A program made the position numbers and the translations under genes. This document shows, piece by piece, positions 1 to 48,637 of a stretch of 48,637 bases of DNA. The DNA comes from Paraglaciecola hydrolytica (lineage in GTDB: Bacteria; Pseudomonadota; Gammaproteobacteria; Enterobacterales; Alteromonadaceae): assembly GCF_001565895.1 (NCBI RefSeq), contig NZ_LSNE01000002.1:47029-95665 (forward strand), written 5' to 3'. Below the pieces are notes generated by a model. It saw nothing but the letters and a program-made list of their open reading frames with translations. It made no database searches and was not told the origin of the DNA. Each line of letters opens with the position of its first letter. Within the stretch, counting starts at the first letter, position 1.

Positions 1-298
1 TACCCCAATCCGTGATCTCACACATATCCGTGTTTCACGCATGGGTGACTATGTTATTCTCGATGTCAAAGCCAATGCGTTTTTACATCATATGGTGAGG
101 AACATCACTGGCTCTTTATTGTTGATTGGTAGTGGTGAAAAGCCAGTAGATTGGTTAAAAACCCTGTTAATCGACAAAGACAGAACCAAAGCTGGGGCAA
201 CTGCCAAGCCTAATGGATTGTATTTAGTCGACGTGACTTATCCTGCTGAGTTTGATTTACCACGCAAGCCCTTAGGGCCATTATTTTTGGCGGATTAA
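1..298 (+). CDS. truA: tRNA pseudouridine(38-40) synthase TruA, C-terminal part (5' end cut by window edge)
   Basis: TruA isomerises uridine to pseudouridine at positions 38-40 of the tRNA anticodon arm. Only the last 98 or so residues are present. The frame is open from base 2 and the first ATG in view (base 41) is internal to the protein. The stretch [16 protein letters not shown] and the later [16 protein letters not shown] are characteristic of the C-terminal catalytic domain of the family, which ends shortly after a short beta segment, as here. It stands upstream of accD-folC-dedD-cvpA-purF as in enterobacteria, but the dedA gene usually found between truA and accD in E. coli is absent. 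A dispersed repeat begins right after the stop codon. The identification is secure; the missing N-terminus, including the catalytic Asp, cannot be judged. Confidence 0.93.
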
Positions 299-299
299 C

Positions 300-363
300 C
301 TTATATATTTCTTCCTTAAAACTGCACGTTTGTTGGCTGCACCGATTTTCCGCCGCCGTGCAA
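300..363 (-). repeat. Dispersed intergenic repeat, short copy A
   Basis: Read on the minus strand this matches the copy at 25771-25876. It shares a CGGCGGCG start, the core TGCAGCCAACAAACG, then GCAGTTTnAAGGAnGAA and a TATATA end. The central hairpin part of the long copy is missing, so this is a short form. Its TATATA end lies 1-2 bases after the truA stop codon. The copy after the AraC gene has the same arrangement. Function unknown. Confidence 0.7.
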
Positions 364-429
364 ATGTATTGATAAGGGTATGCTTTTAACTTCTTAGACC
401 AGTTTTATTTTCGTAAAGAATTGAATTTG

Positions 430-454
430 TGCTTTAATAGCGGCCAACTTGGCC
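430..454 (+). promoter_or_regulatory. Candidate accD promoter (extended -10) with adjoining palindrome
   Basis: TGC followed by TTTAAT (430-438) fits an extended -10 element (TGn plus five of six consensus bases). A 13-bp palindrome, GGCCAA C TTGGCC (442-454), follows where transcription would start, which is a place for an operator. No good -35 box is seen. The remaining bases between truA and accD hold the repeat copy and nothing else I recognise. This is inference from sequence pattern only. Confidence 0.35.
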
Positions 455-528
455 AGTAGGCTAAGAGAACTAAACCTTTACCCATGCCACGTGTCATACT
501 TCATTATTCAGGCAATTAGGATTCAGAT

Positions 529-1377
529 ATGAGTTGGATTGAAAAAATACTACCACGCACTAAATCACCGACTAAAAGTAACGTACCTGAAGGGGTGTGG
601 ACTAAGTGTGCTGACTGCGATGCAGTGTTGTATAAGTCTGAATTAGAAAAGCAATTGGGTGTCTGCCCTAAATGTAATCACCACATGCGTATCACCGCAC
701 GTGCGCGGCTCAATAGTTTTCTCGATCAAAATGAACGTACTGAGTTAGGGGCCAATCTAGAGCCTCAGGACTTATTAAAGTTTAAAGATTCTAAACGTTA
801 CAAAGAACGTCTTGTTGCTGCACAAAAAGCCACTAATGAAAAAGATGCCTTGGTGGTCATGCAAGGTAAGCTTAAAGGCATGCCGGTAGCCGTTGCGGCT
901 TTTGAATTTGCCTTTATGGGTGGTTCAATGGCCTCGGTCGTTGGCGCACGTTTTGTGGTCGCCGTTGAAGCCTGTTTGAAACATAACATGCCTTTGATTT
1001 GTTTTTCCACCAGTGGTGGAGCGCGTATGCAAGAAGCCTTGTTATCCTTGATGCAAATGGCAAAAACCAGTGCAGCTTTGGCTAAGATGAGTGAAAAAGG
1101 CCTACCTTACATTTCTGTTTTGACCGATCCGACAATGGGTGGTGTATCAGCTAGTTTGGCCATGTTAGGTGATATTAATGTTGCTGAGCCTAAAGCCTTG
1201 ATTGGTTTTGCCGGACCTCGAGTAATCGAGCAAACAGTTCGTGAAACTTTACCTGTTGGTTTTCAGCGCAGTGAGTTTTTACTCGAAAAAGGCGCCATTG
1301 ACCTGATTATTGACCGACGTGAAATGCGCGATCGCTTGCACGGTATCTTGACTAAGCTACATCATCAACATCACTAA
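529..1377 (+). CDS. accD: Acetyl-CoA carboxylase carboxyltransferase subunit beta
   Basis: AccD pairs with AccA to move the carboxyl group from carboxybiotin to acetyl-CoA, giving malonyl-CoA, the first step of fatty acid synthesis. The N-terminus carries the four-cysteine zinc ribbon of the bacterial subunit (C27, C30, C46, C49). The crotonase-fold carboxyltransferase domain follows, with the family runs [31 protein letters not shown] and [18 protein letters not shown]. At 282 residues it is slightly shorter than the E. coli protein (about 304), through a shorter C-terminus. The ATG is preceded by TAGGAT. The stop codon overlaps the folC start in the sequence TAATG, which suggests translational coupling. 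The gene order accD-folC-dedD-cvpA-purF is the classic one. Confidence 0.97.
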
Positions 1378-2648
1378 TGTCCGCTAAAAGCTCGCAAAAG
1401 GCCGCCGTACAAGCGGCCTGGTCTTTAGACCAATGGTTAGTTTATCTAGGTGAAATCCATCCCGCTAATATTGAGCTAGGACTTGAGCGAGTTGCTCAGG
1501 TTTTTCAGCGACTTAGGCTTGATTTGAGTCAACGCACCATCATTACAGTAGGTGGAACCAATGGCAAAGGCACTACTTGTGCAATGATAGAACAAGCCTT
1601 GTTGTTGCAAGGCAAAACTGTCGCCGTATTCAGCTCGCCTCATTTACTGGATTATCGTGAAAGAGTGCGTGTGCAGGGTAAGATGCTCAGTACGACAGAA
1701 CATTGTCAGGCCTTTAGTAAGATTGAAGCGGCACGGCAAGATATCTCCCTGACCTATTTCGAATTTGGTACTTTGCAAGCTTTGCAATTAATGGCAGATT
1801 CTCAATGTGAGTTTTTGTTATTGGAAGTGGGTTTGGGTGGGCGCTTAGATGCCGTCAACATTGTGGATGCGGATATCGCGGTGATCACCAGTATTGATTT
1901 AGATCATCAAGAATGGCTAGGCCATACCCGTGAGGCCATTGCTACCGAAAAAGCCGGTATATTCCGCAAAGGTATTCCGGTGATCATTGGCGAACCAGAA
2001 CCACCCTCAACCTTACTTGCTGCTGCTGAAAAGCTGAGGGTAAAAGCCAGTTGGCAGGGGCAGGAGTTTAATTATCAGCTGTGTGCTACTGGTTTTAATT
2101 GGTCTAATGCGACCTATCAATTTATTGATCTAATTAAACCTTTGATACCTGCACAAAACGCCTCAACGGCTTTGCAGGTGCTAAGTACCTTAGGTTTGCC
2201 TTTAGAACAGAGTTTTGTTCATCAGTTATTTAGTCAAACCAAATTAGCTGGACGGCGACAGATCATTCGCCAAAATCCCACGATCATGCTGGATGTGGCT
2301 CATAACCCTCACGCGACAAGACTATTAGCCAAAGAACTTAGTGGACAATCCTATGGACAGATAATTGCCGTAGTGGGGATGTTGGCTGATAAGGATATTC
2401 AACAAAGCCTCCTTCCCTTGGTTGATGTGGTGGATTGCTGGTATTGTGCATCATTACAAGTTCCGCGCGGTGCTCAGGCTAAGCAGTTAGTTTCTGTGTT
2501 AAGCCAAGGGAAATTGGTGTTAGAATTTGACTCAGTGAAGGCTGCCTATGGGACAGCTTGTGAAATAGCACAAAAGGATGACTTAATTTTGGTATTTGGT
2601 TCGTTTTACACAGTGGCAGAAGTATCAACTCTGTTAGAGGATAATTAA
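1377..2648 (+). CDS. folC: Bifunctional dihydrofolate synthase / folylpolyglutamate synthase
   Basis: FolC adds glutamate to dihydropteroate to make dihydrofolate, then extends the polyglutamate tail of folates, using ATP in the cytoplasm. The 423 residues have the Mur-ligase layout. The ATP loop GTNGKGT is at about 60-66, followed by SPHLLDYRERVR, the LLLEVGLGGRLDAVNI segment, the SIDLDHQEWLGHTREAIATE segment with the metal-binding histidine, and the C-terminal LDVAHNPHA motif. The length matches the E. coli enzyme (422). Its ATG shares one base with the accD stop, and the next gene starts one base after its own stop, so the three genes are one transcription unit. Confidence 0.96.
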   Translation: MSAKSSQKAAVQAAWSLDQWLVYLGEIHPANIELGLERVAQVFQRLRLDLSQRTIITVGGTNGKGTTCAMIEQALLLQGKTVAVFSSPHLLDYRERVRVQGKMLSTTEHCQAFSKIEAARQDISLTYFEFGTLQALQLMADSQCEFLLLEVGLGGRLDAVNIVDADIAVITSIDLDHQEWLGHTREAIATEKAGIFRKGIPVIIGEPEPPSTLLAAAEKLRVKASWQGQEFNYQLCATGFNWSNATYQFIDLIKPLIPAQNASTALQVLSTLGLPLEQSFVHQLFSQTKLAGRRQIIRQNPTIMLDVAHNPHATRLLAKELSGQSYGQIIAVVGMLADKDIQQSLLPLVDVVDCWYCASLQVPRGAQAKQLVSVLSQGKLVLEFDSVKAAYGTACEIAQKDDLILVFGSFYTVAEVSTLLEDN

Positions 2649-2649
2649 G

Positions 2650-3270
2650 GTGACTGCCGCTTTAAAAAACCGCTTGGTCGGTACCATTATTTTAGTTGCT
2701 ATCGCGGTGATATTTTTGCCAGATTTACTCGATGGTAAAAAAGAATCTAAACAAAATCTGTTTGTTGAATTGCCACCTAAACCTAGTATTAAAAAAGTGG
2801 TTGCTCCTGATACTTTTGATAGTGAAACCGTGCAACAAGCTGCAAGCCGCAAGGTCGAAATTGTTAACGACGTTGCGCTAGACGATAAAACAAATAATCT
2901 ATCTGAGCTTGAGTCAGCAGAACAAGATATCGCGCAGCAATTAGTAGCAACTCCCCCTGAAAACATTGTTGAAAGTGAATTAGCCCAAGCCACGGTAGTG
3001 GATAATAAAACACCAAAGTCTCTTGCCAGTGCAGGGTGGGTCGTGCAGTTGGGTAGTTTCAGGCACCAGAAAAATGTGCGTGAATTGCTCAGCACATTAG
3101 AAAAAAATGGTTACCGTGCTTTTAGCCGCCAAGTGCAAACTAGCTCAGGTATGTTAACTAAGGTATTTGTTGGGCCTGATTTGCAAAAAGATAAATTAGA
3201 CAAAGCCTTGTCTCATTTAAAAGAAATTACCGCCTTACAAGGTAGAGTGACACCTTTTACCGTGCAATAA
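2650..3270 (+). CDS. dedD: SPOR-domain cell-division protein, DedD type
   Basis: A single-pass inner-membrane protein that would bind denuded septal peptidoglycan at the division site. A hydrophobic segment at about residues 7-25 (VGTIILVAIAVIFLPDLL) anchors it. A low-complexity acidic linker rich in Asn, Gln and Glu follows. The last 80 residues form a SPOR domain starting at GWVVQLGSF and containing YRAFSR and KVFVGP. Position between folC and cvpA is that of dedD in enterobacteria. The start is GTG, one base after the folC stop. The 206 residues compare with about 220 in E. coli. Assignment rests on the SPOR domain, the topology and the neighbourhood; the linker is not conserved. Confidence 0.88.
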   Translation: MTAALKNRLVGTIILVAIAVIFLPDLLDGKKESKQNLFVELPPKPSIKKVVAPDTFDSETVQQAASRKVEIVNDVALDDKTNNLSELESAEQDIAQQLVATPPENIVESELAQATVVDNKTPKSLASAGWVVQLGSFRHQKNVRELLSTLEKNGYRAFSRQVQTSSGMLTKVFVGPDLQKDKLDKALSHLKEITALQGRVTPFTVQ

Positions 3271-3284
3271 GGGCTGCAGCCCTT
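3269..3284 (+). other. Perfect 16-bp palindrome at the dedD stop codon
   Basis: AAGGGCTGCAGCCCTT starts in the last two bases of the dedD stop codon and could form a six-pair hairpin with a TGCA loop. No T-run follows, so it is not a normal intrinsic terminator. It may mark the 3' end of the upstream message or stabilise it. Confidence 0.35.
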
Positions 3285-3329
3285 AATCACCATTGATATA
3301 AAATTTAGCAAGATTTTGACCATGCCATT

Positions 3330-3338
3330 TGATAGAAT
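3330..3338 (+). promoter_or_regulatory. Candidate extended -10 promoter for cvpA-purF
   Basis: TGA followed by TAGAAT matches an extended -10 element (TGn, five of six consensus bases), about 75 bases before the cvpA start. A TTGACC lies upstream but only 11 bases away, too close for a -35. I looked for the PurR operator found before cvpA-purF in E. coli and do not recognise one in this gap. Confidence 0.4.
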
Positions 3339-3412
3339 GCGCGCGATTTTAGTTCTTTGGTCAAGATTCGCTCTTCATACCAAAGTCTCACGAGCCAAGA
3401 AATACGAATCTT

Positions 3413-3901
3413 ATGAATTGGATAGACTTTGCGATACTAGGTGTAATTTTACTTTCCACCGTTATTAGTTTAATTCGTGGTTTTATTAAAGAAGCAATTT
3501 CCCTCGCCATTTGGTTTAGTGCATTTTTTATTGCTAGCCAGTTTTATGCAGATTTGGCCGTTTATTTAACGCATTTTTCCGATCCCATGGTCCGCAACGG
3601 TGTGGCCATCGCGATTTTATTTGTCGCTACCTTAATCCTCGGTGGCCTCTTGAATTATCTTATTGCGCAGTTAGTGCAGTTTACTGGCTTAACAGGCACG
3701 GATAGAGCCTTGGGCGCTATTTTTGGTGCGTTACGTGGTGTACTCATTGTCAGTGCCCTGCTGTTTTTTCTCGATACTTTTACGCCCTCATCCAGTTCTG
3801 ATTGGTGGCAGGCATCCATACTGGTGCCAGAATTTAGTTTAATTATTGAGTGGTTTTTCGAATATTTGCAAGGCAACTCAAGCTTTATAAAATCCGTTTA
3901 A
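3413..3901 (+). CDS. cvpA: CvpA family inner-membrane protein
   Basis: CvpA is a small polytopic inner-membrane protein, named for its need in colicin V export in E. coli; its molecular role is not settled. The 162 residues match the usual length. The start [25 protein letters not shown] is typical of the family (Asp in the first helix, then the SLIRGF turn). Hydrophobic stretches follow at about 28-45, 62-85 and 100-120. A glycine-rich segment, GALRGVLIV, introduces the last of these. It is immediately upstream of purF with a 14-base gap, the same operon as in enterobacteria. The start ATG is the only good one. Confidence 0.93.
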
Positions 3902-3915
3902 AAAAGGTAATCTGA

Positions 3916-5433
3916 ATGTGTGGTATTGTCGGAATTGTTGGTAAAAGCCCAGTTAACCAAGCGTTATATGATGCGTTGACTGTATTGCAACATAGAGGTC
4001 AGGATGCTGCTGGCATAGTGACCGTAGACAAGGGAAGGTTTAATTTACGTAAAGACAACGGCTTAGTAAAAGACGTTTTTCATACTCGTCACATGTTAAA
4101 ACTAACCGGACAGTTAGGTATTGGTCATGTACGTTACCCCACTGCTGGTAGTTCAAGTTCTGCCGAAGCCCAGCCTTTTTATGTTAATTCACCTTTTGGT
4201 ATTGCCTTTGCTCACAATGGTAATTTAACCAACGCCCATGAATTACATGATGAAGTAACTAAAGTATCACGTCGTCATATCAATACTACCTCTGACTCTG
4301 AATTACTGTTGAACATTGTTGCCCATGAATTGCAACACAGTGTTGGAATGAAACTCACCCCAGACGAGGTGTTTACAGCCGTAGCAGCGGTACACAAAAA
4401 AATTCGCGGTGCTTATGCTGTGGTTGCGACTATTATCGGTAACGGCATGTTAGCCTTTAGAGATCCTTTTGGTATCAGGCCACTTGCTTTGGGTAAACGT
4501 AAAACTGAATTTGGCGATGAATATATGGTCGCTTCAGAAAGTGTTGCTTTAGATGCTGTTGGTTTTACCTTCATCCGTGATGTAGCGCCTGGCGAAGCCA
4601 TCTATGTGACAGAAGCAGGTGAGTTACACACTCAGCAATGTGCACAAAATCCGATTAGTTCACCGTGTATCTTTGAATTTGTTTATTTTGCACGTCCAGA
4701 TTCCTTTATTGACGGTATTTCGGTATATGCCTCACGAGTGAATATGGGGCGTAAGCTCGGTAAAAAGATCGCACGTGAGTGGGCCGATTTAGATATTGAT
4801 GTGGTCATTCCGATCCCAGAAACCTCAACCGATGTGGCTTTACAAATCGCCATCGAATTAGACAAACCTTATCGCCAAGGCTTTGTTAAAAATCGTTATA
4901 TTGGCCGCACTTTTATCATGCCAGGGCAAACGATGCGCCGTAAGTCAGTGCGTCGTAAATTAAACGCCATATCGTCAGAGTTCAAAGACAAAAACGTATT
5001 GCTGGTTGATGACTCAATAGTACGTGGTACTACCTCAGAACAGATCATTGAGATGGCTCGTGAGTCTGGCGCAAAAAAGGTTTATTTTGCCTCTGCCGCG
5101 CCAGAAATTCGTTTCCCTAATGTTTACGGTATCGATATGCCCTCGGCTAATGAGTTAATTGCCTATGGCCGTGAAATTGACGAGGTGAGCGAACTTATCC
5201 GTGCTGACGGTTTGATTTTTCAAGACATTCAAGATTTGATTGACGCGGTCAGAGAACTTAATCCACAGATCACTCGTTTTGAAACTTCAGTATTTGATGG
5301 CAAGTATATAACCGGTGATATCAATCAGGCCTACTTAGAGCGTATTGATACCCAGCGTAATGAAGGGGCTAAAACCTCTGGCTTGCAAACTGAACTAAGT
5401 AACCTTGAAATGCATAATATGAGTAATGGCTAA
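3916..5433 (+). CDS. purF: Amidophosphoribosyltransferase
   Basis: PurF makes 5-phosphoribosylamine from PRPP and glutamine, the committed step of purine synthesis. Cys2 of the MCGIVGIVG start is the N-terminal nucleophile of the glutaminase domain, exposed after loss of Met1. HRGQDAAG and GHVRYPTAG follow in the same domain. The C-terminal phosphoribosyltransferase domain shows the PRPP loop [14 protein letters not shown]. The 505 residues equal the E. coli length. There is no propeptide, which is the proteobacterial form. AAAAAGG precedes the ATG. A strong terminator ends the transcript. Confidence 0.97.
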
Positions 5434-5467
5434 ACTGGGCTAATACTCTCAATCGGTTTTACTTTTG

Positions 5468-5503
5468 AAAATCCGCTGGCCCTTGGTCAGCGGATTTTTT
5501 TAT
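5468..5503 (+). terminator. Intrinsic terminator of the accD-purF operon
   Basis: An 11-base-pair stem (AAAATCCGCTG with CAGCGGATTTT) encloses a nine-base loop and runs into a T-tract. It lies 35 bases after the purF stop. Confidence 0.9.
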
Positions 5504-5571
5504 TGGTATAGCGCTTGTAAATCAACAGCTTATTTGCCAATCTGAGTTTCTTTTGGCTGTTATGAACAATC

Positions 5572-6075
5572 ATGCTTAATATTGCTACGGAAAAAATGCA
5601 TCGTTTACGTGATGCGTTGATGCAGGTAAATCAGCTTGCAGACAGTAATGGCAGAGCAATTGCCGCAGAGACTGAGGCGGATATGACGGCAATGTTACAA
5701 CGCTTTGAACCCTTTGCCGAAACATTGTTTTTAACCATGCTTAGTGATGGTGCGGCAGATGAAGATGAATTACTGGCTTTGCATGGTGGCTTACATATAT
5801 TGTCCAACGGCAGTTTGCATCAGCAAATGATCGAAGCTATGTTGCGGCGTTTTGCACTCAATGTACAGCAGCAAGGTGTGGAATACCGCTTGCAAGTCAT
5901 TGGTGCACATTTATGTCGTGATCAGGCTGATCGTGAAATTGCCTTTAAATTAGCTGCAACTGTGGCACTGGCCAACAATAAAATTGAAGATGCCGAAGAA
6001 AGGTTCCTAGTCACTATGGCTGAGTATTTTGGGATTTCCGCTAAACGCAGCCAAGTGTTATTGGGTGAAATATAA
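5572..6075 (+). CDS. TerB-like helical protein of unknown function
   Basis: A 167-residue acidic, probably all-helical cytoplasmic protein with no signal peptide or membrane segment. Two internal segments look like the acidic turns of TerB-type (tellurite-resistance) domains: MLSDGAADEDELLALHGG at about 56-73 and ALANNKIEDAEERFLVTMA in the last third. Both have an Asp/Glu cluster followed by a hydrophobic helix. This is recognition by eye only and the family call is tentative; the role is unknown. The first ATG has no clear ribosome site; Met9, with CGGA five bases before it, is a possible alternative start. It stands alone between the purF terminator and a gene on the other strand. Confidence 0.6.
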   Translation: MLNIATEKMHRLRDALMQVNQLADSNGRAIAAETEADMTAMLQRFEPFAETLFLTMLSDGAADEDELLALHGGLHILSNGSLHQQMIEAMLRRFALNVQQQGVEYRLQVIGAHLCRDQADREIAFKLAATVALANNKIEDAEERFLVTMAEYFGISAKRSQVLLGEI

Positions 6076-6104
6076 AGGTTTTTTCAGTAATAAATTACAC
6101 AATA

Positions 6105-7004
6105 TTATTCATATTCAGGTAGATGGCACTCGCTGACGCTAATGCCGTCCAGGCTAATAGTACATTGGATATGATGGCGATAACTTGCATCTACGCCTGC
6201 AAAGATACGTGGTACTTTAGCCGCGTTAACATACATTATTCCCTGTTGTTGTGTTTGCCAAGGGCGATGTAAGCCCCCTTTGGTGCGTAAGTGCATATGT
6301 CCGGCAAATACCCCCAGCACGTTTTTCCCTTGTGTAAGGGCGTAGGCTATCGCCTCGGCCAAATCAGGATCGCCCCAGTCGCCACCATCTGGTTTAAAGT
6401 CACAACCCCACATAGCTGCAGGTTCCGAACCCAGGCCCAAGGGACCATTATGACCCAGAAATATAATTTCCTGAGTGTGACAAGCATCGACCTGTTGCTT
6501 TAGCAGCTTGCTGGATTGTTCTAAATCGTGAATGCCAAAATTAGCTGTTAAGCGCTCAGCAAAGGCTAGGTTATTACCGCCCATGCTATGAGGTCTAGCA
6601 GCGATAAATGTGATGTCGAGCAAACGGGTAGTTACCCTGTGATTACTGTAACCCACTAAGGTCAGGGTTTCATGATGTGAGCCGTCGCCTAGTTCGATGT
6701 CAGCTAATAGACTCAGACCATTTTGTAAGGCAAATTCAGCCGCCAGCGCGGACATATCGTGAGTATCGTTATTGCCAGGCATCACAAGGGTAGGGCAGCT
6801 TAACTTTGATATTTGTTTGGCAACCTTTAAACTGCTGCCTGCCATGGCGTCACCCAAGTCGCCAGTAAAAAACAACAGATCATAATCAGCCGCACTAAAT
6901 TGGCGTAGGTCGGTGTCATCCCAGTAAGTATGTAAGTCACCGATAATGCCGATACGCAGTTCATCTATTTGTGGACGTTTTAAGTGGGTTTGTTTGATCT
7001 GCAT
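6105..7004 (-). CDS. Calcineurin-like metallophosphoesterase (TIGR04168-like)
   Basis: A two-metal phosphoesterase with all the family motifs in order: GIIGDLH near the N-terminus, then FTGDLGD, MPGNNDTH, FLGHNGP and the C-terminal FAGHMHLR. The middle, with GNNLAFAERL and GDWGDPDLAEAI, resembles the TIGR04168 group known from cyanobacteria and plant plastids and sporadically from proteobacteria. The substrate is unknown. I place the start at 7004, 23 codons inside the longest frame, because AGGAC lies ten bases upstream of that ATG. The longer start (7073) would fall in the T-run of the asnS terminator. This gives 299 residues with no signal peptide. Confidence 0.85.
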   Translation of the reverse strand: MQIKQTHLKRPQIDELRIGIIGDLHTYWDDTDLRQFSAADYDLLFFTGDLGDAMAGSSLKVAKQISKLSCPTLVMPGNNDTHDMSALAAEFALQNGLSLLADIELGDGSHHETLTLVGYSNHRVTTRLLDITFIAARPHSMGGNNLAFAERLTANFGIHDLEQSSKLLKQQVDACHTQEIIFLGHNGPLGLGSEPAAMWGCDFKPDGGDWGDPDLAEAIAYALTQGKNVLGVFAGHMHLRTKGGLHRPWQTQQQGIMYVNAAKVPRIFAGVDASYRHHIQCTISLDGISVSECHLPEYE

Positions 7005-7073
7005 TCGGTATCTGTCCTTTTTTCTATGATTCAAACACAATTTTAGGCTTTGAGCATCCCTATTTTTATCCAT

Positions 7074-7095
7074 AAAAAAACCACCGATGTGGTGG
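7074..7095 (-). terminator. Intrinsic terminator of asnS
   Basis: On the minus strand CCACC and GGTGG pair around a five-base loop and are followed by seven T. It lies 29 bases past the asnS stop and overlaps the longest possible start of the downstream phosphoesterase frame. Confidence 0.75.
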
Positions 7096-7123
7096 CTTTC
7101 TTCTGATAATAGTTTGATAACTA

Positions 7124-8521
7124 TTAGTAGCTGGCGTTACCTGGAGTCCTTGGGAAGGGGATAACATCTCTTACGTTTTGCATGCCAGTGACATAAGCCA
7201 CTAAACGCTCGAATCCTAAACCAAAACCTGAGTGCGGAACTGTGCCATAACGGCGTAAGTCACGATACCAACTGTAGTCTTCTTTGTTTAGGCCCATTTC
7301 TGCCAAGCGCTGATCAAATACATCTAAGCGCTCTTCTCGTTGTGATCCTCCAATGATTTCACCTATGCCAGGCGCAAGGATATCCATTGCTGCCACAGTT
7401 TTACCATCGTCGTTTATACGCATATAAAAGGCTTTAATATCTTTAGGATAGTTTTGCATGATAATAGGCGCGCCAACATGCTCTTCGGCCAAATAACGTT
7501 CGTGTTCTGAGGATAAGTCCACACCCCAAGAAACCGGGAACTCAAACTTTTTACCGCAATTTTGCAGGATCTCGATAGCATCGGTGTAGTTCATGCGCAC
7601 AAAATCTTGTGAGATTACTTGTTCTAAGCGAGTTACGGCATCAGGTTTGATACGCTCGGCAAAAAACGCCATATCGTCGGCACGTTCTGTTAAGACAGCT
7701 TTAAACACATATTTCAGCATGTCTTCAGCTAATTGCGCCACATCGGCAAGATCAGCAAAAGCGACTTCTGGCTCGATCATCCAAAACTCCGCTAAGTGAC
7801 GTGAGGTATTGGAGTTTTCAGCTCTAAAAGTTGGGCCAAAGGTATAAACCTTAGACATCGCAGTACAATAGGTTTCAACGTTTAACTGGCCAGATACGGT
7901 TAAAAAGGTTTCTTTGCCAAAAAAGTCCTGACTGTAGTCAACAGCACCTTGTTCGGTTGTAGGTACGTTAAGCATATCTAAGGTGGATACACGGAACATT
8001 TCCCCAGCACCTTCAGTATCACTGGCGGTTAATATGGGGGTGCTGATCCAGCAATAACCACGCTCGTGATAAAAACGGTGGATAGCCTGCGACAAACAGT
8101 TTCTAACTCGAGTTACCGCGCCCATGACATTAGTGCGTGGACGCAAATGAGCATGTTCACGTAAATATTCCATACTATGGCGTTTAGGCGCCATTGGATA
8201 GGTGTCTGGACTTTCGACCCAGCCAACAATTTCAAGGCTGTCGGCGTCGATTTCTAAAGCCTGACCTTGACCTTCAGAGGCTTGTAATTTGCCCTTAGCA
8301 ATGATTGAACAACTAGTGGTCAAACGTGTGATATCTGCGTAGTTTTCCAAGGTATTTAAAGCGATAACTTGGATCGCATCAAAACAACTGCCATCGTGCA
8401 AGGCAACAAAGGATAAACCTGCTTTTGAGTCACGACGGGTTCTTACCCATCCCTTAACTGTGACATGTTCGCCAACTGTGTATTTACCGGCAAAAATATC
8501 TGCCACTGAGGCGTGTGCCAT
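7124..8521 (-). CDS. asnS: Asparaginyl-tRNA synthetase
   Basis: AsnS, a class IIb synthetase, charges tRNA-Asn. An N-terminal OB-fold anticodon-binding domain ([19 protein letters not shown]) leads into the class II core, with motif 2 in [20 protein letters not shown] and motif 3 in [15 protein letters not shown]. The frame could open 13 codons earlier, but the Met at 8521 is preferred: it has GGAG nine bases upstream and aligns with the E. coli start, giving 465 residues against 466. The leader carries a ten-pair hairpin. Confidence 0.97.
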
Positions 8522-8614
8522 GTATTTCTTCTCCAAGCTAATTTTGGGGCATTCCCACATTTATGATATAAATTAATTTTTGCTCTAGGTTGGGATTAAC
8601 CCACCAAAGGCAAA

Positions 8615-8638
8615 GTTGTTCAGGTTTGCCTGAGCAAC
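8615..8638 (-). other. Hairpin in the asnS leader region
   Basis: GTTGTTCAGG and CCTGAGCAAC pair (one G-T wobble) around a four-base loop, about 95 bases upstream of the asnS start. No T-run follows on either strand, so it is not a simple terminator. It could be a leader structure or an operator. The rest of the gap to the next gene holds nothing I recognise. Confidence 0.45.
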
Positions 8639-8815
8639 TGCGTTAAACTGTACTTTGCGCCATATTGCTCAAAACGATGGGCAAGTGTGCTGACGGCTTA
8701 CAAAAAATGGCGAAACACTGATTGTTACTTACAGCGTTTACTTGGCTAATTTCGCAAGGTGTGTAATCTTACTCAGGTAGCGCACAGACTCAAGAAAAAT
8801 CGGTGTAGAGAAGGT

Positions 8816-9217
8816 ATGCAGCAGCAAAAAAATAGTCAAAATGATGGCAATGGTATGATGAATAGGCGTAAACACTCCAGAGAAAACGATGCTTTGTTTA
8901 AATTTCTGGTTGGGCTTAACGTTGTTGGCTGGTTTGTATTTTTAGCCGCGTTAATTGTTTTTCATTATGCGCGCCCAGAATTTGTCTCAGGTGTGCAGGC
9001 GTTTTGGGGCGTGAGTGGTCGTCAAAACTGGTCTTATTCTCTCAGTATTTATTTAGCAGGATTATTACTGGTTTGTGTTTTGATCAGTATTTTAGTATTA
9101 ATTTTGAAAGGTAAACGTAACCGGCGTGAAAAAGATTACTATGGTATTAATGGCTATGTATTGATGTTTACTGCAACGTGTAGCTTAGCTATTTTGTTCT
9201 TTGAATTAAATCATTGA
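8816..9217 (+). CDS. Small two-helix membrane protein, unknown
   Basis: I do not recognise a family. After a charged N-terminal tail (RRKHSRENDALF) come two strong hydrophobic segments, at about 34-52 (FLVGLNVVGWFVFLAALIVF) and 78-100 (SIYLAGLLLVCVLISILVLIL). A basic patch, KGKRNRREK, follows, then a third weaker segment at the end, YVLMFTATCSLAILFF. This suggests an inner-membrane protein with a cytoplasmic N-terminal tail. The start is uncertain: a GTG 57 bases upstream, this ATG (with AGAAGG just before it) and ATGs at 8855/8858 are all possible. It is separated by 13 bases from the next gene and is probably cotranscribed with it. Confidence 0.65.
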   Translation: MQQQKNSQNDGNGMMNRRKHSRENDALFKFLVGLNVVGWFVFLAALIVFHYARPEFVSGVQAFWGVSGRQNWSYSLSIYLAGLLLVCVLISILVLILKGKRNRREKDYYGINGYVLMFTATCSLAILFFELNH

Positions 9218-9230
9218 TGGGGACATATCA

Positions 9231-9767
9231 GTGAATATGTTAGATAAAATTCGTAGGCTCATTGAGTTGAGTGCAGGAGAATTTGAACATATTGACATGC
9301 AGTTAATCGCCCATCTGGATGGCACTCGCTGTATGTTAAAAGCGTGGGGCGCACGTGATGCCCTGCAACAAGCTGGTTTATTCCATCAGGCTTATAGCAA
9401 GGGCATAACAAAAGACAAAAGATTTATTAATCAGTCGCAACGCCAACTTATCGCAGACGTGATTGGCGCAGATAGCGAACTTATCGTTTATCACTATTGC
9501 GCTTGTGATCGAGAAATTTTTTTTAATAGTCTGTTAGTGCAAGAAAAACCAGATTATGTCGATCGCTTTTTACATCGTTCGGTGCAGCTTGAAGTGCAAT
9601 TGCTCAACGATTTATGTGAACTGTTTGTGGCGACTGAACTAGAACTGGCCCTGAATGCTCCGCAAACTTACTTATTGCAAGACCTGAACTTCAGAACCTT
9701 TTTAGTAAAACTTCAACCTTATCTTAGTCGTGGAGCCAATAATAAAGTTAAGCAACTATTGGCTTAA
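9231..9767 (+). CDS. DUF6817-like protein
   Basis: A 178-residue soluble protein. The segment at about 25-55 (IAHLDGTRCMLKAWG, then AGLFHQAYSKG) has the HL-G-L-WG and AGLFH-Y pattern that I associate with DUF6817, a small family thought to resemble HD-type folds; the histidines may bind metal. A possible metal or thiol site, HYCACDRE, lies further on. The function is unknown. The start is GTG with GGGGA about eight bases upstream. The gene lies 13 bases after a small membrane protein, suggesting a two-gene unit. The family name is by pattern memory, not by search. Confidence 0.65.
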   Translation: MNMLDKIRRLIELSAGEFEHIDMQLIAHLDGTRCMLKAWGARDALQQAGLFHQAYSKGITKDKRFINQSQRQLIADVIGADSELIVYHYCACDREIFFNSLLVQEKPDYVDRFLHRSVQLEVQLLNDLCELFVATELELALNAPQTYLLQDLNFRTFLVKLQPYLSRGANNKVKQLLA

Positions 9768-9784
9768 GTCGCCCATAGCTTTCC

Positions 9785-10777
9785 TTAAGCAAATAACTCA
9801 GTGCTAAAATAACGCTCTGCGGTATCAGCCAGTATCACCACGATATTTTTGCCCCTGTACGCTGGATCTTGTCCAACTTTAATCGCAGCTAGTGCCGCAG
9901 CACCAGATGAAATACCCACAGGTAAACTTTCAATTCTGGCTAAATGACGAGCGTAGCTAATCGCGTCTTCATTGCTGATGGTAATAATCCTATCAAGCAA
10001 ACTGACATCCAGTACATCGGGAATATGCCCCGAGCTTAAACCTTGAATGGCATGTACACCCGAACGCCCTTCGCTTAATACTGGGCAGGATGCAGGTTCG
10101 ACTGCAATCACTTCGATCGCTGGATTACGGGCTTTTAGTGCCTTACCAATTCCGGTAATAGTGCCGCCTGTTCCCACACCTGCGACGATAACATCAACTT
10201 GTCCTAAGGTGTCGCGCCAGATTTCTTGGGCGGTACTGTTAAAGTGCATATCGGGGTTGGCTTGATTAGCAAATTGATCGAGCATCACGGCGTTAGGGTT
10301 GTCAGCCACCAAGGCTTTAGCCAGATCAATAGCGCCTTTAGTGCCAAGCTCTTTGGCGGTGGTGACTACACTGGCGCCGTAGTGCCTGATTAATTTTTGC
10401 CTTTCTATCGACATGTGCTCAGGGATGATAATAGTGAGTTTGATGCCTTTCATGGCACATATCCACGCGCAAGCCACGCCATTGTTACCTGAGGTGGCTT
10501 CGATGATCTCAGTGTTTTCAGTAAAAGCCGCAGATTGCATCAACGCATCTATCATAGCCATGGCCGGCCTGTCTTTGATGGAGCCTGCTGGATTGAAGTA
10601 TTCAATTTTACCGAGTAAACGTGCATGGCAGGCAAATTTCTGACTTAAACGACTGAGTTCAACAAGCGGGGTATTGCCAATCGTTTGGGTGATGTCAGCA
10701 TAAATTCTCGGAGCGGGTTGGTATTGGTTGGTTGTGTGCTTATTGTCGACAACCAGAGCAATGTTTGATGCTGGCAT
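9785..10777 (-). CDS. Cysteine synthase-like PLP enzyme (CysK/CysM fold)
   Basis: A fold-type II PLP enzyme of the O-acetylserine sulfhydrylase / cystathionine beta-synthase group. The PLP lysine is K68 in NPAGSIKDRPA, the phosphate loop is GVGTGGTITGIG, and SSGAA holds the C-terminal PLP contact. The substrate-binding loop reads TSGNNG (95-100) instead of the almost universal TSGNTG. A 25-residue N-terminal extension precedes the usual start, but AAGGAA six bases before the ATG supports it. It is divergent from a DecR-like regulator, whose E. coli counterpart controls cysteine breakdown. The enzyme may therefore act on cysteine (desulfhydrase or beta-replacement) rather than in synthesis; that is inference. 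A sulfur-assimilation role remains possible. Confidence 0.85.
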   Translation of the reverse strand: MPASNIALVVDNKHTTNQYQPAPRIYADITQTIGNTPLVELSRLSQKFACHARLLGKIEYFNPAGSIKDRPAMAMIDALMQSAAFTENTEIIEATSGNNGVACAWICAMKGIKLTIIIPEHMSIERQKLIRHYGASVVTTAKELGTKGAIDLAKALVADNPNAVMLDQFANQANPDMHFNSTAQEIWRDTLGQVDVIVAGVGTGGTITGIGKALKARNPAIEVIAVEPASCPVLSEGRSGVHAIQGLSSGHIPDVLDVSLLDRIITISNEDAISYARHLARIESLPVGISSGAAALAAIKVGQDPAYRGKNIVVILADTAERYFSTELFA

Positions 10778-10885
10778 ACGGTTTCCTTAATTAAACTATA
10801 AAACTTTTGGATTAAAAAATGAGGATTTTTAGAGGGCTAAGTATGCCACTTGTCTTGTGCAATTAATTTTCGTAATTTCTTTAAA

Positions 10886-10903
10886 ATTCCAATAACATGG
10901 AAA
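10886..10903. promoter_or_regulatory. Weak inverted repeat in the cysK-like/decR-like divergent gap
   Basis: ATTCC, eight bases, then GGAAA forms an imperfect inverted repeat about 22 bases before the regulator start, in a 147-base AT-rich divergent gap. It is a plausible Lrp-family site for autoregulation and control of the divergent enzyme. Lrp-type sites are loose, so this is only a pointer. Confidence 0.25.
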
Positions 10904-10924
10904 ATTATTCTGTATTTTTAATAT

Positions 10925-11392
10925 ATGCTGGAAATATTTAACGTGGATAGATTGGATAGAGAAATTTTGCGTTTGTTGCAACAAGACGCAACCATGGCAG
11001 TCAGCGAGATTGCTGAGAAAATAGGTTTGACCACCACACCTTGTTGGCGACGCATTCAGTCCCTTGAACAACAAGGAGTGATTAAACAGCGGGTTGCATT
11101 GTTAGATGCCAATAAACTTAATTTAGGCATGACGGTATTTGTGCAGGTTAAAGCCGGTAAACATGATATTAGCTGGCTGACGACTTTTGCCGAACATGCA
11201 GCAAAGATTGAACAAATAGTTGAGTTTTATCGCATGAGCGGAGAATATGACTACTTATTGAAGGTGATGGTAGCGGATATGCAAGCCTTCGATGAGTTTT
11301 ATAAACAACTGGTGAGTGGCGTTGATTTATCCGATGTCACATCCAGTTTTGCCATGGAACAGATCAAATACACGACAGCCCTGCCAGTTTGA
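10925..11392 (+). CDS. Lrp/AsnC family regulator, DecR (YbaO/CyuR)-like
   Basis: A 155-residue regulator with an N-terminal winged helix (DRLDREILRLLQQDATMAVSEIAEKIGLTTTPCWRR, about 8-43) and a C-terminal RAM ligand-binding domain. The recognition-helix sequence TTTPCWRRIQSLE and the tail SDVTSSFAMEQIKYTT closely follow E. coli DecR (YbaO, also CyuR), which senses cysteine and activates cysteine-degradation genes. Divergent orientation from the cysteine-synthase-like gene fits control of that gene. The start ATG has no strong ribosome site but aligns with the family. Confidence 0.9.
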   Translation: MLEIFNVDRLDREILRLLQQDATMAVSEIAEKIGLTTTPCWRRIQSLEQQGVIKQRVALLDANKLNLGMTVFVQVKAGKHDISWLTTFAEHAAKIEQIVEFYRMSGEYDYLLKVMVADMQAFDEFYKQLVSGVDLSDVTSSFAMEQIKYTTALPV

Positions 11393-11420
11393 GCAGGCTT
11401 CATCATTCGGGAAACTAAAA

Positions 11421-13139
11421 ATGTTAAAACTAAACCCCAAGGGAATGTTAAAAGTGGTCATTCTGGCGGGTTTTTACTCGTTAGTGGTGGCCTGTACGCC
11501 AGTAGATGCACCGGCAGAAAAAACAACAGCCACACCAGAGCAAAGCATTACACAGCAAGCCGCTGTAGCTATGCCGGATAGCTTTAGTGCAGATGCTGCT
11601 AGAGCAATATTGGAAAAAGGCGGTAATGCAGTAGATGCAGCGATCACCGCGCAATTTGTATTAGCCGTGACTTTGCCTGAAGCTGGAAATATCGGTGGTG
11701 GTGGATTTATGCTCATCCACAAGGACGGAAAAAATGACTTCATTGATTATCGTGAAAAAGCTCCTTTGAGCGCTCATCGTGATATGTATTTGGATGAAAA
11801 TGGCAATGTTATCCCTAACCAATCGGTGATAGGTATTCTTGCTTCAGGTGTGCCAGGTACAGTGGCAGGTATGTGGTTAGCCCATCAAAAGTATGGCTCC
11901 TTGCCTTGGCAAGAACTGGTGCAACCCGCGGTAGAACTAGCCGAACAAGGTTTTGTGGTACATCCTAAATTAGCCGGTTACATTGAACGCCATATCGATA
12001 GATTAGCCAGCCGTGGTTTTGCCGTGAACTTCAAAGATTATTTTGTAGGTGCAAAAGCCGATGAAGTATTTAAACAAGCCGAACTAGCCGAAACCTTAAA
12101 ACGCATACGTGATGAAGGTCACGATGGTTTTTATCAGGGCGAAACTGCCAAACTTATCGCTGATTTTATGCGTAAGCAAAACGGCCTGATCACAGAAGAA
12201 GATTTAGCGAATTATCAAGCTGCTGCACGTGAGCCGATTGTGGCAAACTGGCGTGGTTATCAATTATTAACGTCTCCTCCCCCCAGTTCTGGTGGTATAG
12301 CAATAGTACAGTGGTTAAAAATGTATGAGGAGATAGCATCTCAACATACAACACTTGAGCATAATTCGACTCAGTATATTCATCTGCTGGCTGAAATAGG
12401 AAAGCGTGTTTTTGCGGATCGTGCGGAATATTTAGGTGATCCTGATTTTATTGAGGTGCCAGTCACGCAATTAATTGCTGATGACTATATAACAATGCGT
12501 AGCCAGGGTATTTTGCCAGATAAAATATCAGAGACAGAAGCGATTAAACCGGGTTTAAAAGAAAGTGAAGAAACTACGCACTTTTCTATCATGGATAAAT
12601 GGGGTAACGGGGTTTCCAATACCACTACTATCAATTTGGGTTTTGGTAGTTCAGTGGTGGTTGAAGGCGCGGGCTTTTTGCTTAATGATGAAATGGATGA
12701 CTTTAGTGCTAAACCAGGAGTAGCCAATGCATTTGGCGCTGTGGGGGGCACGGCCAATGAAATTCAACCGCAAAAGCGTATGTTATCCTCTATGACACCC
12801 AGCATGGTATTAAAGGATGGTAAAATTAACATGATCACCGGCTCGCCCGGTGGCACTACTATTATTAGTTCAGTTTACGAGTCGATCCTTAATGCCTTGG
12901 TGTTTAACATGGACGCGCAAACTACAGTCGACAGTCCGCGTTTTCATCACCAATTATTACCCAAAGATCAAATTCGGGTGCATCCAGGTTTTGCACCTGA
13001 AGTATTAGAACAACTTGAAAAACTTGGATATAAGATCAATAACAGTCGTTTTGGTGATATGCATGTCATTATCGATAAAGACGGAAAAGTTGCTGCGGGT
13101 TCGGAAGCCAGCGGCAGAGGGAAAGCAATTGTCTTTTAG
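11421..13139 (+). CDS. ggt: Gamma-glutamyltransferase, lipoprotein form
   Basis: Cleaves or transfers the gamma-glutamyl group of glutathione and related compounds outside the cytoplasm. The N-terminus is a lipoprotein signal with lipobox LVVAC, so C25 would be lipidated. The precursor cuts itself before T385 (ETTHFS), which becomes the N-terminal nucleophile of the small subunit. The oxyanion and substrate loop GSPGG and the run LLNDEMDDFSAKPGVANAFG are conserved. Length is 572 against 580 in E. coli. The frame is open further upstream into the preceding gene, but GGGA eight bases before the chosen ATG and the signal peptide fix the start. It follows the DecR-like regulator by 28 bases, so the two may share a transcript and a cysteine/glutathione theme. 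Confidence 0.93.
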   Translation: MLKLNPKGMLKVVILAGFYSLVVACTPVDAPAEKTTATPEQSITQQAAVAMPDSFSADAARAILEKGGNAVDAAITAQFVLAVTLPEAGNIGGGGFMLIHKDGKNDFIDYREKAPLSAHRDMYLDENGNVIPNQSVIGILASGVPGTVAGMWLAHQKYGSLPWQELVQPAVELAEQGFVVHPKLAGYIERHIDRLASRGFAVNFKDYFVGAKADEVFKQAELAETLKRIRDEGHDGFYQGETAKLIADFMRKQNGLITEEDLANYQAAAREPIVANWRGYQLLTSPPPSSGGIAIVQWLKMYEEIASQHTTLEHNSTQYIHLLAEIGKRVFADRAEYLGDPDFIEVPVTQLIADDYITMRSQGILPDKISETEAIKPGLKESEETTHFSIMDKWGNGVSNTTTINLGFGSSVVVEGAGFLLNDEMDDFSAKPGVANAFGAVGGTANEIQPQKRMLSSMTPSMVLKDGKINMITGSPGGTTIISSVYESILNALVFNMDAQTTVDSPRFHHQLLPKDQIRVHPGFAPEVLEQLEKLGYKINNSRFGDMHVIIDKDGKVAAGSEASGRGKAIVF

Positions 13140-13214
13140 GAGCTTAACTGTAAAACTTAGTGTTTCTTGTGTTTGCTGAGCAGAATTGCAAGGTTATGAC
13201 ACTTAAGACTGATT

Positions 13215-13250
13215 AAATAAAGCCGAGGTTATTACTTCGGCTTTATTTAT
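13215..13250 (+). terminator. Terminator after ggt
   Basis: A 12-base-pair stem (AAATAAAGCCGA with TCGGCTTTATTT) with a ten-base loop, the second arm T-rich. It can act on either strand. The rest of the gap up to the next gene is AT-rich with no clear element. Confidence 0.8.
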
Positions 13251-13370
13251 ACTCCTGCAATTTATTTTACAATTTACTTTAAAAATTCACTCCTGATTGT
13301 TTTGGTGAATAAGGTTTAAAAAATAATAAATTCAAATGCTTATATTTATTGTAAAGGTCAAAAATTGGGA

Positions 13371-15191
13371 ATGAATAACAAAGTTAACAGTGCTTTTATA
13401 TTTATGCTGCTGAACTTATTTATAGGTCAGGCTACCGCTAATGAAATTGATGATTTCATTCAATTAGCTCAGGTTAAAACTTATGACTGCCCTGATGATA
13501 AAGATATTGCGGCCCTTGAACCCTATTTGACTAATCCACAACTTACCCCGCAGCAATCGTTTGAGTTAAAAACCATAAAATCACAAGGTCTGATTTGCAT
13601 AGGGCATTTTAATCAAGCCCAAGTTTTGTTAGATGAGCTAGTTCAAGACCACCATATGCTCAAAGAGAGCCGCAGTTATGCCAGTGCCATTTATCAGCTT
13701 GGTTTTATATTGGATATTCAAGAAGACCCTAAACGTTGTGAATTTTATGCACAAGCACAAAGTCTGGCTCTGGATAAATTCAACGATATACATCTCAGTG
13801 CGCAATTGGGACAGATTACGGTATGTGAACAGGCGAGCCAGGACGAAGGAATAAAACTTGGGCAGCTTTACGCCTTACTGGAGACTTTTTTGCTAAAAGA
13901 TGATCAAGAGTCTGTTGCCCATATCCATAACAATATAGGTCTGCTCTATGGCAGCATCGGACAAAATGCCTTAGCGGCCGAGCAGTACGATAAAGCCTAT
14001 AAAATTGGCTTAAATGTGTATGAAGAAAAAAATCAGCTTGCCCCCTTACTTAGTTTAATTAGTGCCTATACCGGTAGCGGTGATTTTGACAATGCAAAAA
14101 TAGCTATCGAAGATTTAAGTCGAGCCAATGCGAAAGTAAATACTCCGCTGACCAATAGCTGGCTGCACTTTTCACAAACTCGTTATTACTATCAACAGGC
14201 TGATTTTGAAGCCATGCGTAGCAGTATGTCAAAATGGCAGGTGTATTTACCTCAGGTATCAAATAAACAAATGGATGCTTTATATGATTGGTATAACACG
14301 GTGTTATGTATGGTTGATCACAACCGAGATTGTGTGGAGGCTTTTTTAACCAAACGGGCAGAAGAAGATGCTGTTCGTCCCAGTCGTTTAGCCAACAATA
14401 AAGATTATTTACGGTTTATGGTGGAAGCCAATTTATTTTTAGGGGATGTCGCGAGTTCTCAAAGTGCGTTTGAACATTATGCAACTAGCCTTACAGAAAA
14501 ATTATGGGCACAACAATCTTCTGCAAGGGTATTGGGGGTCGCTAAGTTACATGGCGAAATTATTAGCTTGGAAGCTAATTTGGCAAAAACACAAAAACAC
14601 TATTTTCAAACGTTGGTGTTAATTCTACTTGCCATCAGCATGTTATCAGCCTTGGCTTATTTTACACTCGGACGTAAATATTTACATAAATTAGGCACTG
14701 ACAGTTTGACTGGTTTGCGTAATGAACAAGCGGTACTGGCAGCGATCAAACGGGTTAAAAAGCCTCTTGCCGGCAAAGTGAATGCCTTCGCCGTTTTTGA
14801 CATGACTAACTTTACCGACGTAAACCAGCAGTTTGGCTATAGGGCGGGGGATAGTTTGTTAAAACGTGTGGCGCTGTGTTTATCGCAAGTAACACGAGAA
14901 AAAGATATTGTTGGTAGATTGGGGGCGGGGCAATTTATTGTCTGCTTGAAAAATATTGATGACCAAACTGCTAAAGATCTATTTGAACGCATCCAGAATG
15001 TATTGTCTGACTTAGCCTTTGATAGCGATAGTGGTGAAAAAATAAATGTAAATTCCAATATCAGCATGTATCTTGCGCAGGATGGTTTTGCGGATATTGA
15101 ACAGGTATTGGAAGAGATGCGTCAGGCTCATTGTAAAACTCCTCGTGGCAGCCAAAACCAAATTGGCGGTGAAAAACCGGCTTATTTCTAA
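13371..15191 (+). CDS. Periplasmic helical-repeat sensor with degenerate GGDEF domain
   Basis: A signal peptide (about residues 1-23, cut near ATA-N) leads to a roughly 400-residue helical domain with TPR-like segments such as HIHNNIGLLYGSIGQNALAAEQYDKAYKI. One membrane helix (TLVLILLAISMLSALAYFTLG) and a cytoplasmic GGDEF domain follow. The domain begins in a normal way (TDSLTGLRNEQAVLAAI), but the signature GGDEF reads GAGQF (518-522) and a metal-binding position in FDMTNF is Thr rather than Asp. It should not make cyclic di-GMP. It may bind a nucleotide or a partner instead. The start is taken at the ATG two codons inside a TTG-initiated frame. The next gene begins 25 bases downstream. Confidence 0.85.
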   Translation: MNNKVNSAFIFMLLNLFIGQATANEIDDFIQLAQVKTYDCPDDKDIAALEPYLTNPQLTPQQSFELKTIKSQGLICIGHFNQAQVLLDELVQDHHMLKESRSYASAIYQLGFILDIQEDPKRCEFYAQAQSLALDKFNDIHLSAQLGQITVCEQASQDEGIKLGQLYALLETFLLKDDQESVAHIHNNIGLLYGSIGQNALAAEQYDKAYKIGLNVYEEKNQLAPLLSLISAYTGSGDFDNAKIAIEDLSRANAKVNTPLTNSWLHFSQTRYYYQQADFEAMRSSMSKWQVYLPQVSNKQMDALYDWYNTVLCMVDHNRDCVEAFLTKRAEEDAVRPSRLANNKDYLRFMVEANLFLGDVASSQSAFEHYATSLTEKLWAQQSSARVLGVAKLHGEIISLEANLAKTQKHYFQTLVLILLAISMLSALAYFTLGRKYLHKLGTDSLTGLRNEQAVLAAIKRVKKPLAGKVNAFAVFDMTNFTDVNQQFGYRAGDSLLKRVALCLSQVTREKDIVGRLGAGQFIVCLKNIDDQTAKDLFERIQNVLSDLAFDSDSGEKINVNSNISMYLAQDGFADIEQVLEEMRQAHCKTPRGSQNQIGGEKPAYF

Positions 15192-15216
15192 CTTTTAAGC
15201 TAAAGAGAGAGTTTTT

Positions 15217-15690
15217 TTGACTAAGTTATTACTCGATTTAAAACATTATGATGAAGCGGGGCGAGTAAAGCCTAGCTCTGCCTTATTATTACTGATGGTT
15301 TTTTTATGTCGCAGTTTGCTCATTTTAGTGATGGCTTTGGCAGCAGGACAAGACAGCAATGCCTTGTTACGCTTGTTTTATCCTGAAGAAAAATATCTCT
15401 ATATCGGTTTGGCGATTGCGCTACCCGCCTTTATTAGCTATGTGCTCATTGCATTTAGAGAAAAATTAAGTAAAACACAGCTGTATTGGCCATTTCACTT
15501 AATTAAGTATTTTTTGTTTTTTGCATGTTTACTGGATTTTATCTATCAGTGTTACTTAGCCAATTTGCATTACTGGCAGTTTTCTTGGGCCATTGCCACT
15601 ATCTTAATACTTGATATGTGGTTTGCTTATTTTGTGCTTAAAGATCGTCATTTAAAGGTGTTTGTTGCAGATTGGCTGCAAGGGCGTTAA
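15217..15690 (+). CDS. DUF2919 family inner-membrane protein (YfeZ-like)
   Basis: A 157-residue protein with four membrane helices: about 21-42, 64-84, 88-112 and 120-142. The start LLDLKHYDEAGRVKPSSALLLLMVFLCRS and the LLRLFYPEEKYLYIGLAIALPAF segment fit DUF2919, the family of E. coli YfeZ, which has no known role. The start is a TTG with AAAGAGAGAG upstream; no ATG is available before residue 27. The gene is probably cotranscribed with the degenerate GGDEF protein. Confidence 0.75.
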   Translation: MTKLLLDLKHYDEAGRVKPSSALLLLMVFLCRSLLILVMALAAGQDSNALLRLFYPEEKYLYIGLAIALPAFISYVLIAFREKLSKTQLYWPFHLIKYFLFFACLLDFIYQCYLANLHYWQFSWAIATILILDMWFAYFVLKDRHLKVFVADWLQGR

Positions 15691-15734
15691 ATCAGATACC
15701 TAAAGCGACACTAAAACCCCCTATAAGGCTTTTG

Positions 15735-15797
15735 CTACTATTGGTGCTTTTAGTACTTTTGACACTTTTGACACTTTTGATACTTTTGAAACTATTG
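15735..15797. repeat. 9-bp tandem repeat array, about seven units
   Basis: Seven units in register: CTACTATTG, GTGCTTTTA, GTACTTTTG, ACACTTTTG (twice), ATACTTTTG and AAACTATTG. The array fills the convergent gap between the DUF2919 gene and the next minus-strand gene, whose stop codon lies in the last unit. The unit length of nine keeps frame; the plus strand reads as a Leu/Thr-rich string but is not a gene. Confidence 0.85.
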
Positions 15798-16205
15798 CAT
15801 TTTATTTGCCACGGCTTGTTCGAAATAATTTTTGATACTGATTTGGCTATCGTTCACCAAGCGTTGATAACAAATGCCAGCAAAAGCATAGGTATTACCT
15901 GCGTATTCCAGAACCACATAAGGAGCATCAGGGTTGGAGGCATCGTAACTCCAGTTGCCACCAATTTTATGGCGGAAAATCTCTCCAACATAAGCGCCGT
16001 AAATATTACACAAGGTAAATACCGCGTTTTCTTCTAGTGCTTGATCTCTATAACGGGCAAGCCAGCCAAGTATGACTTCATCGACCAGTTCAAGACTTTC
16101 TTCTGTGCCATCTAATAATAAGTTAAATTCTTCTTGGGTAGTGGTAATGGCATTTTGTGCACAATCAACCATTAATTCGTTTAACTCTTCTCTACTCATT
16201 TGCAT
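15792..16205 (-). CDS. Small acidic protein of unknown function
   Basis: A 137-residue soluble protein, acidic in its first half (SREELNELMVDC, TTTQEEFNLLLDGTEESLELVDEVI). The second half has the pattern YGAYVGEIFRHKIGGNWSYD, then PYVVLEYAGNTYAFAGICY. The second half loosely recalls DUF3806-type proteins, but I would not assign it. The start is the Met preceded by AGAGGA, 20 codons inside the longest frame. It begins 11 bases after the LysR gene on the same strand, so the two are probably cotranscribed. The stop codon lies in the 9-bp tandem array. Confidence 0.75.
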   Translation of the reverse strand: MQMSREELNELMVDCAQNAITTTQEEFNLLLDGTEESLELVDEVILGWLARYRDQALEENAVFTLCNIYGAYVGEIFRHKIGGNWSYDASNPDAPYVVLEYAGNTYAFAGICYQRLVNDSQISIKNYFEQAVANKMQ

Positions 16206-16216
16206 GATTTTTCCTC

Positions 16217-17146
16217 TTATGTACTTGTTACTTGAAGATTGGCTTTTTGTTGGTGAGCGTTGCATTGTCGCAGAGCTAAAATTTGCTGATAGAGCAACTC
16301 AGTGCCTGGCCCAATTTTGTCGGCTTTGGGAGCAATCAGGTAAAAAGATATTGCTCTGAAGCTACTGCCTTTAATGTTAAGTTTATGGAGTTTTTGCTGT
16401 TTGAATGCTTCTTGTAATGTGTATTCAGGTAACCAGCAAAAACCTATACCTTGGCACATAATATCAATTGCTGCGTTAAAATCACTTACTGTCCAGCGCT
16501 GTTCTGATTTTAACCAACCTTGTTTTTCTTGGGGCGACCGGCTGGAGTCTTTGATCACAAGCTGTAAATGCTGAGCCAATTCGGAGGGCTCGACAGGGGA
16601 GTTGAGTTGAGCTAGTTCATGTTGTGGATGGCAAACCGCATAAAAATACTCCTGACAAAGTGGCTCACCTAAAAAGCCTTTGGGTATGCTACCTGCAATG
16701 ACCAGATCCGCCCATTTTTCGGTTATTGCCTCTTCTGTACCCGTCAAAACCGTATTAATAATTTTAAGCCGACTGCCCCGACTGTGTGGCTGAAAGGCTT
16801 TAAGTGCAGCATACAAGTATTCACGTGGATAGGCTAAATCAGCAGCCACGGTGATCTCTGGCTCCCAATTTTGATTGATATTAGTGGCGAGTTCTTCTAA
16901 ATCTTGAATATTCTGTGTCAGGTGGCGCGCGCGTCTCAACATGACTTCGCCCGCTTCTGTTAAATAGGCTTTGCGGCCAATGACTTCTAATAAAGCCACA
17001 CCCAATTGATCTTGTAATTTAGTCACAGCATGATTGAGTGAGGATTGGCTTTTGTTCAGTTGAGTTGCTGCCTGCGCGTAGCCACCAAAATCGACCACTG
17101 CTTGCAGAATACGCCATTGTTCAATGGTGGTTTTTGCGCGGTACAT
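16217..17146 (-). CDS. LysR family transcriptional regulator
   Basis: A 309-residue regulator with the LysR winged helix at the N-terminus (WRILQAVVDFGGYAQAATQLNKSQSSLNHAVTKLQDQLG, about 11-49), then RKAYLTEAGEVML and the two-lobed periplasmic-binding-like effector domain. The target is unknown; no gene is divergent from it within range of normal LysR control. tcdA lies upstream on the same strand at a 111-base gap and an unknown small gene lies downstream at 11 bases. The downstream gene is therefore the best partner candidate. Confidence 0.9.
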   Translation of the reverse strand: MYRAKTTIEQWRILQAVVDFGGYAQAATQLNKSQSSLNHAVTKLQDQLGVALLEVIGRKAYLTEAGEVMLRRARHLTQNIQDLEELATNINQNWEPEITVAADLAYPREYLYAALKAFQPHSRGSRLKIINTVLTGTEEAITEKWADLVIAGSIPKGFLGEPLCQEYFYAVCHPQHELAQLNSPVEPSELAQHLQLVIKDSSRSPQEKQGWLKSEQRWTVSDFNAAIDIMCQGIGFCWLPEYTLQEAFKQQKLHKLNIKGSSFRAISFYLIAPKADKIGPGTELLYQQILALRQCNAHQQKANLQVTST

Positions 17147-17257
17147 ACCATACTAATTATTCGAATGTTTCATTGGACTATTGTGACCTGAACGGCAAAA
17201 CAAAACCAGTATCAATTAATGAGCGCGTTAGCTGCCATAAACACAGTTTGGTTTAGG

Positions 17258-18064
17258 TCACTCAAGCTTTTTTGTCATGGCTTTTTCGCTTAACTTATTG
17301 ATCACCCGGGCAGCTGCGACAAAACCAAAAGTAGCAGTGACAGCAACTGAGGCACCAAAGCCACTATTACAATCTAACTTAACACTTCCACTGCTCAGGT
17401 TTTTAGTGCCACATACAGTACCGTCTGCTTGGGGATAGCGTAATTGTTCGGTTGAAAAGACACAGTCCACACCAAAACGTCTTTTACTGTTGCTGGTAAA
17501 GTTGTAAAAACGGCGCAGCTCAGAACGGAGTTTGGCGGCCAAAGGATCTTGAATGGTTTTACTTAAGTCAGTGACTGAAATTTGAGTAGGATCAATTTGC
17601 CCGCCTGCACCGCCAATAGTAATGATGGGGATTTTGTTGCGTTTACAGTAAGCAATCATACTGGCTTTGGCTTTTATACTATCGGTGGCGTCAACCACAT
17701 AATCAAATTCAGCTGAAAGTAGCTCTGCGACGTTATCTGGAGTAACAAAATCTTCAATAGAATTTACTTTGCAATCAGGATTGATATTTCCGATTCGCTC
17801 TTGCATTTCAATGACTTTAGCCTTGCCAATACTGGTTTGCAGAGCATGAATTTGCCTATTGGTATTTGTGATACAGATATCATCTAAATCAATTAGGGTA
17901 ATGTTACCCACAGCCGTACGGGCTAAGGCTTCAGCTACCCAACTACCCACGCCACCTATGCCCACTATACAAATATGAGCTTGGCTTAAATATTGAGTCG
18001 CAGTAATACCATAAAGGCGTTCAGTACCGCCAAAACGTTGTTTTGTTTGTTCCATCTGGTGCAA
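17258..18064 (-). CDS. tcdA: tRNA threonylcarbamoyladenosine dehydratase
   Basis: TcdA (CsdL/YgdL) is an E1-like enzyme that uses ATP to cyclise t6A37 of tRNA to ct6A. It has the RFGGTERLYG start of the family, the nucleotide loop CIVGIGGVGSW (about 32-42), the LIDLDDICITNTNRQ segment and the C-terminal half with FGVDCVFSTEQ. Length 268 agrees with E. coli (268). The reading frame begins ATG CAT CAG ATG; the second Met (three codons in) is also possible. It is divergent from the pirin gene across a 278-base gap that holds a dispersed repeat. Confidence 0.93.
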   Translation of the reverse strand: MHQMEQTKQRFGGTERLYGITATQYLSQAHICIVGIGGVGSWVAEALARTAVGNITLIDLDDICITNTNRQIHALQTSIGKAKVIEMQERIGNINPDCKVNSIEDFVTPDNVAELLSAEFDYVVDATDSIKAKASMIAYCKRNKIPIITIGGAGGQIDPTQISVTDLSKTIQDPLAAKLRSELRRFYNFTSNSKRRFGVDCVFSTEQLRYPQADGTVCGTKNLSSGSVKLDCNSGFGASVAVTATFGFVAAARVINKLSEKAMTKKLE

Positions 18065-18105
18065 ATGTATTATCTAATAAAACGCGATTATATCAGGCTC
18101 TGGAC

Positions 18106-18205
18106 ATAAAACCCCATGAGCTTAGTTCACTAAGTGCTAAGTTATTTACAAATCATGGTGAAGGAGTGCCGCCAACAAACGTGCATCTTCAAATTGCTTG
18201 GGTAT
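18106..18205 (+). repeat. Dispersed intergenic repeat, copy B (diverged)
   Basis: It shares 25 of 26 bases with copy C in ACCCCATGAGCTTAGTTC and the following ACTAAGTG, then again GAGTGC, GCCAACAAACG, GCA, TTCAA and GTATA after a less similar middle. The inner hairpin arms CTTAG and CTAAG remain, but the outer ACCCCA arm has lost its TGGGGT partner. It lies in the tcdA-pirin divergent gap; the remaining bases there show only a possible ribosome site for the pirin gene. Confidence 0.7.
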
Positions 18206-18342
18206 AAAGATCTTTCGATTAAATTGAAGTGTTACAGTCTTAATATGCAATTTTCTTTGTTTAGTTATCGTGGTCTGATAGGGCTATAAAATTGATTCAG
18301 TTTAGTAGTTTGACAAGCTACAGACGAATAGGAGATTAAAAG

Positions 18343-19173
18343 ATGCAAGCAACTAAGATTAAACAGATTGTGCGCGGCATACCAACGCAAGATGGGGCAG
18401 GTGTGACACTTACTCGTATTATAGGTCAGCCGGGTTTACCCAGACTTGATCCTTTTTTAATGTTGGATGAGTTTGGCTCGGATAAACCTCAGGATTATTT
18501 AGCTGGTTTTCCTGAACATCCTCATCGTGGATTTCAAACCGTCACTTATATGGTGGCGGGTAAGATGGAGCACCGCGATTCGGTCGGTAATACTGGCTTG
18601 ATTGAAACCGGTGGTATTCAGTGGATGAATGCGGGCAAAGGCATTATTCATTCGGAGATGCCAAAACAAACCGAAGGATTGATGCGTGGTTTTCAATTAT
18701 GGGTGAATTTACCCTCTCATGAAAAAATGTCGGAGCCAAATTATCAAGATATTAAAGCTGAGCAAGTCCCTGTGGTCACTGATATTTCAGGACTCGAAGT
18801 CAAAGTATTGGTGGGTGAGTTTAATGGTGTAACAGGACCAGTAACTGCGCAGGCGGTTAAACCAGTATTTTTAGATTGTTATTTTAGCCAGACTGAGAGT
18901 TTGTCCTTGCCGTGTGACAGTGCACACGTATTTTTTGTGTATTGTTATGAAGGTGAATTGACTTTTGGCTCACAATCATTAAACAAAGGTGAACTGGCGG
19001 TACTAGAACCAACAACAAGGATCAATTTGCAAGGTAATCCACAGAGTCGTTGCATTATTGTTGGTGGTCATCCAATCAATGAGCCTATCGTGCAATATGG
19101 CCCTTTTGTAATGAATACTGAACAAGAAATTCGCCAAGCTTATGAAGATTATCGACAAGGGCGCTTTGCCTAA
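18343..19173 (+). CDS. Pirin family bicupin protein
   Basis: A 276-residue two-cupin protein. The N-terminal cupin has all four metal ligands expected of pirins: H59, H61 (HPHRGF), H103 and E105 (GIIHSEMP). Bacterial pirins such as YhhW have quercetinase activity in vitro; others act as regulators. The physiological substrate here is unknown. AGGAG eight bases before the ATG gives a strong ribosome site. It stands alone, 133 bases before manC. Confidence 0.9.
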   Translation: MQATKIKQIVRGIPTQDGAGVTLTRIIGQPGLPRLDPFLMLDEFGSDKPQDYLAGFPEHPHRGFQTVTYMVAGKMEHRDSVGNTGLIETGGIQWMNAGKGIIHSEMPKQTEGLMRGFQLWVNLPSHEKMSEPNYQDIKAEQVPVVTDISGLEVKVLVGEFNGVTGPVTAQAVKPVFLDCYFSQTESLSLPCDSAHVFFVYCYEGELTFGSQSLNKGELAVLEPTTRINLQGNPQSRCIIVGGHPINEPIVQYGPFVMNTEQEIRQAYEDYRQGRFA

Positions 19174-19260
19174 CATTTATTTTACTCTAATAGCACTTTA
19201 GTTACGCTGGCTTGTTGAATAAGGGACTGAGCTTTAATACTATTCAGACACTCTAATCAT

Positions 19261-19279
19261 TGCCATCAACAGGATGGCA
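19261..19279. promoter_or_regulatory. Inverted repeat before manC, with candidate promoter upstream
   Basis: TGCCATC and GATGGCA form a perfect seven-pair inverted repeat around AACAG, 28 bases before the manC start. Upstream, TTGAAT (19215-19220) and TACTAT (19238-19243) are 17 bases apart, each matching four of six consensus bases. The repeat would then be in the leader, as an operator or an RNA hairpin. Weak evidence. Confidence 0.35.
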
Positions 19280-19306
19280 AATTGCCTGTTTAAAAAGGAA
19301 CGTTTA

Positions 19307-20728
19307 ATGAAGCCAGTTGTATTAGCCGGAGGCAGTGGTAGCCGTTTGTGGCCCAAATCAAGAGCAGCCTTACCCAAGCAATTTTTACGTTTAACCTGTG
19401 AATTGACTATGTTGCAAGACACGATTAAACGTTTAAAAGGTACTGCCATTGATGCGCCTATTGTGATCTGCAACGATGCGCATCGTTTTTTAGTGGCTGA
19501 GCAACTGCGTCAGGAAGATATCAAACACGGTGGCATTTTACTTGAACCCATGGGGCGCAATACCGCACCAGCTATAGCGTTAGCTGCCTTACATGCGTCC
19601 TTGTCGGGTGAAGATCCTATTTTATTGGTACTCGCTGCTGATCATTTAATCAGTGACACCGCTAAATTTCATACTGCCATTGAACAGGCACAAAAATTGG
19701 CCGAGCAGGGAAAGTTAGTGACTTTTGGCATAGTGCCGGATAGTGCTCATACCGGTTATGGTTATATCAAACGTGGTGCTGAGGTTTCCGCTAATCTCGT
19801 TGGTTATGAAGTGGCACAGTTTGTGGAAAAACCTAATCTTAGTACCGCGCAATCCTATGTAGATTCTGGCGAGTATTATTGGAACAGCGGCATGTTTATG
19901 TTTAAAGCTAGCCGCTATTTACAGGAGCTTGAGAAATATGCACCTGAAATCCTTGCCAGTTGTAAAAAAGCCATAGCCTCAGAATCTAAAGACTTAGAAT
20001 TTGTGCGTTTAGATGCAGAGGTTTTTGCTGCTTGCCCTGATGATTCTATTGATTATGCCGTAATGGAAAAAACCAATGCTGCTTGCGTCGTGCCCTTAGA
20101 TGCGGGCTGGAGCGATGTAGGTAGTTGGTCATCATTGTGGGAAACCGCCAAACAAAAAGATGCCAACAATAATGTGGTAATCGGCGATGCTATTTTAGAT
20201 GGGGTACACAATAGTTATATTAACTCTGAACAACGTTTAATTTCTGTGGTTGGTTTAGACGACGTCGTGGTAGTAGAAACCAAAGACGCAGTTTTGGTAG
20301 CGCACAAAGATAAAGTGCAAGATATCAAAAATGTAGTTAATCAGCTGAAAGCCGAAAAACGCCCTGAGTTTGAGTTTCATCGTGAAGTATTCCGTCCTTG
20401 GGGTAGTTACGATTCCATCGATAATGGTGCGCGTTTCCAAGTAAAACGGATCACGGTTAAACCAGGTGAAAAACTCTCAGTACAAATGCATCACCACCGT
20501 GCTGAGCATTGGATCGTCGTAGCCGGAACGGCCAAAGTAACCAATGGTGAACAAACCTTATTATTATCGGAAAACCAATCAACCTATATTCCTATCGGAG
20601 TTATTCACGCTCTGGAAAATCCAGGGAAAATTCCTCTCGAATTGATTGAAGTCCAATCAGGTACTTATTTGGGTGAAGACGACATCGTACGTTTTTCAGA
20701 CCGTTATGGTCGTGTTGAAAGCAAGTAG
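19307..20728 (+). CDS. manC: Mannose-1-phosphate guanylyltransferase / mannose-6-phosphate isomerase
   Basis: Makes GDP-mannose from mannose-1-phosphate and GTP; a C-terminal cupin may also isomerise fructose-6-phosphate to mannose-6-phosphate. The nucleotidyltransferase domain starts [15 protein letters not shown] (4-17) and includes AADHL, FVEKP and the SVGSW-like [10 protein letters not shown]. The PMI-II cupin (about 350-470) has [17 protein letters not shown]. At 473 residues it is the usual CpsB/AlgA length. The frame is open 11 codons earlier, but AAGGA seven bases before the chosen ATG and the family start fix it. It is 21 bases upstream of manB, hence one operon. No glycosyltransferase or other capsule gene is adjacent. 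Confidence 0.95.
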
Positions 20729-20749
20729 GCAAAATTAGGGAAAATTAAT

Positions 20750-22195
20750 ATGCAGTTAAGTTGTTTTAAAGCCTATGACATTCGTGGCAAATTGCTTGAG
20801 CAGTTAGATGAACATGTCGCCTACCGCATAGGGCGTGCTTTTGCTGAGTATCTCAGTGCAAAAACCGTGGTGGTGGGGGGGGATGTACGTTTAACCTCTG
20901 AGCCACTTAAATTAGCATTGGCTGCTGGTTTAATTGATGGTGGTGCTACCGTTACCGATTTGGGCATGACAGGTACTGAAGAAATCTATTTTGCTACCAA
21001 ACATCTGAATGTCGATGGCGGTATTGAAGTCACAGCAAGTCATAATCCCATTGATTACAACGGTCTCAAGTTAGTTAAAGCCGGTTCACAGCCCATTAGT
21101 GGTGATACGGGCTTGTTCGCCATTAAGGAACTCGCAGAAACCTATACCCAAGCTGAAGTTGAGCAAAGCTTGTCGCGCTATATTGATAACATGGTAAGCC
21201 CTGAAGACTTTATTGCGGGCAAAAGCTCGGTGAGTACCGCTAAGTTAGCGACGAGTGGACAATACCAAGTGATTTGCACCAGTCAGGCCTATGTTGAACA
21301 TATGTTGTCCTATATAGATCTTAATAATATTCGCCCTTTAAAACTGGTTGTTAACGCAGGTAACGGGGCTGCTGGTAAAGCCCTAGATGCCATAGAAACA
21401 CAGCTGCGTAAACGTGGGGTGCCGGTTGAGTTTATTAAAATTCATCATCAACCTGATGGCACCTTTCCTAATGGTATCCCTAATCCCTTATTGCCCGAAA
21501 GTCGCGCAGATACTGCGAACGCGGTAATTGCCCATAAAGCAGATATGGGCATAGCGTGGGATGGTGATTTTGATCGCTGTTTTTTGTTTGATGAAAAAGG
21601 TGATTTTGTTGAGGGTTATTATATTGTTGGCCTATTAGCCAAAGCCTTTTTAGATAAAGATCCTGGCTCTAAAATTATTTATGACCCGCGGGTTTTTTGG
21701 AATACTGAAGACATAGTGCGCAGTGCGGGTGGCGTGCCGATCAAATGTAAAACCGGCCATGCTTTTATCAAAGAGCGTATGCGCGCCGATGATGCGGTGT
21801 ATGGTGGCGAGATGAGTGCTCATCACTATTTCCGCGATTTTGCTTATTGTGACTCTGGCATGATCCCTTGGTTATTAGTGGCAGAGTTGATTTGTACTTC
21901 ACAAAAAACTTTGTCGCAACTGGTTAAAGAGCGCATTGCGGCTTTTCCTTCATCGGGTGAAATAAATCGCACTCTGAGAGATCCTGATGCAGCAATTGCA
22001 GCCGTATTGGCCAAGTACGAAGCAAGTGCTACCTTCATTGATTACACCGATGGCATTGGTGTAGAGTTTGAAAACTGGCGCTTTAACTTACGTAAATCGA
22101 ATACTGAGCCGGTGATCCGTTTAAATGTTGAGTCACGTGCTGATATTCCTTTGATGGAAGCAAAAACCCAAGAATTGTTAGCGTTATTAAAATAA
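20750..22195 (+). CDS. manB: Phosphomannomutase
   Basis: Interconverts mannose-6-phosphate and mannose-1-phosphate, the step before ManC. The active-site phosphoserine is S97 in TASHNP. The metal loop is DGDFDRCF, the sugar-specificity loop [12 protein letters not shown] marks a phosphomannomutase, and [14 protein letters not shown] is the phosphate-binding loop of the last domain. Length is 481, as in CpsG/ManB (about 456) with a few insertions. AAAATTAATATG gives a weak ribosome site; coupling to manC is likely. It is closed by a bidirectional terminator. Confidence 0.95.
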
Positions 22196-22217
22196 TCAAC
22201 AAGTTATAAACTATACA

Positions 22218-22246
22218 AAAAAAGCGCTCATTGAGCGCTTTTTTAT
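22218..22246. terminator. Bidirectional terminator between manB and the cytochrome operon
   Basis: GCGCTC and GAGCGC form the stem, flanked by six A on one side and six T on the other, so it can terminate both the plus-strand manCB transcript and the minus-strand cytochrome operon that ends just downstream. Confidence 0.85.
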
Positions 22247-22269
22247 TATTTTACAGATACTTAGTTCTA

Positions 22270-23781
22270 TTATTTTTTCACATGCAGCATGTATTTAGCG
22301 ACAGCCAAACGTGTTTCGGCATCTAAATAGTTTTGCGGTGGCATTTCTGGATAATCGTCACGTTTTTTAGTTGGATTAGCAATAAACTCAGCCAGACCTT
22401 CAGGGTTATCCATGTATAAGGCTTGGATAATTTGCACTGGAGGACCAATCATTCTACCGGTATAAGTATGGCAACCTGCACAGATACCCAAGTAAGCAAT
22501 CTTGCCTTTTTCACTGGGGTCTATTACACGAGCTGGTACAGGTTCATCAAGGATGTAAGTATCAATACTGTCAGTATTAGTGAATTCACACTCTTTCCAG
22601 TTATCGACACCTACCGTGACATATTGGTGACGGTTGATAATACAACTATCACGGCTGCCACCTACACGAATAATATCGGGTTTTCCTTGTTTGAATTCGC
22701 TCAACATAAGAGCTTTGACTTCATCAAGCGTATCGTAGCCGTTATTATCCATAAGGTTGTTTAGGATCATTACCTTGTCTGGTTTGGTATCCGATTCAGG
22801 GTCGATGGTGACATTAGGCGCATTTTCATGATCGGTAATCACAATGCCGGCAGTCTTGTTGCCAGTGATAATATTATCTTCGATGATTACTTCATCGGCT
22901 GCCATCACCAAAATACCCGTACCTGCTGGTATGCCAGCAACTGTCGAGCCCGGGGCACCGAAGTTAGGGGTATTGTTATTGGTAATAAAATTATTACGGA
23001 TGATGACATCAAAAGTAGTTTTAATCGGTAAGCCTGGGGTAATAAAAGCTAGTACACCACCGGTGTTGTTGTAGACCATATTATTTTCAACAATGGCGTG
23101 ACGACTGTTTTCAATCTCAATGCCTGCGACAGAATCAAACACTTCATTGTGAGCAACTTGGATGTTATCGCTCATGCCAATATAAATAGCAGCATCTGAA
23201 ATACCCGAAACAATGTTGTATTCAACCAGACCATTTTTGCCTAATTGGGGGAAAATCCCATAAACCCCGGTATCTACAATAATATTGTTACTGATTTCAA
23301 AGTTATTTCCGGCCTGGCCCATAATACCGTTACCTTTGTAGCGGGTAATTTTTAGGTTTTTTACAATAACATTGTTACCAGAATACAAGATGGCGTCGTT
23401 CAACTTACCTTGACCATCTAATACTGCTCTTTTTCCTTCAACGATAACCCCGATAAGATGGATATCATCTTTATCGATATACACAGTTTCATGGTAGGTT
23501 CCGGGCATAACTTGAATCGTATCGCCTGGCTCGGCTAATTTGACCGCTTCCATAATAGAAGAGCCGTCTTTTACTACGTGAGTCTTACCTTCGACAGTAC
23601 GCGCACTAACAGGTGAATTTCCTGAATTTTGTTGCTCTGCGTTTTTATCATAACCGCCAGCATAACTAGCACCGCCACCATTATTGATGACAAAATTATC
23701 ATTTGAGCCACCTTTGCCTAAAAATATGCCGCCAGAAAAGGCTGCAGCTATCAGCGCCACACTTAAAAGTTTTGTTTTCAT
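22270..23781 (-). CDS. Periplasmic parallel beta-helix protein fused to a cytochrome c domain
   Basis: The N-terminal signal or anchor (about 1-22) and a short Gly/Asn linker are followed by a right-handed parallel beta-helix, about 65-370. It begins GDTIQVMPGTYHETVYI and continues with repeats such as NNVIVKNLKI, NNFEISNNII, DNIQVAHNEVF, RHAIVENNMVY and VIIEDNIITGN. A mono-haem cytochrome c domain closes the protein, with CAGCH at 434-438 and a likely distal Met in YPEMPPQNYL. The helix part resembles the TIGR03805-like family as I remember it. The ribosome site GGGAG lies inside the end of the upstream peroxidase gene and the two are two bases apart, so it is the third gene of a coupled operon. 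Beta-helices usually bind or cleave polysaccharides; the attached haem suggests electron exchange with the partner cytochromes. The function is unknown. Confidence 0.85.
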   Translation of the reverse strand: MKTKLLSVALIAAAFSGGIFLGKGGSNDNFVINNGGGASYAGGYDKNAEQQNSGNSPVSARTVEGKTHVVKDGSSIMEAVKLAEPGDTIQVMPGTYHETVYIDKDDIHLIGVIVEGKRAVLDGQGKLNDAILYSGNNVIVKNLKITRYKGNGIMGQAGNNFEISNNIIVDTGVYGIFPQLGKNGLVEYNIVSGISDAAIYIGMSDNIQVAHNEVFDSVAGIEIENSRHAIVENNMVYNNTGGVLAFITPGLPIKTTFDVIIRNNFITNNNTPNFGAPGSTVAGIPAGTGILVMAADEVIIEDNIITGNKTAGIVITDHENAPNVTIDPESDTKPDKVMILNNLMDNNGYDTLDEVKALMLSEFKQGKPDIIRVGGSRDSCIINRHQYVTVGVDNWKECEFTNTDSIDTYILDEPVPARVIDPSEKGKIAYLGICAGCHTYTGRMIGPPVQIIQALYMDNPEGLAEFIANPTKKRDDYPEMPPQNYLDAETRLAVAKYMLHVKK

Positions 23782-23783
23782 TT

Positions 23784-24983
23784 TTATTCTCCCTGGTTTA
23801 CTAACATTGTTTTGTTGTTATAGCTGTCATCTACTGGCGACAGGCCGGAGGGCACTATCTTAGGTATTTGAGGTGTTAACGTTTCATCTGTTAATGAGCC
23901 TAAAAACTCGACAATTAAGTCGACTTCTTCAGGACTCAAATTGGGCTCCCATATATGCCAGTGAAGAAGCAGCTTTTCATCTGGCGGTACAGCGTGGCCT
24001 CGTCCTTTATTGTAAAACTCCACAGATTCTTTTAAATCGCTAAAATTTCCTGCGTGCATGTACGGCGCCGTTTTAGTGATGTTGCGTAGGGTAGGGACTT
24101 TAAATCCACCACGTAATTGGGCCGCGTTATAGGTCTTTTGTGCGCCAATATCGAAGGGAACGCCTTCTTTTTCGGCTACACCAATAACGGCAATTTGATT
24201 ATTAGTAAATAAGGGCGGTTGATGGCATTCGGCGCAGCGCGCCACAAAGGAGCGAAAAATGTTTAAACCGGCTACTTCATTATCGCTCAGCGCTTGATGA
24301 TAGCCATGAGCATAGTGATCATAACGACTATTAAGGGAGATTAAGCTAGTTTGAAATGCCGCAAGTGCTTCAACCAGTTGATTGAGATCAATGTCATCGC
24401 TGTCTGGAAAAGCTTGTTTGAACAACTCTGGGTAGTATTCATTAGATTTTAAACTACTCAGTAATTGCTGAGGATTGTTACCCATTTCTTTAGGGTCAAA
24501 TAAAGGACCGACGGCTTGTTGTTCTAAAGTGGTCGCGCGTGCATCCCAGAAAAACTTATCCAAAAACGCCACATTCCACAAACTTGGAGCCGAGCGAGCC
24601 GCCTTGGCATGGTTGATTCCGATACTTTGTTCCAAACCATCGCTTAAACCTTTGTCTGGTCGGTGGCAACTGGCGCAGGAAACGGATTGGTCTGCTGATA
24701 ATAAGGGATCAAAAAATAACAAGCGCCCTAAATCGATTTGATTTGGGGTAAAACCATCCCGGTTTGGTGGCAATGATGTTTGTGTGCCACCCAGCCCACG
24801 GTTTTGTACTGAATCATACATTTGATAAAAGCTCACCAGTTTACATGTGCCTTCTGTAGTTAGTTCAAAACTGGGTGGGCAATGTTGATTGAGTTCAAAT
24901 CTAAGGTTTTGTTGTGCAATAACGCCACTGTTTGGCATTAACAACGCCGTTAGTAGAGCTAAAGTGACAAACAGGTAACGCAT
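23784..24983 (-). CDS. Di-haem cytochrome c peroxidase / MauG-like protein
   Basis: A secreted 399-residue protein with a signal peptide (about 1-23). Two haem c sites are present, CASCH at 103-107 and CAECH at 250-254, with the late PYMHAG motif (M309, H310) that supplies an axial ligand in many family members. A cysteine-bearing N-terminal segment (HCPPSFEL, then GTCKLVSFY) is an addition not found in classical CcpA. RDGFTPNQIDLGRLLFFDP and WDARA are conserved family runs. The family includes hydrogen peroxide reductases and MauG, which modifies a partner protein; which applies here is open. It is separated by two bases from both neighbours, so the three cytochrome genes are translated together. 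Confidence 0.9.
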   Translation of the reverse strand: MRYLFVTLALLTALLMPNSGVIAQQNLRFELNQHCPPSFELTTEGTCKLVSFYQMYDSVQNRGLGGTQTSLPPNRDGFTPNQIDLGRLLFFDPLLSADQSVSCASCHRPDKGLSDGLEQSIGINHAKAARSAPSLWNVAFLDKFFWDARATTLEQQAVGPLFDPKEMGNNPQQLLSSLKSNEYYPELFKQAFPDSDDIDLNQLVEALAAFQTSLISLNSRYDHYAHGYHQALSDNEVAGLNIFRSFVARCAECHQPPLFTNNQIAVIGVAEKEGVPFDIGAQKTYNAAQLRGGFKVPTLRNITKTAPYMHAGNFSDLKESVEFYNKGRGHAVPPDEKLLLHWHIWEPNLSPEEVDLIVEFLGSLTDETLTPQIPKIVPSGLSPVDDSYNNKTMLVNQGE

Positions 24984-24985
24984 GT

Positions 24986-25606
24986 TTATTGCTGCTCGCT
25001 AATAAAAAACACAATATCCTGCAACTCTTTATCTGAGACAGCATTAGCCATCATGGCCATTTGACGACCGTATTTGTCATCTTGGTGGGTGCCTCTAATG
25101 CCTTGTTGATAGTTCGCGATTTGGCGGAGTAAATATTGGGGATCCTGACCGGCTAATTTGGGCGCCTTGAACGTAGGGTTACCTTGAGCTTCTCCACCAT
25201 GGCAAGCACCACATTTAGCTTGGTAATAACGAGAGCCGTTTTTAAGGTCGCCTTTAATCGTGCCTTTGACAGATACCGCTTCGAAACTATTGATATAGCT
25301 TAAAAGTTGTTTGGTTTGTTCTGGATCACTAAGTTGTTTGGCAAAAGGAACCATCATTTTACCATGGGTATCACGTGGATCGTTTGCCCGTAAATCAGAG
25401 GCAAAATGTTCGATCTGGGTTTGCAAATACCAATCAAATTGACCAGCAAGTGAGGGGGCATTTAAGGCGCTGTTACCTTGTCCCTGCTCACCATGACAGG
25501 CACTACAAGTTTGATATGTCGTTTTACCTTGGTCGGCAAATGATGGAAAATGCAACATCATAATTAAGCTGCTTAATATTAACTTACCCCAAAAAATTTG
25601 TTTCAT
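24986..25606 (-). CDS. Di-haem cytochrome c, c4-like
   Basis: A secreted 206-residue protein with a signal peptide ending near FADQ. Two similar halves each carry one haem: CSACHGEQGQG (C34, C37) and CGACHGGEAQG (C132, C135). Each half has a PxLAGQ motif (APSLAGQ, APKLAGQ) and a Met that can serve as distal ligand, which is the c4 arrangement. It should carry electrons in the periplasm, probably to the adjacent MauG-like protein. The ATG with AAGG seven bases upstream is preferred over a GTG two codons earlier. First gene of the three-gene cytochrome operon. Confidence 0.92.
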   Translation of the reverse strand: MKQIFWGKLILSSLIMMLHFPSFADQGKTTYQTCSACHGEQGQGNSALNAPSLAGQFDWYLQTQIEHFASDLRANDPRDTHGKMMVPFAKQLSDPEQTKQLLSYINSFEAVSVKGTIKGDLKNGSRYYQAKCGACHGGEAQGNPTFKAPKLAGQDPQYLLRQIANYQQGIRGTHQDDKYGRQMAMMANAVSDKELQDIVFFISEQQ

Positions 25607-25770
25607 CGCCACACCTTAGTCTTAACTTATGGTGGCGACTATAGGCTACAAAATGCATTAGTTCTTACGGAAAGCTAGAAAACTCTGACGAATTCCAAAA
25701 TAACTCAGAGCTTTTTTGATTAACTCAGTGTTAACAGAACAAAAACATATCGCTAAAATCATTGGAATTA

Positions 25771-25876
25771 CACGGCGGCGACAAACGAGTGAGACCCCAT
25801 GAGCTTAGTTCGCTAAGTGATTGGGGTGTGTGAGTGCAGCCAACAAACGAGCAGTTTCAAGGATGAAGCGTATATA
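25771..25876 (+). repeat. Dispersed intergenic repeat, long copy C
   Basis: The fullest copy. It runs from CGGCGGCGACAAACGAG through a nested hairpin (outer arms ACCCCA and TGGGGT, inner arms CTTAG and CTAAG capped by TTCG) to TGCAGCCAACAAACGAGCAG and a TATATA end that touches the stop codon of the AraC gene. It fills much of the gap between that gene and the cytochrome operon. The remaining bases of the gap are AT-rich and would hold the promoter of the cytochrome operon; no clear boxes are seen. Confidence 0.8.
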
Positions 25877-26923
25877 TCAGTTGTGCTGATTACGATACTC
25901 AGTGGGGGTAATACCATATTTATTTTTAAAAGCTTTGTTGAAAGAACTTAAACTTCTAAAGCCACTGTCTAAGGCGAGGGTCAATACCGGTAATTTTTGC
26001 TCTTCGTTTTGTGCCAGTTTTTCGGCAACTTCTTGAATACGATAAAAATTTAAAAAATCATTAAAATTACGGTAATTTAGTTCGCCGTTTATAAGGTGGC
26101 GCAGCTTGTATTCGTGGATCCCAAGGTGGCGAGAAAGTGTACTAATGGTCATGCCTTCTTCTTTATACAACTTATCTTTTTGCATGCAATCCAATATACG
26201 TTTTAACTCTGGTGAGTGTTTAGCTTTTGTCGTGGGGCTAGTCTTCTTAGCGATGGCTATATCAAATAAAGTGCCTTCTTTTAAGGCAAATAATAAAAAG
26301 TTAATCACCATTAACATTAAACACAATAGTGCGTATTTAACCGTTTCTAACCATAACCATTGCCAGTGAAACAGTTGCTCGATGACGATAACTATCACTA
26401 TATAAATGGCCACAAAACCTATAACACTGACTCTGACATAGCGGCGTTCTTGCACTAAATCTACATCACTATGTCTGATGGCTTCGATTAAGGCATGGCT
26501 GATTAATACCAATTCCAGCGCCAGCGCACCATAAGTTACTAAGCCAAAAAAGGCCGGGTAATGATGTAAGTCATAATTAAAAATAATTTGCGATATATTG
26601 GCTAGAGTCGGGACGACTAGCGTCATTGACGCCACTAAATAATGCCATGGCTTGGGTTCATGGCGATCGGCAAATATGTTAAGTGAAACCAACCAAAACA
26701 TACCAGGTAGGGCATTCTGAGCTACAGAATTAAGCCACCAAACAATAGACAATTTTTCTAGGGGGCCAAACAGCGGAGAGAGTAAATAGCCACAACCACA
26801 GAGCATTAACCCAATAAAAAGCAAGATCGTACGGTTTTGTTTAATACCAGAGAATAACAGTACTCCACACATGAGCATTAAGGCGAAATCTAAGTGGGCA
26901 AAAAATTGGGAACTGGCAAGCAT
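25877..26923 (-). CDS. Membrane-anchored AraC family regulator
   Basis: About 225 N-terminal residues form roughly seven hydrophobic helices (such as FALMLMCGVLLFSGI, TILLFIGLMLCGCGYLL, FIAIYIVIVIVIEQLF-like, and YALLCLMLMVINFLLFALK). They are followed by a C-terminal AraC DNA-binding domain with two helix-turn-helices: MTISTLSRHLGIHEYKLRHLIN, and then DSGFRSLSSFNKAFKNKYGITPTEYR. Such proteins sense a signal in the membrane and bind DNA without release. It lies between a TonB receptor gene (upstream, with its own terminator) and the cytochrome operon (downstream), all on the minus strand. It is the natural candidate regulator of both. No strong ribosome site is seen at the start. Confidence 0.88.
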   Translation of the reverse strand: MLASSQFFAHLDFALMLMCGVLLFSGIKQNRTILLFIGLMLCGCGYLLSPLFGPLEKLSIVWWLNSVAQNALPGMFWLVSLNIFADRHEPKPWHYLVASMTLVVPTLANISQIIFNYDLHHYPAFFGLVTYGALALELVLISHALIEAIRHSDVDLVQERRYVRVSVIGFVAIYIVIVIVIEQLFHWQWLWLETVKYALLCLMLMVINFLLFALKEGTLFDIAIAKKTSPTTKAKHSPELKRILDCMQKDKLYKEEGMTISTLSRHLGIHEYKLRHLINGELNYRNFNDFLNFYRIQEVAEKLAQNEEQKLPVLTLALDSGFRSLSSFNKAFKNKYGITPTEYRNQHN

Positions 26924-26985
26924 GGATTCAAATGGGTCAATTGCGTGGGACAGTACATTAACATTCCAAAGGATTGTGACTCAAC

Positions 26986-27013
26986 ATAAAAAAGCCCACC
27001 TTGAGGTGGGCTT
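26986..27013 (-). terminator. Terminator after the first TonB receptor gene
   Basis: AAGCCCACC and GGTGGGCTT form a nine-pair stem with a four-base loop; on the minus strand the second arm runs into TTTTTT. It lies 24 bases past the receptor stop, and separates it from the AraC gene. Confidence 0.88.
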
Positions 27014-27036
27014 GCTTTTGTTGTTCGTTTTACAAA

Positions 27037-29652
27037 CTAAAAATTGTATTTAAAATCAAGGCCTACTTCGCGACCGCGATTTATTCTGCCATAAGGCGTA
27101 CCAAGAACATTGGCAGTTAGACCGCCAATACCTTCAATGTAGCGCTCATCCGTTAAATTGCGTACCCATAATCCAGCTTCCAATGCTTCACTGCCGCTAG
27201 TCCATGATAGACGCATGTTGATATCTTTTTTGTCATAGAAATATTCTTTAACCGCTAATTGAAAATCGGTCAAATTGGCGGACTGATCATTGGTGTTTTC
27301 AACGTAGACATAATCAGCATGTAAACCGATCAAACCAAAATCAAAGTCATGAGCCCAATCGATCATAGCAGTATAGTTAGCAGAGGCGTCAAACGATGAG
27401 TTTTCGGCTGCTCTTAAGTCCCCATTGGCATCATAAAAAGACGGGCGCTCGACATCGGTTTTTCTGAAATCTGACACAATACCAAAACTTAGCTCATCGG
27501 TTGCTAGCCAGCGTAGGTCGATTTCAAGTCCACGAACCTCACGGTTTTCATTGATAATGCTAGGCACAGCCGTAGGGCTGCCGGGTTGTTTGGAATCAAT
27601 TGAGATCTGAAAATTATCCAACTGCGTATTATAGATGCTGATATTGGCGCTCAAACTTTTGTTTAATACCGCTTTATAACCAAACTCTAAATTGGCGCTA
27701 TCTTCTGGTGCAAAAGCCTTACCGCCTGCCGCCTGATTAATAGGTACTAAAGAATCAAATCCACCGGATTTGTAACCAGTTGAATAGGAAGCAAAAATCA
27801 TTTGGTCGTCAGTTAGTTCATAATTAGTCACTAAACGTCCAGTCACTTTGCCCCAACTGTCGGATGCAGTGATATCCACCATCGGGAATAATTGATTACC
27901 TACTCCTGGACGTTGTGCCACAAAAGTAGTTTCAGGGATGGTCCAGCTAAAATCTTTAGTATCTTTGGAATAACGAACCCCTCCCAATACGTGCCATTTT
28001 TCTGTGATGGCATAATCCACGTCAAAGTAGAGGCCCCAGTTGGTAAAATCACCGGTGTTAATGATGTTTTCTTGCCAAAATTGGCCGCTATAACTAGGTC
28101 CAAAAATCTCTGCTATGCCTAGTTGTTGAGAAACGATGTCATAAGTCAAATCACCGGTTGCTGATACAATTGCACCGCTCAAAGGCATGCCACCCATACC
28201 AATAGCTGCCATGATGGGATCTGCAAAACCTAAGGCATTAAGTGCTCCAGCCCATTCGTCACTGTTCCAAATATGGTCTAAAGGAAAACCTGAACCTTGG
28301 TAAAGTTGCTCAACTACACCATCAAAGGTCGCGCCTGGGCCAAACGCACCTTGTGCATGTGCATCACTATTACCACCAATAGCAGCAGCTAGTTCCTGAG
28401 CGAAAGAGCCTCGAATAACGTTGTTTAATTCACCTGTGGTTAATCTTGTGATGGTGTCAGCGGTAACATTTAATTCAGTTTGCTGGGCTACGTCTTCTTT
28501 AGAGTAAGAGAAACCAGCAACGGCGTTGAATTTTTTATTTACATAATTAAACTGTAACTCCGTATAAAGAATGCTGGAATCTTCATTGTTTGAGGTTGAA
28601 AAACTGCGGGTAATATCGCCTGTGCCATCGTCATCTTGACGGTTAATGGTTTCCCAGTCACGGTAACTTATTAGGTATTTCATCGATAATTCATCATTAA
28701 ATTGATGGTCGAGTTTAGCCGTTACACCATACATATCACGGGATTCCACCCCATCGCGCACATCGTTTTCTACCTCACCGGCAAAAGGTGTTTTACCTCC
28801 GTTGTAGGCGTATTGGCTTAAACCAATAGACAATGGCGGTGCTTGTTCTAAATCATCAAGATCTATCGAAAATTGAAATTCTGTATCGCCAGATACTTCC
28901 CACAATAAGGCAACTCGTGCCGCATTATGATGGCGCGCACCTGAGTCCCAAATTTTTGAGTTTTGGTTCCACTGTGGCTCTGAAATATTTTTAACAAAAC
29001 CATCCTGACTATTGGTTAACATATTGGCGCGCAAATAGACACTTTGCGACAAGGGCACATTGACCATGCCTTCGTATCGAGCAAGATTGTCAGTACCCCA
29101 ACTGCCTTTAATGAAACCTTCAAAGTCTTCAGTGGGTTTGCGTGGCAGAATATTAACAACACCCATTGCAGCATTGCGGCCAAATAAGGTGCCTTGAGGA
29201 CCTTTCAATACTTCGATTCGTTCTATATCAGAAAACAGCACGTTTTGTGCTGCTCGCGGCATATAAACGCCGTCGTAGAATGTGGCAGATGAGGGATCGC
29301 CTCCCGATGAAATATTGGGACTGGATATGCCGCGCATGCTTATACCGGATTGGGTCATGCTGTTATCGCCAAAATCAAAACCAGGAATAAATTTGTCAAC
29401 ATCACTGAGTAGGATAGAGGAGCTTTCTTCTAAGGTGTCAGCGCTAATCGTACCAACAGTAATAGGGACTTTCATCACGTTTTGCACCCGCTTTTGCGAG
29501 GTTACTTCGATGACTTCAAATTCATTGCTGTGTTTTTCCTGTTCGGCGGCATAAACAAGACTTGAACTGCATGACAATGCCAAGAACATTGCCTGGGCAA
29601 TAAGGCACTTTTTAGTTTTTATTGTACTTTGGCCTTTTGCTATTTTCGTCAT
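27037..29652 (-). CDS. TonB-dependent outer-membrane receptor
   Basis: An 871-residue outer-membrane barrel with plug domain. The signal peptide (about 1-35) ends near VYAAEQ. A TonB box, EVIEVTSQKR, follows, then the plug with GISMRGISSPN, DGVYMPRAAQ and IERIEVLKGPQGTLFGRNAAMGVVN. The barrel ends in the typical terminal aromatic (DFKYNF). Sequence style (many Asp/Asn loops, RNAAMGVVNI) matches the large group of receptors that marine and sphingomonad bacteria use for diverse organic ligands rather than classical siderophores. The substrate is not predictable. AGAGGA precedes the ATG by eight bases. It probably belongs functionally with the AraC regulator and cytochrome operon downstream. Confidence 0.92.
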   Translation of the reverse strand: MTKIAKGQSTIKTKKCLIAQAMFLALSCSSSLVYAAEQEKHSNEFEVIEVTSQKRVQNVMKVPITVGTISADTLEESSSILLSDVDKFIPGFDFGDNSMTQSGISMRGISSPNISSGGDPSSATFYDGVYMPRAAQNVLFSDIERIEVLKGPQGTLFGRNAAMGVVNILPRKPTEDFEGFIKGSWGTDNLARYEGMVNVPLSQSVYLRANMLTNSQDGFVKNISEPQWNQNSKIWDSGARHHNAARVALLWEVSGDTEFQFSIDLDDLEQAPPLSIGLSQYAYNGGKTPFAGEVENDVRDGVESRDMYGVTAKLDHQFNDELSMKYLISYRDWETINRQDDDGTGDITRSFSTSNNEDSSILYTELQFNYVNKKFNAVAGFSYSKEDVAQQTELNVTADTITRLTTGELNNVIRGSFAQELAAAIGGNSDAHAQGAFGPGATFDGVVEQLYQGSGFPLDHIWNSDEWAGALNALGFADPIMAAIGMGGMPLSGAIVSATGDLTYDIVSQQLGIAEIFGPSYSGQFWQENIINTGDFTNWGLYFDVDYAITEKWHVLGGVRYSKDTKDFSWTIPETTFVAQRPGVGNQLFPMVDITASDSWGKVTGRLVTNYELTDDQMIFASYSTGYKSGGFDSLVPINQAAGGKAFAPEDSANLEFGYKAVLNKSLSANISIYNTQLDNFQISIDSKQPGSPTAVPSIINENREVRGLEIDLRWLATDELSFGIVSDFRKTDVERPSFYDANGDLRAAENSSFDASANYTAMIDWAHDFDFGLIGLHADYVYVENTNDQSANLTDFQLAVKEYFYDKKDINMRLSWTSGSEALEAGLWVRNLTDERYIEGIGGLTANVLGTPYGRINRGREVGLDFKYNF

Positions 29653-29902
29653 ATAAACTTCCTCTAAAGTGAGATGGTGTGAGTTGGTACTTCTATAAGA
29701 ACTACTATATGAAGGAGAAAAATTTAAAGCTTACTCATTTATATTAAACAACTGACGAATTAATCCACTAGGCTGAGTGATTATTGTAAAGCCCTTATAA
29801 TGCGTGGCCTGCAAAGGAATTAAATGTAAGAATTTTGTAATAAATATGTTGTTAAGTTTTTAGCTAAAAAAAACGTAAGAGAGCTTAATTAATAATGAGC
29901 GA

Positions 29903-29933
29903 ATAATAAAAAAGCGCTCATAAAGAGCGCTTT
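29903..29933 (-). terminator. Terminator of gltA
   Basis: On the minus strand AAAGCGCTC and GAGCGCTTT pair around a five-base loop and run into TTTTTTATTATT. It begins 21 bases past the gltA stop. The remaining 250 bases between it and the TonB receptor start are AT-rich and must hold the receptor's promoter, but I see no convincing boxes or operator. Confidence 0.85.
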
Positions 29934-29954
29934 GTTTAGTATGCAGAGGTTTTG

Positions 29955-31235
29955 CTATTTTTCAATTTTTTGATAAGGGCGTTTGGTATACCCAGTATAC
30001 AATTGACGAGGACGGCCGATTTTTTGACCTGGCTGACTTAACATTTCATGCCAGTGTGATACCCAGCCCACAGTTCTTGCTAGCGCAAAAATACAAGTGA
30101 ACATATTAGTGGGTATGCCGATCGCTTTAAGGATAATACCTGAATAAAAATCTACGTTAGGAAAGAGTTTTTTCTCAGCGAAATAAGGGTCGCTAAGGGC
30201 AATCTTTTCTAATTCCATTGCCACGTTTAACAAAGGATCATCAATATTTAATTCTGACAATACTTCATGACAGCTTTCACGCATAACCGTGGCGCGAGGA
30301 TCGAAGTTTTTATACACACGATGGCCAAAGCCCATTAAACGGAAAGGATCATTTTTGTCTTTAGCGCGGGCAATAAACTCAGGAATACGCTCGACGGTAC
30401 CGATTTCTTCTAACATATTCAAACAGGCTTCGTTGGCACCACCATGAGCAGGACCCCACAAAGAAGCCACACCCGCAGCGATACACGCATAGGGATTGGC
30501 ACCCGATGAACCCGCTAAACGAACGGTAGAAGTTGACGCGTTTTGCTCATGGTCAGCATGTAAAATAAAAATTCTATCAACCGCACGGGCAACTGCCGGA
30601 CTAATTTTATAATCTTCGGCAGGTACCGAAAACATCATATTCAAGAAATTTTCAGCATAACTAAGATCATTACGTGGATATACAAAGGGTTGACCAATGT
30701 TGTATTTGTAACACATGGCTACCAAAGTAGGCATTTTTGCCACCAAACGATAGGCACTACGTAATCTTTGCTCTGGATCAGTGATATTTAAATCATCATG
30801 ATAAAATGATGCCATCGCACCTACTGTGCCACACAACATCGCCATAGGATGGGCATCACGTCTAAAACCTCTGAAGAAGTTATTAACTTGATCATGCACT
30901 AAGGTGTGGCGAGTGATGGTGTTTTTGAAATCCTGATACTCTTCGGTATTTGGCGTTTTGTCATGTAATAACATATAACAAACTTCAATATAGTCTGCGT
31001 CTCTGGCCAATTCTTCTATTGAATAACCGCGGTGCAATAATACACCTTTGGCCCCATCAATATAGGTAATGGAGGACTCGCAAGAGCCTGTTGCCATAAA
31101 ACCGGGATCGTAAGTGAAATAACCGTTGCTGCCTAAGTTGCGAATGTCGATTACATCGTGTCCTGCTGAACCAGACAATATAGGTAGTTCAATTTCTTTG
31201 TCACCGGCTTTTAAAATGGCTGTGTTGTCTGCCAT
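29955..31235 (-). CDS. gltA: Citrate synthase (type II)
   Basis: Condenses oxaloacetate with acetyl-CoA to citrate, entry step of the TCA cycle. The 426 residues match the hexameric, NADH-sensitive proteobacterial type (E. coli 427). Catalytic groups are in [25 protein letters not shown] and NVDFYSG. The start [27 protein letters not shown] is typical. The adjacent ribosome site GGAGAGCAACTT precedes the ATG. It is divergent from sdhCDAB-sucABCD, as in enterobacteria, over a 361-base gap. Confidence 0.97.
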
Positions 31236-31310
31236 AAGTTGCTCTCCTCAGACTGGTACTTGTTGAAAAAACAGCAATTGATTCTGTTTACTCGGGGAAA
31301 ATCGCCGCTA

Positions 31311-31339
31311 TTTGTACTGATAATGTCGTGTTATGTCAA
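31311..31339 (-). promoter_or_regulatory. gltA promoter
   Basis: On the minus strand a perfect -35, TTGACA, lies 17 bases from TACAAA (four of six -10 bases). It is 76 bases upstream of the gltA ATG, a normal leader distance. Strong candidate for the main housekeeping promoter of gltA. Confidence 0.6.
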
Positions 31340-31527
31340 TTTTAATGCTCAGTTAAAAGTTTAAATTTTATTTTAACTTAGAGCTTTTTCAAAAAAGCAT
31401 CAAATCCGCATCGGATAAGCCATTAATAATGAACAATAATTGTAATTAGCTAATTCGCTGGATATACTTTGCCATCTTGTTTGACTGATAGCAAAGGCAT
31501 TAATTTATTAATAATTTGCTAACAATC

Positions 31528-31555
31528 TTGCAACATTCTCATGGATGAGAACAAT
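31528..31555 (+). promoter_or_regulatory. Candidate sdh promoter containing a perfect inverted repeat
   Basis: TTGCAA and AACAAT, 16 bases apart, could be -35 and -10 boxes. Between them lies the inverted repeat TTCTCAT GG ATGAGAA (31536-31551), perfect over seven pairs. This sits 45 bases before the sdhC start. A repressor bound there would block the promoter. A separate 12-bp palindrome, AATTAGCTAATT (31444-31455), is further upstream. The rest of the 361-base gap shows nothing I can name; I do not recognise ArcA or CRP sites with confidence. Confidence 0.45.
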
Positions 31556-31596
31556 GTTTTTTAGCAAGCGCAATAACGCAACGTAAAGGCGCAATA

Positions 31597-32007
31597 ATGA
31601 CAAAACATCCTACAGGTATAAGAGCAAAAAACGTGAAAAAACAAAGACCAGTTAATTTACAACTTAATACTATTAGTTTCCCCCCTGCAGCTATCACTTC
31701 TATTCTTCATCGTATTACCGGCGTCGCGCTGTTTTTTGCGTTGTTGTTTGTGATTGGAGCGTGGGCCTGCTCAGTATCTTCACCAGAGGGTTTCGAGGCT
31801 GTTCAGCAACAGATGAATGGTTGGTTGGGTAAAGTTATCGCCATAGGGACTATTTCTGCACTGAGTTATCACATCTTAGGTGGTGTGAGACATCTGATTA
31901 TGGATATGGGCGTGTGGGAAGAACTTGAATCCGGTAACAATAGCGCCAAAGCGATTATTGGTATTTGGATTGTCTTAACAGTAGTGGTAGGAGTTTTATT
32001 ATGGTAA
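31597..32007 (+). CDS. sdhC: Succinate dehydrogenase cytochrome b556 subunit
   Basis: One of two membrane anchors of complex II, binding ubiquinone and haem b. The VKKQRPVNLQLNTISFP start of the conserved part, SILHRITGV with the quinone-site S35 and R39, and the haem-ligand region SYHILGGVRH (H92) all match E. coli SdhC with an eight-residue N-terminal extension. Three hydrophobic helices are evident. AAAGG ten bases before the ATG supports the longer start; a GTG 12 codons in would give the E. coli length but lacks a ribosome site. It overlaps sdhD by seven bases. Confidence 0.95.
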   Translation: MTKHPTGIRAKNVKKQRPVNLQLNTISFPPAAITSILHRITGVALFFALLFVIGAWACSVSSPEGFEAVQQQMNGWLGKVIAIGTISALSYHILGGVRHLIMDMGVWEELESGNNSAKAIIGIWIVLTVVVGVLLW

Positions 32008-32348
32008 CGAGTCAGGCTAGTTTAAAACGTGATGGGGTACAGGACTTTGTTACGATAAGAGCCACCGCCATCATAATGACGGCATTTTCATTGTTTATGT
32101 TGTGGTATTTTATCTCGACACCAACTGTTACTTACGAAGGTTGGCATGCTTTGTTTTCTCATCTAGGCATGAAGGTGTTTACTTTTGCAACTCTGCTTTC
32201 CATTATGTTGCATGTCAGAATTGGTTTGTGGCAGGTATTAACAGACTATGTTAAAGCTGCTGGTTTACGTGCCGCCGTTCAGTTTGTACTTAATTTAATT
32301 GCCTTCGTCTACGTTGCCGTGGGTCTTTTTGTGTTGTGGGGTATTTAA
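32001..32348 (+). CDS. sdhD: Succinate dehydrogenase hydrophobic membrane anchor subunit
   Basis: Second anchor of complex II. The 115 residues equal the E. coli length and retain haem ligand H71 (SIMLHVRIG) and the quinone-site pair D82-Y83 (VLTDYVK). Three membrane helices. The frame opens 12 codons earlier, but AGGAG seven bases before the ATG inside the sdhC end fixes the start, overlapping sdhC by seven bases. It abuts sdhA with no gap. Confidence 0.95.
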   Translation: MVTSQASLKRDGVQDFVTIRATAIIMTAFSLFMLWYFISTPTVTYEGWHALFSHLGMKVFTFATLLSIMLHVRIGLWQVLTDYVKAAGLRAAVQFVLNLIAFVYVAVGLFVLWGI

Positions 32349-34118
32349 ATGGGTATTACAGTTCATGAGTATGATGCAGTAGTCGTAGGTGCCGGTGGTG
32401 CTGGCATGCGTGCTGCGTTACAAATTTCTCAATCTGGCAAATCTTGCGCCTTATTGTCAAAAGTTTTTCCAACCCGTTCGCATACCGTTTCTGCCCAAGG
32501 TGGTATTACCGTTGCGTTGGGTAATGCCCACGAAGATAACTGGGAATGGCACATGTATGACACCGTCAAAGGCTCTGATTACATTGGTGATCAAGATGCC
32601 ATTGAATATATGTGTAAAACCGGCCCTGAAGCCATTATCGAAATGGAAAACATGGGTTTACCTTTTTCACGTTTTGAAAACGGCAAAATTTATCAACGTC
32701 CTTTTGGTGGCCAATCTAAAAATTTTGGTGGTGAGCAAGGGGCACGTACTGCCGCCGCGGCTGACCGCACCGGCCATGCTCTATTGCATTTGCTTTATCA
32801 ACAAAACGTTAAAAACAAAACAAAAGTATTCAGCGAATGGTATGCCCTTGATTTAGTTAAAAACCAAGACGGTGATGTTGTCGGTTGTACCGCCATTGAT
32901 ATCGAATCGGGTGAAGTGGTTTATTTCAAATCTAAAGCCGTGGTATTAGCCACTGGTGGTGCGGGGCGTATTTTTGCTTCTACTACTAACGCCCACATTA
33001 ATACTGGTGATGGTGTAGGTATGGCACTACGTGCTGGCGTTCCCATGCAAGATATGGAAATGTGGCAATTCCACCCAACCGGTATCGCTGGTGCGGGTAC
33101 CTTGGTAACTGAAGGTTGCCGTGGTGAAGGTGGTTACCTGCTAAATAAAGATGGCGAACGTTTTATGGAACGTTATGCGCCTAACGCTAAAGATTTAGCG
33201 GGTCGTGATGTGGTTGCTCGCTCAATGATGACTGAGATCCGTGAAGGTCGTGGCTGTGATGGTCCTTGGGGTCCTCATCTTAAATTAAAACTTGATCACT
33301 TAGGTAAAGATGTTCTTGAATCTCGTTTGCCAGGTATTCTTGAATTATCACGTACTTTTGCTCATGTGGATCCTGTTAAAGAGCCCATCCCGGTTATCCC
33401 TACTTGCCATTATATGATGGGTGGTATTCCAACTAACGTTGATGGCCAAGCTTTAAGCATAGATTTACAAGGCAATGCAACGCCGATTAAAGGTTTGTTT
33501 GCCTGTGGTGAAATTGCTTGTGTATCTGTGCATGGCGCTAACCGTTTAGGTGGTAACTCACTATTAGACTTAGTCGTATTTGGTCGCGCAACGGGCTTGC
33601 ATTTAGGTAAAGCCATTGATGGAATTGAAGCACGTGATGCGTCTACTGATGATGTTGATGCCGCTCTAGCTCGTTTTAATCGTTGGGAAAACTCAGCGGT
33701 GGGTAAAGGCGAAGATCCAGTGCAAATCAAAAAAGACTTACAGCAATGTATGCAACTTAACTTCTCGGTATTCCGTGAAGGTGATGCCATGGCACAAGGT
33801 CTTAAAGAGTTAGGTGAAATCCGTGAACGTCTGCAAACTGCACGTTTGGATGACAAGAGTAACGACTTTAATACTATGCGTATCGAATGTTTAGAGTTGG
33901 ATAACTTAATGGAAACTGCTTACAGCACGGCTGTAGCAGCAAATTTCCGTACTGAAAGTCGTGGCGCTCATAGCCGTTTTGACTTCCCGGATCGTGATGA
34001 CGAAAACTGGTTGTGTCACTCGGTTTATTTACCTGAAAATGACACTATGTTGAAACGTGAAGTGAACATGACACCCAAACTTCGTGAAGCATTTCCACCT
34101 AAAGCCAGAACGTACTAA
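32349..34118 (+). CDS. sdhA: Succinate dehydrogenase flavoprotein subunit
   Basis: Oxidises succinate to fumarate with covalently bound FAD. The dinucleotide loop [13 protein letters not shown] is at about 12-24. H45 in [10 protein letters not shown] is the FAD-linked histidine, at the same number as in E. coli. [25 protein letters not shown] holds active-site residues and the later [13 protein letters not shown] is conserved. 589 residues against 588 in E. coli. The ATG directly follows the sdhD stop. Confidence 0.98.
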
Positions 34119-34132
34119 TAGGAGTAACGAGA

Positions 34133-34843
34133 GTGAACTTAAATTTTTCGATTTACCGTTACAATCCTGATGTTGATAACGCACCTAAGATGCAAGACTA
34201 CCAGTTAGTAGTCGATGAAGGCCAAGACATGATGGTCTTGGATGCTTTGATTTTACTTAAAGAGCAAGATCCAACTTTGTCTTTCCGTCGTTCATGTCGT
34301 GAAGGTGTATGTGGTTCTGATGGCGTTAACATGAATGGTAAAAATGGCCTTGCATGTATTACTCCCTTATCTGCCCTTAAAGGTAATAAGTTTGTCATTC
34401 GTCCATTACCAGGTTTACCTGTGGTACGTGACTTAGTCGTTGATATGACCCAGTTCTATGCACAATATGAAAAAATCAAACCTTTCTTGATTAATGATGA
34501 TAATCAACCGCCAGCCCGTGAGTTTTTGCAATCACCTGAAGAGCGTGAAAAGTTAGATGGTTTGTATGAATGTATACTGTGTGCATGTTGTTCGACTTCA
34601 TGCCCATCATTCTGGTGGAATCCTGATAAATTTATTGGTCCTGCTGGTTTGTTGCATGCTTATCGGTTTTTAGCTGATAGCCGTGATACCGCAACGGAAG
34701 AAAGATTAAGTAACTTAGACGACGCATTTAGTGTGTTTCGCTGTCATGGCATCATGAACTGTGTCAGTGTTTGCCCTAAAGGATTAAATCCGACTAAGGC
34801 AATTGGACAGATTAAATCCATGTTGTTAAAACGCGCTGTTTAG
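34133..34843 (+). CDS. sdhB: Succinate dehydrogenase iron-sulfur subunit
   Basis: Passes electrons from FAD to quinone through three clusters. The [2Fe-2S] ligands are C55, C60, D63 and C75 (the Asp at the third position is also found in E. coli). CILCACCSTSCP and CHGIMNCVSVCPKGLNP hold the [4Fe-4S] and [3Fe-4S] ligands. At 236 residues it is near the E. coli length of 238. The start is GTG with AGGAG about eight bases upstream, 14 bases after sdhA. Confidence 0.97.
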   Translation: MNLNFSIYRYNPDVDNAPKMQDYQLVVDEGQDMMVLDALILLKEQDPTLSFRRSCREGVCGSDGVNMNGKNGLACITPLSALKGNKFVIRPLPGLPVVRDLVVDMTQFYAQYEKIKPFLINDDNQPPAREFLQSPEEREKLDGLYECILCACCSTSCPSFWWNPDKFIGPAGLLHAYRFLADSRDTATEERLSNLDDAFSVFRCHGIMNCVSVCPKGLNPTKAIGQIKSMLLKRAV

Positions 34844-34848
34844 TTAAA

Positions 34849-34916
34849 ATTGTCATTCATGCGTGAATGGCAATAACGTGTTTTTTGCTCTAACTAGCCT
34901 TTCAATAATTGGCTAG
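34849..34916 (+). other. Two hairpins between sdhB and sucA
   Basis: The first has an 11-pair stem (ATTGTCATTCA with TGAATGGCAAT, one G-T wobble) around TGCG, and a six-T run begins five bases after it (34880-34885). It could act as a leaky terminator. The second has arms CTAGCC and GGCTAG around 11 bases. Both lie within the 135-base gap before sucA. In E. coli this junction also carries structured repeat sequence. The effect on the sdh to suc ratio is inference. Confidence 0.55.
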
Positions 34917-34978
34917 CCTAAAAGTACCGTGTGCAATTGCACATATAATTGTAAGTCTTATCAAATCAAGGGACGACA

Positions 34979-37804
34979 ATGCAACAAAGCGTGATGAAAG
35001 CATGGTGGGAATCGTCTCACATGGCTGGTGGCAACGCTGCTTATGTAGAAGAAATGTATGAAGCGTATTTAGATAACGCTCAAAGTGTCTCTGAACAATG
35101 GCGCGCGATTTTCGATAATTTACCGAAAGTTGATGGTGTATCAGTCGAATCAAAACACAGTGTTATTCGTGAACAATTTCGTTCATTAGCTGCATTAGGC
35201 CCCGCAGCCAGAGCTGGTGGCGCAGTCGCTGCAGCTAGCAATAACACCAGTGATGAAAAACAAGTCAAAGTATTGCAGTTAATTAACGCATTCCGATTTC
35301 GTGGTCATCAACATGCCAATCTTGACCCATTACAACTTTGGAAACAGCCCAGAGTTCGGGACTTAGAATTATCTCACCACAATCTTTCCGAGCAAGATTT
35401 TCATACGGTTTATAATGTAGGCTCTTATGCCATAGGTAAAGAAACCTTGCCTTTGGGAGAGTTGTTTCAGTCGCTTAATCGTACCTATTGCGGTTCTATC
35501 GGCACTGAATACATGCACATTACGGATACTGAGCAAAAGCGTTGGTTGCAAAACCGTATAGAGTCAGTGCAAGCTAAACCTGAAATTTCACGTGACGAAA
35601 AAGTCGCTATTTTAAAAGGTTTAGTGGCTGCTGATGGTATGGAAAAATACCTAGGAGCTAAGTTTCCTGGTGCCAAACGCTTTTCGCTAGAAGGTGGTGA
35701 TTCTTTAGTACCTATGCTTAAAGGCCTGATCTCTCATGCGGGCGCTTGTGGTACTAAAGAAGTGGTTATTGGTATGGCCCACCGTGGTCGCCTTAACGTA
35801 CTGGTTAACGTACTAGGTAAAAACCCATCCGTATTGTTTGATGAGTTTGCTGGTAAACATGATCATAGTTTGGGGGCCGGTGATGTAAAATATCACGCGG
35901 GTTACTCATCTGATTTTGCGACGCCAGGTGGTAATGTCCATTTAGCCTTAGCATTTAACCCTTCGCATTTAGAAATCGTTAATCCTGTGGTTATTGGTTC
36001 AGTGCGTGCTCGTTTAGATCGCCGTAACTGTACCGATGGCTCACTCGTATTGCCTATTACTATTCATGGTGATTCGGCGATTGCTGGGCAGGGTGTAGTA
36101 CAAGAAACCTTTAATATGTCACAAACTCGTGGCTTTAAAGTGGGTGGTACTGTACGTATTGTTATCAACAACCAAGTGGGTTTCACAACCTCTAAAACCG
36201 AAGATACCCGTTCTACTCAATATTGTACTGACATCGCTAAAATGGTGCAGGCGCCAATATTACACGTGAATGCTGATGATCCAGAAGCCGTTTTGTTTGT
36301 TACTAAACTAGCCTTAGATTATCGTAACCAGTTTAAACGCGATGTGGTAATTGACTTAGTTTGTTATCGTCGTCATGGTCACAATGAAGCTGACGAGCCT
36401 AATGCCACTCAGCCATTGATGTATCAAAAAATTAAAAAACATCCTGTACCGCGTGAACTTTACGCTGATCAGTTGGTGGCCGAAGGCAGTATCGAAGCTC
36501 ATGAAATTGAAAAATTGATAAGCGATTATCGTGCAGCCCTTGATCATGGAGCCTGTGTCTTAGAAGAATGGCGTCCAATGACTGAACACTCTGTCGATTG
36601 GAGTCCTTATCTTGGCCATGACTGGGATATGACTTATGCGGGTGATATTAGTGTCGAGAAGCTCAAAGAGTTAGGTACTAAGTTGTGTACTTATCCCCAA
36701 GACTACGAACTTCAGTCGCGCGTCGCTAAAATATATCAAGATCGTGAGTCTATGATTGCCGAAGAAAAGCCTCTGGATTGGGGGATGGCAGAAAACCTTG
36801 CTTATGCGTCTATTGTCGAATCAGGCAATAAAATACGTATGACAGGTCAGGATTCAGGTCGTGGTACTTTCTTCCACAGGCACGCCGTATTACATAATCA
36901 AAAAGATGGCTCTGCGCACATGCCGTTGGCACATATCAGTGCTGAGCAAGGTAAAATTGAAATCTTTGATTCGGTATTATCTGAAGCTGCGGTTTTGGCG
37001 TTTGAATTTGGTTATGCCACAGCAGAGCCAGGTTGTTTAACGATTTGGGAAGCGCAATTTGGTGATTTTGCCAACGGTGCCCAAGTGGTAATCGATCAAT
37101 TCCTTAGCTCAGGTGAAGCAAAATGGGGACGCCTTTGTGGTTTGACTCTATTATTGCCACATGGCTATGAAGGTCAAGGTCCTGAGCATAGCTCGGCGAG
37201 ATTAGAACGCTTTTTACAAATGAGTGCGGATCACAATTGGCAAGTGTGTGTACCTTCTACACCTGCTCAAGTTTTTAACATGTTACGCCGTCAAATCTTG
37301 CGTCCTACACGTAAGCCATTGATAGTTATGTCGCCTAAGTCTTTGTTGCGTCATCCTTTAGCTGTTTCGTCGATGGAAGAATTGGCCGAAGGTGTATTTC
37401 ACAATGTTATTGGTGAAGTGGATGAACTAGATCCGAAGCAAGTAAAACGTGTTGTTATGTGTTCTGGTAAGGTCTATTACGACTTACTTGAGCAACGTCG
37501 CAAAAATGAACAAACTGATGTGGCGATAATACGAATTGAACAGTTATATCCATTCCCACAAGCGCAAATTCTTGAAGTCGTGAGTCAGTTTAGTCATGTT
37601 AACGACTGGGTCTGGTGTCAGGAAGAACCTCAAAACCAAGGTGCTTGGTATTGTAGCCAACATAATTTTTGGTCCTGTATACCAGAAAGCGCTAAGTTGA
37701 AATACGCTGGCCGGGATGCATCTGCTTCTCCTGCAGTAGGGTATATTTCCGTTCACAACCAACAGCAAGCTGACTTGATAGCAGATGCATTAACGATTAA
37801 ATAA
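34979..37804 (+). CDS. sucA: 2-Oxoglutarate dehydrogenase E1 component
   Basis: Thiamine-diphosphate enzyme that decarboxylates 2-oxoglutarate and acylates the lipoyl group of SucB. The 941 residues are near the E. coli length (933). Landmarks in order: an N-terminal SucB-binding segment (YVEEMYEAYLDNAQSV), FRFRGHQHANLDPL, GMAHRGRLNVLVNVLGK, HGDSAIAGQGVVQETFNMS, the HINADDPEAV-like VNADDPEAV, RRHGHNEADEP and the C-terminal QEEPQNQGAW. GGGACGACA precedes the ATG. A nine-base gap separates it from sucB. Confidence 0.97.
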   Translation: MQQSVMKAWWESSHMAGGNAAYVEEMYEAYLDNAQSVSEQWRAIFDNLPKVDGVSVESKHSVIREQFRSLAALGPAARAGGAVAAASNNTSDEKQVKVLQLINAFRFRGHQHANLDPLQLWKQPRVRDLELSHHNLSEQDFHTVYNVGSYAIGKETLPLGELFQSLNRTYCGSIGTEYMHITDTEQKRWLQNRIESVQAKPEISRDEKVAILKGLVAADGMEKYLGAKFPGAKRFSLEGGDSLVPMLKGLISHAGACGTKEVVIGMAHRGRLNVLVNVLGKNPSVLFDEFAGKHDHSLGAGDVKYHAGYSSDFATPGGNVHLALAFNPSHLEIVNPVVIGSVRARLDRRNCTDGSLVLPITIHGDSAIAGQGVVQETFNMSQTRGFKVGGTVRIVINNQVGFTTSKTEDTRSTQYCTDIAKMVQAPILHVNADDPEAVLFVTKLALDYRNQFKRDVVIDLVCYRRHGHNEADEPNATQPLMYQKIKKHPVPRELYADQLVAEGSIEAHEIEKLISDYRAALDHGACVLEEWRPMTEHSVDWSPYLGHDWDMTYAGDISVEKLKELGTKLCTYPQDYELQSRVAKIYQDRESMIAEEKPLDWGMAENLAYASIVESGNKIRMTGQDSGRGTFFHRHAVLHNQKDGSAHMPLAHISAEQGKIEIFDSVLSEAAVLAFEFGYATAEPGCLTIWEAQFGDFANGAQVVIDQFLSSGEAKWGRLCGLTLLLPHGYEGQGPEHSSARLERFLQMSADHNWQVCVPSTPAQVFNMLRRQILRPTRKPLIVMSPKSLLRHPLAVSSMEELAEGVFHNVIGEVDELDPKQVKRVVMCSGKVYYDLLEQRRKNEQTDVAIIRIEQLYPFPQAQILEVVSQFSHVNDWVWCQEEPQNQGAWYCSQHNFWSCIPESAKLKYAGRDASASPAVGYISVHNQQQADLIADALTIK

Positions 37805-37813
37805 GGAACCAGT

Positions 37814-39304
37814 ATGACTATTGATATTAAAGTACCGGTATTGCCAGAATCAGTAGCAGATGCGTCTATCGCTACATGGCATGTTGCTGTAGGTGATAAA
37901 GTTAGTCGCGATCAGAGTTTGGTTGATATTGAAACCGACAAAGTTGTACTTGAAGTGGTTGCACCAGCTGATGGTGTAGTGAGTGAAATTCTTTTTGCAC
38001 AAGGTGACACTGTTCTTGGTGAACAGGTTATCGCTAAATTCGAATCCGGTGCCAGCGCTGCAAAAACAAGCAGTGCTCCAGCTCCTAGTAAAGCAGATAC
38101 ATCTAATAAAAAAGGTGAAGCAGTGGAAATTAAGGTACCTGTACTGCCCGAATCAGTGGCAGATGCGACAATAGCGACTTGGCATGTTAAGCCTGGTGAA
38201 GCCATTTCTCGTGACCAAAATTTGGTTGATATTGAAACCGATAAGGTCGTTTTAGAAGTAGTAGCACCTGCCGATGGTATGTTGAGTGAAATTCTGGCTG
38301 AAGAAGGCGCCACGGTAAATGGAGAGCAAGTTATTGCCCATTTCACTGCAGGTACTTTACCTGCTGCTAGTGGTGCACCAGCCAAAGCCGAGTCAGCAGC
38401 TCCTGCCGCTGAAGAAAATGATGCATTGAGCCCGTCAGTTAGACGTTTGCTTGCTGAAAAAGGCCTTGATGCTACCAAGATCAAAGGCACAGGCAAAGGC
38501 GGTCGTGTTACAAAAGAAGACGTTGAGAAATTCTTGCAAGCACCAGCACCTTCTACAGCAAAAGCAGGTTCAGCGGCTCCAGTACCTGCATTAGCCTTAG
38601 GTAATCGTACTGAAAAACGTGTACCTATGACACGTTTACGTAAAACCATTGCTACACGTTTGTTAGAATCTAAAAACAGCACAGCGATGTTAACGACCTT
38701 CAACGAAGTTAACATGAAACCCATCATGGACTTACGCAAACAATATCAAGACAGTTTTGAAAAACGTCATGGTATCCGTTTAGGTTTTATGTCGTTTTAT
38801 GTTAAAGCCGTAACTGAAGCTTTAAAACGCTTCCCAGAAGTGAATGCCTCAATTGATGGTGATGATATTTGTTATCACAACTATTTTGACATCTCGATTG
38901 CGGTGTCTACACCTCGTGGCTTAGTGACGCCAATCTTACGTGATTGTGATGCTCTCGGTATGGCTGGAATTGAATCGGGTATTCGTGACCTCGCACTTAA
39001 AGGTCGTGATGGCAAGTTGACCATGGAAGATATGCAAGGCGGTAACTTTACCATTACTAACGGTGGTGTGTTTGGTTCGTTGTTGTCTACGCCCATTATC
39101 AATCTGCCACAAAGTGCGATTTTAGGTATGCATAAAATTCAAGACAGACCAATGGCTGTAAATGGCAAAGTAGAAATATTGCCTATGATGTATTTAGCAC
39201 TTTCTTATGATCACCGGATCATCGACGGCAAAGAGTCGGTCGGTTTCTTGGTAACCATTAAAGAAATGCTGGAAGACCCTACACGTCTATTATTGGACGT
39301 GTAA
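37814..39304 (+). CDS. sucB: Dihydrolipoamide succinyltransferase (E2) with two lipoyl domains
   Basis: Core of the 2-oxoglutarate dehydrogenase complex, transferring the succinyl group to CoA. There are two tandem lipoyl domains (about 2-77 and 104-178), each with an attachment lysine in [15 protein letters not shown] (K43 and K144). They are joined by an Ala/Ser/Lys linker. A subunit-binding domain follows ([21 protein letters not shown]...GRVTKEDV), then the catalytic domain with its active-site histidine in [10 protein letters not shown]. Length is 496 against 405 for single-lipoyl E. coli SucB; the extra length is the second lipoyl domain. The two domains are nearly the same in sequence, which implies duplication within the gene. 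A weak terminator follows. Confidence 0.96.
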
Positions 39305-39312
39305 TAAAAGAA

Positions 39313-39340
39313 GATGGGTGGGAGGTTAAACTCACCCATC
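39313..39340 (+). other. Hairpin after sucB
   Basis: GATGGGTG and CACCCATC pair over eight bases around a 12-base loop, eight bases past the sucB stop. Only ATTTTG follows, so termination would be partial. Probably sets the 3' end of a sucAB message. Confidence 0.5.
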
Positions 39341-39378
39341 ATTTTGCCGTTTTCTACATTAAGAACGGCCCCAAAATC

Positions 39379-39403
39379 AAGCTGCTAATTAGCGGTTTTT
39401 TTC
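39379..39403 (+). terminator. Internal terminator between sucB and sucC
   Basis: CTGCT and AGCGG (one wobble) extend to an eight-pair stem with two flanking A-T pairs, followed by seven T. It lies 25 bases before sucC. Together with the hairpin before it, it should reduce read-through from sucAB into sucCD; sucCD may then depend in part on another promoter, which I cannot identify. Confidence 0.5.
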
Positions 39404-39427
39404 TTAATTAAAACGGATAGATAAACC

Positions 39428-40594
39428 ATGAATTTGCATGAATATCAAGGCAAGCAGCTATTCAAAGAGTATGGCTTACCAGTTTCTGAAGGTTTCGCTT
39501 GTGATACTCCTGAAGCAGCGGCTGAAGCAGCTGACAAAATTGGCGGAACTGAGTGGGTTGTTAAGTGTCAAGTACACGCAGGCGGTCGCGGTAAAGCTGG
39601 CGGTGTTAAGTTAGTTAAATCTAAAGATGAAATCAAAGCTTTTGCGCAAAAATGGCTTGGTCAAAACTTAGTGACTTTTCAGACTGACGAAAAAGGTCAG
39701 CCAGTATCTAAAATCCTAGTTGAGTCTTGTACTGATATCGCTGATGAGCTGTATTTAGGTGCTGTAGTTGACCGTACTTCACGTCGTATCGTGTTTATGG
39801 CTTCTACTGAAGGTGGTGTTGAAATTGAGACTGTTGCTCATGAAACACCTGAAAAAATCCTTAAAGCTGAAATCGATCCTATCGTTGGTGCTCAACCTTA
39901 TCAAGCCCGTGAAATGGCGTTTAAATTAGGCCTGCAAGGCGTTCAAATTAAACAGTTCACGCAAATTTTCCTAGGTTTGGCAAAAATGTTTGTTGACCTA
40001 GATATTGCTTTAATTGAAATCAATCCTTTGGTTATTAAAGCAGATGGCAACATTCACTGTTTAGATGCCAAAGTGGCTATTGATGGCAACGCGGCTTATC
40101 GCCAACCTAAAGTGCGCGCAATGCACGATCCATCACAAGATGATGCTCGTGAAGCTGAAGCCGCTAAATGGGAACTTAACTATGTGGCCCTAGACGGCAA
40201 CGTAGGTTGTATGGTTAACGGCGCCGGTCTTGCTATGGGTACGATGGATATTGTTAACCTACACGGTGGCAAACCAGCTAACTTCCTAGATGTTGGCGGC
40301 GGTGCAACTAAACAACGTGTTGCTGAAGCATTCAAAATCATCTTATCTGACAGCAATGTTAAAGCGGTATTGGTTAACATCTTTGGTGGCATCGTACGTT
40401 GTGACATGATCGCTGAAGGTATTATCGGTGCAGTTAAAGAAGTGGGTGTAAACGTTCCTGTTGTGGTTCGTCTTGAAGGTACTAACGCTGAACTAGGCCG
40501 TGAAGTGCTAGCTAAGTCTGGCCTTGATATCATTGCTGCAAGCAGTTTAACTGATGCAGCTCAGCAAGTTGTTAAAGCCGCGGAGGGCAAATAA
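39428..40594 (+). CDS. sucC: Succinyl-CoA synthetase beta subunit
   Basis: ATP-grasp subunit that binds nucleotide and succinate and couples CoA release to ATP or GTP formation. [36 protein letters not shown] and the C-terminal [16 protein letters not shown] are the family signatures. 388 residues equal the E. coli length. AAAACGGATAGATAAACC precedes the ATG. The last base of its stop is the first of sucD (TAATG), giving translational coupling. Confidence 0.98.
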
Positions 40595-41466
40595 TGTCTA
40601 TATTAATTAATAAAGACACCAAAGTTATCTGTCAGGGTTTTACTGGTGGTCAGGGAACTTTTCACTCTGAGCAAGCGATTGCTTATGGTACAAAAATGGT
40701 TGGTGGTGTTACGCCTGGTAAAGGCGGTACAACCCATTTAGATCTTCCGGTATTTAATACAGTACGTGAAGCAGTACAAGCAACAGGCGCAACTGCCTCT
40801 GTTATCTATGTACCTGCAGCGTTTTGTAAAGATTCTATCGTTGAAGCAGCTGATGCCGGTATCGAGTTGATCATTTGTATCACTGAAGGTATTCCGACTA
40901 TCGACATGTTGTTTGTGAAAGAGTATTTGAACGTTAAAGGCGTTCGTATGATCGGTCCAAACTGCCCAGGCGTAATCACTCCTGGTGAATGTAAAATCGG
41001 TATCATGCCTGGTCATATTCATAAGCCTGGTAAAGTCGGTATCGTTTCACGTTCAGGTACTCTGACCTATGAAGCAGTAAAACAAACGACTGACGAAGGT
41101 TTTGGTCAATCAACTTGTGTTGGTATAGGTGGTGATCCTATCCCTGGTTCAAACTTTATCGACATTTTGAAATTGTTCCAAGACGATCCTCAAACTGAAG
41201 CTATTGTCATGATAGGTGAAATCGGTGGTTCAGCAGAAGAAGAAGCCGCCGCATTTATCAAAGCTAACGTGACTAAACCTGTTGTTTCTTATATCGCAGG
41301 TGTAACTGCACCTGCTGGAAAACGTATGGGCCATGCTGGCGCCATTATTTCTGGCGGCCAAGGTACGGCTGATGAGAAATTTAAAGCTTTAGAAGACGCC
41401 GGTGTTAAAACCGTACGCTCTTTAGCTGATATTGGTAAAGGCTTACGCGAAGTTACTGGTTGGTAA
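40594..41466 (+). CDS. sucD: Succinyl-CoA synthetase alpha subunit
   Basis: Carries the phosphohistidine intermediate, H247 in [13 protein letters not shown], and the CoA-binding domain ([22 protein letters not shown]). [20 protein letters not shown] is conserved. 290 residues against 289 in E. coli. Last gene of the sdh-suc block, closed by a strong terminator. Confidence 0.98.
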
Positions 41467-41489
41467 TACGCCTTTTCTAGTTATACAAG

Positions 41490-41515
41490 AACCCGCCAAC
41501 TGGCGGGTTTTTTTT
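41490..41515 (+). terminator. Terminator of the sdh-suc operon
   Basis: AACCCGCC and GGCGGGTT stem with a four-base loop and eight following T, 23 bases past the sucD stop. Its T-run overlaps the stop codon of the convergent cupin-like gene. Confidence 0.92.
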
Positions 41516-42581
41516 ATTTTATCTGACTGGCCAACCACTGATGAATAAAATGGCTCACTGGCTTTGCTTGTTCCCCTAATATGCCTTGAGCTGCTTTGGG
41601 GATATGGGCTATGGCACTTTCATCCTGATTAAATAGATAATGTTGCATGATACTTTGCCAGGCTTGTTGTTGATCTATTGGCATGTTTTTGAACGCCTGC
41701 AATGCATGGATCAACATAGGAAAGGGCAACTGACTGGAAACATAGTTATCACTCCACCAGTAATTAATAAGCACGTTAAAGGGGGATAACGACTCAACAT
41801 GGTGCCACCAAGGAGTGGGTATGTATATCGCATCACCAGCTTCTAATTCTACAGACAATGCGTTGGCATAGGCTTGTTCATATAGAGGGAATTGGCTTAA
41901 ATCTGGGGCGCGTAAATTAACTAGACTGATGGGTTGTCCGGCTGGAGTAAAGTCTAGTGGACCGATATAGAGATTCTTAATTTGTTCTGGCTGAAACAAA
42001 GTGAAACGCCTTTTACCAGCGGCTACTACGGCAATATTATTTGCTTCATCAAAGTGTGCAGGGACAGTTACCTTGTTACCAATCCAAATAAATGATTGGG
42101 TATTTGGCAGTAATTTATTAGGTAGCTGGGCAATAAGTTCAGGATAATTTTGTTTAAGGCTCACAGACTGCAAGCAATACCGCGTTTTATTATCCTTTTC
42201 TAACATAAGATCGATGCTGTCACTTAATGTACTATTTTTGACAGTAAAGTTTTTACCACTCAAGTCATGGTTATAAAAAAGTCGCCCCAAGGTATCTTCT
42301 GGCAGACTGATTAACTTTAACTTTTGTTGATGATCAAAACCCTTTAAATATTCAGCGGCTAGAGCAAGGGATTGTTGTGATTTTTTAACTATTTCCCAAT
42401 CGGCGGCAAAATTTTTGAGTATCAGAGGTTGATAACTTTGATTAATTTTTTCGTTAAAATTATCTATCGTTACGTCACTCACACTAGCTGGAGAGGGGAG
42501 GTTTTCTAATTTGGCTAATTCAGCCTGACGTTTTTTGAGCATAGTTTTAAACTGTAGGTAAACACCTAACAACGGTAGCAT
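41514..42581 (-). CDS. Cupin-like (JmjC-type) protein of TonB/halogenase loci
   Basis: A 355-residue cytoplasmic protein with a cupin_8/JmjC core. The iron-binding HxD is in PAHFDEANNIAVV and the distal histidine is in PTPWWHHVESL. IWIGNKVTVPAHFD and GKRRFTLFQPEQ are family runs of 2-oxoglutarate/Fe(II) oxygenases such as the Pass1-like proteins found beside TonB receptors and tryptophan halogenases in Xanthomonas, Caulobacter and Alteromonadales. A hydroxylase role is likely, the substrate unknown. It is divergent from the receptor gene across a 367-base gap with two operator-like sites. Met14 is an alternative start; neither has a strong ribosome site. Confidence 0.85.
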   Translation of the reverse strand: MLPLLGVYLQFKTMLKKRQAELAKLENLPSPASVSDVTIDNFNEKINQSYQPLILKNFAADWEIVKKSQQSLALAAEYLKGFDHQQKLKLISLPEDTLGRLFYNHDLSGKNFTVKNSTLSDSIDLMLEKDNKTRYCLQSVSLKQNYPELIAQLPNKLLPNTQSFIWIGNKVTVPAHFDEANNIAVVAAGKRRFTLFQPEQIKNLYIGPLDFTPAGQPISLVNLRAPDLSQFPLYEQAYANALSVELEAGDAIYIPTPWWHHVESLSPFNVLINYWWSDNYVSSQLPFPMLIHALQAFKNMPIDQQQAWQSIMQHYLFNQDESAIAHIPKAAQGILGEQAKPVSHFIHQWLASQIK

Positions 42582-42772
42582 ATTTTATTATTCAATAGGC
42601 AATACAACTGCTTGAATCGATGCTGATGCATTCGTATTCAAACTGTACATAGTCTTATCTTTGGATTTTCTCAACAATAAGCCACTCATTTAACTCACGG
42701 ATTAACAAGCCATTTACATTTTGATGTTGAGTTTTCTTCATGAAGTTCTGATGTTTTATTTGTGAGGGGTTC

Positions 42773-42818
42773 TGAATACGTATGCATTAAGTCAGGGCCA
42801 CTTTTGAATACGTATGCA
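42773..42818. promoter_or_regulatory. Two identical LacI-type operator-like sites
   Basis: TGAATACGTATGCA occurs twice (42773-42786 and 42805-42818), start to start 32 bases apart, about three helix turns. Each is a near-perfect palindrome around a central CG, the hallmark of LacI-family operators. They lie between the divergent cupin-like and TonB receptor genes. A possible promoter (TTGAGC at 42824-42829, 18 bases, TAGGAT at 42848-42853) follows. A CTTCATGAAG palindrome (42736-42745) is also present. The rest of the 367-base gap shows nothing else I recognise. Confidence 0.65.
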
Positions 42819-42948
42819 ATGCATTGAGCAATGAGTCGTACTGCCTGTAGGATCCTGTCTAGAACAACAAAAGTGTAACAATTGAAAACAGTTTATTAAC
42901 GTTTTCAACTAATTACATCTTTAACTTTCAAAAGCACGGGACTCACAC

Positions 42949-45783
42949 ATGAAAAATTTTAAACCAAATCTAATAAAAGCCGCTCTAATTACCAGCGGAT
43001 TTGCCGTTGGTATGACACCAGCACTGGCACAAGAAAGTGATGTACAAGACGAAAACTTAGAAGTCATTCAAGTTTCAGGTATTCGTGGCAGCTTAATGCG
43101 TGCTCAAGCTTTGAAAATGGATAATAGTTCCATCGTTGAAGTGTTGTCGGCTGAAGATATCGGTAAATTACCTGATACCAGTGTGGCAGAGTCATTGGCT
43201 CGTTTGCCGGGTATTGCGGGTGAACGTCGGAACGGTCGTACCAGTGGTTTATCGATTCGTGGTTTTAACGAAAACTACGTTGGTACTTCATTAAATGGTC
43301 GTGAATTATTAGGTATGGGTGATAACCGTGGGGTTGAATATGACCTTTACCCAACTGAAATCGTAACCAATGTTGTGGTGTATAAAACCCCAGAAGCAGG
43401 ATTAACCACGCAAGGTATTGGTGGTACTGTTGATTTACAAACCATCAAGCCTTTAGGCCAAAAACGCACTATCGCGTTTAATGCTGATTATGAGCAAAAC
43501 GGCCAAGATTCAGCTAACCCAGATTACGACAATAAAGGACACCGTTTGTCTTTTAACTATGTAGATTCTTTTGCCGATGACACTATTGGTTTAGCTTTAG
43601 TTATCGCTTCAATGGAAACCCCGCGTCAAGAAGAGCAATTCCGTGGTTGGGGCTATGCAACGGTAAATCAAGATTCTGATCGCCGTGCAACGGATAGCGT
43701 TGCATCTTCTGCTGGTGACGTAGTCTCTGGTGGTCATGATTCATTTGTACGTTCTGCCATGATGGAGCGTGATTCTATTGCTGCCGTAGTACAGTGGGCA
43801 CCTTCAGATAAATTAAATGTGCAACTTGATGCACTTTATATCGATTTCTCAGAGAACGATGTTAGACGTGGTTTGGAAGAAGGCGGTGCCGAATGGGGCA
43901 CTGGCGCTTATAACATTACTGGTGTAGAAGACGGTTTAGTCACTTCTGGTTACTACGATGGTTTTTATTCAGTCATTCGTAATGACGGCCGTAGTCAAGA
44001 TGCTGAGCTTTCAACTATAGGGCTTAATGTTGAATATCAAATCAATGATAATTGGTCAGCGGTATTGGATTATTCTACTGGCAAAGTTGATAAAACCATC
44101 GCCGACATTGAAAGTTATTCTGGTGTAGGCCGTGCTGGTATTGATGGACGTCCGATTACTGCACGTTCTTGGCAACAAACGTCTACTGGCGTGGTGTTTT
44201 CTGACCACCCGACTATGGCACCTCTTGATTTAACTGATCCAAGCATTATTACTCTTGCGGGCCCACAAGCCTGGGGTGGTAGCTTAGATCCAGTCGCCGC
44301 TTTTCAAGGAGTAGATGGTTTTGCACCGAATACAGCTCAAGATGGATTTGTTAACAAACCTGTTTTTGCCGAAGATTTAGATAGTTTGCGTTTAGAAATA
44401 AACGGTGCAGTTGATTGGAGTATTTTTACGCAATTTACCGCTGGTGTGGTTTATTCAGAAAGAACCAAATCTAAAGTAAACAATGGTGCCTATTTAACCG
44501 CTCCAACATGGCCTAGTGACGGCCCTATCCCTGATGTACTGGGTTATGCGGACCTAAGCTTTTTAGGCATTAAAGGTGTAGTTGCTTATGATGGTTTAGC
44601 CTTGTACAACAGTGGTTACTATATTGCTACTAATGCCGCTGATCTTGAAACCGGTCGTTTGGGTGATACCTACGAAGTTAAAGAAGAATTAACCACTGTC
44701 TTTGCGCGTTTAGACATCGATACCGAAATAAGTGGTATGTATTTACGTGGTAATGTGGGTGTGCAAGTGGTCAGTGCTGATCAAAAATCATTTGGTTTTG
44801 GTACGGTAACGGGTCCAACGCGTTATGTTGATGCAACCCCGTTAGAAGGTGGTGATTCTTATACTGACGTATTGCCTACTTTAAACTTAAGCTTAGAAGT
44901 GGCGGATAATCAGTTTGTACGTACCGGTTTATCTAAAGTATTAACTCGTCCACGTATGGATGACATGCGTCCTAATACAACAGTCAGTTTCTCATTCAAT
45001 GACAATACTATATTAAATCCGAATGTAGGTCAGGGACCGTTTTCTGGTAATGGTGGTAACCCATTATTGAAACCTATTGAAGCCAACCAATTTGACTTAA
45101 GCTATGAAAACTATTTTGCTGAAGATGGATTTTTCGCGGTTAGTTTCTTCTTTAAAGATTTGAAAAACTGGCATGAGACAGGTATCACGGTATCTGACTT
45201 CTCTGAATACTACATTCCTGGTTATCACGATTCTTCGGATTTAACGGATAATCAACCACCAGCCACTTTCCTTGGTACTGTGACTTACCGTCAAGACGGT
45301 TTACAAGGCACAGTTAAAGGGTGGGAATTGCAAGGTAGCATTCCAATGTCTATGTTGCATGATTCACTAGAAGGCTTTGGTGTTGTTGCCAGCGCAACCT
45401 TCTTAGACGGTGAATTTGATGATGGTTCACAAATCCCTGGTTTATCAGACGAAGCTTATAGCTTAACCGCTTATTACGAAAATAGTGGTTTTGAAATACG
45501 TTTATCCGGTACTAAGCGTAGTAGTTTCTTGTCAGAAACTCGTGGTATTAGTTTGTCTTTGGTTAATGCCACTGACAACGGTGGTGAGCTGTTAGATGCT
45601 CAGATTGGCTATGACTTTAGCGAATCTGGTATCGAAGGACTAGAAGGTTTGCGTGTTACGCTTAAAGGCCAAAACTTGACAGATGAGCCTACCATTCAAT
45701 CTAACGGTGCTGATGCTCGCCAGATCACTCAGTACCAAAGTTACGGCCGTAACTTCTTGTTAGGTTTGAACTATAGCTTCTAA
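42949..45783 (+). CDS. TonB-dependent receptor of the Xanthomonas/Caulobacter type (TIGR01782-like)
   Basis: A 944-residue outer-membrane receptor. The signal peptide ends near ALAQES. The plug starts with VIQVSGIRGSLMRAQALKMDNSS, followed by LPDTSVAESLARLPGI, SIRGFNENYVGTSLNGRELL and GIGGTVDLQTIKPL, all typical of the large TIGR01782 group linked to carbohydrate uptake. The barrel ends LGLNYSF. It lies next to two halogenase-like genes and a divergent cupin, the usual company of this receptor class. The ligand is unknown, but LacI-type sites upstream point to a sugar or sugar derivative. The ribosome site is AGCACGGGA, about nine bases before the ATG. Confidence 0.93.
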   Translation: MKNFKPNLIKAALITSGFAVGMTPALAQESDVQDENLEVIQVSGIRGSLMRAQALKMDNSSIVEVLSAEDIGKLPDTSVAESLARLPGIAGERRNGRTSGLSIRGFNENYVGTSLNGRELLGMGDNRGVEYDLYPTEIVTNVVVYKTPEAGLTTQGIGGTVDLQTIKPLGQKRTIAFNADYEQNGQDSANPDYDNKGHRLSFNYVDSFADDTIGLALVIASMETPRQEEQFRGWGYATVNQDSDRRATDSVASSAGDVVSGGHDSFVRSAMMERDSIAAVVQWAPSDKLNVQLDALYIDFSENDVRRGLEEGGAEWGTGAYNITGVEDGLVTSGYYDGFYSVIRNDGRSQDAELSTIGLNVEYQINDNWSAVLDYSTGKVDKTIADIESYSGVGRAGIDGRPITARSWQQTSTGVVFSDHPTMAPLDLTDPSIITLAGPQAWGGSLDPVAAFQGVDGFAPNTAQDGFVNKPVFAEDLDSLRLEINGAVDWSIFTQFTAGVVYSERTKSKVNNGAYLTAPTWPSDGPIPDVLGYADLSFLGIKGVVAYDGLALYNSGYYIATNAADLETGRLGDTYEVKEELTTVFARLDIDTEISGMYLRGNVGVQVVSADQKSFGFGTVTGPTRYVDATPLEGGDSYTDVLPTLNLSLEVADNQFVRTGLSKVLTRPRMDDMRPNTTVSFSFNDNTILNPNVGQGPFSGNGGNPLLKPIEANQFDLSYENYFAEDGFFAVSFFFKDLKNWHETGITVSDFSEYYIPGYHDSSDLTDNQPPATFLGTVTYRQDGLQGTVKGWELQGSIPMSMLHDSLEGFGVVASATFLDGEFDDGSQIPGLSDEAYSLTAYYENSGFEIRLSGTKRSSFLSETRGISLSLVNATDNGGELLDAQIGYDFSESGIEGLEGLRVTLKGQNLTDEPTIQSNGADARQITQYQSYGRNFLLGLNYSF

Positions 45784-45808
45784 AGCAAACACTAGGGTTT
45801 ACGCTGGC

Positions 45809-45835
45809 AGTCTCGTAGCAACTCGCTACGAGACT
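45809..45835 (+). other. Perfect 11-pair hairpin after the receptor gene
   Basis: AGTCTCGTAGC and GCTACGAGACT are perfect complements around AACTC, 25 bases past the receptor stop. No T-run follows. A separate normal terminator lies 43 bases on. It may protect the message or bind a protein. Confidence 0.6.
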
Positions 45836-45878
45836 AAATTTCTAATTAGGGGCAGCACGTTGTTGAACCCATGTCTTA

Positions 45879-45908
45879 CCCCAGTTAGCATAGCAACTGG
45901 GGTTTTTT
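45879..45908 (+). terminator. Terminator between TonB receptor and halogenase
   Basis: CCCCAGTT and AACTGGGG stem around eight bases, followed by six T. It ends 15 bases before the halogenase start, so the halogenases would be expressed only by read-through or from a promoter I do not see. Confidence 0.85.
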
Positions 45909-45923
45909 AATTATTAGCGAACT

Positions 45924-47420
45924 ATGCATAAACCAATAAAAAAAGTCGTCATTGTAGGTGGGGGAACAGCCGGTTGGATTTCCGCTGCCTTACTCAAAAA
46001 AGTAATTGGGGCTCCTATTGATGTTGAACTCGTAGAGTCGGAATCCATTGGTACAGTGGGAGTGGGGGAAGCCACCATTCCGCCAATTCGCTTGCTTAAT
46101 AATGTATTGGGTTTGAATGAGTCAGAATTTTTGGCTAAAACCAAAGGTACTATCAAACTGGGCATTCAGTTTGAAAACTGGCGAGTCGAAGGTGAAAGTT
46201 ATTTTCACTCCTTTGGGGCAGCTGGCAAAAGCATGGCTTTTTGTCATTTCCATCATTTTTGGCAACGAGCGCAATCTCTGGGTTTAAATACGAGCATATG
46301 GGATTACGACTTAAATTATCTGGCCGCTAAAGCAGGCAAGTTCGCACAAATAAACAGTAAAGATCCCATCATAGAACTGCCTTACGCCTACCATTTTGAC
46401 GCAGGTTTATACGCCAAATATTTACGTGAAGTCAGTGAGCGTATGGGCGTACTGCGTACCGAAGGTTTGATAGAACACGTTGAACAAGATAAAGACAGCG
46501 GTTTTATTAGTACCTTAGTACTACAAGACGGCCGTAAAATTGCCGGTGATTTGTTTATAGATTGCTCTGGGTTTCGAGGATTGTTGATCCAGCAACAGCT
46601 CGGTGCAGGTTTTGATGACTGGAGTCACTGGTTACCTTGTGACCGCGCCATAGCCGTGCCCTCAGAACGTCATGCCACTACACTACCTTACACTCGCTCT
46701 ATTGCCCATGCAGGCGGTTGGCAATGGCGTATTCCTTTGCAACATCGTAACGGTAATGGTGTGGTCTACAGCAGTCAGCATTATTCACAGCAACAAGCCT
46801 TAGATTTGTTATTGAATAATCTTGATTCTAAAGCCATAGGTGAGCCTAATTTTATTAAGTTTCAAACGGGGCGCCGCCGCCAGCAGTGGGCTCGTAATGT
46901 GGTTGCTGTTGGCCTATCCAGTGGCTTTTTAGAGCCATTAGAATCAACCAGTATTCATTTAATTCAATCGGCCATTGTCCGTTTGATCCACATGTTTCCT
47001 CATCAAGGTATTAAAGCCATTGATGTGGCTGAATATAATCGCCAGTCCAAAGTTGAATATGAGCAAATACGTGATTTTATTATTTTGCACTACCATGTGA
47101 ACGAGCGTAACGACAGCCATTTTTGGCGCGATTTACGCAACATGGAAGTGCCCGATAGTTTGCGGCATAAAATTGAATTGTTCAGAGCCACGGGCAGATT
47201 GTTTCGTGAGCAAAACGATTTATTCCTCGAAAGTTCGTGGTTGCAGGTGTTGGTGGGGCAGGGAATAGTGCCACAAGATTATCACCCCATTGCCAATAAC
47301 CTGAGTAAAGATAAGTTGTTTGAGATGCTCAATACCATTCAAGCCATTAAAAATGAACCTTTGGCAAAATTACCAAGCCACGATGACTTTTTACAATCCT
47401 TTTGCACTAAGCCAAACTAG
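45924..47420 (+). CDS. Flavin-dependent tryptophan halogenase-like protein (first copy)
   Basis: A 498-residue FAD-dependent protein of the tryptophan halogenase family (PF04820). The FAD loop is VVIVGGGTAGW (8-18), and GVGEATIPP follows. K78 in KLGIQFENW matches the catalytic lysine (K79 of PrnA). The W-x-W-x-I-P signature is WQWRIP (266-271). The glutamate of PLES (E340) corresponds to E346 of PrnA. All residues known to be needed are present, so it is probably active as a halogenase, likely on a non-tryptophan indole or other substrate, as in related TonB-locus enzymes of Xanthomonas. That substrate view is inference. No ribosome site is obvious; the ATG follows the receptor terminator. 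Confidence 0.92.
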   Translation: MHKPIKKVVIVGGGTAGWISAALLKKVIGAPIDVELVESESIGTVGVGEATIPPIRLLNNVLGLNESEFLAKTKGTIKLGIQFENWRVEGESYFHSFGAAGKSMAFCHFHHFWQRAQSLGLNTSIWDYDLNYLAAKAGKFAQINSKDPIIELPYAYHFDAGLYAKYLREVSERMGVLRTEGLIEHVEQDKDSGFISTLVLQDGRKIAGDLFIDCSGFRGLLIQQQLGAGFDDWSHWLPCDRAIAVPSERHATTLPYTRSIAHAGGWQWRIPLQHRNGNGVVYSSQHYSQQQALDLLLNNLDSKAIGEPNFIKFQTGRRRQQWARNVVAVGLSSGFLEPLESTSIHLIQSAIVRLIHMFPHQGIKAIDVAEYNRQSKVEYEQIRDFIILHYHVNERNDSHFWRDLRNMEVPDSLRHKIELFRATGRLFREQNDLFLESSWLQVLVGQGIVPQDYHPIANNLSKDKLFEMLNTIQAIKNEPLAKLPSHDDFLQSFCTKPN

Positions 47421-47433
47421 GGCCTTTGTTTAG

Positions 47434-48637
47434 ATGAAGATATGTATTGTTGGTGGTGGCACCGCAGGTTGGATGGCCGCTAATTTATTTGCTAAAAAAT
47501 GGGCAGATAAAAATATTGAAATTACCCTGCTTGAATCACCTGAAGTCGGCATAGTTGGTGTAGGTGAGGGTTCAACCCCAACCCTCAAACGCTTTTTCCA
47601 AATGCTGGACATAGCCGAAAGCGAGTGGATGCCACAATGTAATGCGACCTATAAGGTGAATATTCGTTTTGCGGGCTGGAGTCCACAATCGGGCATAGCC
47701 AGTTACAGTCATCCTTTTATTTCCCAGCTCGATACCTTTACCCAACGTGCTTTATTTGTAAATTGCCGCACCCGTCGTTTAGGGCTTGCTACCCATACTA
47801 ACCCGGAAGACTTTTTGATCAATGGTGTTTTGGCCCAACATAATGCCGGGCCACTTACGCCAAAAAACTTTCCGTTTAGAATGGAATACGGCTATCACTT
47901 TGATTCTCATTTGTTAGGCGAATTTCTGGCTACTTTAGCAAAAAAATGTGGAGTGGTGCATAAACAAAGTAAGGTCGTCACGGTGACTAAACAGGCTAAT
48001 GGCGACATTGCCAGTCTTATCACCAGTGAGCAACAAGAGCTTGCCGCCGATTGGTTTGTTGATTGTAGTGGTTTTGCTAGTGTGTTGATGCAGCAACATC
48101 TTGGGGTGAAATTTAATTCCTACAAAGATAACTTGTTTAACGATTCAGCCGTGGTGATGCCAAGCAAAATCGACGCCGTCATTCCGGTAGAAACCAAGGC
48201 CACGGCCATCAAAAACGGTTGGTGCTGGAAAATCCCTCTGACCAATAGATACGGCAATGGCTATGTTTACAGTAGTGATTTTATTAACACTGAGCAGGCA
48301 GAACTAGAGTTTCGTCAGCATTTAAATGCGCTGGATGATCCTCAGGCCTGTCGCCATTTGAAAATGAAAGTAGGCAGTCTTGAAACCCATTGGCAAAATA
48401 ACTGTATTGCACTGGGGTTATCCCAAGGCTTTATTGAGCCTTTAGAAGCTACGGCTTTGCATCTGGTACAGATTTGCACCGAGCTGTTTATGGACAAATT
48501 TGCCGCGGGTGGTTTTAGTCGTCTGCATCAGGCTGATTATAACCTTGCGGCTAAAGAACGTTTTGAGCGCGTGCGTGATTACATCGTTGCCCATTACAAA
48601 TTAAATACCCGCGATGACAGTGATTACTGGCGGGGGG
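47434..48637 (+). CDS. Flavin-dependent tryptophan halogenase-like protein (second copy, 3' end cut by window edge)
   Basis: Starts MKICIVGGGTAGW, 13 bases after the first copy, and stays open to the window end (about 401 residues seen). The catalytic lysine matches K74 in YKVNIRFAGW, the signature is WCWKIP (263-268) and the catalytic glutamate is E338 in EPLEAT. The residue after the glutamate is Ala (Ser in the first copy). The two copies are clearly different in sequence outside the motifs, so they are an old pair, not a recent duplication. A partner FAD reductase is not in the window. Confidence 0.92.
   Translation, partial: MKICIVGGGTAGWMAANLFAKKWADKNIEITLLESPEVGIVGVGEGSTPTLKRFFQMLDIAESEWMPQCNATYKVNIRFAGWSPQSGIASYSHPFISQLDTFTQRALFVNCRTRRLGLATHTNPEDFLINGVLAQHNAGPLTPKNFPFRMEYGYHFDSHLLGEFLATLAKKCGVVHKQSKVVTVTKQANGDIASLITSEQQELAADWFVDCSGFASVLMQQHLGVKFNSYKDNLFNDSAVVMPSKIDAVIPVETKATAIKNGWCWKIPLTNRYGNGYVYSSDFINTEQAELEFRQHLNALDDPQACRHLKMKVGSLETHWQNNCIALGLSQGFIEPLEATALHLVQICTELFMDKFAAGGFSRLHQADYNLAAKERFERVRDYIVAHYKLNTRDDSDYWRG

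Follow-up and report, generated by a model that had tools for sequence, protein, structure and literature searches.

A predicted MauG-class enzyme paired with a haem-tagged beta-helix protein that lacks a conserved tryptophan in Paraglaciecola hydrolytica

What might a MauG-class enzyme do with a partner protein that offers it no conserved tryptophan? To our knowledge, those characterised enzymes of the class whose substrate is a partner protein are MauG and MbnH, and tryptophan is the target in both. The question is raised by a 48,637-nucleotide stretch of DNA (hereafter the window) from the marine bacterium Paraglaciecola hydrolytica, in which a MauG-like di-haem enzyme is encoded beside a parallel beta-helix protein bearing a haem c site of its own. 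No description of this enzyme/beta-helix unit was found in the literature searched, most subscription journals lying outside its scope. A widespread and conserved pair of this kind asks what else MauG chemistry can do.

A three-gene unit and its two-gene core

The earlier note described a single coupled unit of three genes, and the open reading frames bear this out. The genes for a c4-like di-haem cytochrome c (24986..25612), a 399-residue MauG-class di-haem enzyme (23784..24983) and a 503-residue right-handed parallel beta-helix protein of the TIGR03805 type with a C-terminal haem c domain (22270..23781) follow one another on the minus strand, with 2 bp between the c4-like and MauG-like genes and 2 bp between the latter and the beta-helix gene. 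The c4-like frame may start at a GTG at 25612 or at an ATG at 25606, the latter being the start chosen previously. Its translation has two haem motifs, CSACH and CGACH, and two PF00034 stretches, the two cytochrome c domains expected of a cytochrome c4, and its description as a c4-like di-haem cytochrome stands. A bidirectional terminator is predicted 3' of the operon by pattern match only (22218..22244, unstranded), and the minus strand also carries an AraC-family regulator with a hydrophobic N-terminal half (25877..26923; PF12833) and a TonB-dependent outer-membrane receptor (27037..29652; PF00593/PF07715).

Conservation of the three-gene order, on which the idea of a functional relay had been made to depend, holds in part. 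Across 88 loci, a set that has at least three genomes in duplicate (L003/L016, L004/L022, L007/L030), the MauG-like and beta-helix genes are neighbours in 87, more than chance would give, whereas a c4 homologue precedes the MauG-like gene in the same orientation in at least 53, a lower bound given that the sequence of L002-L008 and of several loci at contig ends does not extend far enough to include it. These 53 homologues have two CxxCH motifs in 49 cases and one in 4. Since the c4 gene occurs in only this fraction of loci and was not seen in the set's SAR92/Porticoccaceae loci, it is an optional member of the unit. Further, full-length enzyme and full-length beta-helix protein occur in the identical 8 of 60 related genomes, and their distances are correlated (r = 0.80 over 3570 pairs, uncorrected for species relatedness). 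On these genomic comparisons, the MauG-like enzyme and the haem-tagged beta-helix protein behave as an obligate pair.

In 23 of 80 loci a TonB receptor of the window's type (488-1277 bits) is encoded close to the pair; receptors of 243-303 bits (10 of 80) were left out of this count because receptors near loci of haem-less TIGR03805 proteins, described below, score 61-297. Elsewhere in the P. hydrolytica genome, the best match to the window's receptor reaches only 103 bits. The SAR92/Porticoccaceae loci have no window-type receptor within the stretch fetched and, as both it and the c4 gene are missing there, neither is essential. An AraC-family regulator homologue lies upstream of the c4 gene in some loci. 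The neighbour clusters inspected revealed no gene of catabolism or biosynthesis that reappears in unrelated lineages. SAR92-type loci have SDR, thioesterase, CoA-transferase and acetoacetate-CoA ligase genes in common, a set that was considered as a pathway link and is instead read as synteny shared by the clade. Relatives of aldehyde dehydrogenase occur in 10 of 80 loci (7 + 3), a raw count that was not read as evidence of linkage.

Haem sites, ligation and family of the di-haem enzyme

Two haem sites are read from the enzyme's sequence on the minus strand, CASCH at residues 103-107 (24663..24677) and CAECH at residues 250-254 (24222..24236). Removal of identical sequences reduced the 88 homologues to 86 alignment rows, and both C103, C106 and H107 and C250, C253 and H254 are invariant in the 84 of these that are ungapped there. 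The MauG-like homologues of the 88 loci have two CxxCH motifs in 85 cases, three in one and none in two, the alignment rows of the last two being gapped at the haem sites. With its two motifs and a PF03150 (CCP_MauG) score of 183.6 bits against a cut-off of 25.6, the protein belongs to the superfamily.

Tyr324 (24012..24014, minus strand), the residue predicted to ligate the second haem axially, aligns with Tyr294 of MauG in a region matched without gaps to residues 261-298 of 3l4m (whole-chain E 2.2e-9), and is tyrosine in 85 of 85 ungapped rows among the 86 homologues. The aligned bacterial cytochrome c peroxidases, such as 1zzh, have methionine in this column, and the axial Met of the high-potential haem, by which those enzymes are recognised, is accordingly not found. 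On this alignment the ligation is MauG-like and not classical-peroxidase-like, in keeping with the MauG-type assignment made previously. According to one report, the functional gap between MauG and the classical peroxidases has long been ascribed to the coordination of the six-coordinate haem, and BthA of Burkholderia, a Tyr-ligated MauG relative that has no mau operon, turns over peroxide (PMC6405878). Given this turnover, and given that tyrosine also stands at position 324 in 7 of 7 outgroup enzymes and is thus not specific to the group, Tyr ligation is no proof of a protein substrate.

A C-terminal HWH motif at residues 341-343 (23955..23963, minus strand) is present in 86 of 86 homologues, and none of the 7 outgroup enzymes has it at the corresponding position; as judged from the alignment it is a marker of this group, and it may possibly be a docking or channel site. 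W146, at the inter-haem Trp position, is invariant in all 84 ungapped rows, and the N-terminal region has Cys35 and Cys47. The top-scoring NCBIfam family is TIGR04039 (MbnH), at 211.9 bits and under its cut-off of 362.85, while TIGR03791 (MauG proper) gives 189.1 bits, under a cut-off of 443.85. In a tree, 20 MauG-like rows form one group against the seven outgroup enzymes (support 98/97, with a long-branch warning). The structure model, made without haem, is only modestly reliable (mean pLDDT 72). As far as sequence can tell, the enzyme is MauG-class and is neither a classical peroxidase nor MauG nor MbnH.

The beta-helix partner and its haem-less relatives

Searches of the beta-helix part with the two models named in the earlier note gave 184.4 bits for TIGR03805, over the curated cut-off of 141.5, and 84.5 bits for PF13229. 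The C-terminal haem c site, CAGCH at residues 434-438 (22468..22482, minus strand), corresponds to a CxxCH motif in 86 of 86 aligned homologues, which were collected with the whole window protein as query and hence with some bias to full-length forms; across the 88 loci the motif reads CTGCH in 42, CAGCH in 41 and CSGCH in 5. The fusion of beta-helix and haem is thus real, and loss of the haem site in homologues, looked for as a sign against a relay, did not appear. M480, the presumed sixth ligand, is kept in 85 of 86 rows, the remaining row being gapped there, and the haem domain falls below threshold in Pfam (PF13442 20.7, cut-off 27; PF00034 20.6, cut-off 21.3). The AlphaFold2 model has a mean pLDDT of 85.8, mostly above 90 in the beta-helix and below 50 in the haem loop, residues 435-443.

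That MauG-type enzymes can oxidise residues of a partner had been offered as a clue to function, but in the form of a conserved beta-helix tryptophan this does not survive. No conserved Trp was found in the beta-helix protein across 86 homologues: 14 of them are wholly free of tryptophan, and W395, the only one in the window protein, is W in 23. Tryptophan of the beta-helix protein was therefore excluded as the enzyme's target, and a fate common to the beta-helix family cannot be MauG-type Trp oxidation. Likewise, the c4-like protein has no conserved Trp, W61 being W in 11 of 54.

What is conserved is a face of the helix. Y174, D196, Y200, E222 and E224 are present in 86 of 86 haem-fused and 25 of 25 haem-less TIGR03805 proteins, and on this shared face the haem-less and haem forms differ by K to M154, Q to M203, Y to F177, D to N151 and Y to H318. 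The haem-less proteins, for which no function was found in the search, have a neighbour with two CxxCH motifs in 17 of 25 loci, and 4 of 4 such neighbours scanned are TIGR03806; the MauG-like enzyme stands beside them in 0 of 25 loci. By contrast, the haem-fused form stands beside a MauG-like enzyme in 6 of 6 control loci, of which at least three are already in the 88-locus set; 9 of 40 loci were left out of the control set, the ORF filter having lost the beta-helix gene. No TIGR03806 di-haem cytochrome was matched among the scanned neighbours of the window locus or in its genome, nor in the control genomes, which weakens the genome-wide negative. With hhalign, the TIGR03806 (SO2930 family) profile gave only a short match to the MauG-like enzyme around CxxCH (probability 61) and likewise only a short CxxCH-centred match to the C-terminal haem domain of the beta-helix partner; a homologous swap between SO2930 and the MauG-like enzyme was ruled out on the shortness and CxxCH-centred nature of the former. 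The haem-less sister, which often lies next to TIGR03806, suggests that two dissimilar di-haem partners serve the same beta-helix face.

Proposed function, alternatives and known systems

The favoured, if tentative, reading is that enzyme and beta-helix protein together form a periplasmic oxidation unit, to which c4 is an optional shuttle and which has, in a fair share of carriers, an outer-membrane receptor of its own. Most likely, the enzyme would oxidise the beta-helix protein at a residue other than Trp, or else a ligand held in its conserved groove. As in MauG, the enzyme would be brought to a high-valent di-iron state by peroxide, or by O2 together with electrons from c4, whereupon it would dock on the beta-helix protein and withdraw electrons from it. 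Their source might be a non-Trp residue such as Tyr, with the form-specific Y101 and Y148 as candidates and a redox cofactor being built, or the ligand in the groove. An electron port linking groove, enzyme and c4 would be provided by the C-terminal haem c, the electrons passing out by way of this haem and c4, and the TonB receptor, where present, might import the ligand. The fuller proposition, a MauG-class system for non-Trp (e.g., tyrosine-derived) cofactor formation or ligand oxidation, built on a new type of haem-coupled beta-helix oxidoreductase with its own TonB receptor, is rather improbable.

Simple peroxide scavenging, by a periplasmic peroxidase fed by c4 and the beta-helix haem with the beta-helix merely an anchor to surface or polymer, is less probable than the oxidation unit. 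It is consistent with the PF03150 match, with a c4-type donor in the majority of loci, with top whole-chain PDB matches that are cytochrome c peroxidases (1zzh, E 4.2e-44) and with the peroxide turnover of Tyr-ligated BthA. Nevertheless, the axial Met of the classical peroxidases is replaced throughout by Tyr, a beta-helix with an invariant strand face would be superfluous to a scavenger, and such an enzyme should occur beyond the genomes that have the beta-helix, yet among the 60 related genomes it is restricted to them.

Metal, specifically copper, acquisition on the pattern of MbnP/MbnH or CorA/CorB, in which an enzyme-oxidised beta-helix residue would form the metal site and the receptor would import the complex, is quite improbable. 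MbnH is indeed the best-scoring NCBIfam family, the beta-helix is NosD-like (TIGR04247, 54.2 bits), and a TonB receptor lies nearby, just as a methanobactin receptor gene is a frequent neighbour of the MbnP/MbnH pair (PMC3621798). However, the MbnH and NosD scores are far under their cut-offs (300 for NosD), the copper-site kynurenine of CorA derives from a Trp (PMC3912023), whereas none is conserved here, and a separate true MbnH (477 bits) and MbnP (176.3 bits, cut-off 140) pair exists in the same genome, whose one MbnP match (TIGR04052) lies on another contig beside the 477-bit enzyme and not beside this one. M154, M203 and H318 seem, in the model, too distant in strand register for one metal; a copper site from M154, M203, M293 and H318 was ruled out on register inferred without coordinates. 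Still less probable is a polysaccharide lyase or epimerase that acts on a uronate polymer and carries its haem incidentally, the haem proteins serving otherwise. The closest solved folds to the beta-helix model are AlgE4 epimerase (E 6.4e-7), GH28, PL6 and chondroitinase B, with alginate lyase 6kfn having the top target-normalised TM-score, 0.72, among the 50 matches listed, and the model thus makes a carbohydrate ligand possible. But right-handed beta-helices are alike in general (sequence identity is 10-16% among the matches listed), the polar K, D and Y of the haem-less face become M154, N151 and F177 in the haem form, and the strict pairing with a di-haem enzyme would be left unexplained.

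The proposed oxidation unit may be set beside several known systems. With MauG and methylamine dehydrogenase it shares the two-haem CCP_MauG family, a predicted Tyr-His second haem, the inter-haem Trp position and a dedicated partner protein; it differs in that the partner is a haem-bearing beta-helix without a conserved Trp, in the additional Cys35/Cys47 and HWH motif, and in the lack of adjoining mau genes, inspection by eye of the ORFs listed having revealed no mau-like neighbour. The lack of a conserved Trp in the partner also speaks against a Trp-Trp substrate. As in MbnH/MbnP and CorB/CorA, a MauG-like di-haem enzyme has a dedicated partner next to it, and a TonB receptor is often close by, although here the partner is not a WxW-type MbnP and has no conserved Trp. 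BthA is likewise a Tyr-ligated MauG relative outside a mau operon, but it has Ser where W146 stands here, and the available part of the report names no partner protein for it (PMC6405878), whereas a beta-helix partner is encoded alongside this enzyme. The TIGR03805/TIGR03806 pair, finally, offers the same beta-helix family, the same invariant face, a neighbouring two-haem c cytochrome and, in some loci, TonB receptors nearby; its beta-helix is haem-less and its partner is a different protein, and two unlike di-haem partners on one face would allow the haem-fused and haem-less systems to be tested together.

Conservation of the operon and its neighbours

The genes for the c4-like cytochrome, the MauG-like di-haem enzyme (399 aa) and the beta-helix/haem protein (503 aa) lie on the minus strand at window positions 22270-25612, where the earlier note had placed them, with gaps of 2 and 2 bp and a predicted terminator 3' of the operon, and their family assignments agree with Pfam and NCBIfam profile matches. 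Genes for an AraC-family regulator and a TonB-dependent receptor stand upstream on the same strand. The window samples 48.6 kb of a 5.22 Mb genome in 20 contigs; among the matches listed, which may omit very near records, the top named relative is Paraglaciecola algarum, with a beta-helix protein of 80% identity. Elsewhere (window 41514-47420), cupin-like, large TonB-dependent receptor and flavin-dependent tryptophan-halogenase-like ORFs adjoin, as read by eye.

Conservation of the three-gene order had been set as a check, and it stands for two of the genes. Across 88 loci (7 relatives, 80 from a second search and one plasmid record, with at least three genomes present twice), the enzyme and beta-helix genes adjoin in 87, but a c4 homologue lies upstream in only 53; the loci without it are mostly from SAR92/Porticoccaceae-type genomes or are cut short. 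The sole exception to adjacency is Ruegeria pomeroyi, where a TPR-protein gene separates the pair. This alphaproteobacterial version, on the DSS-3 megaplasmid (L096:6076-10302), also has a divergent AraC gene. Full-text literature searches found no description of the unit in the papers listed and no paper on the R. pomeroyi locus tags around its genes, which were derived by counting back from cuyZ, given as SPOA0157 (PMC4334477). Of 60 related genomes, exactly the same 8 encode both proteins, the beta-helix protein at full length (E 1e-184 or better) and the enzyme at E 1e-60 or better, the latter a threshold of our own. Such agreement would have a probability of about 4e-10 if genomes were independent, which does not hold where the genes are linked and the genomes related; in four further genomes only partial beta-helix or haem-domain matches turned up. 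The distribution is patchy: among the 21 other genomes of the genus in this search, 2 carry the unit.

In 23 of the 80 loci a relative of the window's TonB receptor (488-1277 bits against it) is found close to the pair, either upstream, in the same or the opposite direction, or downstream; the best other stretch in the window's own genome reaches 103 bits, a stretch score rather than a whole-protein one. Given that receptors near loci with the haem-less form of the beta-helix protein reach 61-297 bits, those of 243-303 bits at 10 more loci were left out of the linked count. The receptor (E 1e-100 or better) is found in 7 of the 60 genomes, 6 of them among the 8 with the pair, and a single genome (G035) lacks the pair yet encodes such a receptor (690 bits). 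Downstream of the unit at one compared locus (L022:11553-13133) is a CHASE5-domain sensor histidine kinase, with relatives in 8 of the 80 loci, mostly from Colwellia/Thalassotalea-type genomes, and none seen in the window.

The class of the MauG-like enzyme

Peroxide scavenging is the main rival explanation for the unit, and we consider it unlikely. Over its whole chain the enzyme has classical peroxidases as best PDB matches; for the stretch around the distal ligand of the second haem the best match is MauG (E about 2e-9), with Tyr324, the predicted axial ligand, aligned to MauG Tyr294 in a column where the aligned peroxidases have Met. Tyr-His ligation of the second haem is named for MauG and BthA, and the functional difference between MauG and peroxidases has long been attributed to the coordination of this haem (PMC6405878). 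W146, at the inter-haem Trp position, is kept. The Tyr324 column is also Tyr in 7 of 7 outgroup enzymes and is thus not exclusive to this group, whose marks are Cys35/Cys47 and HWH 341-343. In the tree, the 20 unit enzymes form one group against these outgroup enzymes (support 98/97), although the branches of the outgroup are very long and the risk of false joins was flagged by the tool.

The same genome encodes MbnH (477 bits) and MbnP (176.3 bits) in overlapping genes on another contig (C18, L202:4989-6951), flanked by two large ORFs of 992 and 939 aa. Because this genuine pair sits elsewhere, the unit in the window is distinct from the MbnH/MbnP system. A small-molecule substrate is also possible, since elsewhere in the wider family small hydrophobic molecules serve as substrates; Pseudomonas fatty-acid oxygenases have been grouped with the rubber oxygenase RoxA (PMC4496055).

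Two forms of the beta-helix protein

A phylum-wide search of 398 genomes gave matches in 44, comprising 37 weaker ones and 7 full-length haem forms that score above 700 bits, one of them from the window's own genome. From 40 regions around such matches, two of them taken from a separate TIGR03805 search, an ORF filter recovered the beta-helix gene in 31. A MauG-like gene adjoins in 6 of 6 haem-form loci, at least three of which repeat the 88-locus set, and is seen near none of the 25 haem-less genes within the stretch mapped. Beside the haem-less form, a neighbour with two CxxCH sites is present at 17 of 25 loci and absent at 8 by map count (13 present by a stricter automatic count), and all four neighbours scanned are TIGR03806 proteins of the SO2930 family. 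Since the profiles of SO2930 proteins and the MauG-like enzyme align only briefly, around one CxxCH, the partner looks to have been replaced between the forms, not merely to have diverged.

Haem-less genes at four loci (L097, L165, L172, L177) lie beside or near TonB receptors, and the sister system may therefore share an uptake theme; at L097, alcohol and aldehyde dehydrogenase genes are near the SO2930-family partner. In one case, where tag numbers make the genes neighbours, the SO2930 family might be linked to extracellular electron transfer. TIGR03805-like segments also form part of far longer open frames, about 850-1050 aa (matches in G084, G097 and G171; L009-L011), in what looks like a further architecture of this beta-helix. 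A TIGR03805 protein is listed in a Burkholderia exopolysaccharide cluster, for which the account consulted names no haem protein (PMC3584217).

The haem site that had been read in the beta-helix protein is retained, with CxxCH in all 86 distinct aligned homologues and M480, the likely sixth ligand, in 85 of 85 ungapped rows; this conservation argues that the haem domain is no accident. C380 and C398, kept in 86 of 86, probably form a disulphide. Both forms share Y174, D196, Y200, E222 and E224 without exception (86 of 86 haem, 25 of 25 haem-less proteins). At five other positions they differ: the haem-less form carries K, Q, Y, D and Y (25, 25, 25, 24 and 23 of 25), where the haem form has M154, M203, F177, N151 and H318 (86, 86, 86, 86 and 85 of 86). 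By strand register, M154, F177, Y200 and E222 occupy successive rungs of one sheet, which we read from the model as a putative ligand- or partner-binding groove. The nearest Foldseek matches, alginate epimerases/lyases, GH28 and chondroitinase B (10-16% identity in the rows listed), would fit a carbohydrate-like ligand.

A candidate target for the enzyme

As the enzyme's sole near-constant partner, the beta-helix protein is the best candidate for its target. The aligned haem-form homologues have no conserved Trp, and an invariant Trp of the haem-less form (25/25) lies in an insertion absent from the haem form. For want of a conserved Trp we tentatively propose that the enzyme would oxidise either a residue other than Trp in the beta-helix protein or a ligand bound there, with the haem c domain as a possible electron port. 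Y101 (84/86) and Y148 (85/86), at positions where the haem-less form most often has S or T, would be the first candidate residues. Trp chemistry is known for MbnH. The role of the MbnH/MbnP pair has been called a mystery (PMC3621798), CorB has been proposed to oxidise a Trp of CorA (PMC3912023), and for MauG the sites of action are two Trp residues in its partner protein (PMC6405878).
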